Positions 1 to 64,000 of a stretch of 64,000 nt of DNA are shown here, piece after piece. Origin of the DNA: Actinoplanes sp. NBC_00393 (GTDB lineage Bacteria; Actinomycetota; Actinomycetes; Mycobacteriales; Micromonosporaceae). Below the pieces are notes generated by a model that worked only from the letters and a program-made list of their open reading frames with translations, ran no database searches and was not told where the DNA came from. How positions within the stretch are numbered: the stretch's first letter is position 1; every line of letters starts with the position of its first letter. A program made the translations under genes and the position numbers. The DNA lies in assembly GCF_036053395.1 (NCBI RefSeq), contig NZ_CP107942.1:10282001-10346000 (forward strand), read 5' to 3'.

Positions 1-261
1 CCACGCGGACGGTGCCGCGAGGGCTTCCTCGGCGAGCGTGACCAGATCCTCCAGGCGGTCCGTGAAGACCGCTTCGACCAGGGCCTCCTTGGTGGGGAAG
101 CGGCGATAGACCGTACCCACCCCGACGCCGGCGTGGTGGGCCACGTCGTCCAGCGTGGCGGCGAAGCCGCGGGCCGCGAAGACCTCCCGGGCCGCCTCGA
201 GAATCCGCTCCCGGTTGCGCTGGGCGTCCCGCCGCAACGGGCGGACCTCGGTGCCTGTCAT
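1..261 (-). CDS. TetR-family transcriptional repressor (N-terminal part, runs off the left edge)
   Basis: Eighty-seven residues are visible, beginning MTGTEVRPLRRDAQRN. Residues about 14-60 form a typical TetR DNA-binding domain: RILEAAREVFAARG, then a helix-turn-helix ending in VGVGTVYRRFPTKEALVEAV. The ligand-binding domain lies outside the window. The gene is divergent from a DHA2-type efflux transporter, and two copies of a near-palindrome lie between them. The usual arrangement is that the repressor controls itself and the pump and releases DNA on binding the exported compound; that role is inferred from context. The ATG at 261-259 is the only start fitting the usual short TetR N-terminus. 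Family is secure; ligand unknown. Confidence 0.9.
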   Translation of the reverse strand, partial: MTGTEVRPLRRDAQRNRERILEAAREVFAARGFAATLDDVAHHAGVGVGTVYRRFPTKEALVEAVFTDRLEDLVTLAEEALAAPSAW

Positions 262-279
262 GTGGTCAAGCCTACAACT

Positions 280-302
280 AAGCGGAGGTCAATCCTCAAC
301 TT
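280..302. promoter_or_regulatory. Candidate TetR operator, copy 1
   Basis: AAGCGGAGG, a 5-nt spacer, then CCTCAACTT form an imperfect dyad. A second copy with the same 3' arm lies at 320-342, centre to centre 40 bp (about four helical turns). It sits in the divergent promoter region of the TetR gene and the efflux gene. Seen directly; binding by the neighbouring TetR protein is inferred. Confidence 0.7.
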
Positions 303-319
303 CCGCTGCTAGCCTGCCG

Positions 320-342
320 AAGTGGAGGACGAACCTCAACTT
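320..342. promoter_or_regulatory. Candidate TetR operator, copy 2
   Basis: AAGTGGAGG, spacer ACGAA, then CCTCAACTT; 8 of 9 arm positions are symmetric. It lies just downstream of a -10-like TAGCCT at 310-315 and upstream of the transporter ATG at 355, so bound repressor would block transcript initiation or early elongation. Pairs with the copy at 280-302. Confidence 0.7.
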
Positions 343-354
343 CGGAAGGCCGGC

Positions 355-1830
355 ATGAGCACCCTTACTGATCGACCACTACCCGCCGAACTGAAGACCG
401 GACGCTGGTGGGCCCTCGTGGTGCTGGCGCTGGCCCAGCTCATGGTGGTGCTGGACGCCACGATCGTGAACATCGCGCTGCCCACCGCGCAGGCCGACCT
501 GGCGTTCGACGACGCCGGCCGGCAGTGGGTGGTCACCGGTTACGCCCTCGCGTTCGGCAGCCTGCTGCTGCTCGGCGGCCGGCTCTCCGACTTCTTCGGC
601 CGCAAGCGGATGTTCCTCATCGGCCTGGTCGGCTTCGCGCTGGCCTCCGCGCTCGGCGGCGCCGCGAACAGCCTCGAGCTGTTGATCGTCGCGCGGGCGC
701 TGCAGGGCGCCTTCGGTGCCGCCCTGGCCCCGGCCGCGCTCTCGCTGCTCTCCACGACCTTCACCGAGCCGGCCGAGCGCGGCAAGGCGTTCGGCATCTT
801 CGGCGCCATCTCCGGTGCCGGCGGCGGCATCGGCCTGCTGCTCGGCGGCGTGCTCACCGAGTACGTCTCCTGGCGCTGGTGCCTCTACGTCAACCTGGTG
901 ATCGCCGCGCTGGCCGTGATCGGCGCGCTCACCAAGCTGCGTGACGAGCCGGTCGCGGCGCACGGCAAGATCGACATTCCGGGTACGGTCACCGCCGTCT
1001 CGGGCCTCGTCGCCCTGGTCTACGGCCTGGCCAACGCCGAGACCGACGGCTGGACCGACGCCATGACGCTCGGCCCGATCGTGGCCGGTCTGGCCCTGCT
1101 CGGCCTGTTCATCGGTATCGAGCGCCGGGTCGCCCACCCGCTGCTGCCGATGCGCGTGGTGCTGGACCGCAACCGCGGCGGCTCATACGCCTCGATCGCG
1201 ATCGCCGGCGCCGGCATGTTCGGCATCTTCCTGTTCCTCACCTACTACCTGACCACGGTGCTGGCGTTCACCCCGATCAAGACCGGTCTGGCGTTCCTGC
1301 CGATGCTCGGCTCGGTCATGCTCACCGCCACGACGGCCGGCTCGATGCTCGCGCCCAAGATCGGCCCGCGCCCGCTGGTCCCGGTCGGCGCCCTGGTCGC
1401 CGCGGCCGGCATGGTCTTCCTGACCCGGCTCGACCTCGACTCGACGTACGCCGGCGGAGTCCTGCCCGGCCTGATCGTCATCGGTCTCGGCCTCGGTCTG
1501 GTCTTCGCGCCCACGCAGAACGCCGCCACCTCGGGCGTCGAGCACTGGGACGCCGGCGTCGCGTCCGCAATGATCAACACGGTCCAGCAGATCGGCGGTT
1601 CGATAGGCACCGCGCTGCTCAGCTCGTTCTTCGCCACCACGGTCGAGGATCACCTGGCCGGCCAGGCCCCGACCCAGCAGCTCGCGCTCCAGGCCCAGCT
1701 CGACGGGTACCACACCGTCTTCTGGTGGTCGGCCGGCTTCTTCGTCCTGGCCGCCGTGGTCGCTGCCGTGCTGTTCCGGACCGGCCCGCTCGACGTCGAC
1801 CCGGACGCGCCGCCCGCCATGGCCCACTGA
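355..1830 (+). CDS. DHA2-family MFS drug efflux transporter (EmrB/QacA type)
   Basis: A 491-residue hydrophobic protein with the 14-helix DHA2 layout. Residues 33-43 carry LDATIVNIALP, typical of EmrB/QacA helix 1, and GRLSDFFGRK at 75-84 is MFS motif A. Proton-driven export of drugs or natural products across the membrane is expected. The chosen ATG at 355 has GGAAGG five bases upstream. A GTG at 322 lies six bases after TAGCCT and would be a leaderless start adding 11 residues, but it overlaps the operator. It is divergent from a TetR gene and probably repressed by it. Substrate cannot be read from sequence. Confidence 0.92.
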   Translation: MSTLTDRPLPAELKTGRWWALVVLALAQLMVVLDATIVNIALPTAQADLAFDDAGRQWVVTGYALAFGSLLLLGGRLSDFFGRKRMFLIGLVGFALASALGGAANSLELLIVARALQGAFGAALAPAALSLLSTTFTEPAERGKAFGIFGAISGAGGGIGLLLGGVLTEYVSWRWCLYVNLVIAALAVIGALTKLRDEPVAAHGKIDIPGTVTAVSGLVALVYGLANAETDGWTDAMTLGPIVAGLALLGLFIGIERRVAHPLLPMRVVLDRNRGGSYASIAIAGAGMFGIFLFLTYYLTTVLAFTPIKTGLAFLPMLGSVMLTATTAGSMLAPKIGPRPLVPVGALVAAAGMVFLTRLDLDSTYAGGVLPGLIVIGLGLGLVFAPTQNAATSGVEHWDAGVASAMINTVQQIGGSIGTALLSSFFATTVEDHLAGQAPTQQLALQAQLDGYHTVFWWSAGFFVLAAVVAAVLFRTGPLDVDPDAPPAMAH

Positions 1831-1893
1831 TGGTTCGCGGGGCCGAGCCGGGGAAGTGAAGGGGGTGACAACCCCTACCGGAGGTGACGAGCG

Positions 1894-2391
1894 ATGACTG
1901 CGACCGAGCAGGAGCAGCGCGAGAAGGTCAAGAAGATGGTGGCCGACGCGCGGATCTGCATGCTGACCACGATGACCGAGGACCACCGGCACGTCAGCCG
2001 CCCGATGGCGCTGCAGGAGGTGGAGTTCGACGGCGACCTGTGGTTCTTCACCTACGCGGACTCCGATCTGGTCCAGCAGATCAACCACTTCCCGCAGGTG
2101 AACGTGTCGTTCAGCGACCCGAAACAGCAGAACTGGATCTCCATCGCCGGTGCGGCGTCCCAGGTCGAGAACCGGGCCAAGGCCGAGGAGCTGTGGAACC
2201 CGCTGCTCAAGGCCTGGTTCCCGGACGGCCTGGAGACGCCGAACCTCACCCTGGTGAAGGTGACCGCGCAGACCGCCGAGTACTGGGAGGCCGCGCACAG
2301 TTCGAAGGTCCTCACTCTGTTCGGGTACGCCAAGGCCGCCGTCACCGGAAAGACCCCGGACGCGGGCGAGAACGAAACCGTCAGGCTTTAG
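1894..2391 (+). CDS. Pyridoxamine 5'-phosphate oxidase-family (general stress protein 26-like) flavin protein
   Basis: A 165-residue protein starting MTATEQEQREKVKKM, with a strong GGAGGTGA ribosome site. ICMLTTMTEDHRHVSRPMALQEVEFDGDLWFFT folds are characteristic of the FMN-binding split barrel (shown here only as landmarks: RPMALQ about residue 37 and LWFFTYADS about 50). Later NWISIAG and the WFPDGLETPNLTLVKV region match bacterial stress proteins of the Pyrid_ox_like group rather than true PdxH. These bind FMN or F420 and often act on small molecules, but the substrate here is unknown. It stands alone between the efflux gene and the phosphofructokinase. Confidence 0.85.
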   Translation: MTATEQEQREKVKKMVADARICMLTTMTEDHRHVSRPMALQEVEFDGDLWFFTYADSDLVQQINHFPQVNVSFSDPKQQNWISIAGAASQVENRAKAEELWNPLLKAWFPDGLETPNLTLVKVTAQTAEYWEAAHSSKVLTLFGYAKAAVTGKTPDAGENETVRL

Positions 2392-2535
2392 CGGGGCGGC
2401 TTCAACCGGGCTCCGGGCGGCGACTAGAGTTCCGGTTGCGGCCCGCCCCGGGCCCGGCAACGCTGCCGAACGGAATCGTCCCTGGGGCCTCGACGGGCTA
2501 TCCGCATCTCGCTACCCGATCCAGGGGGAAGAAAA

Positions 2536-3564
2536 ATGCGTATCGGCGTGCTCACCGGTGGCGGCGACTGCCCCGGTCTCAACGCGGTCATCCGTGCCGT
2601 GGTCCGGAAGGGCGTCACGGCGTACGGCCACGAGTTCGTCGGGTTCCGCGACGGCTGGAAGGGCCCGCTGGAGGGTCTGACGAAGCCGCTGGGCATCGCG
2701 GAGGTCCGTGGCATCCTGCCGCGCGGCGGCACCATCCTGGGCTCTTCCCGGACCAACCCGTTCAAGATCGAGGGTGGCGTCGAGAAGATCAAGGCCAACC
2801 TCGCCGAGCAGGGCGTGGACGCGCTGGTCGCGATCGGCGGCGAGGACACCCTCGGCGTCGCGACCAAGCTGCACGACCTGGGCGTCAACGTGGTCGGCGT
2901 GCCGAAGACGATCGACAACGACCTGAACGCCACCGACTACACCTTCGGCTTCGACACCGCGGTCAACATCGCGATGGAGGCCATCGACCGGCTGCACACC
3001 ACCGCCGAGTCGCACCACCGCACCCTGGTCGTCGAGGTCATGGGCCGGCACGCCGGCTGGATCGCGCTGCACGCCGGTCTCGCCGGTGGCGCGAACGTGA
3101 TCCTGCTGCCGGAGCGCAAGTTCGACGTCGACCAGGTCGCGACCTACGTGACCAAGCGCTTCCAGGTCGAGTACGCGCCGATCGTGGTCGTCGCCGAGGG
3201 CGCCCAGCCGCTCGACGGCCAGATGGTGCTGCACAACCAGGAGCTGGACAGCTTCGGTCACGTCCGCCTCGGCGGCATCGGCCAGTGGCTCGCCGAGCAG
3301 CTCGAGGAGAAGACCGGCAAGGAGGCCCGTACGGTCGTCCTCGGTCACATCCAGCGCGGTGGCACGCCGACCGCGTTCGACCGGGTCCTCTCCACCCGCT
3401 TCGGCCTGCAGGCGATCGACGCGGTGCACGAGGGCGACTTCGGCAAGATGATGGCGCTGCGCGGCACCGACATCGTCCGGGTCCCGCTGATCGAGGGCAC
3501 CGGCGAGCTGAAGACCGTTCCGATCGAGCGGTACGAAGAGGCCGAGGTTTTCTTCGGCAACTGA
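2536..3564 (+). CDS. pfkA: 6-phosphofructokinase, probably pyrophosphate-dependent
   Basis: A 342-residue phosphofructokinase of glycolysis. GGGDCPGLN at 8-16 is the phosphate-donor loop and PKTIDND at 123-129 holds the catalytic Asp127. Numbering coincides with the E. coli enzyme without gaps up to here. At the two positions that separate donor use, residue 104 is Asp (GGED, 101-104) instead of Gly, and residue 124 is Lys instead of Gly. This pair is what PPi-dependent enzymes carry, as in Amycolatopsis. So the protein probably phosphorylates fructose 6-phosphate reversibly with pyrophosphate; ATP use is not excluded. AGGGGGAAG lies before the ATG. A strong intrinsic terminator follows at once, so it is probably monocistronic. 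Confidence 0.93.
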   Translation: MRIGVLTGGGDCPGLNAVIRAVVRKGVTAYGHEFVGFRDGWKGPLEGLTKPLGIAEVRGILPRGGTILGSSRTNPFKIEGGVEKIKANLAEQGVDALVAIGGEDTLGVATKLHDLGVNVVGVPKTIDNDLNATDYTFGFDTAVNIAMEAIDRLHTTAESHHRTLVVEVMGRHAGWIALHAGLAGGANVILLPERKFDVDQVATYVTKRFQVEYAPIVVVAEGAQPLDGQMVLHNQELDSFGHVRLGGIGQWLAEQLEEKTGKEARTVVLGHIQRGGTPTAFDRVLSTRFGLQAIDAVHEGDFGKMMALRGTDIVRVPLIEGTGELKTVPIERYEEAEVFFGN

Positions 3565-3574
3565 GGTCGTCAGG

Positions 3575-3606
3575 AAGGGGCCGGGGTATCCCGGCCCCTT
3601 TTCTCG
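3575..3606 (+). terminator. Intrinsic terminator after pfkA
   Basis: Arms GGGGCCGGG (3577-3585) and CCCGGCCCC (3590-3598) pair perfectly around loop GTAT. Flanking AA/TT extends the stem to 11 bp, and TTTTCTCG follows. Confidence 0.9.
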
Positions 3607-3628
3607 TTTCTCTCGTTCGGAGGAAGCG

Positions 3629-4441
3629 TTGCCCAAGCACACCGTCGCGGTCATCGGGGCCGGCAAGATCGGTGAACTCGTCATCTCCGGCCTGCTGCGT
3701 TCCGGCTGGCCCGCCTCCCGGCTGCTGATCACCGCCCGGCGTCCCGCGCGCGGCGCCGAGCTGGCCGAGAAGTATGGCGTGACGGTGGTCGAGAACGCCG
3801 AGGCGGTGACGCGGGCGGACATCCTCGCGATCGCGGTGAAGCCGCAGGACGCCGCGGCGCTGTTCGACGAGATCGGGGCGAAGGTCCCCGCCGGCAAGCT
3901 GGTGGTGTCGCTCTGCGCCGGGCTGCCGACCAGCTTCTTCGCCGCGCGGCTGCCGGAGGACACCCCGGTCGTGCGAGTCATGACCAACACGCCGGCGCTG
4001 GTGGACCAGGCGATGACCGCGATCTCGGCGGGCCCGCACGCCAACGACGAGCACCTGGCCATCGCCGAGGAGATGTTCAAGCCGCTCGGCGCGACGCTGC
4101 GGGTCCCGGAGTCGCAGCAGGACGCGGTCACGGCGCTCTCCGGTTCCGGCCCGGCGTACTTCTACCTGCTGGTCGAGGCGATGATCGACGCGGGCATCCT
4201 GCTCGGTCTGCCCCGGCAGGTGGCGCACGAGCTGATGGTCCAGACCGCGATCGGCTCGGCCGTGATGCTGCGCGACTCCGGTGAGCACCCGGTGAAGCTG
4301 CGCGAGGCGGTCACGTCCCCGGCCGGCACGACCATCTCGGCGATCCGCGAGCTGGAGAAGCACGGCGTCCGCGCCGCGCTCCTGGCCGCCCTGGAAGCGG
4401 CCCGCGACCGCGCCCGCGAGATCGCCGACCAGTCCCGGTAA
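3629..4441 (+). CDS. proC: Pyrroline-5-carboxylate reductase
   Basis: A 270-residue enzyme for the last step of proline synthesis, reducing pyrroline-5-carboxylate with NAD(P)H. The N-terminus VAVIGAGKIGELVISGLL is the Rossmann dinucleotide motif. ALSGSGPAYFYLLVEAM and the run ending TSPAGTTISAIRELE are the ProC dimerisation-domain signature. Length is normal for the family. The start is TTG at 3629, supported by GGAGGAAG five bases upstream and by homologous N-termini (MPKHTVAVIGAG). It follows the pfkA terminator and must have its own promoter. It is followed by a tandem hairpin-repeat array and a convergent gene. Confidence 0.95.
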   Translation: MPKHTVAVIGAGKIGELVISGLLRSGWPASRLLITARRPARGAELAEKYGVTVVENAEAVTRADILAIAVKPQDAAALFDEIGAKVPAGKLVVSLCAGLPTSFFAARLPEDTPVVRVMTNTPALVDQAMTAISAGPHANDEHLAIAEEMFKPLGATLRVPESQQDAVTALSGSGPAYFYLLVEAMIDAGILLGLPRQVAHELMVQTAIGSAVMLRDSGEHPVKLREAVTSPAGTTISAIRELEKHGVRAALLAALEAARDRAREIADQSR

Positions 4442-4445
4442 TCCG

Positions 4446-4682
4446 GCTGACGCTCAGCGTCGCCTCGCGGCGCGGGAAGCAGCATTGAGCGTCAGCTGGT
4501 CGGTCGGGCTGACGCTCAGCGTCGCCTCGTGGCGCGGGAGGCAGCATTGAGCGTCAGCTGGTCGGTCGGGCTGACGCTCAGCGTCGTGTCGCGGCGTGGC
4601 AGGCAGCATTGAGCGTCAGCTGGTCGGTCGGGCTGACGCTCAGCGTCGTGTCGCGGCGTGGGAGGCAGCATTGGGCGTCAGC
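4446..4682. repeat. Array of four 62-bp near-palindromic repeats (array 1)
   Basis: Units begin at 4446, 4508, 4570 and 4632, exactly 62 bp apart, with only a few substitutions. Each unit opens with GCTGACGCTCA and closes with TGAGCGTCAGC (the last with GGGCGTCAGC), so each can fold into a hairpin with an 11-bp outer stem. The array fills the 340-base gap between convergent proC and the DUF429 gene. Related units occur at 51241 and 61651. No spacer-like variation is seen, so it is not a CRISPR. Confidence 0.95.
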
Positions 4683-4783
4683 CAGGGCCACCGCATCAGC
4701 CCGGCGGCCGCGCTTCGGCCTTGAGCGGCACTTGGTCGCGTGGTGCGGCGGTACTTTTTCGTAGCTCGTACCGATGAAAGCTT

Positions 4784-5461
4784 TTAATACCAGATCGCGA
4801 TCCTGCTGCCGTTACTCTCCTCGGGCGGGCTGGGATGGCTGAGGGCCGTGCCGGTCGCGACGCGGTGGGCGGTCCAGGCGACCGCGGCGGCGTCCAGGAT
4901 GTCGTCGGGTGGGGCCTGGCCCGCCGGGCCCAGGCGGTCCGGCAGCACGATGCCGTTGCGGGCCAGCAGCTCGCGGCGGCGGGCCTGGCCGCTCCAGGTC
5001 TTCTTCGCGTACGGCAGCGGCTCACCGGCCATGGTCCGGAACGAGACCTCGGGGTGTGCCTCGAAGAGCAGACCGGGATGGCGTTCCCAGATCGCGTTGG
5101 CCTCGAGCAGCTTGGGGCGCAGCGCCCACGACTGCCGGCTCAGGCCGGCGCCGGTGAGTTCGCGGCAGACGCGGTTGGCGGAGGCGAAGTCGGCCTCCTC
5201 CCAGACCGCGCGCGGCGGGACCCGGAAGACGCTGCCGCGGCGCGGGCCGAGCTGGTCGGCGGCGAGGGTGTCGGCGGCCCGCCAGCGGTCCGGGAGCATG
5301 CCGAGGGGGATGTCCACGCCGATCACGGCCGCTCCGGAGCTGCCGGCGACGATCTCGTAGAGCGTGGACGCCAGGACCGCGCGCCCGAAGGCGCCGTCGC
5401 GGAGCTCGACGCCGACCCAGCCGAGCGCGTACGCGTCGACTCCGATCACATGGATGCTCAT
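4784..5461 (-). CDS. DUF429 family protein (predicted RNase H-fold nuclease)
   Basis: A 225-residue protein starting MSIHVIGVDAYALGWVGVEL. The early GVDAY...GWVGVEL and GVDIPLGMLP segments carry the acidic residues typical of DUF429, a family predicted to share the RNase H fold; HPEVSFRTMAGEPLPYAKK is the other conserved block. Biochemical role is not established for the family. Its ATG shares one base with the stop codon of the upstream peroxidase gene (TGATG), so the two are translationally coupled. The 3' end converges on the 62-bp repeat array. Confidence 0.82.
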   Translation of the reverse strand: MSIHVIGVDAYALGWVGVELRDGAFGRAVLASTLYEIVAGSSGAAVIGVDIPLGMLPDRWRAADTLAADQLGPRRGSVFRVPPRAVWEEADFASANRVCRELTGAGLSRQSWALRPKLLEANAIWERHPGLLFEAHPEVSFRTMAGEPLPYAKKTWSGQARRRELLARNGIVLPDRLGPAGQAPPDDILDAAAVAWTAHRVATGTALSHPSPPEESNGSRIAIWY

Positions 5462-5931
5462 CAGTGGGGGAGGAGCTTCTCGACCGCTGCGACCAGTTCG
5501 CTGTCGTCCGGTGTCGTGCCGGGCGCGAAGCGGGCGGCGACCGTGCCGTCCGGGGCAACGATGAACTTTTCGAAGTTCCACTGGATGTCTTCGCCGTCGC
5601 CGACCAGCTCGCGGTAGAGCGGGTGCCGGCCGGGCCCGTTGACCTCGACCTTCTCGGTCACCGGGAAGGTCACGCCGTAGTTCACCGAGCAGAACTCGGC
5701 GATCTGGTCGGCGGTCCCGGGCTCCTGGCCGCCGAACTGGTCGCACGGCACGCCGACCAGCACCAGGCCGCGGTCGCGGTAGGTCTCGTAGAGGGATTGG
5801 AGTCCGGCGTACTGCGGGGTCAGGCCGCAGCGAGAGGCCACATTGACCACCAGCACGACCGAGCCGCGGTAACGGTCCAATTCGGTCGGGCCACCGGTGA
5901 GAGCGTCAATGTCGACGTCAAAGATGGTCAT
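5461..5931 (-). CDS. Glutathione peroxidase-family (thioredoxin-dependent) peroxidase
   Basis: A 156-residue peroxidase of the BtuE/Gpx fold that reduces hydrogen or organic peroxides in the cytoplasm. NVASRCGLTPQY holds the peroxidatic Cys35; VPCDQFGGQEPG holds the conserved Gln, and WNFEKF the conserved Trp and Asn. Cys81 in EFCSVNYGV is at the place of the resolving cysteine in thioredoxin-using members, which suits an actinobacterium that lacks glutathione. TAGTCT, then six bases, precedes the ATG, so the mRNA may be leaderless. First gene of a two-gene unit with the DUF429 gene. Confidence 0.93.
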   Translation of the reverse strand: MTIFDVDIDALTGGPTELDRYRGSVVLVVNVASRCGLTPQYAGLQSLYETYRDRGLVLVGVPCDQFGGQEPGTADQIAEFCSVNYGVTFPVTEKVEVNGPGRHPLYRELVGDGEDIQWNFEKFIVAPDGTVAARFAPGTTPDDSELVAAVEKLLPH

Positions 5932-6021
5932 GACGGAAGACTACGCGCTGTGTCCATCTGAATGCATCTCGTCGCCGCTGACTGCCCGGTGTTAAAGGGA
6001 CCTTAAAGCTGTTCACCAGGC

Positions 6022-6051
6022 TTGACTGTTGTTAATCGATGTGACTACGGT
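6022..6051 (+). promoter_or_regulatory. Candidate chitinase promoter
   Basis: TTGACT (6022-6027), an 18-bp spacer and TACGGT (6046-6051) fit the actinobacterial housekeeping promoter pattern. It would give a leader of about 45 nt ending in GAGGAGA before the GTG start at 6103. No clear copy of the DasR operator was recognised. Confidence 0.55.
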
Positions 6052-6102
6052 CTCTTCATCCCTCTCTCTGGAAAGTTTCCTAACTGTTGAGGAGACATCC
6101 CC

Positions 6103-7572
<1,470 letters not shown>

Positions 7573-7580
7573 GTCAGTAG

Positions 7581-10056
<2,476 letters not shown>

Positions 10057-10099
10057 TCCCTGCAACCCCGGCCCGGAACAGCCGATATGCGTTGCCGCT

Positions 10100-11614
10100 A
10101 TGGCGAACACATCTCGAGCCCGCAGGGCCACCGCACTCACCGCCGCTGCCGTCGTTGCCGGCACCGTCGCGGTCACTGTCGTACAGCCGGGCGTCGCCTT
10201 CTCCGCGGCGCAGGCGGGGCGGACCATCCTGTCCGCCGTGTCATCGGTCCCGATCGTCACGAGCATCTCGCCGTCGGTGGGAAGCATCGACGGCGGCACG
10301 CCTGTCGTCGTGCTGGGATCGAACTTCAAGAGCCTCGACCTCGACGACGAGGACGCGGTCACGTTCGGTGGCGTTCCGGCTGCCCGAGTCGCGGTCCTGT
10401 CGGACACCAAACTGGTGGCGGTCAGCCCGCCCGGCGCGGTCGGCGCGGTTTCGGTCACGGTGACCAACCCCACGGGTTCCACCACCGGCAAGGCCAAGTT
10501 CGGATACCGGATGGGGCTGGCCGCCGAGTTCGTGAGCGTCGACGCGAAGGCCTCCGGCGGTGAGCTGCTCACCGTCGCGGTCACCGGCGGAAGCCTGGGC
10601 GCCACGTCGGCGGCGTTCACCGCTCTGAAGATCGGAGCCAAGGTCGGCGGGGTGGTCGCCAAGGTCACCTACGTGGACGACGAGCACCTGAAGGTCACGA
10701 TCCCGGCGAGCGCCAAGACTGGCTCCACCACCCTCGAACTCGTTCAGGACGGGTACGCCGGACCGAAGTCCACCTCGACGATCGACTACTACCCGGTGGT
10801 CTCCGGGGTCTCTCCCGCCTGGGTGCCCGTGGAGGGCGGCGAGGATCTCAAGATCACTGGAGCGGGCTTCCTCAGCGTCGACCCGGAGGACCTGGACTCG
10901 GTGACCTTCGGTGGTGTCCCCGCGACCTACATCGACGTGGTCTCCGGGAACCAGATCAACGCCGGTGTTCCCGCCGGCTCGGCCGGGCCCGCCGCGGTAA
11001 TCGTGACGACCCCGGACGCCGCCAGCCCGGCGGACGGCGCGCCGCGGATCACGTACCAGGGCGAGCTCGCGATCGACGACTCCGACGAACAGTTCCTCCG
11101 GGCCACCGGAGGCCAGCACCTGCTGACCGTCACCGGCGGCACGATCGGCGAGAGCGCCAAGGAGTTCGCCGCCTCGGGGATCAGCGTGCGGCTCGGCGCC
11201 ACCAAGTTGCCGGCGGTCTGGGTGGATTCGACCCACGTCAAGGTCACCCTCCCCGCACTGACCACCGAGTCGGCCGCCTTGACCGTGGTGAACGGCACGG
11301 TGGCCGGCGACGCCGCCACCCTGCCCGTGGTCCCGGTCGTCACCGCCCTCTCGGCGGTGAGCGGCTCGGTTGCCGGCGGCGCCCGGGTCACCGTCAAGGT
11401 GGCCGGCACGGACACGGCCGAGTCGACGGACTTCAAGTTCGGTGAGAACGACGCCACCTGTGCGGCGAGCGGCGCCGGCAAGTCGCTGGTCTTCGTCTGC
11501 ACAGTTCCGCCGGCGTCCGAGGCCGGCCCGGTCTGGGTGCAGTTCACCTCGGGCAACGGCGTGGAAAGCCGATTCACCTCTGCCGCCGCGTTCAGCTACA
11601 CCGACATCGACTGA
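10100..11614 (+). CDS. Secreted IPT/TIG-domain protein, five-module form
   Basis: A 504-residue exported protein of unknown function. Residues 1-40 look like a signal peptide (SRARRATALTAAAVVAG). The rest alternates two module kinds: IPT/TIG immunoglobulin-like modules at about 52-136, 236-325 and 415-503 (landmarks VTSISPSVGSIDGGTPVVV, VSGVSPAWVPVEGGEDLKI), and two modules of another type at about 137-235 and 326-414 (TVAVTGGSLGATSAAFTALK; TVTGGTIGESAKEF). The final module holds two cysteines about 15 residues apart, probably a disulfide. There is no membrane or sortase anchor. The next gene is a paralogue lacking the first module; nine bases separate them. Confidence 0.85.
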   Translation: MANTSRARRATALTAAAVVAGTVAVTVVQPGVAFSAAQAGRTILSAVSSVPIVTSISPSVGSIDGGTPVVVLGSNFKSLDLDDEDAVTFGGVPAARVAVLSDTKLVAVSPPGAVGAVSVTVTNPTGSTTGKAKFGYRMGLAAEFVSVDAKASGGELLTVAVTGGSLGATSAAFTALKIGAKVGGVVAKVTYVDDEHLKVTIPASAKTGSTTLELVQDGYAGPKSTSTIDYYPVVSGVSPAWVPVEGGEDLKITGAGFLSVDPEDLDSVTFGGVPATYIDVVSGNQINAGVPAGSAGPAAVIVTTPDAASPADGAPRITYQGELAIDDSDEQFLRATGGQHLLTVTGGTIGESAKEFAASGISVRLGATKLPAVWVDSTHVKVTLPALTTESAALTVVNGTVAGDAATLPVVPVVTALSAVSGSVAGGARVTVKVAGTDTAESTDFKFGENDATCAASGAGKSLVFVCTVPPASEAGPVWVQFTSGNGVESRFTSAAAFSYTDID

Positions 11615-11622
11615 GAGAAGCC

Positions 11623-12867
11623 ATGGCGCAAACGAAGAAGACCCGCACGATGGCCGGCCTTGCCGCGGCCACGGTCGTCATCGCGGCGACCGGCATCTCC
11701 GCACAGTCCGGCGCGCTCGCCGCGCCGGGACAGGCCGGGTCCGTCTCGGTGCTCACCGAGGAGGCTGCTGCGCTGGTCGCGGAGTTCGAGGACGGCATCG
11801 CGGCCAGGACGAGTGGTGGCACGGTCATCCCGGTGACCGTCTCCGGCGGCACAGTCGGCGCCACCGCGAAGGAGTTCACGGCCCTGAAGGTCACCGCGAA
11901 GATCGGCGGCCTGCTGGCCAAGGTCGCCTGGGTCGACGCGACCCACCTCCGGGTCACCGCTCCGGTGACGCCGAAGGCCACCGCGGTGACGATGCAACTG
12001 CTGGTCAACGGAGTGGCCGGCCCGGAGTCGACCGCGAAGGTGGGATACAGCCCGACCGTCATCACAGTCACCCCGGCCAAGATCAATGCAGCCGGCGGCG
12101 AGACCGTGACGATCACCGGGCAGGGCTTCCTCGGGGTGGACCCGGATGACTCGGCCGCGGTCAAGTTCGGCGATGCCGAGGCCACGTCGTTCGAGGTCGT
12201 CTCGGCCACCAGGATCACCGCGGTGGCGCCGGCCGGGGACAACGGTGTCGCAGCCGTGACCGTGACCACGGCGGGTGGCGAGAGCGCCGCCGCGAACGGG
12301 GCACGGGTCACCTATCGGGCCGCGCTGGGGATCGACGTCTCCGGCGAACCGGTGGTCAAGGCGAGCGGTGGCCCGGTCGTGCTCACCGTCACCGGCGCCC
12401 CGTTGGGCGACAACGCCACCGAGTTCGCCGCGGAGCGGGTCAGCGCCCGGCTGGGCGTGAAGACTCTGGCCGCCACCTACGTGGACGACACCCACGTGAA
12501 GGTCACCCTGCCGGCGATCGCGGCCGAGTCGGCCGAGCTCACCCTGGTCCACGACGGGATCGTCGGCGAACCCGCCGAGATCGCGCTGGCCCCGGTCGTG
12601 TCCAGCCTCTCGGTGAAGAGCGACACCACTCTCGGCGGCGCCAAGGTCGTCGTCAAGGTGGCCGGCGCGAACATCGCCGGGGCGACCGACTTCAAGTTCG
12701 GCGACGACCCGGCCACCTGCGTCCGGCAGGGCACCGGCACTGCGGTGACGTTCGTCTGCACCGCTCCGCCGGTGTCCGGGGTGGGCCCGGTCTGGGTGAG
12801 CTTCACGTCCGCGGCCGGGACGCCGAGCCGCTTCACCGCGGCGGCGATGTTCAGCTACACCAACTGA
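11623..12867 (+). CDS. Secreted IPT/TIG-domain protein, four-module paralogue
   Basis: A 414-residue exported protein, tandem paralogue of the preceding gene. A signal peptide (residues 1-35) is followed by the B-A-B-A part of the same architecture. B modules start near 65 (PVTVSGGTVGATAKEFTALK) and 245; IPT/TIG modules start near 145 (VITVTPAKINAAGGETVTI) and 335. The last module again has a Cys pair. Binding or adhesion outside the cell is the usual role of IPT repeats, but none is demonstrated by sequence. It is probably co-transcribed with its neighbour, and its stop codon overlaps the convergent amidotransferase gene by 13 bp. Confidence 0.85.
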   Translation: MAQTKKTRTMAGLAAATVVIAATGISAQSGALAAPGQAGSVSVLTEEAAALVAEFEDGIAARTSGGTVIPVTVSGGTVGATAKEFTALKVTAKIGGLLAKVAWVDATHLRVTAPVTPKATAVTMQLLVNGVAGPESTAKVGYSPTVITVTPAKINAAGGETVTITGQGFLGVDPDDSAAVKFGDAEATSFEVVSATRITAVAPAGDNGVAAVTVTTAGGESAAANGARVTYRAALGIDVSGEPVVKASGGPVVLTVTGAPLGDNATEFAAERVSARLGVKTLAATYVDDTHVKVTLPAIAAESAELTLVHDGIVGEPAEIALAPVVSSLSVKSDTTLGGAKVVVKVAGANIAGATDFKFGDDPATCVRQGTGTAVTFVCTAPPVSGVGPVWVSFTSAAGTPSRFTAAAMFSYTN

Positions 12868-13535
12868 GCGGCGGCCCGGACGAAGCCTCGGATCACCGGG
12901 TGGGGCTCCTCTCCGGTGAGTTCCGGCTGGAACAGCGTGGCCAGGTAGAACGGGTGGCCGGGAAGCTCGGCCACCCGCACCTCCCCGGCGTCGTCGTGGC
13001 CGGTGAAGCGCAGGCCGTGCGCCCCGAGCAGGTCCAGGTGGGCGGCGGACAGGCCGTAACTGCAGTGGTAGCGCTCGACCGTGCGAGAGGCGCCGAGCAG
13101 GCGTTCGACGAGTGAGCCGGGTGTGAGGTCGATGGCGGCCTCGTGCCCGGCAAGCGAGCAGGCCAGCTCGACGATCAGCTCGTCGTCGCCGGCCGGGCCG
13201 TACTCGGCGTGCCTGGCGTCGCCGAACCCGCAGACGTTGCGCGCGAACTCCAGCATGGCGTGCTGGAAGCCGCCGCAGGTGCCGAGGAACGGCACCCCCG
13301 AGGTGCGCGCCAGCCGCGCTGCGTTGATGGCGCCGTCGAGGCTTCGGTACGGGCTACCCGGCACCAGCCAGATGCCGGCGAAACCCCGCAGCGCCTCCGT
13401 GTCCTCGGCGTCCGGCGTGGGGATCCAGTAGACGTCGAGATCTTCGCTGTCCCGCAGCACATCCAGGAGCGCGGGGATGCGGGCGTGCGCGCGGACGGCC
13501 GGCGATCGGTCGCCGACCAGGGCAATCGAAATCAT
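12855..13535 (-). CDS. Class I glutamine amidotransferase, CTP synthase C-terminal-related
   Basis: A 226-residue stand-alone amidotransferase-like protein. VPFLGTCGGFQHAMLEFARN has the nucleophile Cys87 in the CTP-synthase-type elbow; YHCSYG and the HPFYLATLFQPEL segment supply the distal His-x-Glu-like region. Proteins of this group are annotated as CTP synthase C-terminal region-related, and their substrate is unknown. A true CTP synthase would also carry an N-terminal amidoligase domain, absent here. The ATG at 13535 follows GAGGATGG. It is divergent from a LysR gene 72 bp away, which may regulate it. Confidence 0.8.
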   Translation of the reverse strand: MISIALVGDRSPAVRAHARIPALLDVLRDSEDLDVYWIPTPDAEDTEALRGFAGIWLVPGSPYRSLDGAINAARLARTSGVPFLGTCGGFQHAMLEFARNVCGFGDARHAEYGPAGDDELIVELACSLAGHEAAIDLTPGSLVERLLGASRTVERYHCSYGLSAAHLDLLGAHGLRFTGHDDAGEVRVAELPGHPFYLATLFQPELTGEEPHPVIRGFVRAAAQLV

Positions 13536-13607
13536 GCCACCATCCTCGACCGGGCCCTGGCATAACGTCCAACGATCGATACTGACATCGGTATTAGCAT
13601 CGCTGAT

Positions 13608-14483
13608 GTGGATCCGCATCTGCTGCGTACCTTCGTCGCGGTCGCCGAGACCGGCTCCTTCTCGGCCGCCGCGCAGCGCCTGCGCTACACCCAGTCGGCC
13701 GTCTCCCAGCAGATCGCCGCCCTCGAGGCGGACCTCGGCACGCCTCTGCTGACCAGGCGGCCGGTTGCGCTCACCACGGCCGGCGAGCGCCTGCAGCGAC
13801 ATGCCAACCTGATTCTGGTACGCCTGGAAGCGGCCCGAGCCGACGTGACCCGCTCGATCGCCCCGCCGGGCCGGCTGGTCCTCGGTCTCACCCCGCTGGC
13901 CTGGAGCGCCCCGGTGCCCGCCGCGCTGGCCCGCCTGCGCGCCGAGTCGGCCCGCCTGCACACCCGGATCCTCGTCGCCGACCGGGACCGGATCGTCGCT
14001 GCCGCCGCCACCGGTGAGATCGATCTCGGCCTGGTCGACGGTTTCGCCGCCCCCAGCGATCCGCTGCGGCTGCCCGAACCCGGCGCCCACGACGCCGTCG
14101 GGGTGGCCGGGAGCCCGGCCGTGGTGGCGGTCCCGGAGGGGCATCCGCTCGCCCGTCGGGCCTCGGTGGATCTGGGCGACCTGGCCGACGCGTACTGGAT
14201 CGACGCGCCCGTGCTGGCCCCGTTCGCCCGGCTGCCGGTCGACGGCCTGCGGGCCGGGCTGCACTACGACGGCGCCGACGTCACGGTGCTCACCGGCCTG
14301 GTCGCCGCCGGCCACGGCCTGATCGTGCTCCCGGCACCCGTCGTCGCGAACCGTCCCGGCCTGGCCGGGGTCCCGATCGCCGCGCCCCGGCTGGTCCACC
14401 GGGTGGAGTTGCTCCGGGCCCCGGGCAGCGAGGAGCCGGCCGCCCGTCTCGCCGGGTTACTGGGAGCGCAGGCTCTTCAGTAG
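13608..14483 (+). CDS. LysR-family transcriptional regulator
   Basis: A 291-residue regulator. DPHLLRTFVAVAETGSFSAA starts the N-terminal winged helix-turn-helix, continued by RLRYTQSAVSQQIAALE; the rest is a short periplasmic-binding-like effector domain. TAGCAT seven bases before the GTG implies a leaderless transcript. It is divergent from the amidotransferase gene, the natural candidate target. Its 3' end overlaps the convergent endonuclease IV gene by 27 bp. The effector domain is somewhat shorter than usual and its ligand is unknown. Confidence 0.92.
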   Translation: MDPHLLRTFVAVAETGSFSAAAQRLRYTQSAVSQQIAALEADLGTPLLTRRPVALTTAGERLQRHANLILVRLEAARADVTRSIAPPGRLVLGLTPLAWSAPVPAALARLRAESARLHTRILVADRDRIVAAAATGEIDLGLVDGFAAPSDPLRLPEPGAHDAVGVAGSPAVVAVPEGHPLARRASVDLGDLADAYWIDAPVLAPFARLPVDGLRAGLHYDGADVTVLTGLVAAGHGLIVLPAPVVANRPGLAGVPIAAPRLVHRVELLRAPGSEEPAARLAGLLGAQALQ

Positions 14484-15320
14484 CGCGATGTCGGCGGCGT
14501 GGCCCTCGTGTTCCACGGTCGGGGTCTCCACGATGATCGGGACGCCGGCGGTGGCCGGGTGGGCGAACAGCTCGGCGAACGGCGCCGTGCCGATCCGGCC
14601 CTTGCCGATCGTCTCGTGCCGGTCGCGGGTGGAGCCGCAGTCGTCCTTCGAGTCGTTGGCGTGGATCAGCTGGAGCCGGCCCGGTCCGGCCGCGGCGACC
14701 AGAGCGTCCAGCGTCGCGGTCATGCCGCCGGGGGTGGCCAGGTCGTGCCCGGCCGCCCAGGCGTGGCAGGTGTCGAAGCAGACCCCCATCCACGGGTGAC
14801 CTTCGGCCGCGTCCAGGTACGCCTCCAGGTCCTGCACCTTCGAGGCCAGACTGCGCCCACCGCCCGCGCTCGGCTCGACGAGCAGTCGCGGCAGTCCCTC
14901 CGCGGCGGCCCGGTCGAGCAGCGGCAGCAGCGACTCGCGCAGCTGGTGCATCGCCTTGTCGGCGTGCGCCTCGTCGACCGAGCTGCCGGCGTGGTAGACG
15001 ACGGCTGTCGCGCCGATCGCCTTTCCCCGGTCCAGGGCGTGGGCCAGCGTGGCCACCGAGCGTTCGACGGTCAGCTCGGTGGGGGAGCCGAGGTTCACCA
15101 GCAGCGACGCGTGAATGTACGCCGGCAGCTCGCGCTCGCCGATCCCGTCGCGGAACAGGACGTCCTGCTTCGGGTCGCCGGCCGGCAGCGCCCAGCCGCG
15201 CGAGTTGGAGACGTACACCTGCAAAGTTTCCGAGCCGGCCGCGTCGACGTACGGGAGGGCGGCCTTGGCCAGCCCACCCGACGTCTTCGTGTGTGACCCG
15301 ATCCGGCGGTCTAGAGGCAC
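14457..15320 (-). CDS. nfo: Deoxyribonuclease IV (AP endonuclease, Nfo family)
   Basis: A 287-residue TIM-barrel enzyme that cuts DNA at abasic sites in base-excision repair. The trinuclear zinc ligands are visible in order: YIHASLLVNLG (His), VEPSAGG (Glu), CFDTCHAWAAGHD (Asp, His), IHANDSKDDCGSTRDRHE (His, Asp, His) and IVETPT (Glu). The GTG start at 15320 lies 10 bp inside the end of pknL in another frame, so translation is probably coupled to the kinase gene. Overlap with the LysR gene at the other end shows how compact the region is. Confidence 0.93.
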   Translation of the reverse strand: MPLDRRIGSHTKTSGGLAKAALPYVDAAGSETLQVYVSNSRGWALPAGDPKQDVLFRDGIGERELPAYIHASLLVNLGSPTELTVERSVATLAHALDRGKAIGATAVVYHAGSSVDEAHADKAMHQLRESLLPLLDRAAAEGLPRLLVEPSAGGGRSLASKVQDLEAYLDAAEGHPWMGVCFDTCHAWAAGHDLATPGGMTATLDALVAAAGPGRLQLIHANDSKDDCGSTRDRHETIGKGRIGTAPFAELFAHPATAGVPIIVETPTVEHEGHAADIALLKSLRSQ

Positions 15321-17293
15321 GTCAGGGCGACCTCGGTCTGCGGCGGGACCTGGCTGTTGGGTGCCACGCTCTGCGCCCGGACGAACCCGTTCGGGTTGAT
15401 GTCCAGCCGGGCCCGCAGGTTCATCCCCTGCAGCGTGGCCCCGGCCTGCTGGCACGGCTGGTTGGTCAGGTCCGGGACGGTGACCAGCGGCGGGCCCTTG
15501 CTCACGTCGAGAGTGATCTCGGTGTTCTTGGCCACGCCGGTGCCCGGCTTGATCGACTGGGCGAGGATCTCGTCGGCCGGCTTGTCACTGTCCTTCGGGC
15601 GCTCCAGCACGTTCAGCCCGAGCCGCCCCAGCTCGCCACGGGCCTCGTTGATGTTCTTGCCGACCAGGTTGGGCACGGTGATCGGCGCGCGGCCCTTGCT
15701 CAGCACGACGGTGACCGTCTCGCCGGGCTTGAGCTGCTCGCCGGCCTTCGGCTGGGTGGCGATGACCACGCCCTCGGGGGCGGTGTCGCTGAACTGGCTC
15801 TTGCCCTCCTTGACCTTGAACCGGAGACCCTCCAGCTCGGCCTTGGCGTTCGCCAGCTCGATACCGACCACGTCCGGCACCGGATGGACCTCCGGGCCGA
15901 GCGACAGGTTCACGGTGATCGTGTCGCCCTTGACGATCTTCTCTTGCGGGCCCGGGTTCTGGGTCACCACGGAATCCTTGGGGACGGTGTCGCTGTAGAC
16001 CCCGTCACCCGCCAAGATCTTGAAGCCGTTGGCGTCCGCATGCGCGGCGGCCTGCGCGTTGGTCATGTTCACCAGCGTGGGCGCCTCGGTGTACCGGCCC
16101 AGCGTCACCCACCAGGTGCTGCCCAGGATGACCACGGCCATCAGGGCGATCAGGGACACCAGCACGACCCGGCGCCGGTCGTCGAAGAACCCGCCGACCG
16201 GGCCGGCCGCCGCCGCCCGGCGGTGCGGGGTGGTGCGGCCGCCGCCCTGCTCGGGCAGCCGGGCCCAGGAGGGCCGGTGGGAGGCCTGATAGGTGTTGGC
16301 CGGGACCGGGGGCACCAGCGCGGTCGCGTCGGCGGACGGCACGGTCGGCACCAGGCTGGTGGCGTCCGCGGCCCGGGACGGGACCTGCTGCAGCAGCGCG
16401 GTCGGCACGTTCGCCGTGCCGAGTCCGTCGCGGACCGCCTGCACCTCGCTGAGCAGCGCGCCGGCGTCGGTGGGCCGGGCGCCGGGGTCACGGCGGGTGG
16501 CCCGGGCGACCAGCCGGTCCAGGACCGAGGGCAGGCCGGGGGTGACGGTCGAGGGCGCGGGCACGTCGTTGTCGACGTGCTGCCAGGCCACCTCGACCGG
16601 CTCGGCCCCGTCGTACGGCACCCGGCCGGTGAGCATCTCGAAGAGCACGATGCCGGCCGAGTAGACGTCGGTCCGGGCGTCGGCCTGGCCGGTCTGCACG
16701 AGTTCGGGAGCGACGTACGCCACAGTCGCCATCAGCTGGCCGGACTCGTCGACGGTGCTCGCCTCAATGGCCCGGGCCAGACCGAAGTCGGCCACCTTGA
16801 CCACCGCGTCGACCAGGTCGGCGGTGCCACCGCTGGGCGCCTCGGCGACCAGCACGTTCTCCGGCTTGACGTCGCGGTGGACCAGGCCGGCGCGGTGTGC
16901 GGCGGCGATCGCGGCGAGCATCTGCTCGAGGATCGCGAGCGCCTCGACCGGGCTCAGCTTGTGCCGCTGGCTCAGCAGGTCGCGCAGCGTCTTACCCTGC
17001 ACGAACTCCATCACCAGGTAGGGGAGACCCTGGTGGCGGCCCTGGTCGTAGACGGCCACGACGTTGGGGTGGGTGAGCCGGGCGATCGTCTTCGCTTCGT
17101 CGGTGAACCGGTCGACGAAGTGAACGTTCGTGGCCTGCGAGGGGTGAATGATCTTCAGAGCGACGGTGCGCTCGAGCCGCTCGTCGGTGGCCCGGTAGAC
17201 GGTCGCCATGCCACCACGGGCGACGCGACCGGTGATCCGGTAGCGCCCGTCAATCGTTGTGCCGATCAACGTATCGGCGACTGTGGTGTCCAT
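15311..17293 (-). CDS. pknL: Membrane Ser/Thr protein kinase with four PASTA domains (PknL-like)
   Basis: A 660-residue receptor kinase. Residues 12-285 form the kinase domain: glycine loop VARGGMATVY, Lys47 in ALKIIH, catalytic Asp141 in HRDVKPEN and DFG at 169-171. Residues about 290-370 are a Pro/Ala-rich juxtamembrane linker, 376-395 the single transmembrane helix, and four PASTA repeats (about 403-660) face outside to sense muropeptides or lipid II. Assignment as PknL rests on the neighbours: an Rv2175c-type HTH protein, a polyprenyl synthase and metF, as in Mycobacterium. It probably signals cell-wall state to cytoplasmic substrates. It overlaps the downstream nfo gene. Confidence 0.94.
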   Translation of the reverse strand: MDTTVADTLIGTTIDGRYRITGRVARGGMATVYRATDERLERTVALKIIHPSQATNVHFVDRFTDEAKTIARLTHPNVVAVYDQGRHQGLPYLVMEFVQGKTLRDLLSQRHKLSPVEALAILEQMLAAIAAAHRAGLVHRDVKPENVLVAEAPSGGTADLVDAVVKVADFGLARAIEASTVDESGQLMATVAYVAPELVQTGQADARTDVYSAGIVLFEMLTGRVPYDGAEPVEVAWQHVDNDVPAPSTVTPGLPSVLDRLVARATRRDPGARPTDAGALLSEVQAVRDGLGTANVPTALLQQVPSRAADATSLVPTVPSADATALVPPVPANTYQASHRPSWARLPEQGGGRTTPHRRAAAAGPVGGFFDDRRRVVLVSLIALMAVVILGSTWWVTLGRYTEAPTLVNMTNAQAAAHADANGFKILAGDGVYSDTVPKDSVVTQNPGPQEKIVKGDTITVNLSLGPEVHPVPDVVGIELANAKAELEGLRFKVKEGKSQFSDTAPEGVVIATQPKAGEQLKPGETVTVVLSKGRAPITVPNLVGKNINEARGELGRLGLNVLERPKDSDKPADEILAQSIKPGTGVAKNTEITLDVSKGPPLVTVPDLTNQPCQQAGATLQGMNLRARLDINPNGFVRAQSVAPNSQVPPQTEVALTCL

Positions 17294-17424
17294 CGGCGTG
17301 AAGTGTATGTGTCTTTCTGGTGGGGGTACGCCAGGATGTCACAGCTGAGTCCAAACGGGTACCTCAACGGCTGTGACCTGCACTGATTCACGCGCAGCCC
17401 ACTTCGCAAAACGGATCTTCCACG

Positions 17425-18183
17425 CTAATGCCGGTGCCTGCGGTGGTGGCGCCGGTCACTCGTGCTGCTGTCCGGGGCGGGTGTCGTCGACTCGCTGGGA
17501 TCCGCGGACGGGTGCGGTTCGCCCGAAGTGCCGGGGTCGGCGGACGGATCGACCGCGGTCTCCGAGGGTGACGGCGAGACGCCGGCCGAGGGAGTGACGG
17601 ACGGCGCCGTCGGAGTCGGCACCGGCGGGGTGACGCAGTCGCAGTCCGCCGGACCGGCCGGGCCGGTGGCGGGCTTCGGCGCGGTGCGGCCCGGCTGGGT
17701 GGCCGCGGCGGCCCGAGGGGCCGTGGCGCCGGCTACCGCCTGATCGCCGGCCACTCCCGCGGCTGTACCGGCTGCCGGCTCGACGGGCGGGACGGTTTGT
17801 GCCCGGCGGGCAGTCACCGGCCCGCTCCCCATGCCGGCCTCGTCCTCGTCAGCGCCGGACCCGGGCGCCGGGGCGGCGGCCGGAGAGTCTGCCGTGGCGG
17901 ACGGCTGCTCGGCGAACACGCTGGTCGCGGCGAGGTACGAGCCGCCGGCGCCGAGCGCGGCAAGCAGGCAGAACGTCGTAACCGCGACAAATCGCCGCGG
18001 GGGCCGGGCGTCGATCTCCGGCTGCGAAACCGGGATGTCCACCAAGGACCCCGGGAACGTGCTCATCCCGGTCGACGTGACGTCCGGACCGCCGGCCGGC
18101 TCCACCGGCCGCCGGCCCAGGTCGTAGCCCAACGACCGCCACGCACCGGCGGACTCGTCGCGGATCCTGCGCCACAGGCTCAT
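17425..18183 (-). CDS. Single-pass membrane protein with Pro/Ser/Thr-rich extracellular tail
   Basis: A 252-residue protein of no recognised family. The cytoplasmic part (1-64) starts MSLWRRIRDESAGAWRSL; one transmembrane helix spans about 65-90 (VAVTTFCLLAALGAGG); the remainder is a low-complexity Ala/Pro/Ser/Thr tail with a CDC motif and a basic His/Arg end (RRHHRRHRH). The ATG at 18183 has GGAGAG upstream and starts only 36 bp from the divergent Rv2175c-like gene. Placed between pknL and the HTH gene, it is a candidate partner or substrate of the kinase, by position only. Confidence 0.75.
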   Translation of the reverse strand: MSLWRRIRDESAGAWRSLGYDLGRRPVEPAGGPDVTSTGMSTFPGSLVDIPVSQPEIDARPPRRFVAVTTFCLLAALGAGGSYLAATSVFAEQPSATADSPAAAPAPGSGADEDEAGMGSGPVTARRAQTVPPVEPAAGTAAGVAGDQAVAGATAPRAAAATQPGRTAPKPATGPAGPADCDCVTPPVPTPTAPSVTPSAGVSPSPSETAVDPSADPGTSGEPHPSADPSESTTPAPDSSTSDRRHHRRHRH

Positions 18184-18219
18184 CAACTGCTCTCCGATCT
18201 GGTCTGGCACGCTGTACGA

Positions 18220-18570
18220 GTGAGCGAACCCGTAACCGCCGGCCCGGCCGGATGGATCAACCTGCCGGACGTCGCCGAGAAGCTCGGTCTGTCGATCAGC
18301 AAGGTGCATCAGATGATCCGGGAAGGTGCGCTGCTCGCCGTCCGGCGTGACGGCGTCCGGCTCGTACCGGCCGAACTCGTCGCCAACGCGACCGTGCTCA
18401 AGCACCTGCCCGGCGTCCTGAACTTGCTGCATGACGCCGGGTACAACGACGAAGAGGCGCTCCGGTGGCTGTACGAACCGGATGAGGCGCTCGGCGGCAA
18501 CGCGGCGACCGGCCTCGGCGGCCCGCAGGCACGCGAGGTGAAGCGCCGCGCCCAGGCGCTCGGCTTCTAG
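18220..18570 (+). CDS. Rv2175c-like winged HTH DNA-binding protein
   Basis: A 116-residue protein. GWINLPDVAEKLGLSISKVHQ is an excisionase or MerR-like helix-turn-helix, followed by the conserved DGVRLVPAEL and C-terminal DEEALRWLYEPDEAL blocks seen in M. tuberculosis Rv2175c, a DNA-binding protein phosphorylated by PknL. The kinase gene lies 1.0 kb away here, which supports the same pairing. The start is the GTG at 18220, only 36 bp from the divergent membrane-protein gene. A phosphorylatable Thr near the N-terminus (SEPVTAGPAG) is present. DNA target unknown. Confidence 0.88.
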   Translation: MSEPVTAGPAGWINLPDVAEKLGLSISKVHQMIREGALLAVRRDGVRLVPAELVANATVLKHLPGVLNLLHDAGYNDEEALRWLYEPDEALGGNAATGLGGPQAREVKRRAQALGF

Positions 18571-18579
18571 CCGTCTTCG

Positions 18580-19650
18580 TCAGACCGAGCGGCGGGTGGC
18601 GGCCTCGGCCAGGGCGGACAGCACGCTGCGGGCCTCGTCCTCGATCGGGGCCTGCCGCAGCGCCTCGAGGGCCTCGCCGTTGAGGATGTCGATCCGCTTC
18701 TCGGTGGCGGCCAGCGCCCCGGAGTCCCGGATGATCGCCCGGAGCCGTTCGACCCCGGCGTCGTCGAGAGCCTGGTCGCCCAGAGCCGTGTCCAGTTCGG
18801 CCCGGGCGGCCCCGTCCAGCGCGGCGAACGCGGCCGCGACCAGGTAGGTGCGCTTGCCCTCGCGCAAGTCATCACCGGCCGGTTTGCCGGTCTGCGCCGG
18901 ATCCCCGAAGACGCCCAGCACGTCGTCGCGGAGCTGGAAAGCCTCGCCGAGCGGGAGGCCGAAGGCGGCGTACGCGGCGAACACGTCGGGACCGCCGCCG
19001 GCCAGGGCCGCGCCGAGCAGCAGCGGGCGTTCGACGGTGTACTTCGCGGACTTGTAGCGGGCCACCTTGCCGGCCCGCTCCAGCGACGTGTCCGCGGTCG
19101 CCTGGGTGAGCACGTCCAGGTACTGCCCGACGGTCACCTCGGTGCGCATCTGGTCGAAGACCGTCCGGGCCCGGGCCAGATCGGCCAGCGGCAACCCGCA
19201 GCTGTGCAGCAACTCGTCCGACCAGACCAGGGACAGGTCGCCGAGCAGCACCGCCGCCGAGTCGCCGAACCCGGCCGGACCGCCCCGCCAGCCGGCCGCC
19301 ACGTGCCGCGCCTCGAACCTGCGGTGCACCGAGGGCTCCCCGCGCCGGGTGTCCGACCGGTCCATCAGATCGTCGTGGATCAGGGCGCTGGCCTGCACGA
19401 ACTCCAGCGCCGCGACGGCCGCCACCACCTCGTCCGAGTCGACGCCGCCGGCGCCCCGGAATCCCCAGTAGGCGAACGCGGGCCGCAGCCGCTTCCCGCC
19501 GCCGAGGACGAACGCCGCCACCGTGTCGGCGACCTCGTCGAGCGCCGGATCGATCTCCAGCAGCCGGGACCGCTGGGTGGCGAGGAACTCGGCGAGCGCC
19601 TTGTCGACACGCGGTCGCAGGCCGGCCCGGTCCAGGGGAGAAGTCGTCAC
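18580..19650 (-). CDS. idsA: Polyprenyl (geranylgeranyl) diphosphate synthase
   Basis: A 356-residue trans-isoprenyl diphosphate synthase that condenses IPP with allylic diphosphates. GGGKRLRP is the IPP-binding motif; DDLMD at 93-97 is the first Asp-rich motif; [10 protein letters not shown] at 241-250 is the second, with the Gly variant common in actinobacterial short-chain enzymes. Product is probably C20 GGPP, possibly farnesyl-type; chain length is not certain. TAGCGT seven bases before the GTG at 19650 suggests a leaderless mRNA and decides that start over a GTG six bases earlier. It could supply the carotenoid operon at 32-39 kb. Divergent from metF. Confidence 0.92.
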
Positions 19651-19726
19651 GGGCACGACGCTATCTGGTGTCCCGCGAGGTGGCACGATCAGATCGCACG
19701 CCGTGCCTGCCCGGTACAGTGCCGGT

Positions 19727-20650
19727 GTGTCTCTCGGTCTTCCCTCCCGCCTGCCCGGCACGCCATCCGTCGGTGAGCTGATCCGCGGGGCGGCCCCGAC
19801 GTTCTCGTTCGAGTTCTTCCCGCCCAAGACGGCGGAGGGCGAGCGCCTCCTCTGGCAGGCGATCCGCGAGCTGGAGTCGCTGCGGCCCAGCTTCGTTTCG
19901 ATCACCTACGGCGCCGGCGGTACCACCCGGGACACCACGGTGGCTGTCACCGAGCGGGTGGCGACCGAGACCACCCTGCTGCCGATGGCGCACCTGACAG
20001 CGGTGAACCACTCGGTCGCCGAGCTGCGCAACGTGATCGGCCGGCTGGCCGGCGCCGGGATCCGCAACGTGCTGGCCCTGCGCGGCGACCCGCCCGGCGA
20101 CCCGATGGGCGAGTGGGTGCGGCACCCGGAGGGCGTGGACTACGCCGAGGACCTGGTCCGGCTCGTCCGCGAGGCCGGCGACTTCAGCGTCGGGGTGGCT
20201 GCCTTCCCGTACAAGCACCCGCGATCCGCGGACGTGGCCGAGGACACCCGCAACTTCGTTCGCAAGTGCCGGGCCGGCGCCGACTACGCGATCACCCAGA
20301 TGTTCTTCGACGCCGACGACTACCTGCGGTTGCGCGACCGGGTGGCGGCGGCCGGCTGCGACACCCCGATCGTGCCCGGCGTGATGCCGGTCACCCGGAT
20401 GGCGACGATCGAGCGGTCCGAGCAGCTCTCCGGCGCGCCGTTCCCGCCGGCCCTGCTGCGGCGCTTCGAGCAGGTCGCCGGCGACGAGGCCGCAGTCCGC
20501 GAGCTCGGCATCGAGACGTGCAGCAGGATGTGCGCGCGGCTGCTCGAGGAGGGTGTGCCGGGCATCCACTTCATCACCCTGAACCGCTCCACCGCGACCC
20601 GCGAGGTCTGGCAGCAGCTGGCCCCGGCCCAGGTCGCCGCGGCCGCCTGA
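19727..20650 (+). CDS. metF: Methylenetetrahydrofolate reductase
   Basis: A 307-residue flavoprotein that reduces 5,10-methylene-THF to 5-methyl-THF for methionine synthesis. [14 protein letters not shown] contains the catalytic Glu, [14 protein letters not shown] the folate/FAD-contact loop, and [11 protein letters not shown] another family block. TACAGT (19715-19720), then six bases, then GTG at 19727 indicates a leaderless start. Divergent from the polyprenyl synthase, as in the Rv2172c-Rv2176 region of Mycobacterium. The following phosphatidyltransferase gene starts seven bases after the stop. Confidence 0.95.
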
Positions 20651-20657
20651 GCCGGCG

Positions 20658-21323
20658 TTGACCTGGGACGAGTACGCCACCGCCTGGTCCGGGCTGCACG
20701 GCGGATTCGACCCGCGCCGGGCCTCGCCGCTGGTCCGGGGGTGGGTGCGTGGGGCGTACGAAATCGGGTCCTGGCTGAGCCGTCGCGGCGTGACGCCGAT
20801 CGTGGTGACGCTGACCGGCCTCCTTCTCTGCCTGGCCGTGCCGCTTGCGGCGCTCGGTGGATTGCCTGGCCTCGCGCTGGGTGCCGCCCTGGCGCTGCTG
20901 GCCGCGGCCGCGGACGGCCTGGACGGCGCGGTCGCGGTGGTGAGCGGGCGGGTCAGCCGGACAGGCTTCGTCTACGACTCGGTCGCCGACCGGTTGGGCG
21001 AGCTGGCCTGGCTGGCGGCCTTCTGGTCGGCCGGGGTGCCAGGCTGGCTGGTGGTCGCGGTCGGCGCGGTGAGCTGGCTGCATGAGTACGTGCGGGCGCG
21101 CGCCGCCGCGGCCGGGATGCCCGAGATCGGCGTGGTGACGGTGGGCGAGCGGCCCACCCGCGTGGCCGTCACGGTCAGCGGCCTGCTGGTGGCGGCGCTG
21201 GCCGGCGTGGTGCTCCCCGACTGGACCGTCCCGGTCCTGGTCGTGGCCGTCCTGGTCTGGGCGGTGCTGCAGACCGCCGGCCTGCTCCAGCTCTCCCTCG
21301 CCGTCCGCCACGCGCTGCGCTGA
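20658..21323 (+). CDS. CDP-alcohol phosphatidyltransferase-family membrane protein
   Basis: A 221-residue polytopic membrane protein. ADGLDGAVAVVSGR, then eight residues on G and VYDSVADRLGE, matches the CDP-alcohol phosphotransferase signature DxxDG..A..8..GxxxDxxxD, except that the Arg after Ala is Val. It should transfer an alcohol phosphate between CDP-linked and lipid or polyol substrates, as in phospholipid-head-group synthesis; substrate unknown. The start is TTG at 20658, with no strong ribosome site, seven bases after metF, so it is probably translated from the metF transcript. The gene end is copied into a GC-rich tandem repeat. Confidence 0.85.
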   Translation: MTWDEYATAWSGLHGGFDPRRASPLVRGWVRGAYEIGSWLSRRGVTPIVVTLTGLLLCLAVPLAALGGLPGLALGAALALLAAAADGLDGAVAVVSGRVSRTGFVYDSVADRLGELAWLAAFWSAGVPGWLVVAVGAVSWLHEYVRARAAAAGMPEIGVVTVGERPTRVAVTVSGLLVAALAGVVLPDWTVPVLVVAVLVWAVLQTAGLLQLSLAVRHALR

Positions 21324-21455
21324 CCCGCGCCCGCCGTGCGCCGCGCGCTGCGCCGGCCCCGCCCGCCGTGCGCTGCGCCGGCCCCGCGCCCGCCGTGCGC
21401 TGCGCCGGCCCCGCGCCCGCCGTGCGCCGCGCGCTGCGCTGACCCCGCGCCCGCC
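21314..21455. repeat. GC-rich tandem repeat copying the end of the preceding gene
   Basis: About four degenerate copies of a 27-30 bp unit around CGCGCCCGCCGTGCGCTGCG. The gene's terminal GCGCTGCGCTGACC (stop codon included) at 21314 recurs near 21432. No coding potential. The following 120 bases up to the HNH gene are unusually AT-rich (ATCTTTATTC, TATTTTCTTTGTC) and probably hold its promoter. Confidence 0.8.
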
Positions 21456-21575
21456 GGGCTTGCGGCGATCTTTATTCGGTTGTCGGGCGTCGATGCCGCG
21501 CCTATTTTCTTTGTCAGCAGGCAGGCCATCTGACCTGCGGATTCTCCCTTTCTATGCGTGCGGAGGTGACGAAGA

Positions 21576-22013
21576 ATGAGCGCGGTTCTGGTGCTGAACG
21601 CCGACTGCGGACCGCTGCACCGGGTCAGCCTCCGGCACGCGATCCGGATGCTGTTCAGGCAAGTGGCCGTGGTGCACGAGGCGCGGCCGGACGCCACCAT
21701 CGGGGTCTACCCGGTGCCGACCGTGGTGCGGCTGGTCAGCTACGTGGTGACCCGCTGGCGGCGGGGCCGTGGTCCGGCCTGGTCGCGGGCCGGTGTGCTG
21801 GCCCGTGACGGCCGCGCGTGCGCCTACTGCGGGGACGCCGCGTCCACCATCGACCACGTGCTGCCCCGTTCGCGCGGCGGCCGCAACGAGTGGACCAACA
21901 CCGTCGCCGCGTGCGGCCGGTGCAACAACCGCAAGGGCGACCGGACGCCCGCCGAGGCCCGCATGCCGCTGCGCGTGACACCGTCCGCGCCGGTGTGGGC
22001 GGTCTTCTCCTGA
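21576..22013 (+). CDS. HNH endonuclease-domain protein
   Basis: A 145-residue protein. The first 70 residues (LVLNADCGPLHRVSLRHAIR) match a common actinobacterial HNH architecture. The HNH core follows: CAYCGD, then IDHVLPRSRGG with the catalytic His, NTVAACGRCNNRKGDRTPAEA with the second Cys pair and the conserved Asn/Lys. The four cysteines probably bind a structural zinc. A clear GGAGGTGA lies before the ATG. Free-standing HNH genes of this type are widespread in actinobacteria, and their natural target is unknown; nothing here links it to an intron, phage or restriction system. A hairpin follows directly. Confidence 0.9.
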   Translation: MSAVLVLNADCGPLHRVSLRHAIRMLFRQVAVVHEARPDATIGVYPVPTVVRLVSYVVTRWRRGRGPAWSRAGVLARDGRACAYCGDAASTIDHVLPRSRGGRNEWTNTVAACGRCNNRKGDRTPAEARMPLRVTPSAPVWAVFS

Positions 22014-22016
22014 TCA

Positions 22017-22054
22017 GACGGCCGGCGGATGCACACGGGGATCCGCCGGCCGTC
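22017..22054 (+). terminator. Hairpin terminator after HNH gene
   Basis: A perfect 14-bp stem, GACGGCCGGCGGAT (22017-22030) with ATCCGCCGGCCGTC (22041-22054), ten-base loop. No T-run follows, which is usual for actinobacterial terminators. Confidence 0.8.
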
Positions 22055-22065
22055 GCCTCCTCAGA

Positions 22066-22084
22066 TGTCAACGATGTGTTGACA
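22066..22084. promoter_or_regulatory. Palindromic operator candidate upstream of small HTH gene
   Basis: TGTCAAC, five bases, GTTGACA: seven perfect base pairs. It covers the -35 position relative to TAGCCT at 22090-22095, which itself is six bases before the GTG at 22102. The encoded HTH protein may repress itself here (inference). Confidence 0.65.
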
Positions 22085-22101
22085 CCTGCTAGCCTGTCGA
22101 C

Positions 22102-22599
22102 GTGCCGGATCTCAGTGACCTGACGAAGATCCCCGCGCGGCGTGCACGGCTGGACGCCGAGGAGCTGGAGCTCATCGATCAAGCGCGACGCGACGGCGCC
22201 ACCTGGCCGGAGATCGCTGCCGCGCTGGGCCTGGCCAGCCGCCAGGCCGCGGAACAACGCCGGCTGCGCCTGGCCCGGGCCGCCGAGCGCGAGTTGCGGC
22301 CGCTTCGGGTCCAGCTCGATTCGGGGTACGGGCAAAGCGTCCCCCACCTGCGCGAAGCCGCCGTCGAGCTGCACCGCAGGATCGGTGCCGACCGTCGCTG
22401 GGACCGCCGGTTCGCCCGGGCCGCGCTGGTGCGCGAAACGCTCGCGGCCGCCCCCGACGCCCCGGCCGGCGCCCTGTTCGACCTGACCGCGGCCGTGCTG
22501 ACGGACCTCTCCGGCCCTTCGGCTCCGGCTCTCCCGGCAACGCTGCGGGCCGCCGTCCTACGACTGACCGAGGCCCTGGCGGTCGCAACCCCGAATTGA
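22102..22599 (+). CDS. Small HTH-domain protein of unknown function
   Basis: A 165-residue protein. Residues 20-55 (LIDQARRDGATWPEIAAALG, then SRQAAEQRRLRL) form a sigma-region-4-like helix-turn-helix; the rest is Ala/Arg-rich and predicted helical, without a recognised domain. The GTG at 22102 lies six bases after TAGCCT, a leaderless arrangement. A palindrome overlaps the promoter. The stop codon (AAT TGA) is inside the first of three degenerate tandem repeats. It precedes an MFS exporter on the same strand, whose own promoter has a different palindrome. Regulation of that exporter is possible but not shown. Confidence 0.7.
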   Translation: MPDLSDLTKIPARRARLDAEELELIDQARRDGATWPEIAAALGLASRQAAEQRRLRLARAAERELRPLRVQLDSGYGQSVPHLREAAVELHRRIGADRRWDRRFARAALVRETLAAAPDAPAGALFDLTAAVLTDLSGPSAPALPATLRAAVLRLTEALAVATPN

Positions 22600-22675
22600 C
22601 AGCGGCCTTGGCAATCGCAACCCCGGATCGGCAGCGCCCAGCCGTCGCAACGCCGGATTGACAGCTGCCCGCTCA
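22582..22675. repeat. Three degenerate ~31-bp tandem repeats at a gene end
   Basis: Copies of TCGCAACCCCGGATTGACAGC-like sequence begin near 22583, 22615 and 22645. The first contains the stop codon of the HTH gene. No gene or hairpin is evident inside. Confidence 0.65.
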
Positions 22676-22687
22676 ACCCGCCAGGAT

Positions 22688-22706
22688 TTGAGTCCTCACG
22701 ACTCAA
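22688..22706. promoter_or_regulatory. Palindromic operator candidate upstream of MFS gene
   Basis: TTGAGT, seven bases (CCTCACG), ACTCAA. It lies 15-34 bases before the MFS ATG, probably over the promoter, as expected for an ArsR or MarR-type operator. No matching regulator gene is adjacent. Confidence 0.6.
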
Positions 22707-22721
22707 CCCCGGGAGCGCCGG

Positions 22722-23939
22722 ATGCGACGGAACGCCGCGCTGTTCGTACTGATCTCGCTCTTCTCCGGCTTCGGTGGCACCGCGATGACCCTCGCCGCCG
22801 GGATCTGGATCCTCGATCTGACCGGTTCCGCCGCCCTGGCGGCGCTGGCCGCCCTCGGCCTCTACGCGCCCAGCCTGGCCGCGCCCTGGCTCGGCGCGCT
22901 CGTCGACCGCTTCCCGCGCCGCCCGCTGCTGATCGTCGCGGACCTCGCGGTCGGCGCCGCGCTGTGCAGCCTGCTCACTGTCCGGACAGCCGACCAGATC
23001 GCGTTGATCTACCTCGTGCTGCTCGTCCGCGGCATCGGCTACGTCCTGCTCGACGCCGGTGAGACCGCGCTGCTCCCGGCCGCCCTCCCGCAGCATGCGC
23101 TGGGCACGGTGAACGGCTGGCGCTCCAGCGCCCAGGAGGGCATGAAACTGCTGGCGCCACTGGCCGGTGCGGCACTCTACGCCTGGCGCGGCCCGGTCCC
23201 GGTGGTCCTGTTGTGCGCCGCGCTGCCGCTGCTCACCGCCCTGCTGTACGCCCTGGTCCACCTGCCGGCCCGCAACTCCCCGGCCCCCACCGGGCGCGCC
23301 GATCTCGGGTGGCAGTCCGTCCGGGCCGGAATTCTCGGCCTGTGGCAGGGGCCGATGCGCGTTCCGGTTCTGGTCGCCGCCGTGGCGATCGCTGTCTCCG
23401 GGGTCACCAACGCGGCCGTGCTGTCCCGCGTGGTCGACGGGTTGCACCTGCCCGCCACGTACCTCGGGATTCTCTCCAGCGTGCAGGGCGCCGGCTCGAT
23501 CGCCGGCGGCATCCTGGCCGGCCGGCTGCTGTCCCGGTTCGGCCCGATCCGGGTGGCGGCGCTCGGCGCGGTGCTGTTCGCCCTGGCCTGCGCGGCCTGG
23601 TGCCTGCCCTGGCAGGCGGCGATGATCGCGGGCAGCCTACTGGCCGGGCTCGGGCTGCCGTGGACGCTGGTCGCGGCTCTCACCGCGATTCAGCTCGGCA
23701 CGCCCGAGCATCTGCTGGGCCGGGTCGCCGCGAGCGGCAGCATGGTGATGTTCGGCCCGATCGCGGTGGCCATCCCGCTCGGTTCCGCCCTGGTCCTGCT
23801 GGACAACCGCCTGCCCTTGCTGCTGGGCGTGCTCACCGTCGCGGCCGTCGCCGTCTTCGCGCTGACCCGGTCCCGGTCGCGGGAGGCCGGGAACAGGGCT
23901 GACCCGGTCCCGGTCGCGGGAGGCCGGGAACAGGGCTGA
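22722..23939 (+). CDS. MFS transporter (MFS_3/enterobactin exporter-like)
   Basis: A 405-residue 12-helix transporter. The N-terminus LFVLISLFSGFGGTAMTLAAG and the motif A-like GALVDRFPRRPLLI place it in the MFS_3 exporter group. Substrate unknown. The last 26 residues come from a 37-bp tandem duplication read in two frames (SRSREAGNR, then PVPVAGGREQG), and the stop codon lies in a third partial copy, so the natural C-terminus has been altered by repeat expansion outside the membrane domain. A palindrome overlaps the promoter. Convergent with a TetR gene. Confidence 0.88.
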   Translation: MRRNAALFVLISLFSGFGGTAMTLAAGIWILDLTGSAALAALAALGLYAPSLAAPWLGALVDRFPRRPLLIVADLAVGAALCSLLTVRTADQIALIYLVLLVRGIGYVLLDAGETALLPAALPQHALGTVNGWRSSAQEGMKLLAPLAGAALYAWRGPVPVVLLCAALPLLTALLYALVHLPARNSPAPTGRADLGWQSVRAGILGLWQGPMRVPVLVAAVAIAVSGVTNAAVLSRVVDGLHLPATYLGILSSVQGAGSIAGGILAGRLLSRFGPIRVAALGAVLFALACAAWCLPWQAAMIAGSLLAGLGLPWTLVAALTAIQLGTPEHLLGRVAASGSMVMFGPIAVAIPLGSALVLLDNRLPLLLGVLTVAAVAVFALTRSRSREAGNRADPVPVAGGREQG

Positions 23940-23960
23940 CCCGGTCCCGGTAGCGAGAGA
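23861..23960. repeat. 37-bp tandem duplication at the 3' end of the MFS gene
   Basis: Two exact 37-bp copies (23861-23897, 23898-23934), opening GCTGACCCGGTCCCGG, and a third partial copy from 23935. As 37 is not a multiple of three, each copy shifts the frame. Shorter TAGCGGGAGGCCAC repeats continue to the TetR stop codon at 24020. Confidence 0.95.
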
Positions 23961-24019
23961 CCGGTAGCGGGCGGTCGGCAGCGAGGGGCCGCTAGCGGGA
24001 GGCCACTAGCGGGAGGCCA

Positions 24020-24583
24020 CTAGTGAGGGCGCAGGCCGGTGAAGACCACGGCCAGGGCGCGGGCCTGCAAGGTGGCGTCCCAGCCGCCGTGGAGGGCGCC
24101 CTGGCAGAGGCTCACCAGCAGGGCCATCACCTCGGGTAGCTGAACGTCCTCGGCGACCTCACCGGCGGCCTGCGCCCGGGTCAGCAGGTCTCCCACGGCG
24201 GTTTCCAGGTGGCCGACGGCCTCCGGAAGGCGGATGTCCACGCCCGCCCCGGCCAGCAGGTCCACGACGGTCTTCTTGGCGGCGGCCTGCGCCACCATGT
24301 GCGTGAAGAATGCGAACAGGTCCTGCTCGCCGGCCTCGGTCACCAGGCGGGCCAGCAGGCGTTTCATGATGGCGGCCAGCAGGTCGTTCTTGGTGGGGAA
24401 GTGCCGGAAGACGGTGCCGATGGCCACGCCGGCGCGGCGGGCCACCTCCTCGGTGGAGCCGCTCGGGCCCTGCTCGGCGAAGACCGTCTCGGCGGCGTCC
24501 AGGATGCGTGCGCGGTTGCGGGCGGCGTCGGCGCGCAGGGGCGGACCCTCGGGCAAGTCGCGCAGGGGCGGACCCTCTGGCAA
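24020..24583 (-). CDS. TetR-family transcriptional repressor
   Basis: A 187-residue regulator. Residues about 25-70 hold the DNA-binding domain (RILDAAETVFAEQG; then GVAIGTVFRHFPTKNDLLAA); the rest is a helical ligand domain. The preferred start is TTG at 24583, with GGAGA upstream; a second TTG at 24556 is possible. The N-terminus contains a perfect protein repeat, DLPEGPPLR twice, from a 27-bp tandem duplication. Divergent from a SnoaL-like protein gene with two matching palindromic operators between them, the first over its own start codon. Confidence 0.88.
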   Translation of the reverse strand: MPEGPPLRDLPEGPPLRADAARNRARILDAAETVFAEQGPSGSTEEVARRAGVAIGTVFRHFPTKNDLLAAIMKRLLARLVTEAGEQDLFAFFTHMVAQAAAKKTVVDLLAGAGVDIRLPEAVGHLETAVGDLLTRAQAAGEVAEDVQLPEVMALLVSLCQGALHGGWDATLQARALAVVFTGLRPH

Positions 24584-24586
24584 GTC
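24533..24586. repeat. 27-bp in-frame tandem duplication in TetR N-terminus
   Basis: Units 24533-24559 and 24560-24586 (GCGCAGGGGCGGACCCTC...) differ at one base. On the minus strand each encodes the same nine residues. Confidence 0.95.
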
Positions 24587-24601
24587 GAGTCTCCACTCAC
24601 T
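24583..24601. promoter_or_regulatory. Candidate TetR operator, copy 1
   Basis: AGTCGAGT, CTCC, ACTCACT: near-perfect dyad overlapping the TetR start codon. Same motif as 24614-24632, centres 31 bp apart (about three turns). Confidence 0.75.
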
Positions 24602-24613
24602 ATCGTCGGCATA

Positions 24614-24632
24614 AGTCGAGTGCGGACTCACT
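24614..24632. promoter_or_regulatory. Candidate TetR operator, copy 2
   Basis: AGTCGAGT, GCGG, ACTCACT: conserved arms and different spacer compared with copy 1, which is what a dimer-binding operator would show. It lies just upstream of AAGGAGG of the SnoaL-like gene. Confidence 0.75.
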
Positions 24633-24649
24633 TTATCAAGGAGGCACGC

Positions 24650-25051
24650 GTGACACCGAGAGAGATCTTCGACCGGATGCGCAGTCACTGGCTGGCCGGG
24701 CGGAGCACCTTCGACGCCGAGCTGCTCACCGAGGACGTGGTGATCGAGACGCCGTTCGCGGCGCCCGGCCGGCCGGCGAGGACCGAGGGGCGGCAGCGGG
24801 TGCTGGAGTACACCGAGGCGGGCCGGGCGGCGTTCCCGGTGCGGTTCGACGACTGCCGCAACGTGACGATCCACGAGACCGCCGACCCGGAGGTCATCAT
24901 CGTGGAGTACGAGCTGGTCGGCACCCACAACCGGACCGGGACGACCGCTGCGGCGCCGTTCATCGCGGTGCTGCGGACCCGGGACGGCCGGCTGGCCCAC
25001 TGGCGGGAGTATCAGCACACCCTGGCGATAGCCCAGGCGCTGGCCGCCTGA
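24650..25051 (+). CDS. SnoaL-like / NTF2-fold small protein
   Basis: A 133-residue cone-shaped NTF2-fold protein (TPREIFDRMRSHWLAG; LLTEDVVIETPFAAPGRP; LRTRDGRLAHWREYQHT). Members of this superfamily bind or convert small hydrophobic molecules; ketosteroid isomerase, polyketide cyclases and epoxide hydrolases are examples. Which activity applies cannot be read here. The GTG at 24650 has AAGGAGG six bases upstream. The divergent TetR regulator probably represses it until a ligand, perhaps its substrate, appears. Ends in a bidirectional hairpin against sdhB. Confidence 0.82.
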   Translation: MTPREIFDRMRSHWLAGRSTFDAELLTEDVVIETPFAAPGRPARTEGRQRVLEYTEAGRAAFPVRFDDCRNVTIHETADPEVIIVEYELVGTHNRTGTTAAAPFIAVLRTRDGRLAHWREYQHTLAIAQALAA

Positions 25052-25060
25052 CCGGAACCG

Positions 25061-25090
25061 GGTGTCCGGCACGCCGTTGTGCCGGACACC
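25061..25090. terminator. Bidirectional hairpin terminator between convergent genes
   Basis: A perfect 12-bp stem: GGTGTCCGGCAC (25061-25072) with GTGCCGGACACC (25079-25090), six-base loop. It can serve both the SnoaL-like gene and sdhCAB. Confidence 0.85.
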
Positions 25091-25103
25091 GGGGGTCCGT
25101 TGC

Positions 25104-25846
25104 TCAGCGCTTGCTGATCGCCTTGCGGTAGTCGCTGTTGAGGCGACCGATCAGGCTGAGCGGGATGCCCTTCGGGCAGACCTCGGCGCATTCGCCCATG
25201 TTGGTGCAGCCGCCGAAGCCGGCGTCGTCCTGCGCCTGCAGCATGTCGATCACCCGGGTGTCGCGTTCCGGCTGGCCCTGCGGCATCAGGCCGAGGTGGG
25301 TGATCTTCGCGGCGGTGAACAGCATCGACGAGCCGTTCGGGCAGGCCGCGACGCAGGCGCCGCAGCCGATGCAGGTGGCCGCCTCGAACGCGGCGTCCGC
25401 GTCCTTCTTGGGCACCGGCGTGGCGTGCGCGTCGGGCGCGGTGCCGGTGGGCGCGCTGATGTAGCCACCCGCCTGAATGATCTTGTCGAAGGCGGTCCGG
25501 TCGACCACCAGGTCCTTGATCACCGGGAAGGCGGCGGCACGCCACGGCTCGACGTCGATCACGTCGCCGTCCTTGAAGTGCCGCATGTGCAGCTGGCAGG
25601 TGGTGGTGGCCTTCTCCGGGCCGTGCGCCACCCCGTTGATCACCATGCTGCACGCGCCGCAGATGCCCTCACGGCAGTCGTGGTCGAAGGCGATCGGGTC
25701 GTCGCCGTTGAGGATCAGCGTCTCGTTCAGAACGTCGATCATCTCGAGGAACGAGGCGTCGGGGGAGATGTCCTTGACGTCGTAGGTGACCATCCGCCCG
25801 TTGTCCGAAGGACCGGACTGACGCCACACCCGTACCTTGATGTCCA

Positions 25847-25847
<1 letters not shown>
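25104..25847 (-). CDS. sdhB: Succinate dehydrogenase iron-sulfur subunit
   Basis: A 247-residue electron-transfer subunit. Cysteines in [19 protein letters not shown] and the later TTTC bind the 2Fe-2S cluster; [15 protein letters not shown] and [16 protein letters not shown] bind the 4Fe-4S and 3Fe-4S clusters. It passes electrons from the flavin subunit to the membrane cytochrome. The ATG shares one base with the sdhA stop (TAATG), giving translational coupling. The set resembles the actinobacterial SdhCAB type with a single b-type membrane subunit. Confidence 0.96.
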
Positions 25848-27787
<1,940 letters not shown>

Positions 27788-27789
27788 GC

Positions 27790-28530
27790 TCACTCCACCA
27801 ATCCGGTCAGCACCGCGAACGGCACCGAGAGGTACATCGCGACCAGGACCACCGCGAGGACCAGGGCGATCGCCTGGGCGCGGCGCTGGTTCTTCTTGGT
27901 CTGCTGGCCCAGCGTGCGGGCCGCACTCCAGATGCCGTGACGCAGGTGGAAACCGACGGCCACGACGGCGACGGTGTAGAAGAGGGTCACGTACCAGCGG
28001 TCCGGCGCGAAGTCCGCGATGACCCGGGCGGACGGGTTCGAGTCGCCGCCCTCCGGGTTCAGGTGCCCGGTGGTCAGGTCGAGGATGTGGTAGATCACGA
28101 AGAGCAGGATGATCACGCCACCCCAGCGCATCGTGCGGGCGGCGTAGCTGCCCTGGACCTTGGGCCGGTGCGCGTACTTGACCGGGCGGGCCTTCGCCGC
28201 GCGCCGGGTCAGCACGGTGGCCGCCCAGATGTGCGCGAAGATCGCCACGAGCAGGCCGACCCGCTGGATCCAGAGGAACCAGGTGTCCGGCAGCAGGGGC
28301 GTGCCGAGCTCCCGCAGCCAGTGCGCGTAGTGGTCGAAGTCCTCGGCGCCCACGAAGATCTTGAGGTTGCCGGCCGCATGCGCGAAGAGGAAGAGCACCA
28401 GCAGCACGCCGCTGAGCGCCATGATCAACTTAAGAACGACCGACGAGGGTCGTACCGACTTGCGCGGCGCGGGGCGTGCCGTTGCACCCGCGGCGTTCGT
28501 CGTTTTCGGAATAGGAGTGTCTACCGCCAC
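27790..28530 (-). CDS. sdhC: Succinate dehydrogenase cytochrome b subunit
   Basis: A 246-residue, five-helix membrane anchor of the Bacillus/actinobacterial type that binds haem and quinone. Helix 1 is [20 protein letters not shown] followed by HAAGN, helix 2 near [17 protein letters not shown]; conserved His residues in [18 protein letters not shown] and FHLRHG are likely haem ligands. First gene of sdhCAB. TAGGGT lies upstream as a possible -10. Divergent from a LysR regulator with 77 bp between. Confidence 0.94.
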
Positions 28531-28588
28531 AACCTGAAAGGTAGAAAGACCCTAGCCATTCGTCTAATGCATGATGGGGCAGCTCTCC

Positions 28589-28603
28589 ATAGCGATAGGC
28601 TAT
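28589..28603. promoter_or_regulatory. LysR-type dyad in the sdhC-LysR intergenic region
   Basis: ATAGC, five bases, GCTAT. It contains the TAGGCT -10 box of the LysR gene, so binding would repress the regulator's own promoter. It is 59 bp from the sdhC start and could also affect sdhCAB. Confidence 0.6.
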
Positions 28604-28607
28604 TAGC

Positions 28608-29525
28608 GTGCAGCTGCAACAACTCCGGTACTTCGTAGCGGTGGCCGAGACCCGACATTTCACCCATGCGGCGGACAATCTGGGCGTCGCGCAACCCACC
28701 TTGAGTAAGCAGATTCACACCCTCGAAGCCTCTCTCGGCGCGCCGCTTTTTGAGCGGATTCGTGGCGATGTGAGTCTCACGGTGGCCGGGGAGGCCCTGC
28801 TGCCGCTGGCCCGGCGGATCGTGGCGGACGCCGACGCGGCCCGGGACGCGGTGCAGGACATCGTCGGGCTCCGGCGCGGCGAGGTGCGGCTGGGCGCCAC
28901 CCCGAGTCTCTGCTCCTCCCTGGTCCCGGCGGTGCTGCGGACATATCGGGCCGATCACCCCGGCATCCAGTTGTACATCAGTGAGGGCAGCTCGCAGGAC
29001 CTCATCGCCGACCTGCTCGCGCACTCCCTCGACTTGGCCTTGATCGTGCAGCCCGAGCACGGTGTGGACCCGGCCCTGGAGACCACCGAGGTGCTGCGGG
29101 AGAGCCTGGTCGTGGCGTCGGTCGTCGACCGGCCGCCGCCCACTGTGGCCCGCCAGCTCGACCTGATCGAGCTGCGGCACACGCCGATGGTGATGTTCCG
29201 GGCCGGCTACGACATCCGCGACGTCACCCTGCAGGCCTGCGAGCGGGCCGGATTCACCCCGAAGTTCGCGGTCGAGGGCGGTGAGATGGACGCGGTGCTG
29301 GCCTTCGTCGAGGCCGGTCTGGGGGTGGCGCTGGTGCCCAGCATGGTGCTGGCCAACCGGCCGCTGCTGCGGGCGACGCCGCTGGCGCCGCCCGGCATGC
29401 GCCGGACCATCGCGCTGGCGCAGCGGCGGGGCGCGGTGCTGCCGCACGCGGCCGCCGCGCTGCGGGAAGGGTTGCTGGAGCACATCGCCGCGGGTGAACT
29501 GCCCATCGGCGTACGCGCACTGTAG
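28608..29525 (+). CDS. LysR-family transcriptional regulator, divergent from sdhCAB
   Basis: A 305-residue LysR protein. LQQLRYFVAVAETRHFTHAA and LGVAQPTLSKQIHTLEASLG form the winged HTH; the effector domain has the usual two lobes (EVRLGATPSLCSSLVP; FVEAGLGVALVPSM). TAGGCT, six bases, then GTG indicates a leaderless mRNA. The arrangement back-to-back with sdhCAB suggests control of the respiratory operon in response to a carboxylate, an inference from position. It is shorter than CbbR and carries no extra domain. Confidence 0.93.
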   Translation: MQLQQLRYFVAVAETRHFTHAADNLGVAQPTLSKQIHTLEASLGAPLFERIRGDVSLTVAGEALLPLARRIVADADAARDAVQDIVGLRRGEVRLGATPSLCSSLVPAVLRTYRADHPGIQLYISEGSSQDLIADLLAHSLDLALIVQPEHGVDPALETTEVLRESLVVASVVDRPPPTVARQLDLIELRHTPMVMFRAGYDIRDVTLQACERAGFTPKFAVEGGEMDAVLAFVEAGLGVALVPSMVLANRPLLRATPLAPPGMRRTIALAQRRGAVLPHAAAALREGLLEHIAAGELPIGVRAL

Positions 29526-29580
29526 TCCTCCCGTCCACATCGGGTAGTCATCCGGGTCCTCGGCGTTCTAGCATCCGAGC

Positions 29581-30336
29581 GTGTGGCATGGCGAGTTCCG
29601 CGATCCCCGGCTGGTCGAGGTCTACGACGCCGAATGCCCGTGGGGCTGGGACGACGACTTCTTCATGGCGGTCCTCGCCGAGCACTCCGCGCCCCGGGTC
29701 CTCGACCTGGGCTGCGGCACCGGCCGGCTGGCGATCGCGATGGCCGCCGCCGGTCACGACGTCACCGGGGTGGACCCGGCCCACGCCTCGCTCGACGCCG
29801 CCCGCCGCAAGCCCGGCGCGGCTCGGGTGCGGTGGATCGAGGGTTCGGTCGAGGTGCTGCCGGCGAAATCGTTCGACGCCGCGTTCCTGACCAGTCACGT
29901 GTCCCAGTTCATCGTCGGTGACGACGAGTGGGCCGGTGCGCTGCACGCGCTGCGCCGCGCCCTGGTCACCGGCGGGCGGCTGGTCTTCGACAGCCGGGAT
30001 CCGGCCGCCCGGCACTGGAAGGAGTGGAACCCGGAGGACTCACGGCGCTCCATCGTGCTCGACGACGGTGCTGCGGTCACCGCCTGGAGCGAGGTCACCT
30101 CGGTCGAGGACGGTGTCGTGTCGTTCACGCAGCACTACCGCTTCCCCGGCGGGCGGCAGGCGACCAGTACGGCGCGCATGCGCTTCCGCACCGAGGAGGA
30201 GTTGCGGGAGCAACTGAGCGTGGCCGGGTTCCGGGTGGACCGGGTTTACGGAGGGTGGGGGCGCGAACCGGTCGGCCTCAGCGGGGACGGTGAACTTATC
30301 GTAATCGCGGTCGCCGAATCCCCTCCGAATCTGTGA
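29581..30336 (+). CDS. Class I SAM-dependent methyltransferase
   Basis: A 251-residue methyltransferase. VLDLGCGTGRLAIAMAAAGH is SAM motif I, VTGVDPAHASLDAAR motif II with the ribose-binding Asp, and ALVTGGRLVFDSRDP the post-motif strand. Resembles small-molecule methyltransferases of the Methyltransf_25 type; the substrate is unknown. TAGCAT six bases before the GTG means it is probably leaderless and transcribed on its own. The next gene starts 71 bp downstream. Confidence 0.88.
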   Translation: MWHGEFRDPRLVEVYDAECPWGWDDDFFMAVLAEHSAPRVLDLGCGTGRLAIAMAAAGHDVTGVDPAHASLDAARRKPGAARVRWIEGSVEVLPAKSFDAAFLTSHVSQFIVGDDEWAGALHALRRALVTGGRLVFDSRDPAARHWKEWNPEDSRRSIVLDDGAAVTAWSEVTSVEDGVVSFTQHYRFPGGRQATSTARMRFRTEEELREQLSVAGFRVDRVYGGWGREPVGLSGDGELIVIAVAESPPNL

Positions 30337-30407
30337 TCTTGGGGCAATGTGCCAGAACCGGTTTGAACCCATTGCGAAGGATGGATCCCGGACTACTATC
30401 CGCAGCC

Positions 30408-32126
30408 ATGTCCGACAACGAGTGGCCAAGGGAGCTGCCTCCGGGCGGCCACGGTGAGTGGGCCGAGCCGGAGCACGGTCCACGCCGGATAGTCGTCTCC
30501 ACAGCCCTGGTGCTCGTGGTCCTGCTGGTGGCCGGCGGTGTCGCCTGGCAGCTGATGCAGAACCGGTCCGGGCAGCCGACCGCGGCGTCCAGCGCGGCGC
30601 CCGCGCCGTCGGCCACGCAACCCAGCGTGACCCCCTGCCCCGATCCGGAGTTGCGGGTGGTCACGGCCCCCGAGATCGAGCCGGTGATCCGCGAGGCGGC
30701 CGCCACGCTGAACCCGGCCGGCCAGCGGTGCGCCCCGATCACCGTGCAGGCGCAGGAGCCCGCCGCCACCCTGAAGGAGCAGGTCAAGCCGGACGTCTGG
30801 GTGCCGTCCAGCAGCGCCTGGCTGCGCATCGCCGCGGACGGCGCCACCTACGCGCCGGCGGGCAAACCGCTGGCCTACTCGCCGATCCTGCTCGCCGGCC
30901 CGGAAGGCATCGGCCGCCTGTACGCCGAGAGCGGCGAGACGTCCTGGGTCGGACTGATCCAGAGCCTGACTCAGGGCCGGATACCGAGCGTCACCATGCC
31001 GGATCCGTTGACGAGCACGGCAGGCCTACTCTCCGTGCACGCTGTGCATACCGCGACCGCTCGTACCACCAAGGACAGCGGAATCGCTCAGCTCAAGGCG
31101 CTCACCCTGCGCAGCCGGATCCAGGAGTCCAGCGTGGACCCGGCCACGCTGCTCAAGCAGATGTCGGCCCAGCAGGACAGCACCACCGCGGTGTACGACG
31201 TCGGCGTCTTCCCGGTGACCGAGCAGCAGCTCAAGGCGTACCAGAAGGCCGAACAGGGCGTGCGGCTCACCGGGGCGCCACCGGTCGACGTGCGGGTCGA
31301 GGCGGACTATCCGTTCGCCGTCCGCAAGGGCGCCGACCAGGCCCTGGCCGAGCGGCTGCGGGCGGCGATCAGCAAGGCGGCGGTCACCGCGGCCGGCTTC
31401 CGCGCCGAACCGACCGCCGCGGTGCTGCGTCTGCCGGACACCGCGCCCCGGCTGCTCGGCCCGGCCCGCCAGTGGTCGCAGTACCGGAAGCTGGCCTTCC
31501 AGGTGCTGCTGCTGATCGACTCGTCCGGGTCGATGAACGAGCCGATCACCGCCCGGGGCGGCCGGACCACCACGAAGGCCGCGCTGCTGCGCGAGTCCGG
31601 GACGATCGCCGCCGACCTGTTCGACGACGAGACCACGATCGGGATGTGGTATTTCGGCAGCGCCGCCCGCAACGGGCCGGCGTTCACCGAACAGGTCCCG
31701 TTCGGGCCGATCACCAGCGGCGTCGGGGGCAAGAGCCGCCGGCAGGCGCTGGCCGACACGATCAGCTCGTACAAACCGGCGGCGGGCGCCGGCACCCCGC
31801 TCTACCAGGCGGTGCTCGACGGGGTCGCGCAGATGCGGGGGAGGGTCACGCCGGGCGCGGCCACCGTCGTGGTGGTGCTCACCGACGGTGCGGACGGCGG
31901 CTCGCGGTTCGCGATGTCCAATGCGGAGTTCCTGAAGCGGCTCGCCGCCGGCCAGGACCGGGCGAAGCCGGTGCCGGTCATCGCAGTCGGGTACGGCCCG
32001 GACGCGAACATGGCCGCGCTGCAGGGCATGGCGAAGGCCACCGGCGGCCAGTCGATCGCCGCCCGCAACCCGGCGGACCTGGCCTCCGCGATGGCGAAGG
32101 CCTTCCTCGCCGCGCACAGTGCCTGA
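30408..32126 (+). CDS. Membrane-anchored solute-binding-like and von Willebrand A domain protein
   Basis: A 572-residue protein. The N-terminus is cytoplasmic and acidic; residues about 29-49 (VVSTALVLVVLLVAGGVAW) form a signal anchor. After a Ser/Ala/Pro linker, about 70-345 resembles a periplasmic solute-binding fold (PDVWVPSSSAWLRIA; PLAYSPILLAGP). Residues about 365-565 are a VWA domain with an intact MIDAS: DSSGSMNEP, the later Thr, and VLTDGADGG. It should bind a metal-dependent protein partner at the outer face. Substrate-binding/VWA fusions recur in actinobacteria without known function. TACTAT lies just upstream of the ATG. Confidence 0.85.
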   Translation: MSDNEWPRELPPGGHGEWAEPEHGPRRIVVSTALVLVVLLVAGGVAWQLMQNRSGQPTAASSAAPAPSATQPSVTPCPDPELRVVTAPEIEPVIREAAATLNPAGQRCAPITVQAQEPAATLKEQVKPDVWVPSSSAWLRIAADGATYAPAGKPLAYSPILLAGPEGIGRLYAESGETSWVGLIQSLTQGRIPSVTMPDPLTSTAGLLSVHAVHTATARTTKDSGIAQLKALTLRSRIQESSVDPATLLKQMSAQQDSTTAVYDVGVFPVTEQQLKAYQKAEQGVRLTGAPPVDVRVEADYPFAVRKGADQALAERLRAAISKAAVTAAGFRAEPTAAVLRLPDTAPRLLGPARQWSQYRKLAFQVLLLIDSSGSMNEPITARGGRTTTKAALLRESGTIAADLFDDETTIGMWYFGSAARNGPAFTEQVPFGPITSGVGGKSRRQALADTISSYKPAAGAGTPLYQAVLDGVAQMRGRVTPGAATVVVVLTDGADGGSRFAMSNAEFLKRLAAGQDRAKPVPVIAVGYGPDANMAALQGMAKATGGQSIAARNPADLASAMAKAFLAAHSA

Positions 32127-32148
32127 TTGCGTCGCCTCCGGCTCGCGG

Positions 32149-32197
32149 GCATCGCGCCCTCTACCCCCGGTGTCGAGGGCACCGGCGTGCGCGATGC
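32149..32197. terminator. Bidirectional hairpin between VWA gene and desaturase gene
   Basis: Outer arms GCATCGC (32149-32155) and GCGATGC (32191-32197), inner arms GCCCTC (32156-32161) and GAGGGC (32175-32180). Placed between convergent stops. Confidence 0.75.
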
Positions 32198-32211
32198 GTG
32201 ATGGTTGCGGA

Positions 32212-33660
32212 TCAGGCCGATGGGCACGGACCGGGCCCGATCCGGTCGGCGACGATGCCGGCGGAGAGGGTGACCATCGGCAGGCCGCCGCCCGGGTGGG
32301 CGGACCCGCCGACCAGGTACAGGCCGTCGACCGGTCCGCGGTTCGCCGGCCGCAGCAGCCCGCCCGCGGTGCCGTAGATGGCGCCGCCGGGCGCGGCGGT
32401 GGCCTCGGCGAGATCCGCGGGCGTACGCGTCTCCACGAACTCCAGCCGTCCCCGCACGTCCAGCCCCCGCCCGGCCAGCACGTCCAGCACATGTCGCCCG
32501 TACTCCGCAGCGAGCCTGGCCCGCCGCCAGTCCACAGCGGACCAGCCGGTGCCGTGCTGCGGCGCGTTCACCAGCACGAACCACGCCTCGCACCCGTCCG
32601 GCCGCACCGCCGGATCGTCGGCCCGGGTCACGAAGATCGCCGGGTCGTCGACCGGCCGGGCCCGCCGCGCCGCCGACCCGAAGATCGCGTCGAACTCGGC
32701 GTCGTAGTTGCGCGGGAAGAACACCGTGTGGTGTGCCAGCTCCGGGGTGTGGCCGCGCACCCCGAGCAGCAGCACGAACCCGCCGAGGCTGCGGTCGGCC
32801 AGCCCGGCCAGCCGGCCCGGAGTGGGCAGCAGGTCACGGTAGAGCGTCACGGCATCCACATTGGAGACGACCACGTCCGCCGGCTCGAACCTGCCGGACT
32901 CCAGGTGCACCCCGCGCACTGACGCGTCCGCCTCGATCGTCGTGACGGGAGAATCGAGCTCTACCCGTACGCCCAAGGCCTGACATCGATCGTGCAGAGC
33001 CGCCGCCAGCGTGCCCAGCCCGCCCGGCAGATACCAACCGCCGAAGGCGAGCTCGGCGTAAGGGATCGCCGCGAGCGCCGCCGGCGCGCGGCGCGGATCG
33101 GTGCCGGTGTAGGTCGCGTACCGGTCCAGCAGCATGCGCAACCGCGGATCGCGCAGGTAGTGCCGGCCCAGCGCGCGCAACGACCGGCCCGGCGCGATCG
33201 CCGCCAGGTCGCCGAGCCGCCAGGAGAGCCGGGCCAGCGACGCCGCGGTCACCGGGCGGCGCAGCACCGAGGAGTAGGAGGCCCGCCAGATCCGCGCGGC
33301 CCGGCGCCAGAAGCGGTCCCAGTCGGCGGCCGCCCCGGCGCCCAGCGCGGTGCCGATCCGGTCCAGGAAGACCTCGTGCGACGAGGACGAGTCGAGGACA
33401 GTGCCGTCCGGGAAGACGTGCCGGACCACCGGATCCAGCGGCTCCGGACGCAGCTCGAGGCCGAGGCCGTCGAAGACCTGCGGCAGGGTGAACAGGCTCG
33501 GGCCGGTGTCGAAGCGGTAGCCGTCCCGCTCGTACACCGCCAGCTTGCCGCCGACCGTGCCGGACCGCTCGTGCACCACCACGCGGTGGCCGGCCTGCGC
33601 CAGGCGGACGGCAGCGGTCAGTCCGCCGACGCCGGCCCCGATGATCACGATCTGGCTCAT
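32212..33660 (-). CDS. CrtI/CrtD-type FAD-dependent carotenoid desaturase
   Basis: A 482-residue flavoprotein. IVIIGAGVGGLTAAVRLAQA is the N-terminal FAD motif, GGKLAVYERDGYRFDTGPS the substrate-side signature, and LYLVGGSAHPGGGLPMVTLS the C-terminal bacterial phytoene-desaturase signature. It could be a phytoene desaturase (CrtI) or a C-3',4' desaturase (CrtD); the presence of CruF and CrtA relatives in the same operon, and no phytoene synthase nearby, favours a late step such as 3',4'-desaturation. Its ATG overlaps the GT2 stop by four bases (ATGA). It is the last gene of the eight-gene operon. Confidence 0.87.
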   Translation of the reverse strand: MSQIVIIGAGVGGLTAAVRLAQAGHRVVVHERSGTVGGKLAVYERDGYRFDTGPSLFTLPQVFDGLGLELRPEPLDPVVRHVFPDGTVLDSSSSHEVFLDRIGTALGAGAAADWDRFWRRAARIWRASYSSVLRRPVTAASLARLSWRLGDLAAIAPGRSLRALGRHYLRDPRLRMLLDRYATYTGTDPRRAPAALAAIPYAELAFGGWYLPGGLGTLAAALHDRCQALGVRVELDSPVTTIEADASVRGVHLESGRFEPADVVVSNVDAVTLYRDLLPTPGRLAGLADRSLGGFVLLLGVRGHTPELAHHTVFFPRNYDAEFDAIFGSAARRARPVDDPAIFVTRADDPAVRPDGCEAWFVLVNAPQHGTGWSAVDWRRARLAAEYGRHVLDVLAGRGLDVRGRLEFVETRTPADLAEATAAPGGAIYGTAGGLLRPANRGPVDGLYLVGGSAHPGGGLPMVTLSAGIVADRIGPGPCPSA

Positions 33661-34727
33661 CCCGGAATGATGCCCCGGCCGCGCCAGATCAGGCGACCTC
33701 GGCGCCGCAGGTGGAAGGAGCGGGCGATCAGCCACGCGAACAACACGATCGACACCGGGTGCGCGAACGCGTCCGGGAACGCCCGCCCGCCGGTGGCGAT
33801 CGCGCTGATCATCCGGCCGGTCACCCCGAGCAGGTAGGCGGCCGGTGCGATGGGGAGCAGGGCGAGCGGTAGCGCGTACAGAAGAAGAAGCAGGACCACC
33901 ACGGTGGCCGCGCCGGCTGCCGAGCCGAACGACGCCCACAGCGACTTGCCGTAACCGTCCGCCAGTTCGGACCAGGAGTTGTACATCCGGCAGGTGGCCA
34001 GCCGGGAGCCGTCGGCGAGCGCGATGCGCCCGCCGGCGCGTTTCACCGCGCGCGCCAGGCCGATGTCCTCCAGGATGTCGCCGCGCACGGCGGCATGGCC
34101 GCCGGCCTGCCGATAGCCGGCCCGGTCCACCACCAGCCACTGCCCTCCCGCGGCGGCGAGCGACGGGCGCGAGGAGCGTTCCATGCCGCGCAGCGGCAGG
34201 AAGGTGAGCCAGGACCACTGCAGCAGGGGTTGCACGAGCCGGCCGGCGCCAACGATTTTGGGGTACGGCGAAAGCAGCGCAACCCCGGCACTCCGCAGCA
34301 GGTCGACCGCCCCGGCGACCGCGTCCGGCTCCAGAACCACGTCGGCGTCCACGAAGACCAGCACGTCCACGTCGCCCGCCACCTCGGCGAGCCGGGCGCA
34401 GGCGTTCGGTTTGCCGAGCCAGCCGTCCGGCGGTGGCGTGCCGGTGTGCAGCCGCACCCGGTCGCCGGCCACCGCGCGGACCACGTCCGCCGTGCCGTCG
34501 GTGGAGCCGTCGTCGAGGACGTGGATCGTCAGGTTCGGCACGCCCCGCTGGGCCAGCAGCGACTCCAGGCAGGGGGTGACCCGCGCGGCCTCGTCGCGCA
34601 GCGGCAGCAGCACGGCGACCCGCTCGGTGGTGGACGCGTCACGCCGGGGGCGGCGCAGCAGCAGCGCGTTCACCGCGGTGTGCGCGGTGAGCAGCAGCAA
34701 CGGCACCAGCAGGAGCCAGCTGATCAC
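33657..34727 (-). CDS. Membrane glycosyltransferase family 2 (CruG-like by context)
   Basis: A 356-residue GT-A enzyme. One N-terminal helix (WLLLVPLLLLTAHTAVNAL), then VAVLLPLRDEA, HVLDDGSTDGT with the nucleotide-binding Asp, FVDADVVLEPDAVA with the DxD motif, GDILEDIGLARAV with the ED general-base motif, and two or three C-terminal helices. Next to a CruF-like gene, it parallels CruF-CruG of cyanobacteria, where CruG glycosylates the 2'-hydroxyl of a carotenoid. That substrate is inferred from context only. GTG start overlaps the CruF-like stop (GTGA), and its own stop overlaps the desaturase start. Confidence 0.83.
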   Translation of the reverse strand: MISWLLLVPLLLLTAHTAVNALLLRRPRRDASTTERVAVLLPLRDEAARVTPCLESLLAQRGVPNLTIHVLDDGSTDGTADVVRAVAGDRVRLHTGTPPPDGWLGKPNACARLAEVAGDVDVLVFVDADVVLEPDAVAGAVDLLRSAGVALLSPYPKIVGAGRLVQPLLQWSWLTFLPLRGMERSSRPSLAAAGGQWLVVDRAGYRQAGGHAAVRGDILEDIGLARAVKRAGGRIALADGSRLATCRMYNSWSELADGYGKSLWASFGSAAGAATVVVLLLLLYALPLALLPIAPAAYLLGVTGRMISAIATGGRAFPDAFAHPVSIVLFAWLIARSFHLRRRGRLIWRGRGIIPG

Positions 34728-35464
34728 GCCGGCGCCCGGAGCCGCAGCAGGAGCGGGAGGACCGCGGCGCCCATGATGACGCCGCCCCAGACGGCCGAGG
34801 CGGGCAGGTCGAGGAAGACCGCGTGGGCCAGGACCGAGGAGAAGTACGTCCACAGCCAGAGGGCGTACATCGGCCCGTCATCTTTCTGCGGATTTGTCGT
34901 GCTCACCGTGGACAAAGCCGTCATCAGCAGCAGGGCGAAGCCCAGCCAGCCCAGGTAGTTGCTGATCGGGATGCCCGGCAATCCGGGCAGAGCGGGCACC
35001 GCATCCTGCCAGCGCCAGTAACCCTCGGCGACCATCTGCGGATCCAGGAAGAGATCCCAGGCGGCCAGCCCGGCAGCCGCGAGCGCGATGCGCGCCAGGC
35101 GGCCCCGCACCACGCGGACCGCGGCCAGCCACGCCGGCCACGCCATCCAGGTCCAGGCCAGGGGAATGATCAGGGGTACGCCGAGCAGCTTCGGACCGAG
35201 CTCCCCGGAATAGTCGTAGGTGCCGAACGGGAAGCCGGTCGCCACCCCGATCGCCTCCACCGCGAACCCGCCCAGCATCGCCGTGCCGACCAGCGCGGCC
35301 GCGGCCCTCCGGCCCCGGCTCAGCGCGGCGTGCGACACCGAGAGCGCCACCCCGATCAGGACGGTCGCCACGGTCAGCCCGGCCCGGACGTCGCCGGAAG
35401 TGAGCGGATAGCAGATCTGGGCCAGGATCAGGACGCCGAGCAGCGCCCAGGGAACTCGACGCAA
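34724..35464 (-). CDS. cruF: CruF-like carotenoid 1,2-hydratase (DUF422)
   Basis: A 246-residue membrane protein with about seven helices. FGTYDYSGELGPKLLGVPLI and WDLFLDPQMVAEGYWRW are the two conserved DUF422 blocks with acidic, Tyr and Trp residues. CruF in Deinococcus and cyanobacteria adds water to the terminal double bond of acyclic or monocyclic carotenoids, giving a 1'-hydroxyl. The TTG start at 35464 is one base after the GNAT stop; no other start suits. Family membership is strong, substrate inferred. Coupled to the downstream glycosyltransferase. Confidence 0.85.
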   Translation of the reverse strand: MRRVPWALLGVLILAQICYPLTSGDVRAGLTVATVLIGVALSVSHAALSRGRRAAAALVGTAMLGGFAVEAIGVATGFPFGTYDYSGELGPKLLGVPLIIPLAWTWMAWPAWLAAVRVVRGRLARIALAAAGLAAWDLFLDPQMVAEGYWRWQDAVPALPGLPGIPISNYLGWLGFALLLMTALSTVSTTNPQKDDGPMYALWLWTYFSSVLAHAVFLDLPASAVWGGVIMGAAVLPLLLRLRAPA

Positions 35465-35465
35465 G

Positions 35466-36044
35466 TCAGCCGCCGACCAGGCCCGAGTTGTCCTCGACCG
35501 CCCGGTCCACGATCGGCAGCTCGCGCCCGAGGATCGCGAAGGCCCGCTCGTCGCCGGGGAACATGAAGTTGCGCAGCACGTCGGTGAAGCCGAACCGCCG
35601 GTACAGCCGCCAGGCGCGGGACGCCTGCTCGTCAGCCTCCGGAGTGGACAGCAGCACGGTCTGGCCCTCGGCCATCGCGAGCAGCGCGCGCAACTGCCGG
35701 GCGCCCACCCCGTGACCCTGGGCGACCGGGCGGACGTGCAACTCGACCACCTCGAAGCAGCGGGCCAGCCAGAACCGGCGGGACGGCTCGTCCAGCGCGG
35801 AGCGCACCTGGTCGTGCCACCACTGGCCGGGGGCGGAGGTGTAGCCGTACCCGAAGCCGGCGACCCGGCCGTCCGGGGTGGTGGTGGCGACCGCGCGGAA
35901 ACCGGGGCGGCGCACGTGCGAACCGATGTAGCCGCGCCGGGTCTGCAGCAGCTCCTGCCGGTAGCCCATCGCCTCGCCGTAGACGGCGACCACGTCGTCG
36001 AGCCGGCGCAGCAGGTCGTCCGGCTGCCAAGCAACGAGCCTCAT
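35466..36044 (-). CDS. GNAT-family N-acetyltransferase
   Basis: A 192-residue acetyltransferase-like protein. FEVVELHVRPVAQGHGVGAR contains strand 4 and the acetyl-CoA pyrophosphate loop QGHGVGA; YRRFGFTDVLRNFMF is the C-terminal motif B. It lies between the CrtA-like and CruF-like genes, with an ATGA overlap upstream. A carotenoid-modifying acyl transfer would normally use another fold, so its part in the pathway is unclear; it may act on a protein or amine. Substrate unknown. Confidence 0.82.
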   Translation of the reverse strand: MRLVAWQPDDLLRRLDDVVAVYGEAMGYRQELLQTRRGYIGSHVRRPGFRAVATTTPDGRVAGFGYGYTSAPGQWWHDQVRSALDEPSRRFWLARCFEVVELHVRPVAQGHGVGARQLRALLAMAEGQTVLLSTPEADEQASRAWRLYRRFGFTDVLRNFMFPGDERAFAILGRELPIVDRAVEDNSGLVGG

Positions 36045-36712
36045 CGCTCCGTCCGCTCCTTCTCGTCAGCCGTCCAGCCCAGCACGGACCGGTCGCCGCT
36101 GATGTCCTGCACCGCGAAACGGGCGAAAAGCTCCTCCGCGTACCAGCGGTCGGCCGGAGTCCGGGCGATCGCCGCGCGATGCTGCGGCTGACGGTACGCG
36201 AAAGCCGTGAGATCCGTCGTGCTGCGCCACACGCTCACCGTGCCCTGCCAGCCGATCGGCGCCTCACCCACCCCGAACCGGGCCAGCAGCCCGGGCGCCC
36301 CGGCCACCTCCCGCTCCACCGCCGGGATCGCCCGCCAGAACCGGACCGCCCGGGTGGGCCGCAACCGGGCCCGGGTGAGCGCCAGCACCATCCCGTCGGC
36401 CCGCCGGCCGGTCGGCTGGAACGGGCTGCGCCCCGACCACTCGCCGCGACTGACCAACGGCTCCAGGTCGAGGCGGGCGCGGTGGGCGGCGATCCGGTCC
36501 CAGGACGGGAAGCTGACCGGCCGGTCGCTCACCGTGATCGCCGCGTACCGGGTGAGGTCGGCGTCGCCGGGCCCGAAGCCGTGGCTGGTGCCCAGGAATT
36601 TGGCGAACCGCACCCCTGGCCGGTACCGGCGTGCGAAGCCCATCCGCAGCATGGCCTGCGCGACAGCGTGCCGGGGCACCCGCCAGACGTGCAGGCTGAC
36701 TCGTTCCGTCAT
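36041..36712 (-). CDS. crtA: CrtA-like spheroidene monooxygenase-family protein (carotenoid ketolase)
   Basis: A 223-residue protein aligning by eye along its length with CrtA of purple bacteria: VRFAKFLGTSHGFGPGD, REWSGR-type GEWSGRSPFQP, ALTRARLRPTRAVRFWRAIP, GVGEAPIGWQGTVSVW and RTPADRWYAEELFARFAV. CrtA is a haem-dependent oxygenase that puts a keto group at C-2 of acyclic carotenoids carrying a 1-hydroxy or methoxy end. Together with a CruF-like hydratase this makes a coherent 1-hydroxy-2-keto end-group pathway. ATG overlaps the YbaK stop by four bases, and its stop overlaps the GNAT start likewise. Similar proteins occur in non-pigmented actinobacteria, so the substrate needs testing. 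Confidence 0.78.
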   Translation of the reverse strand: MTERVSLHVWRVPRHAVAQAMLRMGFARRYRPGVRFAKFLGTSHGFGPGDADLTRYAAITVSDRPVSFPSWDRIAAHRARLDLEPLVSRGEWSGRSPFQPTGRRADGMVLALTRARLRPTRAVRFWRAIPAVEREVAGAPGLLARFGVGEAPIGWQGTVSVWRSTTDLTAFAYRQPQHRAAIARTPADRWYAEELFARFAVQDISGDRSVLGWTADEKERTER

Positions 36713-37179
36713 GCGACCTCGGCGGGGGCGCCGTCCGTGACCCGGACCAACTCGGCGTAGGTGATCGGAAAGACCGACTGCGGCACGCCGCCGGCCGCCC
36801 ACACCACCGGGAACTGCCCGAGGTCCACGTCGACCAGGGTCCGGACCGGTTTCGGGTGGCCGAGCGGGGCCACCCCGCCGATCGCCTGACCGGTGTGCTG
36901 CCGGACGAACTCGGGGGTGGCCCGGCGCAGCTTCGCGACGCCGAGCGCGGCCGCCACCTTCGCGGTGTCCACCCGGTGCGCCCCGGAGGTCAGCACGAGC
37001 AGCGGCTCACCGTCCGCATCGAAGATCAGCGAGTTGGCGATCTGGCCGACCTCGATGTCCAGCGCGGCCGCCGCGGCCGCCGCGGTGTGCACCGCCTCGT
37101 CCAGGATGACGATCTCGGCCGTCACCCCGGCGCTCTCCAGGGCGTCCCGCACCGCGGTCACGTTGGGATGGTTGTGCAT
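36709..37179 (-). CDS. YbaK/EbsC (ProX-like) aminoacyl-tRNA deacylase-family protein
   Basis: A 156-residue trans-editing domain protein. The N-terminus HPNVTAVRDALESAGV, then GQIANSLIFDADGEPLLVLTSG and GQAIGGVAPLGHPKPVRTLVD, matches YbaK/Cys-tRNA(Pro) deacylase relatives, including the conserved Lys and the GG.APLG loop. These hydrolyse mischarged tRNA. No role in carotenoid synthesis is apparent, yet it sits inside the operon: five bases after the SDR stop and with an ATGA overlap on the CrtA-like gene. GAGGGG precedes its ATG. Confidence 0.88.
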   Translation of the reverse strand: MHNHPNVTAVRDALESAGVTAEIVILDEAVHTAAAAAAALDIEVGQIANSLIFDADGEPLLVLTSGAHRVDTAKVAAALGVAKLRRATPEFVRQHTGQAIGGVAPLGHPKPVRTLVDVDLGQFPVVWAAGGVPQSVFPITYAELVRVTDGAPAEVA

Positions 37180-37183
37180 CCCC

Positions 37184-37990
37184 TCATCCTGCCGCCTTCT
37201 CGCTGGCCTCCCACAGCTGGGCCGCCAGCTGCGGGTCACGGGCGTGCGGCGCCGGGCGGGTGAGCTGGTGCCCGACGTAGTAGCCGCCGTTCTCCAGCTC
37301 CGCGGCGGGCGCGGTGGCGAGCCAGACCAGCAGCTCGCCGGCCTTCTCCGGGGTGACCAGGAAGGGCGCGTACTTGTAGAAGAACCGGGTGAGCCGTCCG
37401 GTGCCGAAGTTGGTGCGCACCACACCCGGGTGGAACGACACGCTGGTCACCTGCGGCCAGCGGCGGGCCGCCTCGGCGGTGAACAGGATGTTCGCCGCCT
37501 TGCTCGCCCCGTACGCCTGCCAGGAGTTGTACTTGCGCTGCTCACCGGCCAGGTCGGCCGGGTCGGGCCGGCCCTGCATGTGCGCGCGGGACGCGGTGTT
37601 GACCACCCGGGCGCCGTCCAGCCGGGGCAGCAGCAGCTTCGTGAGCAGGAACGGAGCGAGGTGATTGCCCTGGACGGTGGCCTCGTAGCCGTCGGTTGTC
37701 CGCCGGTACTCACCGACCATGCCACCGGCGTTGTTCGCCAGCACGTCGATCCGCTGGTATCCGGCGAGCAACTGATCGGCCAGGGCGCGCACCTCGGCGA
37801 ACGACTCGAAATCGGCCCGGAAACTGGCCGGCTCCCGCCCACCGGCCTGGCGTACCTGATCGACCGCCTCGGCGAGCCGCTGCGGATTGCGGCCCACCAG
37901 CACCACCTCGTCACCGCGGGCGGCGAACTGCTTCGCGGCCGCCAGGCCCACGCCCGAACTGCCGCCGGTCACCACGATCGTCGATGCCAT
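37184..37990 (-). CDS. Short-chain dehydrogenase/reductase
   Basis: A 268-residue SDR. TIVVTGGSSGVGLAAAKQFA binds the dinucleotide, LANNAGGMVGE is the structural NAG motif, and YGASKAAN has the catalytic Tyr and Lys with a preceding Ser in NTASRAH. Similar to retinol-dehydrogenase-like SDRs, which would fit an isoprenoid alcohol or ketone substrate, but this is not established. AGGAGG lies six bases before the ATG. The upstream MFS gene runs 80 bp into it in another frame. Confidence 0.9.
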   Translation of the reverse strand: MASTIVVTGGSSGVGLAAAKQFAARGDEVVLVGRNPQRLAEAVDQVRQAGGREPASFRADFESFAEVRALADQLLAGYQRIDVLANNAGGMVGEYRRTTDGYEATVQGNHLAPFLLTKLLLPRLDGARVVNTASRAHMQGRPDPADLAGEQRKYNSWQAYGASKAANILFTAEAARRWPQVTSVSFHPGVVRTNFGTGRLTRFFYKYAPFLVTPEKAGELLVWLATAPAAELENGGYYVGHQLTRPAPHARDPQLAAQLWEASEKAAG

Positions 37991-39191
37991 CTGCCGCCTC
38001 CTGCTGTCTGTCTACCCCGTGCATCCTGGCACCCTGCCGGGTTTTCAGCGCGGGGGCCAGCGCCAGGGTCACCAGGATCGAGGCGACCGCCATCACGACG
38101 ATCGCCGGCCCTGCCCCGAGAAACTCGGCGGTCCCACCGGCCAGCGCGGCGCCCGCCGCCTGCATCGTCTGCATCCCCGAACCGTGCAACCCCAACGCCT
38201 GGCCACGGACCTGCGGCGGGGTGAGCTCGATCAGCCGCTCCTGCAACAGCAGCGTGGAGGAATAGCCGACCGCGGCCACCGCGACGGCGAGCGCTGCGAT
38301 CGGCATCGGCAGATTCAGGGCAAAGAGCAGATAGGGTACGGCGAGCAGCAGGCGCAGATACGGCCCGAGGCGGCGGCGCAGCCCCGGCGAGAGAAAACGT
38401 CCCGCGACGACGTCGCCGGCGAGCATGCCCACCGCCGAGGCGGCCAGCAGCAGACCGGCACCCGACGGCGCGTAGGGGACGAAGAGCGCCTCGCACCCGA
38501 CGATCAGGCCGTTCGGCACCCACAGCGCCAGGTAGACGGGCCGGACCGCGGGCACCGACCAGAGCTGCCGGTTGACCCGCCAGGTCGCCGCGGGGGAGGG
38601 CCGTCCCGCCGCCCGAGCGGGCCGGCTCGACAGTCCGAACCGGGCCACCAGGCCGGCGGTCAGGAAGAGCCCGGCGCCGATCAGCTGCGTCTCGGCCGGG
38701 GACAGCACGGCCACCAGCACGCCGCCGGCGGCGAACCCGCAGATCTGCATCGTCCCGTTCGCGATGTTCAGCGCGGACCGCCCCAGCAGGTAGGCGTGCT
38801 CGGGCACCACATCGGTGAGCAGCCCGCCGCGGATGCCGCCGGCCACCGAACTGACCAGGCCCATCCCGAGCAGGACCAGGAAGACGGCCCAGACCGGGAA
38901 CGCCGGCACAGCCAGAAGGGCCATCAGCGCGGCCGAGCAGAGGGCTGCCCCGGCGGTCGCGGCCCTCGGCGGCAGCCGGTCCGCCGCCGAGAGCAGCAGC
39001 GTGGCGCCGAGCATCTGCGCGATCGACGGGCCGAACATGCTCAGCGCCGTGAAGAAGGGTGAGCCGGTGCGCGCGTAGACGGCGGTGGCCAGGGCGAGGC
39101 CGCCGATGGTCAGGGCGGCGCTCTGCAGGCAGGAAGTGAGGAAGAGGGGCGTGAACTCGGGGGCGCGGAAGAGTTCCCGGTAGGAGCGCAT
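37911..39191 (-). CDS. MFS transporter, first gene of the carotenoid-region operon
   Basis: A 426-residue transporter of the MFS_3 exporter group (LFLTSCLQSAALTIGGLALA; LSAADRLPPRAATAG as a weak motif A). Substrate unknown. The ATG at 39191 (MRSYRELFRAPEF) is the usual N-terminus of the group. The C-terminal 27 residues are Arg/Asp-rich and read through the start of the SDR gene, an 80-bp overlap suggesting that an earlier stop codon was lost. It is transcribed away from an ArsR-type gene, with a perfect 26-bp palindrome 37 bp upstream of its start. Confidence 0.87.
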   Translation of the reverse strand: MRSYRELFRAPEFTPLFLTSCLQSAALTIGGLALATAVYARTGSPFFTALSMFGPSIAQMLGATLLLSAADRLPPRAATAGAALCSAALMALLAVPAFPVWAVFLVLLGMGLVSSVAGGIRGGLLTDVVPEHAYLLGRSALNIANGTMQICGFAAGGVLVAVLSPAETQLIGAGLFLTAGLVARFGLSSRPARAAGRPSPAATWRVNRQLWSVPAVRPVYLALWVPNGLIVGCEALFVPYAPSGAGLLLAASAVGMLAGDVVAGRFLSPGLRRRLGPYLRLLLAVPYLLFALNLPMPIAALAVAVAAVGYSSTLLLQERLIELTPPQVRGQALGLHGSGMQTMQAAGAALAGGTAEFLGAGPAIVVMAVASILVTLALAPALKTRQGARMHGVDRQQEAADGIDDRGDRRQFGRGPGGREAVRRPR

Positions 39192-39227
39192 GGTGCAGCA
39201 GTCTTCGGCGGCGGCCGCAGACCCGCT

Positions 39228-39253
39228 AATCTTTCGCACACCGGCGAAAGATT
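39228..39253. promoter_or_regulatory. 26-bp palindromic operator candidate
   Basis: AATCTTTCG, eight bases, CGAAAGATT: nine perfect base pairs, AT-rich in a GC-rich setting. It lies between the divergent MFS-led operon and the ArsR-type regulator gene, so it is the natural operator for that regulator. Confidence 0.75.
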
Positions 39254-39380
39254 CTCTCCTGCTTCCTGTCTGCCTCTCCGCGCTTCCTCCTCCTAGCTTT
39301 CGGGTCCCTTCCTGCTTCCTGCCTCCTCCCTTCCTGCTTCCTTGCTTCCTGTTTCCTCGCTTCCGTTACTTCTTGTGCTG
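39254..39380 (+). other. Pyrimidine-rich leader tract
   Basis: About 125 bases composed almost only of C and T on the plus strand, built on repeated CTTCCTG and CCTCC words. It falls between the palindrome and the ArsR-type start, so it would form the 5' leader or promoter spacer of that gene. Strong strand asymmetry, unlike any neighbouring sequence. No coding potential. Confidence 0.8.
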
Positions 39381-39387
39381 AAAGGCG

Positions 39388-40380
39388 GTGGTCTCGGTGG
39401 GCTGGTGGCAGGTGGACGCTGACACCCTCGCCGGCAGCCGGTTCGTCCTGTCACCGCTGGCCGAGACCACGGCGGCGCTCTCCCGGCTGCGCTGGGACAT
39501 GGCGGGGCAGCCCGCCGAGCGGGACTGGCTGCGAGCCCACCACCCGGCCTATGCCGCGCACCTCACGACCGATCCGGTCACGGCGGCCCTCGCCGAAGCG
39601 CTGGTGCGCCCCCGCTGGATCAGCGACCTGGTGGCCCGGCCGCCCCAGGCCGCCGAGCGGTCGTTCGCCGACGAACTGGCGGAACTGCGGGCCACCCCGC
39701 CCCCGCTCGCCCGGGAACAGCTGACCCACGACGGCCGGCTGCCGGCCGGACTGGACCGTGACGACCTCGCCGACCGGGCCGCCGACCTGCTGACCTGGGT
39801 GTGGCGGCAAACCGTGGAACCGGAGTGGCCACGACGACGGCGACTGCTCGAGGCGGACGTCCTGGCGCGCACCCGGCAACTCAGCATCGGCGGCTGGGCA
39901 GCGGCCCTGGACCGGATGCGCGGCGGGGTCCGGTGGCTCGGCGGCGGGCGGTTGCAGATCAACGGGTACGACAACCCGCCCCGCGACATCTCCGGCAGCC
40001 GGCTGTACTTCGTACCGGTCACCCTGTCCCTGGGCTGCGTGGCCTGGCACGAACAGGAGCCCCGCCGGTACGCGGTGATCTACCAGTGCGCCGGGCTGCT
40101 CGCCGACGCCGGCCGCCCGGCGCCGGAACCCGGAGCGCTGGGCCGGCTGCTGGGCCCGGTGCGAGCGCGGGTCCTGATCGAGCTGGAACAGCCGCGAACC
40201 ACCAGCCAACTGGTGGCGCTGACCGGGCAGGCGCTCGGCTCGATCGGCCGCCACCTGAAGATCCTGCTGGAGGCGGGGTTGGTCGCTCGGCGCCGAGCTG
40301 GGCGAAATGTGCTGTATACGCGTACCCCGGCGGGCGACACACTGGTCCATGCCGCCGCAACCCCTCCCTCGCCCAGCTAG
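39388..40380 (+). CDS. ArsR-type winged HTH transcriptional regulator with large N-terminal domain
   Basis: A 330-residue regulator. The first 240 residues form an uncharacterised domain found in actinobacterial proteins of this type (FVLSPLAETTAALSRLRW; LYFVPVTLSLGCVAWHEQ). The C-terminal 85 residues are an ArsR-like winged helix: RARVLIELEQPRTTSQLVAL, then GQALGSIGRHLKILLEAGLV. GTG at 39388 follows AAAGG closely; a GTG three codons later is an alternative. Likely represses or activates the divergent MFS-SDR-carotenoid operon through the palindrome at 39228-39253. Effector unknown. Confidence 0.83.
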   Translation: MVSVGWWQVDADTLAGSRFVLSPLAETTAALSRLRWDMAGQPAERDWLRAHHPAYAAHLTTDPVTAALAEALVRPRWISDLVARPPQAAERSFADELAELRATPPPLAREQLTHDGRLPAGLDRDDLADRAADLLTWVWRQTVEPEWPRRRRLLEADVLARTRQLSIGGWAAALDRMRGGVRWLGGGRLQINGYDNPPRDISGSRLYFVPVTLSLGCVAWHEQEPRRYAVIYQCAGLLADAGRPAPEPGALGRLLGPVRARVLIELEQPRTTSQLVALTGQALGSIGRHLKILLEAGLVARRRAGRNVLYTRTPAGDTLVHAAATPPSPS

Positions 40381-40684
40381 GCGGCGTTTCTTCCCAGCCA
40401 GCCAGCCAGCCCCGCCCGCCCGCGCGTGGCATGCGCTCTGCCGTGGTCCTGCCTGGCGCTCTTCGGCCTTTGTGCGGCTGACGCTTGTCCGTTGGCGCTT
40501 GCTCTCTTCCACCGGCCGGCCCCCGCTGTTCGCGCTTCCGTGGGCTGTCACCGCGGTCCTCGCCCCGGCCAAGGCTGGCAGAGCATGTTGCTCGTATCCC
40601 CACGCCTGTTGCGCGTACCCCACCCGGCAGCCGCTCGGCCACCCGCCGGGCTGGAGCTGTTGTCGTGCTCGCCTGCCGGTGCCC

Positions 40685-40774
40685 GCCGGGCTGGAGCTGT
40701 TCGTCGAGCCCGCCTACCTGCGCCCCGCCGGGCTGGAGCTGTTCGTCGAGCCCGCCTACCTGCGCCCCGCCGGG
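40685..40774. repeat. 42-bp tandem repeat in intergenic region
   Basis: Two identical 42-bp units (40685-40726, 40727-40768), opening GCCGGGCTGGAGCTGTTCG, and the start of a third. A shortened relative lies at about 40644. The 300 bases before it (40381-40684) are low-complexity GC-rich sequence with CCAGCCAGCCAG and CCCGCCCG runs and no supported gene. Confidence 0.9.
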
Positions 40775-40851
40775 CTTGGGGCTGCTCATCGCGCCTACCG
40801 CCGCCGTACCGCGTGGCGCTAGCCGTGGCGGGCCATCGGCTGTGGCCGCCC

Positions 40852-40903
40852 GGCTGGCGCTCAGTGCCGTTTGGCGCCCTCGCGACAGCGCTGAGCGCCG
40901 GCC
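40852..40903. repeat. Single inverted-repeat element
   Basis: Arms GGCTGGCGCTCA (40852-40863) and TGAGCGCCGGCC (40892-40903), 11 of 12 paired, 28-base loop. In arm sequence and size it resembles one unit of the 62-bp hairpin family. Confidence 0.6.
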
Positions 40904-40921
40904 GAGGCGTCCCGCGTCTTG

Positions 40922-40937
40922 TCGATCACCCGTTCGA
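40922..40937. promoter_or_regulatory. LexA-box-like site, distal copy
   Basis: TCGATCACCCGTTCGA differs at one arm position from the actinobacterial SOS box TCGAAC-N4-GTTCGA. It is 85 bp upstream of a second site at 41007. Confidence 0.6.
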
Positions 40938-41006
40938 AAAGATGCCCGCCGCGGGGCCGTGAAGGTTGCGTTTTTGTCGTAGGGGGGTGTTAGTCTCTGC
41001 GGTAGT

Positions 41007-41022
41007 TAGAACGGATGTTCGA
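41007..41022. promoter_or_regulatory. LexA box (SOS operator), proximal copy
   Basis: TAGAACGGATGTTCGA, one arm mismatch to TCGAAC-N4-GTTCGA. A -10-like TAGTCT lies just before it at 40991. It heads the transcript of HEPN-imuB-dnaE2, genes that are LexA targets in mycobacteria. The 370 bases from here to the HEPN start carry no supported gene and would be a long leader. Confidence 0.75.
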
Positions 41023-41390
41023 AAGGGCGACATCGTCCAGACGGCGACGTTCTGATCGGGAGCGTGTTTCGCGGCGCGACTCCCGAGGCGGCACCCGCGA
41101 AGTGCCGCGCGCGTGGTTCGGGCATTCGCGGGCCCGAATCCGTACAAGGCAGGCCGTCGCTCGCCACCCCCGACCCCCGGTGGCGAGCGGCGGACCCGCC
41201 GGGCGGTGCCGGCCGGGTGTGGTGTGGGGAAGCTTCACACCCGGTCGGCTCGCCGCCGGGGCAGGCTTCACGGTTTGCCCGACGGGGCTCCGGCTCTGCC
41301 CGCTGGAGCCCCGTTCCGGCCCCGGCCGGCCCGTTCGCGGGCTGGTTCGGCCCCTCACGTCGGATGCGGAACAGGCGAGGAGAAACAACC

Positions 41391-41891
41391 ATGGCGAGCA
41401 CCACTGCCCCGGGCCTCGAGCCGGCTCCCGGTCCGGCTCGTATCGGCACGGCCGCCACCAGGGCGGAGGCGCCCACAGTTCCGGCGCACATGCTGCCACA
41501 CCGTTCACCGGCCCAGCTGCTGACGATCGCCCGCCAGGGGCTGGACGAGGCGGCGCACACCACCCCAGACGGCCTGCGATATGCGGCCGCCCACCTGGCT
41601 GCCCTGCGCGCGGCCGCTGCTCTGCTGGCCGCCCGCGCCCGCCCGTCCGCGCCCGGCCGCCGCACCAGGGCGACCAGCGTCTGGTCCCTGCTGGTCCTGG
41701 TGGCCCCCGAGTTCAGCGACTGGGCCGGCTACTTCGCCCTCGGCGCAGGCAAGCGCGCCGCCGCCGAGGCCGGCATCCCCCGCGTGGTGAGCGCCCGCGA
41801 GGCCGACGACCTGCTGCGCGCAGCCGAGCAGTTCGTCACCGTGGCCGAGGCCTCCCTCGGTCTGTCCTACCAGCCACCCCTGGCCGCCTGA
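41391..41891 (+). CDS. SAV_6107-type HEPN-domain protein next to the SOS mutagenesis genes
   Basis: A 166-residue helical protein. A Pro/Ala-rich N-terminus is followed from about residue 38 by the family core: SPAQLLTIARQGLDEAA, GLRYAAAHLAALRAAAALLAAR, VWSLLVLVAPEFSDWAGYFA and EADDLLRAAEQFVTVAEASL. Members of this group often lie beside imuB and dnaE2 in actinobacteria; their function is unknown. The ATG at 41391 has GAGGAG upstream. A longer GTG start at 41064 would add an Arg/Pro-rich segment and is unlikely. Position behind two LexA-like boxes suggests DNA-damage induction. Confidence 0.85.
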   Translation: MASTTAPGLEPAPGPARIGTAATRAEAPTVPAHMLPHRSPAQLLTIARQGLDEAAHTTPDGLRYAAAHLAALRAAAALLAARARPSAPGRRTRATSVWSLLVLVAPEFSDWAGYFALGAGKRAAAEAGIPRVVSAREADDLLRAAEQFVTVAEASLGLSYQPPLAA

Positions 41892-42429
41892 CGCCCACCG
41901 TCCGGCGTGATCGCGCCGCTTCCGGGTCCGTTGTCATGGTGGCCGCGTTGCTCTTGACCGTTATCGCGGATTCACGCTGCTCTCGGCTGTTGCCGTCGTG
42001 GTCGCGCTGCTCTCGGCTGCCGTCGGGGCTTCCCGGCCGATGTCGTGGGGGATCACGCGCCGCATCGCGGCCGCTGTCCCGAGTGCTGCCGCCGTTCTCC
42101 GGCATCGCAGGAGGTCGATGTGGTGCTAGCTCTGCATTCTGCGGGTGGTTGACCGTGGGCGGATCTCGGTACAGCGGGTTGGCAGTGGAGTCCGCCCCCG
42201 ATAGCGGCGTGCCGGGCTGGGAGCCGGTGTGCCGAGTTCGGGTTGCTGTCGGCTCGCTTCCCTCTCTTCCTGAGCACCTCCGATTGGTGGACCCCTCCCG
42301 CCTTACCCCGGCCCACGGCCTCCCGCTGGACCGTGCTCTCCTGCTAGGCCGTGCCCTCCCGTCAGGCCGCGGCCTCCCGCTGGGCCGCAACGTTTTGTTG
42401 CGCGGGCGCGGTCTGCTGGTGGAGGCGTA
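41892..42429 (+). other. 540-base gap between HEPN and imuB
   Basis: No reading frame here has recognisable homology. In related cassettes an imuA-type (RecA-like) gene occupies this place; none is present. Visible features: two spaced copies of CGCTGCTCTCGGCTG near 41979 and 42005, and repeated GGCC-TCCCG words at 42340-42390. No further LexA box was found, so imuB is probably expressed from the HEPN transcript, or from an unrecognised promoter. Confidence 0.6.
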
Positions 42430-44487
42430 GTGGAGGCGGGCGTGCGTACGTTGCTGGTCTGGTGTCCGGACTGGCCGATCGTCGCTGCCGAGATTGTGGA
42501 TGGGGTGGCGGCCGGAGAAGCGGTCGTGGTGATGTCGAACAACCGGGTGCTGGCCTGTTCGGAGGCGGCGCGGCGGGAAGGGGTGCGGCGGGGGCTGCGG
42601 CGGCGGGAGGCGCAGAGCCGGTGTCCGTGGCTGACCGTGGTGGAGCACGATCCGGGGCGGGACGCCCGGGCCTTCGAGCCGGTGGTGGCGGCGATCGAGG
42701 AGGTCGTGGCCGGGGTCGAGGTGATCCGGGCGGGGGCGTGTGCGGTTGCGGTGCGTGGGCCGGCCCGGTATTTCGGCGGTGAGGAAGTGGCGGCCGAGCG
42801 GATCGTCGAGCAGGTCGCGCAGGCGTGCGCGGTGGAGTGCCAGGTCGGGATCGCGGAGGGTGTCTTCGCGGCCGGGATCGCGGCTCGGACGGGGCGGATC
42901 GTTCCGGTGGGGGAGACGCGGGGCTTTCTGTCGGGCGTACCCGTTGAGGCTCTGGAAAGGCCGGACCTGACTGACCTGCTGCAACGGCTGGGGGTGAAGA
43001 CGCTCGGTGAGTTCGCCGCGTTGCCTGCGGGGGATGTGCTGACCAGGTTCGGATTTGATGGTGCGCTGGCGCACCGGCTGGCGTGCGGGGCCGATCACCG
43101 GCCGCTCGCGGTACGGAAGCCGCCGCTCGATCTGGCGGTCGAGGAGACCTACGACGAACCGCTGGAGCGGGTGGATGTGGCCGCGTTCGCCGGCCGGGTG
43201 CTGGCCGAGCGTCTGCACGAGGGGCTCGCCGCGCACGGGCTGGCCTGCACCCGGCTCGGGGTGGAGGCGGTCACTGTGGACGGCCAGGAGCTGTTCCGGA
43301 TGTGGCGGCACGACGGCACCCTCACCGCCACGGCCATCGCCGACCGGGTGCGCTGGCAGTTGGACGGCTGGCTCACCGGGGCGCGGCGCGGTGTCCTGGA
43401 CCGGCCCACCGCCGGGCTGGTCCGGTTGCGGCTGGTGCCGGACGGGGTTCTGGTCCATCTCGGACTACAGCCCGGCCTCTGGGGTGACACCGGTGCGGAG
43501 CGGGACCGGGCGCACCGGGTCTTCAGCCGGGTGCAGGGTCTGCTCGGTCCGAACGCGGTAGTGACTCCGGTGCTCGGTGGCGGGCGATCGGCGGATGATC
43601 AGATTCGGTTGGTGCCGTGGGGGGACGAGCGCGAGCCGTCCCGGCCCGGTGCCGTCCACGCCGACCCGATTCCCCGCGTCGCGGTGGCCGCGGAGCGACC
43701 CGCAGCGCCGCTTCTGCGCCTGGTCAGGTCGATGGCCGAGGACAAAGTGGTCAGGCGGGACGCGGTCGAGGGCGAGGCGGCGGGGGATGAGGCAGGCGAG
43801 GAATTGGCTGCCGTGGTGCAGCTCCGGCCGGGGCGGGCAGCGCCGGGATCACGCCTGCGATCGGTCCCGGATATTTCGGCCGATCCCATTAACAGCGGGC
43901 CAGTGCAGCCCGGCGGCGGGCCGGGCGAGCCTGAGCCCGACGGTGCGCGGGCCGGCGGCGGGCTGAGGGAATCCGGCGGTGCGCGGGCCGGCGGTGAAGC
44001 GGTCAGCCTGGCCGAGGCTCGCGGTGGGCGGTCCGGCCACAGCCGGACGGCGCTGGGGAAAGGTCCGCAAGGCCGGGAGGAAGCAGCAGGAAAGGGTGAG
44101 TGGCCCGTGCCCGGCCCGGCGAAGCGGCCCGGCCGGAAAGCCGCCCGGCAGATTGCGTTGCCGCCCTGGCCGGGCCGTTTGCCGCGGCCGGCGCCGGCGA
44201 TGGTTCCGGCCCGGCCGGCGCCGGCTGTGGTGCTCGATGCGGCCGGCCGGCCGGTCGGGGTGAGCGCCCGGCTCGAGCTGAGCGGGCCGCCGGTGACCGT
44301 CACTGTGGAGCGCGGCGCCCCGGCCGAGATCGTCGGCTGGGCCGGACCGTGGCCGGTGGACGAGCGCTGGTGGGCGGCCGGGGAGGCACGGCGGCAGGCC
44401 AGGTTCCAGGTGATGCTGGCCGGCGGGCGGGCGATGCTGTTGTCGCTGGCCAGCGGCCATTGGCTGGTGGAAGCGGTGTACGACTGA
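42430..44487 (+). CDS. imuB: ImuB-like Y-family polymerase homologue of the SOS mutasome
   Basis: A 685-residue protein. The N-terminus RTLLVWCPDWPIVAAEI and RRREAQSRCPWLTVVEHDP are typical of ImuB; the acidic catalytic residues of active Y polymerases are not evident, so it should act as a scaffold that brings DnaE2 to the sliding clamp. LLQRLGVKTLGEFAALPA is the helix-hairpin-helix, followed by the little-finger domain. Residues about 400-600 are a long low-complexity Pro/Gly/Ala/Arg insert, making it larger than the roughly 530-residue norm. GTG 42430 or 42442, both behind GGAGG. Its stop overlaps dnaE2 (TGATG). Confidence 0.9.
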   Translation: MEAGVRTLLVWCPDWPIVAAEIVDGVAAGEAVVVMSNNRVLACSEAARREGVRRGLRRREAQSRCPWLTVVEHDPGRDARAFEPVVAAIEEVVAGVEVIRAGACAVAVRGPARYFGGEEVAAERIVEQVAQACAVECQVGIAEGVFAAGIAARTGRIVPVGETRGFLSGVPVEALERPDLTDLLQRLGVKTLGEFAALPAGDVLTRFGFDGALAHRLACGADHRPLAVRKPPLDLAVEETYDEPLERVDVAAFAGRVLAERLHEGLAAHGLACTRLGVEAVTVDGQELFRMWRHDGTLTATAIADRVRWQLDGWLTGARRGVLDRPTAGLVRLRLVPDGVLVHLGLQPGLWGDTGAERDRAHRVFSRVQGLLGPNAVVTPVLGGGRSADDQIRLVPWGDEREPSRPGAVHADPIPRVAVAAERPAAPLLRLVRSMAEDKVVRRDAVEGEAAGDEAGEELAAVVQLRPGRAAPGSRLRSVPDISADPINSGPVQPGGGPGEPEPDGARAGGGLRESGGARAGGEAVSLAEARGGRSGHSRTALGKGPQGREEAAGKGEWPVPGPAKRPGRKAARQIALPPWPGRLPRPAPAMVPARPAPAVVLDAAGRPVGVSARLELSGPPVTVTVERGAPAEIVGWAGPWPVDERWWAAGEARRQARFQVMLAGGRAMLLSLASGHWLVEAVYD

Positions 44488-47400
44488 TGGGCTTCAACAA
44501 TCCGGATGTCCCCTGGTCACAGCTGGAGGGCGCGCTGTCCGGCCGGAAAAGGGACCTGTGGGCGGTCAACGACGACCAGCCGGTGGTGGATCCGCTCGCG
44601 ATCGACGGGGACGGCGGCGACTCACCGGCCTGGAGCCGGAAACGCCAGCCCTACCAGGCCACGCCCGGCCTGGTGCGGTCCGAGAGCACCACGGCGTACG
44701 CGGAATTGCACTGCCACACCAACTTCAGCTTCCTGGACGGCGCCAGCCACCCCGAGGAACTCGCCGAGGAGGCGGCCCGGCTGGGTCTGCGGGGTCTGGC
44801 GGTCACCGATCATGACGGTTTCTACGGTGTGGTCCGGTTTTCCCAGGCGGCCCGGGAGCTGGGCCTGCCGACGATCTTCGGCGCCGAGTTGTCGCTGGGG
44901 CTGTCCCGGCCGCAGAACGGGGAGCCGGACCCGGAGGGCGTACATCTGCTGGCTCTGGCGCACGGACACGAGGGCTACTCCCGGCTGGCCCGGGTGATCT
45001 CGCAGGCCCAGTTGCGGGGCGGGGAGAAGGGGAAACCCGACTACGGCGACGTGGAGCAGGTGGCCGAGGTGCTCAAGGACCATGTGCTGGTGCTGACCGG
45101 CTGCCGCAAGGGCACGGTTCCGCAGGCGCTGGCCACCGGCGGCATCGAGAAAGCGGCGTACGAGTTGGACCGCCTCGTCGACCTGTTCGGCGCTCCGAAC
45201 GTGGCGGTGGAGCTGACCGCTCACGGTGACCCGTACGACGACGATCGCAACGACGTCCTGTTCGACCTGGCCGGCAGCCGCGGGCTGGAGGTGGTCGCCA
45301 CCAACAACGTGCACTACGCGACCCCGTCCCGGCGCCGGCTGGCGACCGCTCTGGCCGCGGTCCGGGCCCGGCGCAGCCTGGACGACATGGACGGCTGGCT
45401 GCCCGGGGCCGGCGCCGCCCATCTGCGCAGCGGGGACGAGATGGCCCGCCGGTTCGCCGCCTACCCGAAAGCGGTGGCGAACGCCGCGATGTTCGGTGAG
45501 GGTCTCGCCTTCAACCTGGATCTGGTCGCGCCGAGGCTGCCGGACTACCCGGTGCCGAGCGGGCACACCGAGATGAGCTGGCTGCGGGAGCTGACCATGG
45601 ACGGCGCCCGGAAACGGTACGGCGAGCATCACCCGAAGGCCTATGCGCAGATCGAGAAGGAACTGCGCATGATCGAGGAACTCGGCTTCCCCGGCTATTT
45701 CCTCGTCGTTTACGACATAGTCCGATTTTGCCGGGAAAACAACATCTACTGCCAGGGGCGCGGATCAGCGGCCAACTCCGCGGTCTGCTACGCGCTGTGG
45801 ATTACCAACGTCGACTCGGTGAAGTACGGCCTGCTCTTCGAGCGCTTCCTCGCCCCGGAACGCGACGGCCCACCCGACATCGACGTGGACATCGAGTCGG
45901 ACCGGCGCGAGGAGGTCATCCAGCACGTCTACGGGAAGTACGGCCGGGAGCACACCGCGCAGGTGGCGAACGTGATCTCGTACCGGCCGCGGTCGGCGGT
46001 GCGCGACATCGCCCGGGCGTTCGGTTTCTCACCCGGCCAGCAGGACGCCTGGAGCAAGCAGATCGACCGCTGGGGTGACGTGGCGGCAGCCGACGAGGAC
46101 ATCCCGCAGCAGGTGATCGACTTTGCCAACGAGGTGCAGACCTTCCCGCGGCATCTCGGCATCCACTCCGGCGGCATGGTGATCTGCGACCGGCCGATCA
46201 TCGAGGTCTGTCCGGTGGAGTGGGGGCGGATGCCGGGCCGCACGGTCCTGCAGTGGGACAAGGACGACTGTGCCGCCGTCGACCTGGTCAAGTTCGACCT
46301 GCTCGGGCTCGGGATGCTGTCGGCGCTGCACTACGCCTACGACATGATCGAGGACGAGCTGGACATCAGCACGATGCCGCTCGACGACGAAGAGGTCTAC
46401 GCGATGCTCTGCCGGGCCGACTCGGTCGGGGTCTTCCAGGTGGAGAGCCGCGCCCAGATGGCCACGCTGCCCCGCCTCAAGCCGGACAAGTTCTACGACC
46501 TGGTCATCGAGGTGGCGCTGATCCGTCCCGGTCCGATTCAGGGCGGCTCGGTCCACCCGTACATCCGCCGCAAGAACGGCCTCGAGCCGCCCCTCGTGCC
46601 GCACCACCTGATGGAGAACGCGCTGGCCAAGACCCTCGGCGTGCCGCTCTTCCAGGAGCAGCTGATGCAGCTGGCGATCGATGTGGCCGGCTTCGACGCG
46701 GCCGAGGCCGACCAGCTGCGGCGCGCGATGGGCGCGAAGCGCTCCATCACCAAGATGGAGAAGATCAAGAAGCGACTGTACGACGGGATGGCCGCGAACG
46801 GGATCAACGGCGAACTCGCCGACGACCTGTTCCTGAAGCTCTCCGCCTTCGCCAGTTACGGCTTCCCGGAGAGCCACGCGATGAGCTTCGCCTACCTGGT
46901 CTACGCGAGCGCCTGGCTGAAGCGGTACCACCCGGCGGCGTTCTGCGCGGCCCTTCTCAACGCCCAGCCGATGGGTTTCTACTCGCCGCAGACGCTGGTC
47001 GACGACGCCCGCCGGCACGGTGTCGAGGTGCGCCGGCCGGACATCAACCTGAGCGACGCGGCGGCCACCCTGGAGACCACGCCGCAGACCCGCCGCAAGA
47101 GCGAGCCGGGGGAACCGCCGCACGCCTGGGGACTCGGTGGTCCGGCCGTCCGGCAGGGGCTGTCCAGTGTCCGCACGATCGGGGCCGAGCTCGCCGAGCG
47201 GATCGAGGAGGAACGCAAGGCGAACGGGATGTACAAGTCGATGACGGATCTCGCTCGGCGTACCGGATGCTCGACTGCCCACCTGGAGGCCCTCGCGACC
47301 GCCGATGCTTTTGCGGGTTTCGGTCTTTCGCGCCGTGAGGCGCTCTGGGCCGCGGGTGCGGCCGCCCTGGACAAACCGGACCGTCTGCCCGGCACGGTGA

Positions 47401-47843
47401 CCGGCACGGACGCGCCGATGCTGCCCGGTATGAGCGAGGTGGACGAGCTGGTCGCGGACGTCTGGGCGACCGGGTTGTCGCCGGACACGCATCCGGCGCG
47501 GTTCATCCGGACCGAGTTGGAGCAGGCCGGCGCGCTGCCGATCGACCGGCTGCCGGAGGTGGAGGCGGGCACCCGGATCCGGGTCGGCGGGATCGTCACC
47601 CACCGGCAGCGGCCGGCCACCGCGGGCGGGGTGACGTTCGTGAACCTGGAGGACGAGACCGGGATGCTCAACGTGACCTGCTCGCCGGGGCTCTGGCAGC
47701 GCTATCGGCGGGTGGCTCGCAGCAGCACCGCCCTGCTGGTCCGGGGCCGGCTGGAGAAGGCCGAGGGAGTGCTGAACCTGGTGGCCGACCGGCTCGAGGA
47801 GGTGACACCACCGGTGACCCCCGCGTCTCGCGATTTCCGGTGA
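44487..47843 (+). CDS. dnaE2: Error-prone DNA polymerase III alpha subunit DnaE2 (ImuC)
   Basis: A 1118-residue translesion polymerase. An N-terminal PHP domain starts YAELHCHTNFSFLDGASHPE (His75, His77). RGSAANSAVCYALW and PDIDVDIESDRREEV include the catalytic aspartates (Asp464, Asp466); FQEQLMQLAIDVAGF and the C-terminal OB fold (IRVGGIVTHRQRPATAGGV) complete the C-family order. It lacks the tau-binding extension of replicative DnaE1. With ImuB it performs mutagenic bypass after DNA damage. The ATG shares its A with the imuB stop, so the two are made in a fixed ratio. LexA-like boxes lie 3.4 kb upstream at the operon head. Confidence 0.96.
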   Translation: MGFNNPDVPWSQLEGALSGRKRDLWAVNDDQPVVDPLAIDGDGGDSPAWSRKRQPYQATPGLVRSESTTAYAELHCHTNFSFLDGASHPEELAEEAARLGLRGLAVTDHDGFYGVVRFSQAARELGLPTIFGAELSLGLSRPQNGEPDPEGVHLLALAHGHEGYSRLARVISQAQLRGGEKGKPDYGDVEQVAEVLKDHVLVLTGCRKGTVPQALATGGIEKAAYELDRLVDLFGAPNVAVELTAHGDPYDDDRNDVLFDLAGSRGLEVVATNNVHYATPSRRRLATALAAVRARRSLDDMDGWLPGAGAAHLRSGDEMARRFAAYPKAVANAAMFGEGLAFNLDLVAPRLPDYPVPSGHTEMSWLRELTMDGARKRYGEHHPKAYAQIEKELRMIEELGFPGYFLVVYDIVRFCRENNIYCQGRGSAANSAVCYALWITNVDSVKYGLLFERFLAPERDGPPDIDVDIESDRREEVIQHVYGKYGREHTAQVANVISYRPRSAVRDIARAFGFSPGQQDAWSKQIDRWGDVAAADEDIPQQVIDFANEVQTFPRHLGIHSGGMVICDRPIIEVCPVEWGRMPGRTVLQWDKDDCAAVDLVKFDLLGLGMLSALHYAYDMIEDELDISTMPLDDEEVYAMLCRADSVGVFQVESRAQMATLPRLKPDKFYDLVIEVALIRPGPIQGGSVHPYIRRKNGLEPPLVPHHLMENALAKTLGVPLFQEQLMQLAIDVAGFDAAEADQLRRAMGAKRSITKMEKIKKRLYDGMAANGINGELADDLFLKLSAFASYGFPESHAMSFAYLVYASAWLKRYHPAAFCAALLNAQPMGFYSPQTLVDDARRHGVEVRRPDINLSDAAATLETTPQTRRKSEPGEPPHAWGLGGPAVRQGLSSVRTIGAELAERIEEERKANGMYKSMTDLARRTGCSTAHLEALATADAFAGFGLSRREALWAAGAAALDKPDRLPGTVTGTDAPMLPGMSEVDELVADVWATGLSPDTHPARFIRTELEQAGALPIDRLPEVEAGTRIRVGGIVTHRQRPATAGGVTFVNLEDETGMLNVTCSPGLWQRYRRVARSSTALLVRGRLEKAEGVLNLVADRLEEVTPPVTPASRDFR

Positions 47844-47895
47844 ATTGCACCTTTCGCGGTATAGGGTGCACTCCGAAACGATCCGGGGGTGCACC

Positions 47896-48255
47896 ATGAT
47901 TCATACGATGATCGGCCTTGTCGCGATGTCTGCCGGGCTGGTGGGCGGTCCCGCGCCCCGTGCCGACCTCACCCTGACCTACGAGGCCGACGCCGGCTTC
48001 GCGGCGGCCGTCAAACTGACCTGCGATCCGGTCGGAGGCGGTCACCCCAAACCCGCCCAGGCCTGCACCATGCTGCGGAAGGCCGGTGCGGACCCGGGCA
48101 AGCTGGAGCCGGGCGACTCCATGTGTGTGCTGCTCTACCAGCCGGTGAAAGCCGAGCTCAAGGGGACGTGGCGGGGGCGGTCCGTGCAATGGACGCAGAC
48201 CTACGGCAACACCTGCGAGATGAACCGCGCGACGGGTGTCCTCTTCGACTTCTAG
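47896..48255 (+). CDS. Subtilisin inhibitor-like (SSI-family) secreted protein
   Basis: A 119-residue protein. Residues 1-23 are a short signal (MIHTMIGLVAMSAGLVGG). The mature part has the SSI fold: LTCDPVGGGHPKPAQAC, CVLLYQPVKAELKGTWRGR and GNTCEMNRATGVLFDF, with all four conserved cysteines (43, 57, 77, 107) for two disulfides. By alignment with SSI, the reactive bond is Leu79-Leu80, so P1 is Leu, suiting chymotrypsin- or subtilisin-like proteases. It should inhibit secreted serine proteases. The ATG at 47896 follows CGGGGG; a TTG at 47845 lies upstream of a -10-like TATAGG and is excluded. Confidence 0.9.
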   Translation: MIHTMIGLVAMSAGLVGGPAPRADLTLTYEADAGFAAAVKLTCDPVGGGHPKPAQACTMLRKAGADPGKLEPGDSMCVLLYQPVKAELKGTWRGRSVQWTQTYGNTCEMNRATGVLFDF

Positions 48256-48275
48256 GTCAGGGCTAGTCTGCCCTG

Positions 48276-49016
48276 GTGGAAACTGCATCTGCGCGTACCG
48301 GCAGGCCGGCCCGCACCGCGGCGGTCTGGGCGGTTCTCCGCCGGGAGTTGGACCGGCACGCCGGCCGGGAGCTGACCGTGCTGGACGTCGGCGGCGGGAC
48401 CGGCGGGTTCGCCGTGCCGCTCGCCGAGGCCGGCCACACCGTCACGGTGATCGACGCGAGCCCGGACGCGCTCGCCGCCCTGACCCGGCGCGCCGCCGAT
48501 GCGGGCGTCGCCGACCGGGTCCGTGCCGTGCAGGGCGACGGCGACGCGCTGGCCGGCCTGGTCGCGCCCGGCAGCGCCGACCTGATCCTGTGCCACTCGG
48601 TGCTCGAGGTGGTCGACGAACCCACCCGGGTGGTGTCGGCGATCGCCGCCGCGCTGCGTCCCGGCGGCGCGGTCAGCCTGCTGGTGGCCAGCCGGGCCGC
48701 CGCGATCCTCGGCCGGGCCGTCAACGGCCATCTGCACGCGGCGGCCGCCCTGGTCACCGACCCGGCCGGGCGCGCCGGGCCGCGCGACACCCTGCTGCGC
48801 AGGTACGACGCGGACAGCGCCACCGCCCTCCTGCAGGCCGCGGGTCTGCAGGTGGAGGAGACCCATGGGGTACGTGTGGTCGCCGACCTGCTGCCGGCCG
48901 CGGTGCTCGAGGAGGACCCGCAGGCCGTCCTGGAGCTGGAGCTGGCGCTGAGCTCGCGCCCGCCGTTCCGGGACATCGCCTCCCAACTGCACCTCTTCGC
49001 TCGTCGCACCGCATGA
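48276..49016 (+). CDS. Class I SAM-dependent methyltransferase (SmtA/UbiE-like)
   Basis: A 246-residue methyltransferase. LTVLDVGGGTGGFAVPLAEA is SAM motif I, VTVIDASPDALAAL motif II, ADLILCHSVLEVVDEP motif III. Homologues of this branch are annotated SmtA/CmoM-like, and some modify tRNA; the substrate here is not known. TAGTCT six bases before the GTG at 48276 implies a leaderless start. Stop overlaps the phosphodiesterase start (ATGA), so the two form a coupled unit. Confidence 0.9.
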   Translation: METASARTGRPARTAAVWAVLRRELDRHAGRELTVLDVGGGTGGFAVPLAEAGHTVTVIDASPDALAALTRRAADAGVADRVRAVQGDGDALAGLVAPGSADLILCHSVLEVVDEPTRVVSAIAAALRPGGAVSLLVASRAAAILGRAVNGHLHAAAALVTDPAGRAGPRDTLLRRYDADSATALLQAAGLQVEETHGVRVVADLLPAAVLEEDPQAVLELELALSSRPPFRDIASQLHLFARRTA

Positions 49017-50191
49017 GCACGCCCGAGGACGGCCTGCACCCCGACGCGTTGCGGACGCTGTCCCCGGCGTACGGATCAGGAAGCCTGGCCGACCTGCTGC
49101 CCAGCGCCTGTGCCGTGCTCGGCGTGCCCGGCGCGGTGGACGTCCTCGGCCTCGCCGCCCGCCTGGACGGCATCGACAAGATCGGCGTGCTGCTGGTCGA
49201 CGGCCTCGGCGCCTATCAGCTGCCGCTGGCCGCCCCGCACGCGCCGGTCCTCGCCGACCTCGCCGCCGGCGGCCGCGGTCACGCCGGCACGCTGACCGCC
49301 GGCTTCCCCTCCACCACGCCGGTCAGCCTGGTCACGCTCGGCACCGGCGTGCCGCCCGGGTCGCACGGCATCCTCGGGTTCACCGTGCGCCGCCCGGACG
49401 GCGGCGTGCTCACCCACATCTTCTGGGGCGACGACCCCGACCCGCGGCAGTGGCAGCCGGTGCCCACCTGGATGGAGACCGCCGTGGCCGCCGGGGTGCG
49501 GGTCACCGTGGTCAGCCGGCCGGCGTTCGAGGGCAGCGGCCTCAGCCTGGCGGCCAACCGCGGCGGCGTCTACCACGGCGCCGGTGACGGCCCGGCCGTC
49601 GCCGCCGGGATGATCGCGGCGCTGAGCGCGGGCCCCGGCCCGGCCCTGGTCTACGGCTACCACCCGGACCTCGACCACTTCGGCCACGAGGACGGCGTCG
49701 GCTCGGAGAACTGGCGCCGCGCGGCCCGCGGCGTGAACGACCTCCTCGACCAACTGGTCCACGACCTGCCGCCGGGCGCCGCCCTGCTGGTGGTCGCCGA
49801 CCACGGCCAGCTCAACATCCCGGAGGGCGGCCGCTACGACATGGCCGACATCCCGGCCCTGAGCGACGGCGTGATCGGGGTGGCCGGCGAACCCCGGGTC
49901 CGCTACCTGTACGCCGCCGACGGCGCCCTGGACACCGTCCTGGCGAACTGGCGCGGCGTGTTCGGCCGCGACGCGCGCGTGCTGGCCCGGGACGAGGCGA
50001 TCAGCGAGGGCTGGTTCGGCCCGGTGCCGCCGGCCCATGCGAACCGGATCGGCGACGTCGTGGTGATCTGTCAGGGACGGGCCGTGTCGGTCGCTTCCGG
50101 CTGGGAGCCGGACAAAGCAGGACGCCTCGTGGCCTATCACGGGTCGGTCACCGCAGCCGAGATGACCGTTCCGTTGTTGATCGTGCGCTGA
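49013..50191 (+). CDS. Alkaline phosphatase-superfamily protein (type I phosphodiesterase/nucleotide pyrophosphatase)
   Basis: A 392-residue metal-dependent hydrolase without a signal peptide. GVLLVDGLGAYQL holds the first metal-binding Asp; TAGFPSTTPVSLVTLGTG contains the catalytic Thr; YGYHPDLDHFGHEDG and LLVVADHGQLNIP supply the remaining Asp and His ligands. It should cleave phosphate mono- or diesters, substrate unknown. ATG overlaps the methyltransferase stop by four bases. A roughly 240-base gap follows, with a -10-like TAGACT at 50332, before the DUF3040 gene. Confidence 0.9.
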   Translation: MSTPEDGLHPDALRTLSPAYGSGSLADLLPSACAVLGVPGAVDVLGLAARLDGIDKIGVLLVDGLGAYQLPLAAPHAPVLADLAAGGRGHAGTLTAGFPSTTPVSLVTLGTGVPPGSHGILGFTVRRPDGGVLTHIFWGDDPDPRQWQPVPTWMETAVAAGVRVTVVSRPAFEGSGLSLAANRGGVYHGAGDGPAVAAGMIAALSAGPGPALVYGYHPDLDHFGHEDGVGSENWRRAARGVNDLLDQLVHDLPPGAALLVVADHGQLNIPEGGRYDMADIPALSDGVIGVAGEPRVRYLYAADGALDTVLANWRGVFGRDARVLARDEAISEGWFGPVPPAHANRIGDVVVICQGRAVSVASGWEPDKAGRLVAYHGSVTAAEMTVPLLIVR

Positions 50192-50434
50192 CCCGTCGTA
50201 CCCGCCCTGAGCACGTGTGTTGGAGCACCGGACCGCTCCGCCATCCGGTCTTTTGCGACGAACCGATCTTCCGGGCACGGAAAATCACCCGCACTCGGCC
50301 GTCGTCCGGCTTTCCGACCCGCCAACCCGCTCGTAGACTTGCGTGATAAGGCAGCCGAGGGCTGCCCCGTTTCACCACACCTGCACCACCCCGACCCCAC
50401 CACGGGGCCGGACATGCGCCCGGGGAGGAATGCC

Positions 50435-50827
50435 GTGCCGCTCTCGGAGCACGAGCAGCGGCTGTTCGATCAGATCGAGCGGTCGCTTGCCGAGGACCCC
50501 AAGTTCGCCTCGGCTGTGCGGGCCAGCGACCCGCGTTTCCATGCACGGCGCCGGCTCCTCATCGCCGCGTTCGTGATCGTCCTTGGACTCGCTCTCGTCG
50601 TCTACGGGACCGTGAGCCAGAACACGCCGCTCGGCGTGGCCGGCTTCGTCGTCATGCTGGGCTCAGCGGCCTTCGCGATGCAGTCGCGGCGCCGCAGCCA
50701 GGCCCCCGACCTGAAATCGGTCGGCGGCACCGCATCACGGCGCACACGGCAGGGAGGCGGCCGTAAGGGCGGCCTCATCGACAGGCTCGAGGACCGGTGG
50801 CGGCAGCGCCCGGAGGGACATCGCTGA
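50435..50827 (+). CDS. DUF3040 membrane protein
   Basis: A 130-residue actinobacteria-specific protein. PLSEHEQRLFDQIERSL near the N-terminus is the DUF3040 signature, followed by two transmembrane helices (LLIAAFVIVLGLALVVYG; VAGFVVMLGSAAFAM) and a basic cytoplasmic tail. Function unknown. It often neighbours a Y-family polymerase gene in actinobacteria; here the ImuB-DnaE2 cassette is 3 kb upstream. GGGGAGG lies eight bases before the GTG at 50435, which fixes that start over an in-frame upstream GTG or ATG. Confidence 0.88.
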   Translation: MPLSEHEQRLFDQIERSLAEDPKFASAVRASDPRFHARRRLLIAAFVIVLGLALVVYGTVSQNTPLGVAGFVVMLGSAAFAMQSRRRSQAPDLKSVGGTASRRTRQGGGRKGGLIDRLEDRWRQRPEGHR

Positions 50828-50833
50828 CCCGCT

Positions 50834-50883
50834 GAGCCGGCGCCAGGCCGGCTCCTGACGAGGCGGCCGGCCTACGGCCGCCT
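50834..50883 (+). terminator. Double hairpin after DUF3040 gene
   Basis: First hairpin GAGCCGG/CCGGCTC (50834-50854). Second AGGCGGCCG (50861-50869) with CGGCCGCCT (50875-50883), loop GCCTA, then TCGTCGTGTCG. The stretch from here to 51090 carries no gene; it includes TGATGCTGcC-type words shared with the repeats that follow. Confidence 0.8.
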
Positions 50884-51090
50884 TCGTCGTGTCGTCACGC
50901 GAAACCCGCTTCATCCGGCCGGGGTGATTCGCTGCCGGCTTTTTCGTGGTACGCCTACGCGTCCTGCCGCTCGCGGCCCCTGGGCCGTAGCCACTCGCGC
51001 ACGCCACTCCGCCGCCGGGCTGATGCTGCCGCCCAGCTGCTCCGCAGCCTCTCCCGCATGCGGTCCGCCGCCGGGCTGATGCTGTCGGTC

Positions 51091-51240
51091 GGCTGCTCCG
51101 CAACCTCCCAAACAGCCCTGAGTGCCAGCTCGGCTGCGCTGGCTGCTCCGCAACCTCCCAAACAGCCCTGAGTGCCAGCTCGGCTGCGCTGGCTGCTCCG
51201 CAACCTCCCAAACAGCCCTGAGTGCCAGCTCGGCTGCGCT
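51091..51240. repeat. Three identical 50-bp tandem repeats
   Basis: Units 51091-51140, 51141-51190 and 51191-51240 are identical as read, opening GGCTGCTCCGCAACCTCCCA. GCTGCTCC...CTGAGTGCCAGC resembles the complement of the 62-bp family (GCTGCTTCC...GCTGAGCGTCAGC), so this may be an inverted, shortened branch of it. Directly abuts array 2. Confidence 0.95.
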
Positions 51241-51674
51241 GGCTGACGGTGGCGGTTGTTTCGCGGCGTTTGAGGCAGCGTTGGGTGTCAGCTGGGTGGG
51301 TTGGCTGACGGTGGCGGTTGCTTCGGGGTGTTTGAGGCAGCGTTGGGTGTCAGCTGGGTGGGTTGGCTGACGGTGGCGGTTGCTTCGGGGTGTTTGAGGC
51401 AGCGTTGGGTGTCAGCTGGGTGGGTTGGCTGACGGTGGCGGTTGCTTCGGGGCGTTTGAGGCAGCGTTGGGTGTCAGCCGGGCGGGTCGGCTGACGCTGG
51501 CGGTTGCTTCGGGGCGTTTGAGGCAGCGTTGGGTGTCAGCTGGGCGGGTTGGCTGACGGTGGCGGTTGCTTCGGGGCGTTTGAGGCAGCGTTGGGTGTCA
51601 GCTGGGCGGGTCGGCTGACGGTGACGGTTGCTTCCCAGCCCTTTAAGCAGCGCTGGGCGTCAGCCCGGGATACG
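51241..51674. repeat. Array of seven 62-bp repeats (array 2)
   Basis: Units start at 51241, 51303, 51365, 51427, 51489, 51551 and 51613, exactly 62 bp apart, opening GGCTGACGGTGGCGGTTGC and closing GTGTCAGC plus a GGGYGGGT tail. Same length and frame of conserved words (GGCTGAC, TTGCTTCG, GAGGCAGC, GTCAGC) as array 1. Inner arms pair less well than in arrays 1 and 3. Lies between convergent DUF3040 and tgpA-like genes. Confidence 0.95.
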
Positions 51675-51736
51675 GGGCTGGCGTCTGGGGGGCGGGCTGG
51701 TGGTCAGGGCTGGTTGCGGGCGGTCTGGGCAGCACC

Positions 51737-51768
51737 GAGCGCCAGCCGGTGGGGCGTGGCTGGCGCTC
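51737..51768. repeat. Inverted repeat at end of the repeat field
   Basis: GAGCGCCAGC (51737-51746) and GCTGGCGCTC (51759-51768) pair perfectly over 10 bp, loop 12. It is 38 bases from the stop of the minus-strand transglutaminase gene and may act as its terminator. Confidence 0.7.
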
Positions 51769-51806
51769 AGTGCTGTTCAGGTGTGTTCAGCGGGCTCGGG
51801 AATCTT

Positions 51807-54257
51807 TCAGCGGGCCCGGCTCAGCAGCCGGCGTGGGCTGAAGCGGCTCAACGAGTCCCGCATGCGGGTCATCGCCTCCGCGGCCCGGGTGGACCACTCG
51901 GCGACTGCGAGGCGCCAGCTCAGCACCACCGACGGCGGCAGCAGGAGGGCCCGCATCCTGGTCCGGAACGTGGCCGAGCCGGCCACGCCGGTCCGGATCC
52001 GGCCGAGCGCCGCGGTGAGTTCCGCACCCTGGAGCGGCTGTCGCGCGTACCGGGCTCGTTCTTCGGCCGTGCCCAACAACGTTGCGGCCTCGGCCGCGTC
52101 GCCGGCCAGCTCGGTCTCCCGGATCAACCGCTGCGCGGTGTGCCGCGGCGTCTCCGTCGGATCGACCGGAACCCGGAAATCGATCATCGTGTCGATCAGT
52201 TCGTCCCAGGCCGCATGGGCGTCGGCGCGGGCGCGTACCGAATCGCTGGTCACGACGATGTCGGTGATCGAGCCGGCCGGCCCGGATCCGCCTGCCGGGA
52301 CCGCGGTGGCGGTCGCGCCCACGGTGACCGAGTGTCGTCGTCGGCGCAGCAGGGCCCGGCGCATCGCCGGGATCAGCAACAGGGCGATGGCGAGCGCCAC
52401 GCCGCCGGCGATCATCGCGCCGGTCCACGAGCCGTCGTCCGGAACGATGCCGTCGTCGATCACCGAACTGCCGCCGTCGTTGCCCTGGTCGGGGCGGTTG
52501 GGCGTGTTCGGCGCCGCCGAGGACTCGGTCTCCGGGTCGGTGGCGCCCGCCGAGGCGGAGGCCGTCGGCTCGGGCTCGTCGACGTTGCGCGCCCACGGCG
52601 TACGCGTCGACCCGACCACCCCGCCCGCGGGCGTGGCGTCGAACGGCACCCACCCGAAGCCGTCCAGGTAGACCTCGGTCCACGCATGCGCGTTCTTGTT
52701 CGAGATCTGGTACGCCCCGTTGCCGAGCGAGGTGCCCCGGGTGAAGCCGAACGCCACCCGTGCCGGGATCCCGGCGACCCGGACCATCCATGCCATCGCC
52801 GCCGCGTACTGCTGGCAGAAGCCGGACTTGTTCTTCAGGAAGGCGGAGATGTCGGTGGTGTTGCCGGCCGACTCGGCGACCATGGCGTACCGGAAGCCGT
52901 TCTTCTGGGAGAAGTGCTCGTAGATCGCCCGGACCCTGTCGTACTCCGTCTCCTGGTCCGCGATCAGGCCCTTGACCAGGCGCTCCACCGCCGGATCGTC
53001 CGGCGACTCGGTGTAGCGGAGCAGCGGGTTGCCCGGCTCCAGCGGCTGCGCGGTCCGCAGGTCCGCCCGGCTGTACCGGGGCCGCTGGTAGGTGAACGTA
53101 TACTTCTGCTCTCCGGTCGTCGTACGCCCGGAGAAGAGCACCTGCTGGTTCCGGTCGTACGACCAGTTGCCGTTGAGGTCACTGACCTCGGTCGGATAGG
53201 TGTAGAGCGGCGCCATGCTCTGCTGCAGCGCGTCGCTGACCTCCACCTCGGCGCGGAACTGGGCCAGCGCTGCCCGGGAGGCCGCCTCGCGCGGATCGGG
53301 CAGTCCCTGTGCGAGCGACTGTCCCTTCGGGGCCTCGTTGCCGAAGCCGTCGGTGGTCAGCACGTCGGCGACCGCGAACCGCAGGTAGAACGGCTCCGGC
53401 TCGTTGGTCGTCACCTTGATGACGTTGACCGTGGCGGACTGGTTGAGCTGGCCGCTGAGCGCCGCGAACAGGTTGATCCGTCCACCGCCGGGGCCGCCGA
53501 TGCCGGGGCCCACGCCGGTGCCGCTCTGGGTGAGCCGGGAGAGCAGGCCACCGCTGACCGTCGGCACCGCCAGGGGCAGCAGCACCGCGACGAGCACGCC
53601 GATCACGCCGATCCGGCGGCCGGCCGCGGCGAGCGGGGACGGCTCCCAGACGTCGACGTCCCGGCCGTCGCCGGTGAAGCGGCGGCCGAACCTGCGTACC
53701 CGGTCGACGTTGTCCGCCACCAGCAGCCACATGTAGCCGGCCGCGCCGATGATGAACGGCACCACCGGAACGCTGTCCAGGTAGACGGCGACCGGGATGG
53801 AGTAGATCGCGAGCATCGGCAACCCGGCCAGGGCGGGCTTGCGGAACACCGCGGTCAGCAGGTCCACCAGGATGGCGACCGCGCCGATGCCGAGGACGGT
53901 GACGAAGTGCAGGCCGTCGCGGTCCGGCACCGGCACACCGTACGACCGGGTGTCCTCACCGGCCTGCTGGATCAGGTCCGCGAAGTGCGCGAACGTGGCC
54001 GGCTGCGGGATCAGGATCTCTTTGCCGCTCGGGAAGATCCAGGTCAGGGCAAGTGCGAGCGCCACCACCATGCACAGGGTCTGCGCCCAGGTGGGGAACC
54101 GGAGGGTACGCGCACCGACCGCCGCCCCGGCGATCAGCAGCACCGTGAGCAGGCTCTGCAGCAGCCAGGTCCAGGAGTCGAAGATCGCCGAGAGCGGGGC
54201 GGCGGCGAGCAGTGTCGCAGCCGCCGCGACGAGTCCGAGACGACGCCGGCCGGTCAT
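51807..54257 (-). CDS. TgpA-like membrane transglutaminase (DUF3488-transglutaminase-DUF4129)
   Basis: An 816-residue polytopic protein. Residues 1-230 contain six or so helices (DUF3488); an extracytoplasmic part follows, with a transglutaminase-like core whose triad is visible as Cys481 (SGFCQQYAAAMAWMVR), His524 (NAHAWTEVY) and Asp540 (PFDATP). A low-complexity Ser/Glu/Pro linker leads to one further helix near 625-650 and a cytoplasmic DUF4129 tail. Probably acts on surface proteins as protease or transglutaminase. ATG at 54257 overlaps the DUF58 stop (ATGA). Third gene of the MoxR-DUF58-TgpA operon. Confidence 0.92.
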   Translation of the reverse strand: MTGRRRLGLVAAAATLLAAAPLSAIFDSWTWLLQSLLTVLLIAGAAVGARTLRFPTWAQTLCMVVALALALTWIFPSGKEILIPQPATFAHFADLIQQAGEDTRSYGVPVPDRDGLHFVTVLGIGAVAILVDLLTAVFRKPALAGLPMLAIYSIPVAVYLDSVPVVPFIIGAAGYMWLLVADNVDRVRRFGRRFTGDGRDVDVWEPSPLAAAGRRIGVIGVLVAVLLPLAVPTVSGGLLSRLTQSGTGVGPGIGGPGGGRINLFAALSGQLNQSATVNVIKVTTNEPEPFYLRFAVADVLTTDGFGNEAPKGQSLAQGLPDPREAASRAALAQFRAEVEVSDALQQSMAPLYTYPTEVSDLNGNWSYDRNQQVLFSGRTTTGEQKYTFTYQRPRYSRADLRTAQPLEPGNPLLRYTESPDDPAVERLVKGLIADQETEYDRVRAIYEHFSQKNGFRYAMVAESAGNTTDISAFLKNKSGFCQQYAAAMAWMVRVAGIPARVAFGFTRGTSLGNGAYQISNKNAHAWTEVYLDGFGWVPFDATPAGGVVGSTRTPWARNVDEPEPTASASAGATDPETESSAAPNTPNRPDQGNDGGSSVIDDGIVPDDGSWTGAMIAGGVALAIALLLIPAMRRALLRRRRHSVTVGATATAVPAGGSGPAGSITDIVVTSDSVRARADAHAAWDELIDTMIDFRVPVDPTETPRHTAQRLIRETELAGDAAEAATLLGTAEERARYARQPLQGAELTAALGRIRTGVAGSATFRTRMRALLLPPSVVLSWRLAVAEWSTRAAEAMTRMRDSLSRFSPRRLLSRAR

Positions 54258-55552
54258 CGGGTCACCCCGCTGACGGTCTCGGCCATCGCCGCCCGGTACG
54301 CGAAGCCCTGCGACCCGCGGCCCACCGACGGCCAGAGCGCGGGCAGTGTCGCCCCGTGCGTGACCGGGACCGAACGCCAGCCGCTGCGGACCAGCGCGAG
54401 CGACGCGGCACTGTTCTCCCGGTCCGCGTCCTGACGGTCGCCGTCGGTCAGCGGCAGCCAGGACGAGCTGTCGATGGCGAACCCGATGCAGCTCGCCCCG
54501 TTGCCGCGCAGGCCGCTGAGCAGCTCCGCCTCGGCCACGGTGAGCTCGCCGAACAGGCCGATCACCAGTCCGCCGTCGGACCGGCGCCGAACCTGTTCGA
54601 CCAGCACCGAGAGGTCGCCGTTCGCGGTGAGTTTCACGTCCGCGAGGGTGTCCAGGATCAGGCCCTCGTTGCCCGCCTCGGAGGCGTCGATGTCCACGCC
54701 GGTGCCGGTGACCAGCCGCAGCTTGTACCCGGCCTGCCGCAGGTGGACCGCGATGCTGGCGGTCGCCGAGACGGCCCACTCGAAGCTGGCCGTCGGGCCT
54801 TCGCCCCGATGTGCGTTCAGCCGGGTGTCGAGCACCACGGTGGCCCGGCTCTCCCAGGGCTGTTCCTCGCGGCGGACCATCAGCTCACCGGTACGCGCGG
54901 TCGACCGCCAGTGCACCCGGCGCAGGTCGTCGCCGCGCCGGTACTCCCGGGTCGCCGCGTCGTCCTCGCCGTGCACCGCGACCGAACGGGCCCGGCTCTC
55001 GCCGGTGCCCGCGTACTCGCCGGCCAGCCGGACCCGGGGCAGCGCAACCACCTGCGGAATCACGGTGAGCCGGTCCACACTGGGGAAGGACCGGGTGAGT
55101 TCGCAGAGCCCGAACGGGTCGGTCAGCCGCACCATGAGCGGGCCGATCGGGTACCGGCCGCGCACGTCGGCACGCACGGTGTACGCCACCGAGCTGGCCT
55201 GGTGCGCGCCGAGGCGTTCCAGCACCACCCGGGGCCGGCTGCCCAGCGCGTACGGCAGGCGGTCCTCCAGCAGCATGGTGCCGGTGGGCAGCCGGGACAG
55301 GTTCTGCAGGCGCAGGATCACCCGGGCGCTCGAGCCGACCGGGGTGCGGGCCGGCTCCAACGACCGGGTGCAGGCCAGTTTGTACCGGCTGCGTCCGACG
55401 TACCACGCGGCCAGCAGCGGCAGCGCGCCGAGCAGGACCGCGACCCGGAGCAGGTCGCGTTCGCCCAGGATGAGCGCCGAGACCGCGGCGGCGATGCCAG
55501 CGGCCAGGAACGAGCGGCCGCGCGTGGTGAGACCCCGCAGCGCCTCTCGCAT
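54254..55552 (-). CDS. DUF58-domain protein
   Basis: A 432-residue protein. Two N-terminal helices (FLAAGIAAAVSALILG; VAVLLGALPLLAAWYVG) precede an extracytoplasmic-type region and the DUF58 domain, marked by REYRRGDDLRRVHWRSTAR near residue 215 and a VWA-like C-terminal half. It typically works with MoxR ATPases. The ATG at 55552 lies two bases after the moxR stop. It ends in an ATGA overlap with the transglutaminase gene. Confidence 0.92.
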   Translation of the reverse strand: MREALRGLTTRGRSFLAAGIAAAVSALILGERDLLRVAVLLGALPLLAAWYVGRSRYKLACTRSLEPARTPVGSSARVILRLQNLSRLPTGTMLLEDRLPYALGSRPRVVLERLGAHQASSVAYTVRADVRGRYPIGPLMVRLTDPFGLCELTRSFPSVDRLTVIPQVVALPRVRLAGEYAGTGESRARSVAVHGEDDAATREYRRGDDLRRVHWRSTARTGELMVRREEQPWESRATVVLDTRLNAHRGEGPTASFEWAVSATASIAVHLRQAGYKLRLVTGTGVDIDASEAGNEGLILDTLADVKLTANGDLSVLVEQVRRRSDGGLVIGLFGELTVAEAELLSGLRGNGASCIGFAIDSSSWLPLTDGDRQDADRENSAASLALVRSGWRSVPVTHGATLPALWPSVGRGSQGFAYRAAMAETVSGVTR

Positions 55553-55554
55553 CG

Positions 55555-56595
55555 TCAACGCCCCCGCGACTCGTACGAGCTGCGGCCGTCCCGGGTGTCG
55601 TACGGGTTGCGGGACCGGTCGTGCGGCAACGGCAGCCGGTGCACGATCTCCGAGACGATCGTGTCCGTGGTCCGCCGGTTGAGCTGGGCGTCCGCGGTCG
55701 GGATGATCCGGTGCGCGAGGACCGGCACGGCCAGCGCCTGCAAGTCGTCGGGGAGCACGTAGTCGCGGCCCTCGAGCGCGGCCACCGCCTTGGCTGTCCG
55801 GATCAGCTGGAGGGTGGACCGCGGGGACGCGCCGAGACGGATCTCCGGCGCCTCGCGGGTCGCGGTGACCAGAGCGATCGCGTACTGCTGGACGGCGTCG
55901 GCGGCGTGCACGTGCCGGACCGTCTCGATCAGCCGCCGGACCAGCGCGGCGTCGGCGACGGCCCGCAGATCGTTCAGCGGGTCGTGGTCGCCGTGCGCCC
56001 CGAGCATCGCCAGCTCGGCGCGCGGGTCCGGGTAGCCCATGGCGATCCGGGCGGTGAACCGGTCGCGCTGCGCCTCGGGCAGCGGGTAGGTCCCCTCCAT
56101 CTCGATCGGGTTCTGCGTGGCGACCACCATGAACGGCGCCTGCAACTCGTACGTCGTGCCGTCGACGGTTACCTGCCGCTCCTCCATGCACTCCAGCAGG
56201 GCGGACTGCGTCTTCGGCGACGCCCGGTTGATCTCGTCGCCGACCACCAGGTTGGCGAAGACGGCGCCCGGTTTGAACTCGAAGTCGCGCGTCTCCTGGT
56301 TGTAGACGCTGACCCCGGTCACATCGCTGGGCAGCAGGTCGGGCGTGAACTGGATCCGGCGGACCGAGCAGTCGATGGAGCGGGCGAGCGCCTTGGCCAG
56401 CTTGGTCTTGCCGACACCCGGCACGTCCTCGATGAGCAGGTGCCCTTCGGCAAGCAGCACCGCGAGCGCCAGTCGTACCGTAGCGCTCTTGCCCTCGATG
56501 ACCTGCTCGATGTTGGCCATGATGGCTTGCGTCGCGGCACCGAACTCGGCGCTCGTCAGCGGGCCTGCCGGCTCGCCCCAGGTCGGCGTTGTCAC
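55555..56595 (-). CDS. MoxR-family AAA+ ATPase
   Basis: A 346-residue AAA+ protein. EDVPGVGKTKLAKALA is Walker A, LVVGDEINRASPKTQSALLE Walker B, and PFMVVATQNPIEMEGTYPLP the sensor 1/MoxR signature with the GTYPLPEAQRDRF arginine region. A chaperone-like role in assembling partner complexes is known for the family; DUF58 and TgpA proteins encoded next are the probable partners. The GTG at 56595 has a very strong GGAGGAGG three bases upstream, which decides the start. First gene of the operon. Confidence 0.93.
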   Translation of the reverse strand: MTTPTWGEPAGPLTSAEFGAATQAIMANIEQVIEGKSATVRLALAVLLAEGHLLIEDVPGVGKTKLAKALARSIDCSVRRIQFTPDLLPSDVTGVSVYNQETRDFEFKPGAVFANLVVGDEINRASPKTQSALLECMEERQVTVDGTTYELQAPFMVVATQNPIEMEGTYPLPEAQRDRFTARIAMGYPDPRAELAMLGAHGDHDPLNDLRAVADAALVRRLIETVRHVHAADAVQQYAIALVTATREAPEIRLGASPRSTLQLIRTAKAVAALEGRDYVLPDDLQALAVPVLAHRIIPTADAQLNRRTTDTIVSEIVHRLPLPHDRSRNPYDTRDGRSSYESRGR

Positions 56596-56815
56596 GGGCC
56601 TCCTCCAAGTCGTGTATGCCCCCGTGGGGTGATCCCCACCCCCCGTGCGAGGGCATCGAAGGTTGCGGGCGCCCAGCGGCCGTGGGCCTCCGGCGCTCGC
56701 CGCCCGTCCCCACAGGTTATCCCCGGACGCAACGATCGCCGAAAGGCCCGGATCGACGAAGATCCGACTCCGCGCGGATATACCGGTCGCCGCGTACAGC
56801 GGGTATGCGGGTATC
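56596..56815. promoter_or_regulatory. Divergent promoter region of moxR and leuS
   Basis: 220 bases without a gene. A GTGGGG-TGAT-CCCCAC hairpin near 56617 would lie in the moxR leader. AT-richer words (GGATATACC near 56777, TATGCG and TATCAT at 56804-56817) are possible -10 boxes for the leuS transcript. No clear -35 boxes. Confidence 0.5.
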
Positions 56816-56824
56816 ATGCTTGCC

Positions 56825-56863
56825 ATGGCTCGGTCTGTTCTGCTCCTTAGCCGGCCGTGCTGA
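56825..56863 (+). CDS. leuS leader peptide with three consecutive leucine codons
   Basis: ATG at 56825 opens a 12-codon frame encoding MARSVLLLSRPC and ending TGA at 56861. CTG CTC CTT (56840-56848) are three leucine codons in a row. TATCAT seven bases before the ATG suggests a leaderless transcript; an in-frame ATG at 56816 would add MLA and one more Leu. A stem-loop and a T-run terminator follow before leuS. Attenuators upstream of leuS have been predicted in some Streptomyces; this arrangement matches. Ribosome stalling on Leu codons when charged tRNA-Leu is scarce would then favour leuS read-through. Confidence 0.8.
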   Translation: MARSVLLLSRPC

Positions 56864-56887
56864 TCCGTTAAGCGGACCAAGCACGGC
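56854..56887 (+). promoter_or_regulatory. Attenuator stem-loop between leader peptide and terminator
   Basis: Arms GCCGTGCT (56854-56861) and AGCACGGC (56880-56887), with an inner TCCG/CGGA stem around TTAAG. The 5' arm overlaps the last leader codons and stop, so a ribosome position on the leader would decide whether it forms. Confidence 0.7.
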
Positions 56888-56889
56888 GC

Positions 56890-56914
56890 CCCCTCCTGCG
56901 TGAGGGGCTTTTTT
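56890..56914 (+). terminator. Intrinsic terminator (attenuator) upstream of leuS
   Basis: CCCCTC, six-base loop, GAGGGG, then C and six T residues (56909-56914). True T-runs are rare in this genome, which marks it as a designed stop 31 bases before the leuS ATG. Confidence 0.85.
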
Positions 56915-56945
56915 ATGCCCGAAGCGACCGACGAGATGGTGAAAG

Positions 56946-59750
56946 ATGAGCGAGACCGAGACCCCGCCGTTCCGTTACACCGCTGCCCTGGCCGGTGAGA
57001 TCGAGCTGCGCTGGCAGGCCTACTGGGCCGAGAACGGTACGTTCCACGCGCCCAACCCGGTCGGCGAGCTGGCCGACCCCACGCACCCCCGGGCCGGCGC
57101 CCCCAAGCTGCACGTCCAGGACATGTTTCCGTACCCGTCGGGTGCGGGCCTGCACGTCGGGCACCCGCTGGGCTACATCGGCACCGACTGCTACACCCGC
57201 TACCAGCGGATGGCCGGCTTCAACGTGCTGCACCCGATGGGCTTCGACGCCTTCGGCCTGCCCGCCGAGCAGTACGCGGTGCAGACCGGCACCCACCCGG
57301 CGACCACCACCGAGGCGAACGTCGAGCGGTACCGGCAGCAGCTGCGCCGGCTGGGCCTGGCGTACGACGAGCGCCGCTCCTTCTCGACCACCGACCCGGA
57401 GTACTACCGCTGGACCCAGTGGATCTTCCTGCAGGTCTTCAACTCCTGGTTCGACCCTTCGCTGCAGAAGGCCCGCCCGATCGAAGAGCTGGTCACGGAG
57501 TTCGAAACCGGGATCCGCCCGGCGCCGGGAACGCCGTGGAAGGACCTGTCACCCATCCAGAAGCGCAAGCTGATCGACGACCACCGGCTGGCGTACGTCT
57601 CCGAGGCCCCGGTCAACTGGTGCCCCGGCCTGGGCACGGTGCTGGCCAACGAGGAGGTCACGCCGGACGGGCGCAGCGAGCGCGGCAACTTCCCGGTGTT
57701 CCAGCGGAGCCTGAAGCAGTGGATGATGCGGATCACTGCGTACGGTGACCGCCTGATCGACGACCTGGACGCGCTGGACTGGCCGGAGCCGGTCAAGCTG
57801 ATGCAGCGCAACTGGATCGGCCGGTCCCGTGGCGCCCACGTCGACTTCCCGGTCGGCGCCAACGAGCACATCCGCGTCTTCACCACCCGTCCGGACACTC
57901 TGTTCGGTGCCACTTACATGGTGCTGGCGCCCGAGCACGAGCTGGTCGAGCGGGTCATTCCGGCGTCCTGGCCGGAGGGCACGAAGGACGTCTGGACCGG
58001 CGGGCACGCGACCCCGGCCGAGGCCGTGGCCGCCTACCGCGCGACCGCCGCGGCGAAGACCGAGGAGGAGCGGACCGCCGACGGCAAGGTCAAGACCGGC
58101 GTCTTCACCGGCGCCTTCGCGGAGAACCCGGTCAACGGCGTACAGATCCCGGTCTTCATCGCCGACTACGTGCTGGCCGGCTACGGCACCGGCGCGATCA
58201 TGGCGGTGCCCGGGCAGGACGAGCGCGACTGGGCCTTCGCCGAGGTCTTCCAACTGCCGATCATCCGTACGGTCGAAGCGCCCGAAGATTTCGAGGGCGC
58301 CTTCACGGGTGAGGGTCCGGCGATCAACAGCGACTGGCTGGACGGCAAGGGTGTCGCCGAGGCCAAGGCCGCGATGATCACCTGGCTGGAGGAGAACGAC
58401 AAGGGCTCCGGCGCCACCACCTACCGGCTGCGGGACTGGCTGTTCAGCCGCCAGCGGTACTGGGGTGAGCCGTTCCCGATCGTCTACGACGAGACCGGCC
58501 TGCCGATCGCGCTGCCCGAGTCGATGCTGCCGGTCGAGCTGCCGGACGTCGACGACTTCTCGCCGCGCACCTTCGACCCGGACGACGCGGACACCGAGCC
58601 GGAGACCCCGCTGTCCCGCAAGAAGGACTGGGTGCAGGTCGAGCTGGACCTGGGCGACGGGCTGAAGACGTACACCCGCGAGACCAACACCATGCCGCAG
58701 TGGGCCGGCTCCTGCTGGTACGAGCTGCGTTATCTGGACCCGCACAACGACAAGGTGCTGGTCGACCCGGAGAACGAGGCCTACTGGATGGGCCCCCGGT
58801 CGGAGGGCGACCCGGGCGGCGTCGACCTGTACGTCGGCGGTGTCGAGCACGCCGTCCTGCACCTGCTGTACGCCCGCTTCTGGCACAAGGTGCTGTTCGA
58901 CCTGGGTCACGTCTCGTCGTTCGAGCCGTTCCGGAAGCTGTTCAACCAGGGCTACATCCAGGCGTACGCGTACCAGGACGAGCGTGGCTTCTACGTGCCC
59001 GCCGAGGAGGTCGTCGAGCGCGACGGCCAGTACTTCTACGGCGACCAGCAGGTGACCCGCAGCTACGGCAAGATGGGCAAGTCGCTGAAGAACATCGTCA
59101 CCCCCGACGAGATGTGCGACCAGTACGGCGCCGACACGTTCCGGGTGTACGAGATGGCGATGGGCCCACTGGACGTGTCCCGCCCCTGGGAGACCCGCGC
59201 GGTCGTCGGCTCGCAGCGCTTCCTGCAGCGGGCCTGGCGCCTGGTGGTCGACGAGGACAACGGCTCGGTCCGGGTCACCGACGAGCCGCTGGACCCGAAG
59301 ACCCGCAAGACGCTGCACCGGATCATCGCCGGGGTCCGTGAGGACATGGACGAGCTGCGCTTCAACACCGCGATCGCCAAGCTGATCGAGCTGACGAACA
59401 CGCTGACCCCGCTGCCGTCGGTGTCCCGTGAGGCGGTCGAGCCGCTGGTGCTGATGATGTCGCCGTTCGCTCCGCACCTGGCCGAGGAGCTGTGGGGCAA
59501 GCTGGGGCACGAGGGCACGCTGGCGTACGCGGAGTTCCCGGTCGCCGACCCGGCCCAGCTGGTCGCCGACGCGATCACCTACCCGGTGCAGGTCAACGGC
59601 AAGGTCCGCGGCCGGGTCGAGGTCGCCCCGGACACTCCCGAGGCGGAGGTACGCGCGGCAGCGCTGACCGCCGTCGCCGAGGCGCTGGGCGGTCGCGAGC
59701 CGAAGAAGGTCATCGTCGTACCGGGCCGTCTGGTCAGCGTCGTCATCTGA
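56946..59750 (+). CDS. leuS: Leucyl-tRNA synthetase
   Basis: A 934-residue class Ia synthetase. [18 protein letters not shown] carries the HIGH motif (HVGH); a CP1 editing domain lies at about 300-500 with [12 protein letters not shown] and [31 protein letters not shown] is the KMSKS equivalent. A C-terminal anticodon-binding domain ends [12 protein letters not shown]. It charges tRNA-Leu. ATG at 56946 follows a weak GAAAG. Regulated, by sequence evidence, through the leader peptide and terminator just upstream. Confidence 0.97.
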
Positions 59751-59760
59751 GGTCGCGCGC

Positions 59761-59792
59761 ACGGCCCGCCATGTGGAAACGTGGCGGGCCGT
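59761..59792. terminator. Hairpin after leuS overlapping the next gene start
   Basis: ACGGCCCGCCA (59761-59771) and TGGCGGGCCGT (59782-59792) pair over 11 bp, ten-base loop. No T-run. It encloses one possible start codon of the following gene (59773) and touches another (59791), so it could also mask that gene's translation. Confidence 0.7.
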
Positions 59793-60549
59793 GTCCTTCG
59801 ATCTGATCGCGACCGAGTTCCTGGTCCGCGCCGACCTCCTCGCCCCCGGCCTGGTGGAGGGCCTCTACCTGCAGGGATCGATCGCACTCGGCGACTACCG
59901 GCACGGGGTCAGCGACATCGACTTCGTCGCGGTGACCGCGGACCCGGCGCCCCCGGAGCTGATCCGGGAGATCCACCGCGGCATGCCCCGCCGGCCGTGC
60001 TTCGACGGCCTCTACGTCACCTGGGACAACCTGCGCGCCGACCCGGCAACCCGGCCGCCCGGCCCGGCCGTCCACGAGAACCGGGTGCTGCCGTCCTCCC
60101 GCTTCGAACGCAACCTGGTGACCTGGCACGTCCTCGCGCAGGGCGGCGTCACCCTGCGCGGCCCCGAACGGCCCGAGATCTTCACCGACTGGCCGGCGCT
60201 GGCCGCCGCGACCCGCGACAACCTCGAGTCGTACTGGCGGCCGTGGGCGCGCGGGCTCCGCTTCCACCCGATGAGCCTCGGCTCGTGGGCGGTGTCCTGG
60301 GGTGTCCTCGGCGTCTCCCGGCTCCGGCACACCCTGGTCACCGGGCGGGTGACCAGCAAGACCGCGGCCGGCGAGTACGCGCTGCGCAGCTATCCCGGCT
60401 GGGAGCGGATCATCGGCGAGGCGCTGCGGATCCGCGGTGGTGGCCCGGCCCGCTACCGCAATCCGGTCCGGCGCCGGGGCGATCTGCTGGCCTACCTCGA
60501 GTACGCGCTGGACCCGGACGGCCCGCCGGACGCCGAGCTGCTCCGATGA
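59773..60549 (+). CDS. Nucleotidyltransferase-domain protein (aminoglycoside adenylyltransferase-like)
   Basis: A 258-residue protein. LYLQGSIALGDYRHGVSDIDFVAV has the polymerase-beta-type GS...DxD motif, with the metal-binding aspartates in SDIDF. The C-terminal helical domain (SWAVSWGVLGVSRLRHTL; AAGEYALRSYPGWERI) resembles ANT(9)/AadA-type enzymes. It might adenylylate a small molecule; resistance is possible but not shown. Start is uncertain: GTG 59773 lies in the loop of a hairpin and GTG 59791 at its edge; neither has a ribosome site. Stop overlaps the next gene (ATGA). Confidence 0.82.
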   Translation: METWRAVSFDLIATEFLVRADLLAPGLVEGLYLQGSIALGDYRHGVSDIDFVAVTADPAPPELIREIHRGMPRRPCFDGLYVTWDNLRADPATRPPGPAVHENRVLPSSRFERNLVTWHVLAQGGVTLRGPERPEIFTDWPALAAATRDNLESYWRPWARGLRFHPMSLGSWAVSWGVLGVSRLRHTLVTGRVTSKTAAGEYALRSYPGWERIIGEALRIRGGGPARYRNPVRRRGDLLAYLEYALDPDGPPDAELLR

Positions 60550-61655
60550 TCTCCGCACGTGCTCTGAACCGGGCGACCCTGGCCCGGCAGATGCTCCTCG
60601 AGCGGGAACCGGCGCCGGTCGAGGACGCGGTGCGCCGCCTGGTCGGACTGCAGGCTCAGGCGCCGGGTTCGCCGTACCTCGCGCTCTGGAACCGGATCTT
60701 GAACTTCGAGCCGGCGGCGTTCGACGAAGCCTTCGCCACCGGCATGGTCGTGAAAGCCACCCTGATGCGGATCACCCTGCACGCGGTGCACCGCGATGAT
60801 CATCCGATGCTGCACAACGCCGTGCTGCGGGTGCTGCGCGCGGCACGGCTGGGTGATGCCCGGTTTATCCGCAGCGGGGTGTCGATCGCCGAGGTCGACG
60901 CGTTCCTGCCGGAGCTGCTCGCGTTCGCGGACCGGCCCCGGACGGTGCCGGAGATCTCCCAGCTGCTCGCGGAACGGTTCGGCGGTGATCGTCCCGGCCT
61001 GTGGTGGGCGCTGCGGACCGTCGCGCCGCTGCACCACGTGCCGACCGGCGGACCGTGGTCGTTCGGCGAGCGTTCGTTCATCGCGGCCCCGGCCGGTCTG
61101 ACGCTCGCTTCGCGCGACGAGTCTGTCCGGACGCTGGTGCGGCGCTACCTGGCCGCCTTCGGCCCGGCGACCATCGCCGACATGTCCCAGTTCACGCTGC
61201 TGCCGCGCACGACTCTGCGCGAGGCGGTGCGCACGTTGGAGCTCGCCCAGCCAACCCCACAGATGTACGACCTACCCGGCGCCCCGCTGCCCCCGGAGGA
61301 CGTGCCGGCCCCGCCCCGCCTGCTGCCCATGTGGGACAACGTCCTCCTCGCCTACGCCGACCGCGCCCGCCTGATCCCGCCCGAATACCGCAAGGCAGTG
61401 ATCCGCATGAACGGCGACGTGCTCCCGGCCGTCCTGGTCGACGGCTACGTGGCGGGGGTGTGGCGCGCCGTCCCCAACGGCATCGAGGCAACCGCCTTCC
61501 ACCCGCTCCCCGCCGCGACCTGGGACGCCCTGGCCGCCGAAGCCGCCGCCCTGTCCGCTTTCCTCGCCTCGCGCGACCCGCTCGTCTACGCCCGCTACGC
61601 CCACTGGTGGGCAAAACCGCTCCCCGCCGCCCAAACCCGCCTGCTCCCCAGCTGA
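60546..61655 (+). CDS. AlkZ-like winged-helix DNA-binding protein (HTH_42)
   Basis: A 369-residue protein of the HTH_42 family, which contains three winged helices. RLVGLQAQAPGSPYLALW carries the QxQ motif that in AlkZ/YcaQ DNA glycosylases binds and unhooks alkylated or crosslinked bases. Other family blocks: TLMRITLHAVHRDD, PATIADMSQFTLL and LLPMWDNVLLAYADR. DNA glycosylase activity, or self-resistance to a genotoxin, is plausible. ATG overlaps the nucleotidyltransferase stop, so both are coupled. The stop codon (AGC TGA) lies in the first bases of repeat array 3. Confidence 0.87.
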   Translation: MISARALNRATLARQMLLEREPAPVEDAVRRLVGLQAQAPGSPYLALWNRILNFEPAAFDEAFATGMVVKATLMRITLHAVHRDDHPMLHNAVLRVLRAARLGDARFIRSGVSIAEVDAFLPELLAFADRPRTVPEISQLLAERFGGDRPGLWWALRTVAPLHHVPTGGPWSFGERSFIAAPAGLTLASRDESVRTLVRRYLAAFGPATIADMSQFTLLPRTTLREAVRTLELAQPTPQMYDLPGAPLPPEDVPAPPRLLPMWDNVLLAYADRARLIPPEYRKAVIRMNGDVLPAVLVDGYVAGVWRAVPNGIEATAFHPLPAATWDALAAEAAALSAFLASRDPLVYARYAHWWAKPLPAAQTRLLPS

Positions 61656-61827
61656 CGCCGAGCGCTGCTTCACAGCGCGGAAGGCAGCGCTGGCGGTCAG
61701 CCGGGCTGGTCCAGCTGACCGTGAGTGCTGCTTCGCAGCACGAGAAACCGCGCTGGCGGTCAGCCGGCGTGGTTCAGCTGACGGTGAGTGCTGCTTCGCG
61801 GCGTGGGAGGCAGCGGTGGCGGTCAGC
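61651..61827. repeat. Array of three 63-bp near-palindromic repeats (array 3)
   Basis: Units start at 61651, 61714 and 61777. The first opens GCTGACGCCGAGCGCTGC and closes GCAGCGCTGGCGGTCAGC, a stem of about 17 pairs with one bulge. Conserved words GCTGAC, TGCTTCGC, GGCAGC and GTCAGC match arrays 1 and 2. Between the convergent HTH_42 gene and a TVP38-family gene. 61828-61977 shows no gene. Confidence 0.95.
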
Positions 61828-61977
61828 TGGGAGGGGCTGCGTGGGTGATGTGTGCATGAGCCCGGCGGGCGCGGTGGGGCCCGGACCACCGGCGGCATCG
61901 CGCGGAGCAGGCGGGACGGGGTCGATTCGGCGGGACTGCGACGGGCGTACAAAGGAAGGGTTTATAGAAAGAGGAAA

Positions 61978-62003
61978 GCCGGCGGCCGAAAGCGGCCGCC
62001 GGC
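61978..62003 (-). terminator. Intrinsic terminator of the TVP38-family gene
   Basis: GCCGGCGGCCG (61978-61988) and CGGCCGCCGGC (61993-62003), perfect 11-bp stem, four-base loop; on the minus strand TTTCCTCTTTC follows. Confidence 0.85.
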
Positions 62004-62017
62004 ATTGTGCGGGTTTG

Positions 62018-62740
62018 TCAGGCAGTGGCCGCGTCGCGACGGGCGGTGTAGCGCCAGCGCAGGACGATCGCGGTGGAGAGGGCGAAGCCGATCGCCGCGG
62101 GAGCCAGCGTGGCGGCGTTCATCTCGCCGGGGGCGGCCACGGCCGCGCCGATCACCGCGTAGGTGACCGTGGACGGGATGGCGGCGATCGTGGTGCCCAG
62201 CAGGTAGCGCTTGCGGCAGACGCTGGTGGTGCCGTAGGCGTAGCCGACCAGGCCGAACGGGGCCAGCGGCAGGAACCGGACCAGCAGCACCGCGGCCAGG
62301 CCGCGCCGGTTCAGCCAGCCGTCCAGGCGGGCCAGGCGGCTGCCGGCGCGGGCCTGCAGGGCGCCACGGCCGGCCCAGCGGCCGGCGTAGTAGGTCGCGG
62401 TCGCCGCGATGATCGCGGCGGCCAGCGCGGCGAGCGCACCGGTTGCGGCGCCGAGGAGGAGACCGCAGAGGAGCGTGATTGCGGTACGGGGTACGAGCAC
62501 CGAGAGCAGCAGTCCGCCGACCACCGCGACCGCGGCCGGAGCACCCGGGCCGAGATCGTCGACGCTGGCGCCGATCTCCTGCAGCGGGAGCGTGGTGGCC
62601 GCGAGGGCGAGGGCGCCCACCACCGCGGCGAGCATGCCGAACCGGACGAGGCGGCGCTTCCAACCAGGGGCAGCCTGTGCAACGGCCTGAGGGTCCGCGA
62701 GGTGTTCCACGCCCCGCGGGGCGATCAGGATGTCGGTCAT
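62018..62740 (-). CDS. TVP38/TMEM64-family membrane protein (VTT domain)
   Basis: A 240-residue protein with about six helices. LVRFLPLAPFGLVGYAYGTT is the VTT/SNARE-associated core (F/R-P-hydrophobic-P-F motif) and GTTIAAIPSTVTYAVIG the following re-entrant helix, as in DedA-superfamily lipid scramblases or transporters. Probably acts in membrane lipid handling or ion-coupled transport; substrate unknown. Monocistronic by its own terminator. ATG at 62740; the 45 bases to gatD carry no other feature. Confidence 0.88.
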   Translation of the reverse strand: MTDILIAPRGVEHLADPQAVAQAAPGWKRRLVRFGMLAAVVGALALAATTLPLQEIGASVDDLGPGAPAAVAVVGGLLLSVLVPRTAITLLCGLLLGAATGALAALAAAIIAATATYYAGRWAGRGALQARAGSRLARLDGWLNRRGLAAVLLVRFLPLAPFGLVGYAYGTTSVCRKRYLLGTTIAAIPSTVTYAVIGAAVAAPGEMNAATLAPAAIGFALSTAIVLRWRYTARRDAATA

Positions 62741-62785
62741 GCAGGCATACCCAACTGTCGTCGGTTCGGGACTATGTCGTGCCGG

Positions 62786-63499
62786 TCACGCTGGGCTGGC
62801 CGCGGCCAGCCGTTCTCCCCGCAGCCGGTCGGCCCAGGTGTCATCCAGGGGCGCAAGCCTATCCGCGCCGGTGGACCAACGGAGTAGCAGATCGGCTAGA
62901 GCTGGGTTGCGGGCGAGCGCCGGGCCGTGCGAGTACGTGCCGAGGATCTTCCCTGCCCACGCCCCCTCAGTCTGGCCGTCGTTGCCGATGCCGGCGGTCA
63001 CCCTTGCCAGTGGCGCGGCGTGAGCACCGAGATGCGTACGCCCGCCGTGGTTCTCGAAACCGGTCAGCGGCGGCAGACCGAGCCGCGGGTCGATGTCGCC
63101 GCGCAGTTCGCCGACCGCGCGGCTCGTGCCCCGGTCCGAGGTGATGTCGAGCAGCCCCAGCCCGGCGCACTTCGCTCCCTTGGCGAAGAACGAGTGACCG
63201 AAGAGCTGGTAACCGGCGCAGATGGCCAGAACCGAGGAGCCCTGGTTGACCGCGCGGTGCAGACCGCCGTCGGTGATCAGCCGTTGTGCGGCGAGGGCCT
63301 GCGGGCCGTCCTCGCCGCCGCCGATCAGATAGATGTCGGCGGTCGCGGGCATCCGCTGGTCGGAGCGCACCTCGTAGGTCTCCACCGGGATGCCGCGGGC
63401 GGCCGCCCGGTGCGCCAGGATCAGCAGGTTGCCCCGGTCGCCGTAGGTCGAGAGCAGATCGGGGTAGATCCACACGATCCGCAGGGCCTCAGTTGACAC
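62786..63499 (-). CDS. gatD: Lipid II isoglutaminyl synthase, glutamine amidotransferase subunit
   Basis: A 237-residue CobQ-like class I amidotransferase. YLIGGGEDGPQ marks the oxyanion region, SSVLAICAGYQLFGHSF contains the nucleophile Cys, and GTYSHGPALARNPALAD the catalytic His. It supplies ammonia to MurT for amidation of the D-iso-glutamate of lipid II, which strengthens peptidoglycan cross-linking. The GTG at 63499 lies 11 bp inside the end of murT, as in other actinobacteria and staphylococci where the two are coupled. Confidence 0.94.
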   Translation of the reverse strand: MSTEALRIVWIYPDLLSTYGDRGNLLILAHRAAARGIPVETYEVRSDQRMPATADIYLIGGGEDGPQALAAQRLITDGGLHRAVNQGSSVLAICAGYQLFGHSFFAKGAKCAGLGLLDITSDRGTSRAVGELRGDIDPRLGLPPLTGFENHGGRTHLGAHAAPLARVTAGIGNDGQTEGAWAGKILGTYSHGPALARNPALADLLLRWSTGADRLAPLDDTWADRLRGERLAAASPA

Positions 63500-64000
63500 G
63501 GTCCAACTCCGCTCGGATGTCCTGGAACGCCGTGTAGTTGGCGATCACTTCGAGGCGGCCGGGCGGCACGGCCCGCAGCGCCTCGTCGAAACTGAGTACG
63601 TGCCGGAACGGCACCTGGTTCACCTGGAGCCGGACGGCCAGGTCGTAGGCCCGGTCGCCGGTGATCAGAATCGGCCGGGTGCGCAGCGGCGAGAAATCGA
63701 CGTCCCACAGCCACGAGGTGTCCAGGCCGTCCGGGTCCCGCGCGTTGATGGAGAGCAGCGTAGGGGCTTGATCAGCCATGTCGAACGCCTCGAGCCAGCT
63801 GGCCGGGTTCTTCGCGAGCAGCAGCCGGATGTTGCGGCCGTCCCGGTCGACCTGGGCGTACCGGCCGGCGATCGACGTCACCCGGGAGAGGCGGGGGAGC
63901 GCCTCGATCGGGCGTACTCCGAACTCGGCGGCGACCGCCAGCGCGGTGGCCGCGTTACCGATGTTGACCCGGCCCGGAAGCTGCAGCTTGACCAGGTGCC
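63489..64000 (-). CDS. murT: Lipid II isoglutaminyl synthase, MurT subunit (C-terminal part, runs off the right edge)
   Basis: About 170 residues of the C-terminal part are visible. QLPGRVNIGNAATALAVAAE is the Mur-ligase central-to-C-terminal junction, and ILITGDRAYDLAVRLQV with NYTAFQDIR at the end is the DUF1727 domain that contacts GatD. The ATP-binding and zinc-ribbon parts lie outside the window. Pairs with GatD to amidate lipid II. Its stop overlaps the gatD start. Confidence 0.93.
   Translation of the reverse strand, partial: HLVKLQLPGRVNIGNAATALAVAAEFGVRPIEALPRLSRVTSIAGRYAQVDRDGRNIRLLLAKNPASWLEAFDMADQAPTLLSINARDPDGLDTSWLWDVDFSPLRTRPILITGDRAYDLAVRLQVNQVPFRHVLSFDEALRAVPPGRLEVIANYTAFQDIRAELDRVN

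Follow-up and report, generated by a model that had tools for sequence, protein, structure and literature searches.

A genome-wide family of 51 bp hairpin repeats, often in tandem behind genes, with species-specific ends in Actinoplanes

The window analyzed here is a 64,000 nt stretch of Actinoplanes sp. NBC_00393 (contig NZ_CP107942.1, positions 10,282,001 to 10,346,000), in which three tandem arrays of a 51 nt palindromic unit are located; the repeat features are assigned to neither strand. Array 1 (4446..4682) consists of four units (4446-4496, 4508-4558, 4570-4620 and 4632-4682) separated by 11 nt spacers. It begins four bases after the stop codon of proC, which encodes pyrroline-5-carboxylate reductase (3629..4441, plus strand; Pfam P5CR_dimer, 2.3e-39), and faces a convergent DUF429 protein gene (4784..5461, minus strand; Pfam DUF429, 2.9e-54). 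Array 2 (51242..51664) has seven units, starting at 51242, 51304, 51366, 51428, 51490, 51552 and 51614, also with 11 nt spacers, between a DUF3040 protein gene (50435..50827, plus strand; Pfam, 2.1e-26) and a TgpA-type transglutaminase gene (51807..54257, minus strand; Pfam TgpA_N, 9.8e-45). Array 3 (61651..61827) comprises three units at 61651, 61714 and 61777 with 12 nt spacers, and lies between the genes for an AlkZ-like DNA glycosylase (60546..61655, plus strand; Pfam, 2.4e-66) and a VTT-domain protein (62018..62740, minus strand; Pfam, 7.1e-22). The TGA stop codon of the AlkZ-like gene falls within the GCTGAC of the first unit of array 3. The original prediction had recognized arrays of four, seven and three units, which were confirmed by direct reading and by TRF (scores 406, 706 and 229, respectively), as was the position of all three between convergent genes; the start of array 2, given as 51241, is corrected to 51242. 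All 14 units are exactly 51 nt long, start with GCTGAC, end with GTCAGC and follow the predicted period of 62-63 bp.

Several further elements of the window belong to the same family or resemble it. A degenerate eighth unit of array 2, which had been overlooked, is located at 51696..51746; it is weak, with 7 mismatches and an E value of 0.019 in our covariance model R1. An isolated 50 nt unit of the GCTGGC...GCCGGC type is found at 40853..40902 (model R1, E 1.3e-4; fold -35.8 kcal/mol). Directly before array 2 lies a 50 bp tandem repeat (51091..51245; TRF period 50, 3.1 copies, 100% matches), which overlaps a model R1 match at 51081-51129 (E 0.023) and which we read as a truncated hairpin unit together with its spacer. 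If so, the 62-63 bp step is not absolute, because here a truncated unit would have multiplied with a step of 50 bp. Behind array 2, a hairpin CAGCACCGAGCGCCAGCC-n10-GGCTGGCGCTCAGTGCTG at 51730-51775 looks like the end of an old unit, its spacer and the start of the next unit, and has a near counterpart at the same junction of the relative G126 described below. Other tandem repeats of the window, at 21299-21456 and 40642-40795 with 61 bp and 42 bp periods, appear unrelated to the hairpin family by eye. The Rfam 15 covariance models gave no gathering match in the window and none at E values up to 1 in 51000-51800.

The pattern GCTGACN{36,46}GTCAGC occurs at 571 places in the NBC_00393 genome (a single contig of 11.43 Mb) compared to 7 for the pattern read backwards. 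In the other 149 of 150 sampled genomes of the family it was found at 1-57 places (controls, 0-43), and it had no match in a wider collection of genome contigs, from which the NBC_00393 genome itself was perhaps left out. For a detailed census, we analyzed 2.06 Mb composed of five blocks of the same chromosome (2.0 Mb) and the window; genes were called with our own codon-model finder and units with a pair-based scorer at a threshold of 14, whose training alignment A1 includes units of the same blocks. This yielded 306 units, compared to 2 in the reversed sequence, forming 99 arrays of 1 to 12 units each, 41 of which are single. Within arrays, the spacer is 11 nt long in 107 of 207 cases, 12 nt in 88 and of another length in 12.

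To follow the family in relatives, as the original prediction had proposed, we searched with covariance models. Model R1 matched 23 of 67 Actinoplanes genomes at E <=0.001 (at most 88 candidates scored per genome). That the repeats constitute one family, as predicted, was supported. With model R2, at least 27 of 200 genomes of the family had a match (at most 29 candidates scored per genome), namely 14 Actinoplanes genomes with 4-29 matches and 13 genomes of other genera with 1-13 weaker ones; two genomes of one genus outside Actinoplanes (G098 and G006) had 13 and 9 weak matches. The core pattern of the relatives is present, among the matches listed, in the GTDB species genomes of A. xinjiangensis, A. 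utahensis, A. italicus and A. lutulentus. At 80 loci of these named species among the matches listed (120 for the stop-distance comparison below), the units are likewise 51 nt long, and 79 of the 92 spacings are 12 nt. Several Actinoplanes thus carry a 51 nt hairpin repeat family, often head to tail behind genes, of which we found no description in the parts of the open-licence PubMed Central literature that were covered.

Each unit is a 51 bp near-palindrome, GCTGAC...GTCAGC, that can fold into a hairpin with up to 22 bp and a 7 nt loop, and the units fold at -26.2 kcal/mol vs -17.8 kcal/mol after shuffling. From the window arrays it had been noted that the arms change on both sides together; this holds, and is much stronger across species. 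In the first alignment (A1, 56 units), the covariation score of 0.253 beat all shuffles (0.189), while two of five measures, pairs changed on both sides (11 vs 10.5) and further pair types (34 vs 32.3), were not above them. In alignment A2, which contains 32 units from 23 genomes, 89.9% of the cells pair and 18 of the 22 pairs have changed on both sides; the score for covariation reaches 0.478 vs 0.183 (sd 0.015) for shuffled and at most 0.114 for slid alignments; the units of A2 were mostly found with a structure-aware model, so that these values lean toward pairing. Within NBC_00393, pairs 8 to 12 show no excess of pairing over independence (0.53-0.94 vs 0.47-0.94). Units are preceded by R and followed by Y in 195 of 195 spacers; when one unit per array is taken, this holds for 92 of 99, and the two flanking bases do not covary.

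The ends of the unit differ among species. The terminal sequence is GCTGAC in NBC_00393, GCTGTC or GCTGTG in A. italicus and GCCCAAC in G126, while the named-species loci among the matches listed have GCTGGC and GCTGGT, with one of each in 133 of 273 units. Since the ends differ by species on both sides together, we propose that pairing, or a co-evolving recognizer, is conserved rather than one sequence. In the NBC_00393 sample, GCTGAC is present on both arms in 183 of 306 units and GCTGGC in 27; a minority of units with other ends (GCCGTC/GCCGCC, GCTGGC and GCTGGT; for example at genome positions 10662460-10662699) are perhaps older subfamilies.

The relative G126 has the highest proC identity (94%) among 66 relatives. 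One of its contigs, of 352 kb, is collinear with the NBC_00393 chromosome in blocks of mostly 84-92% identity, and the chain of a second contig to the same genome averages 86.6%. When up to 3 mismatches are allowed, the GCTGAC pattern is found in NBC_00393 (529/515) and in six other relatives, whose mismatches are located in the ends, and it is absent from G126. Conversely, a search for the GCCCAAC form gave 46 places in G126 and no match in any of the 66 remaining genomes (control, 0). Several GCCCAAC copies are identical on different G126 contigs, which points to recent dispersal in this genome.

All three window arrays are absent at the orthologous G126 junctions (gaps of 360/39, 916/114 and 318/107 bp in NBC_00393/G126), as are five further arrays, where the G126 gaps are again short (765/57, 332/30, 1153/5, 361/38 and 344/24 bp). 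Because G126 retains the same convergent junctions, one of them only 39 bp long, without arrays, the window arrays are dispensable there. Neither this absence nor the species-private arms had been anticipated in the original prediction. At four junctions (genome positions 10561835, 10575436, 5194470 and 5224319 in NBC_00393), both species have units with different ends. The proC locus was identified in 30 of 67 genomes, of which 19 were parsed (one with N across much of its junction) and 11 did not contain the motif used. Units follow proC at 4 of the 19 parsed junctions, including that of NBC_00393 and one weak case; in A. xinjiangensis, proC is followed by a unit that starts 62 bp downstream. 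In two other relatives, the repeats or long hairpins behind proC differ in sequence from this family (L292 in G174 and L291 in G169), and the genus may have more than one family of 3′-end hairpins.

The position between convergent genes extends beyond the window. Of the 99 arrays, 54 lie between convergent, 36 between co-directional and 3 between divergent genes, and 6 overlap predicted genes. Units are present at 50 of 316 convergent junctions compared to 35 of 1160 co-directional and 3 of 314 divergent ones (Fisher tests, 9e-15 and 9e-13); when only junctions that leave 20 bp or more in addition to the units are considered, the corresponding counts are 43 of 170, 33 of 631 and 3 of 309. Co-directional arrays are closer to the upstream stop codon than to the downstream start codon in 25 of 36 cases in NBC_00393 and in 30 of 39 in the named species (120 loci listed), and 10 and 14 of them, respectively, lie within 15 bp of a stop codon, vs 0 and 2 within 15 bp of a start codon. 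Gene ends between -9 and +12 bp from an array number 35 of 144, vs 23.1 (sd 3.0, maximum 34 in 2000 trials) under uniform placement. Nine gene ends are at a distance of -5, which fits a TGA stop codon inside the GCTGAC of the unit, as read directly in array 3 alone. In the named species, 84 arrays among the matches listed are distributed over 28 convergent, 25 co-directional and 8 divergent junctions, with 18 at an edge and 5 overlapping, against a background of 100 convergent, 301 co-directional and 68 divergent junctions, so that the avoidance of divergent junctions is weak there. The preference for gene 3′ ends and convergent junctions was thereby borne out. A lack of 3′-end preference together with a lack of arm covariation had been named beforehand as speaking against a functional RNA or terminator, and the opposite was found on both counts.

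Spacers of the same array have almost the same sequence, whereas those of different arrays are unrelated; their length is nevertheless 11-12 nt in nearly all cases. Adjacent units are 87% identical, compared to 59% for units of different arrays, and pairs at the edge of an array are less alike (83%) than inner pairs (90%). The flanks of multi-unit arrays resemble the array's own spacer (0.52 and 0.50 on the two sides vs 0.39 and 0.37 in the null), with a flank at least 80% like the spacer in 15 of 56 multi-unit arrays. Since spacers are private to their array, flanks are spacer-like and edge pairs are less alike than inner ones, local duplication of a unit with its flank followed by unequal exchange is well supported as the probable way in which the arrays grew. 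Isolated units showed no target-site duplication, which old insertions could have lost; two single units with apparent direct repeats of 10-11 nt turned out to be inside arrays, beside units that the scorer had missed. The left and right flanks of 92 arrays agree at 0.318 vs 0.292 in the null, whose highest value was 0.319. As predicted, no REP-type transposase is encoded in the window, and in the whole genome the search for a Y1 transposase of the RAYT type returned only two partial IS200-like remnants, at 3439669 and 3492728 (L205 and L204). Y1_Tnp is present in 10 of 23 R1-positive and 11 of 44 R1-negative genomes and absent from G126. A Y1 transposase was rejected as a requirement, as 13 of the 23 R1-positive genomes lack it.

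The family resembles REP/REPIN elements, which are extragenic palindromes present in hundreds of copies per genome, often behind genes, sometimes in tandem and in lineage-specific families; the 571 places and the 93 of 99 arrays outside predicted genes correspond to this high copy number and extragenic location. The REP features compared here, from the available sections of two papers, are 20-40 bp palindromes, a GTAG/CGTC tag and an associated RAYT (PMC3733652; PMC3116915). In contrast, the Actinoplanes units are 51 bp long, keep a strict 62-63 bp step with array-private spacers and a replication-strand asymmetry, and do not require a RAYT. No GTAG/CGTC tag was found in units or spacers; the ends GCTG and CAGC pair with each other and the conserved flanks are only R and Y. 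The predicted likeness to a REP-like mobile family therefore stands for its dispersed, extragenic and high-copy nature, but not for the tag or a required Y1 transposase. BIMEs are likewise palindromes clustered between genes, but they hold REPs in alternating orientations according to the sections of PMC2817692 used here, whereas the Actinoplanes unit repeats head to tail in one register, with 195 of 207 spacings at the 62-63 bp step. A CRISPR array was rejected, as the spacers are near-identical within an array and differ between arrays. In the RNIE paper, TRIT of Mycobacterium tuberculosis is reportedly a repeated hairpin terminator motif of an actinobacterium. TRIT, which is named as a model in the consulted section of PMC3526491, is likened to the present family by description only, as a repeated hairpin motif of an actinobacterium.

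A functional parallel may be the U-less (I-shaped) terminators of high-GC Actinobacteria, which are long and stable hairpins that directly follow genes and have no U-tract. Of the 535 highly structured 3′ ends in S. clavuligerus, 353 lack U, and the available part of PMC8269248 does not describe such ends as one dispersed tandem sequence family; termination by the Actinoplanes units would be by analogy. In Streptomyces, many transcripts terminate at U-poor hairpins that are long and stable, as far as the sections of PMC12207403 and PMC8269248 show, and its terminators have 3-4 U in 10 nt (PMC12207403, same section). U is not enriched after the Actinoplanes units (1.76 and 1.55 in 10 nt on the two sides vs 1.66 in the control) or after the outermost units (1.98 and 1.75 in 10 nt; 4 or more U in 9% and 7% of the ends vs 8%). 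With ~1.7 U in 10 nt, the units are below even the value given for Streptomyces in that part of PMC12207403. A canonical intrinsic terminator was thus rejected: a stable GC-rich hairpin is present at the gene end, but neither side carries a U-tract, and fewer U follow the hairpin than in Streptomyces terminators. Of the predicted bidirectional terminators, the placement at 3′ ends and convergent junctions is upheld and the canonical intrinsic form is not. By these comparisons the family behaves as a REP-type extragenic palindrome and probably also as a U-less 3′-end hairpin, and it is not a REP proper, a canonical terminator, a BIME or a CRISPR array.

A strand asymmetry that had not been foreseen is present within the units. 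As a sign of selection on RNA, we compared G·U with A·C on the transcribed strand and found no significant difference (20 vs 12 arrays in NBC_00393, p 0.22; 15 vs 16 in the named species). The strand bearing G·T switches by chromosome block, and the switch matches the replichores when the origin is taken at dnaA (8,534,356) and the terminus opposite. G·T wobble is on the leading strand in 66 vs 20 arrays and in 41 vs 8 convergent arrays. Co-directional cases are confounded, with 26 of 36 genes on the leading strand; of the 10 co-directional genes on the lagging strand, 3 have the wobble on the sense strand and 5 on the opposite one. The unit arms have a leading-strand keto excess of 0.085 (74 vs 19 arrays), and the loops and spacers of multi-unit arrays one of 0.238 vs 0.03 in other intergenic DNA; the 60 bp flanks of the arrays are unbiased in sign (51 vs 45). 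The bias is not significant in the loops of single units (24 vs 17, p 0.35) or in the loops and spacers of block B4 (8 vs 7), and is not consistently present at 4-fold coding sites. Differences between adjacent units are more often C/T than A/G on the leading strand (368 vs 272), with 75:36 in loops and 293:236 in stems (p 0.02). The contig is not rotated to dnaA, and ordinary intergenic DNA has a weak leading-strand keto excess whose sign changes with the replichore. The asymmetry thus follows the replication strand and not transcription, and is no evidence for or against a role as RNA. We read it as strand-biased mutation of bases exposed at the replication fork.

The family itself, its pairing, its placement and its turnover are directly shown by these data. 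We infer an action of the units on transcripts from the convergent bias, the proximity to stop codons, the covariation and the fold stability, as counted in NBC_00393 and its relatives. The best reading, to which we give about an even chance, is that REP-like extragenic palindromes with species-varying ends are amplified as DNA behind genes and act in both directions as U-less 3′-end hairpins. The 51 bp near-palindrome, which lies behind genes and above all between convergent ones, would be duplicated head to tail with 11-12 nt of neighboring sequence and homogenized by unequal exchange. The transcribed hairpins would then be terminator-like or block 3′ exonucleases in both directions, and would keep convergent transcripts apart. 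The lack of a U-tract and the wobble without bias to the transcribed strand count against such a role, as do G126 managing without the window arrays, copy numbers varying from 1 to 12, and divergent junctions that are not clearly avoided in the named species (8 arrays, 68 junctions); our estimate, initially slightly above even, was lowered because the U content was weighed against PMC12207403. The paired arm changes could instead be a product of mutation, namely of template switching between the arms (quasi-palindrome correction), rather than of selection for pairing, and two-sided changes between adjacent units do exceed independence (110 vs 52.8); however, recent changes are mostly one-sided (733 vs 110) and only 30 of the 110 two-sided changes keep pairing before and after, and we consider this explanation highly improbable. 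Rather unlikely, too, is that the units are functionless selfish palindromes, non-autonomous and moved by some enzyme, which remain behind genes after being purged from genes and promoters. The arrays missing at orthologous G126 junctions, the identical GCCCAAC units on different contigs and the genus-wide but patchy distribution would fit this explanation, but no target-site duplication was found at isolated units, a Y1 transposase is absent from 13 of the 23 R1-positive genomes, and the strong covariation and stop-codon proximity would need an extra reason.

The main rival, possible though clearly less probable than the 3′-end role, is that the palindromes have their role, or simply multiply, at the DNA level, as hairpins at the replication fork. 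Hairpins would extrude in the lagging-strand template, slippage would build the arrays, exposed bases would mutate with a strand bias, and gene 3′ ends would be where they do least harm. The leading-strand G·T wobble, the keto excess in arms, loops and spacers next to unbiased flanks, and the surplus of C/T differences between adjacent units favor this model, as does a spacer length kept at 11-12 nt over unrelated spacer sequences, with 62-63 bp corresponding to about six helical turns. It does not readily account for gene ends lying near arrays more often than under uniform placement, for the unbiased loops of single units and of block B4, or for a truncated unit multiplied with a 50 bp step. 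Moreover, ordinary mutation bias may explain part of the asymmetry, because a weaker keto bias is also present in other intergenic DNA (233 vs 134; 0.061 in convergent intergenic regions). Somewhat more tentative still is the fuller proposal of a new fork-living bacterial repeat, in which hairpins of the lagging-strand template would drive helically phased 62-63 bp amplification and leave a mutation footprint strongest in loops and spacers, and in which each species would replace the ends throughout its genome, on both arms and along with a putative recognizer.

Private hairpin ends in at least two close relatives point to an unusual kind of repeated DNA. With relatives that are mostly 84-92% identical and four shared junctions, these ends make the concerted evolution of dispersed repeats directly testable, and the strand signature would serve as a natural reporter of DNA hairpins at the fork. 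If the 3′-end reading is true, Actinoplanes has a large and fast-changing class of extragenic palindromes outside the REP/RAYT system, which may supply many of its transcript ends.
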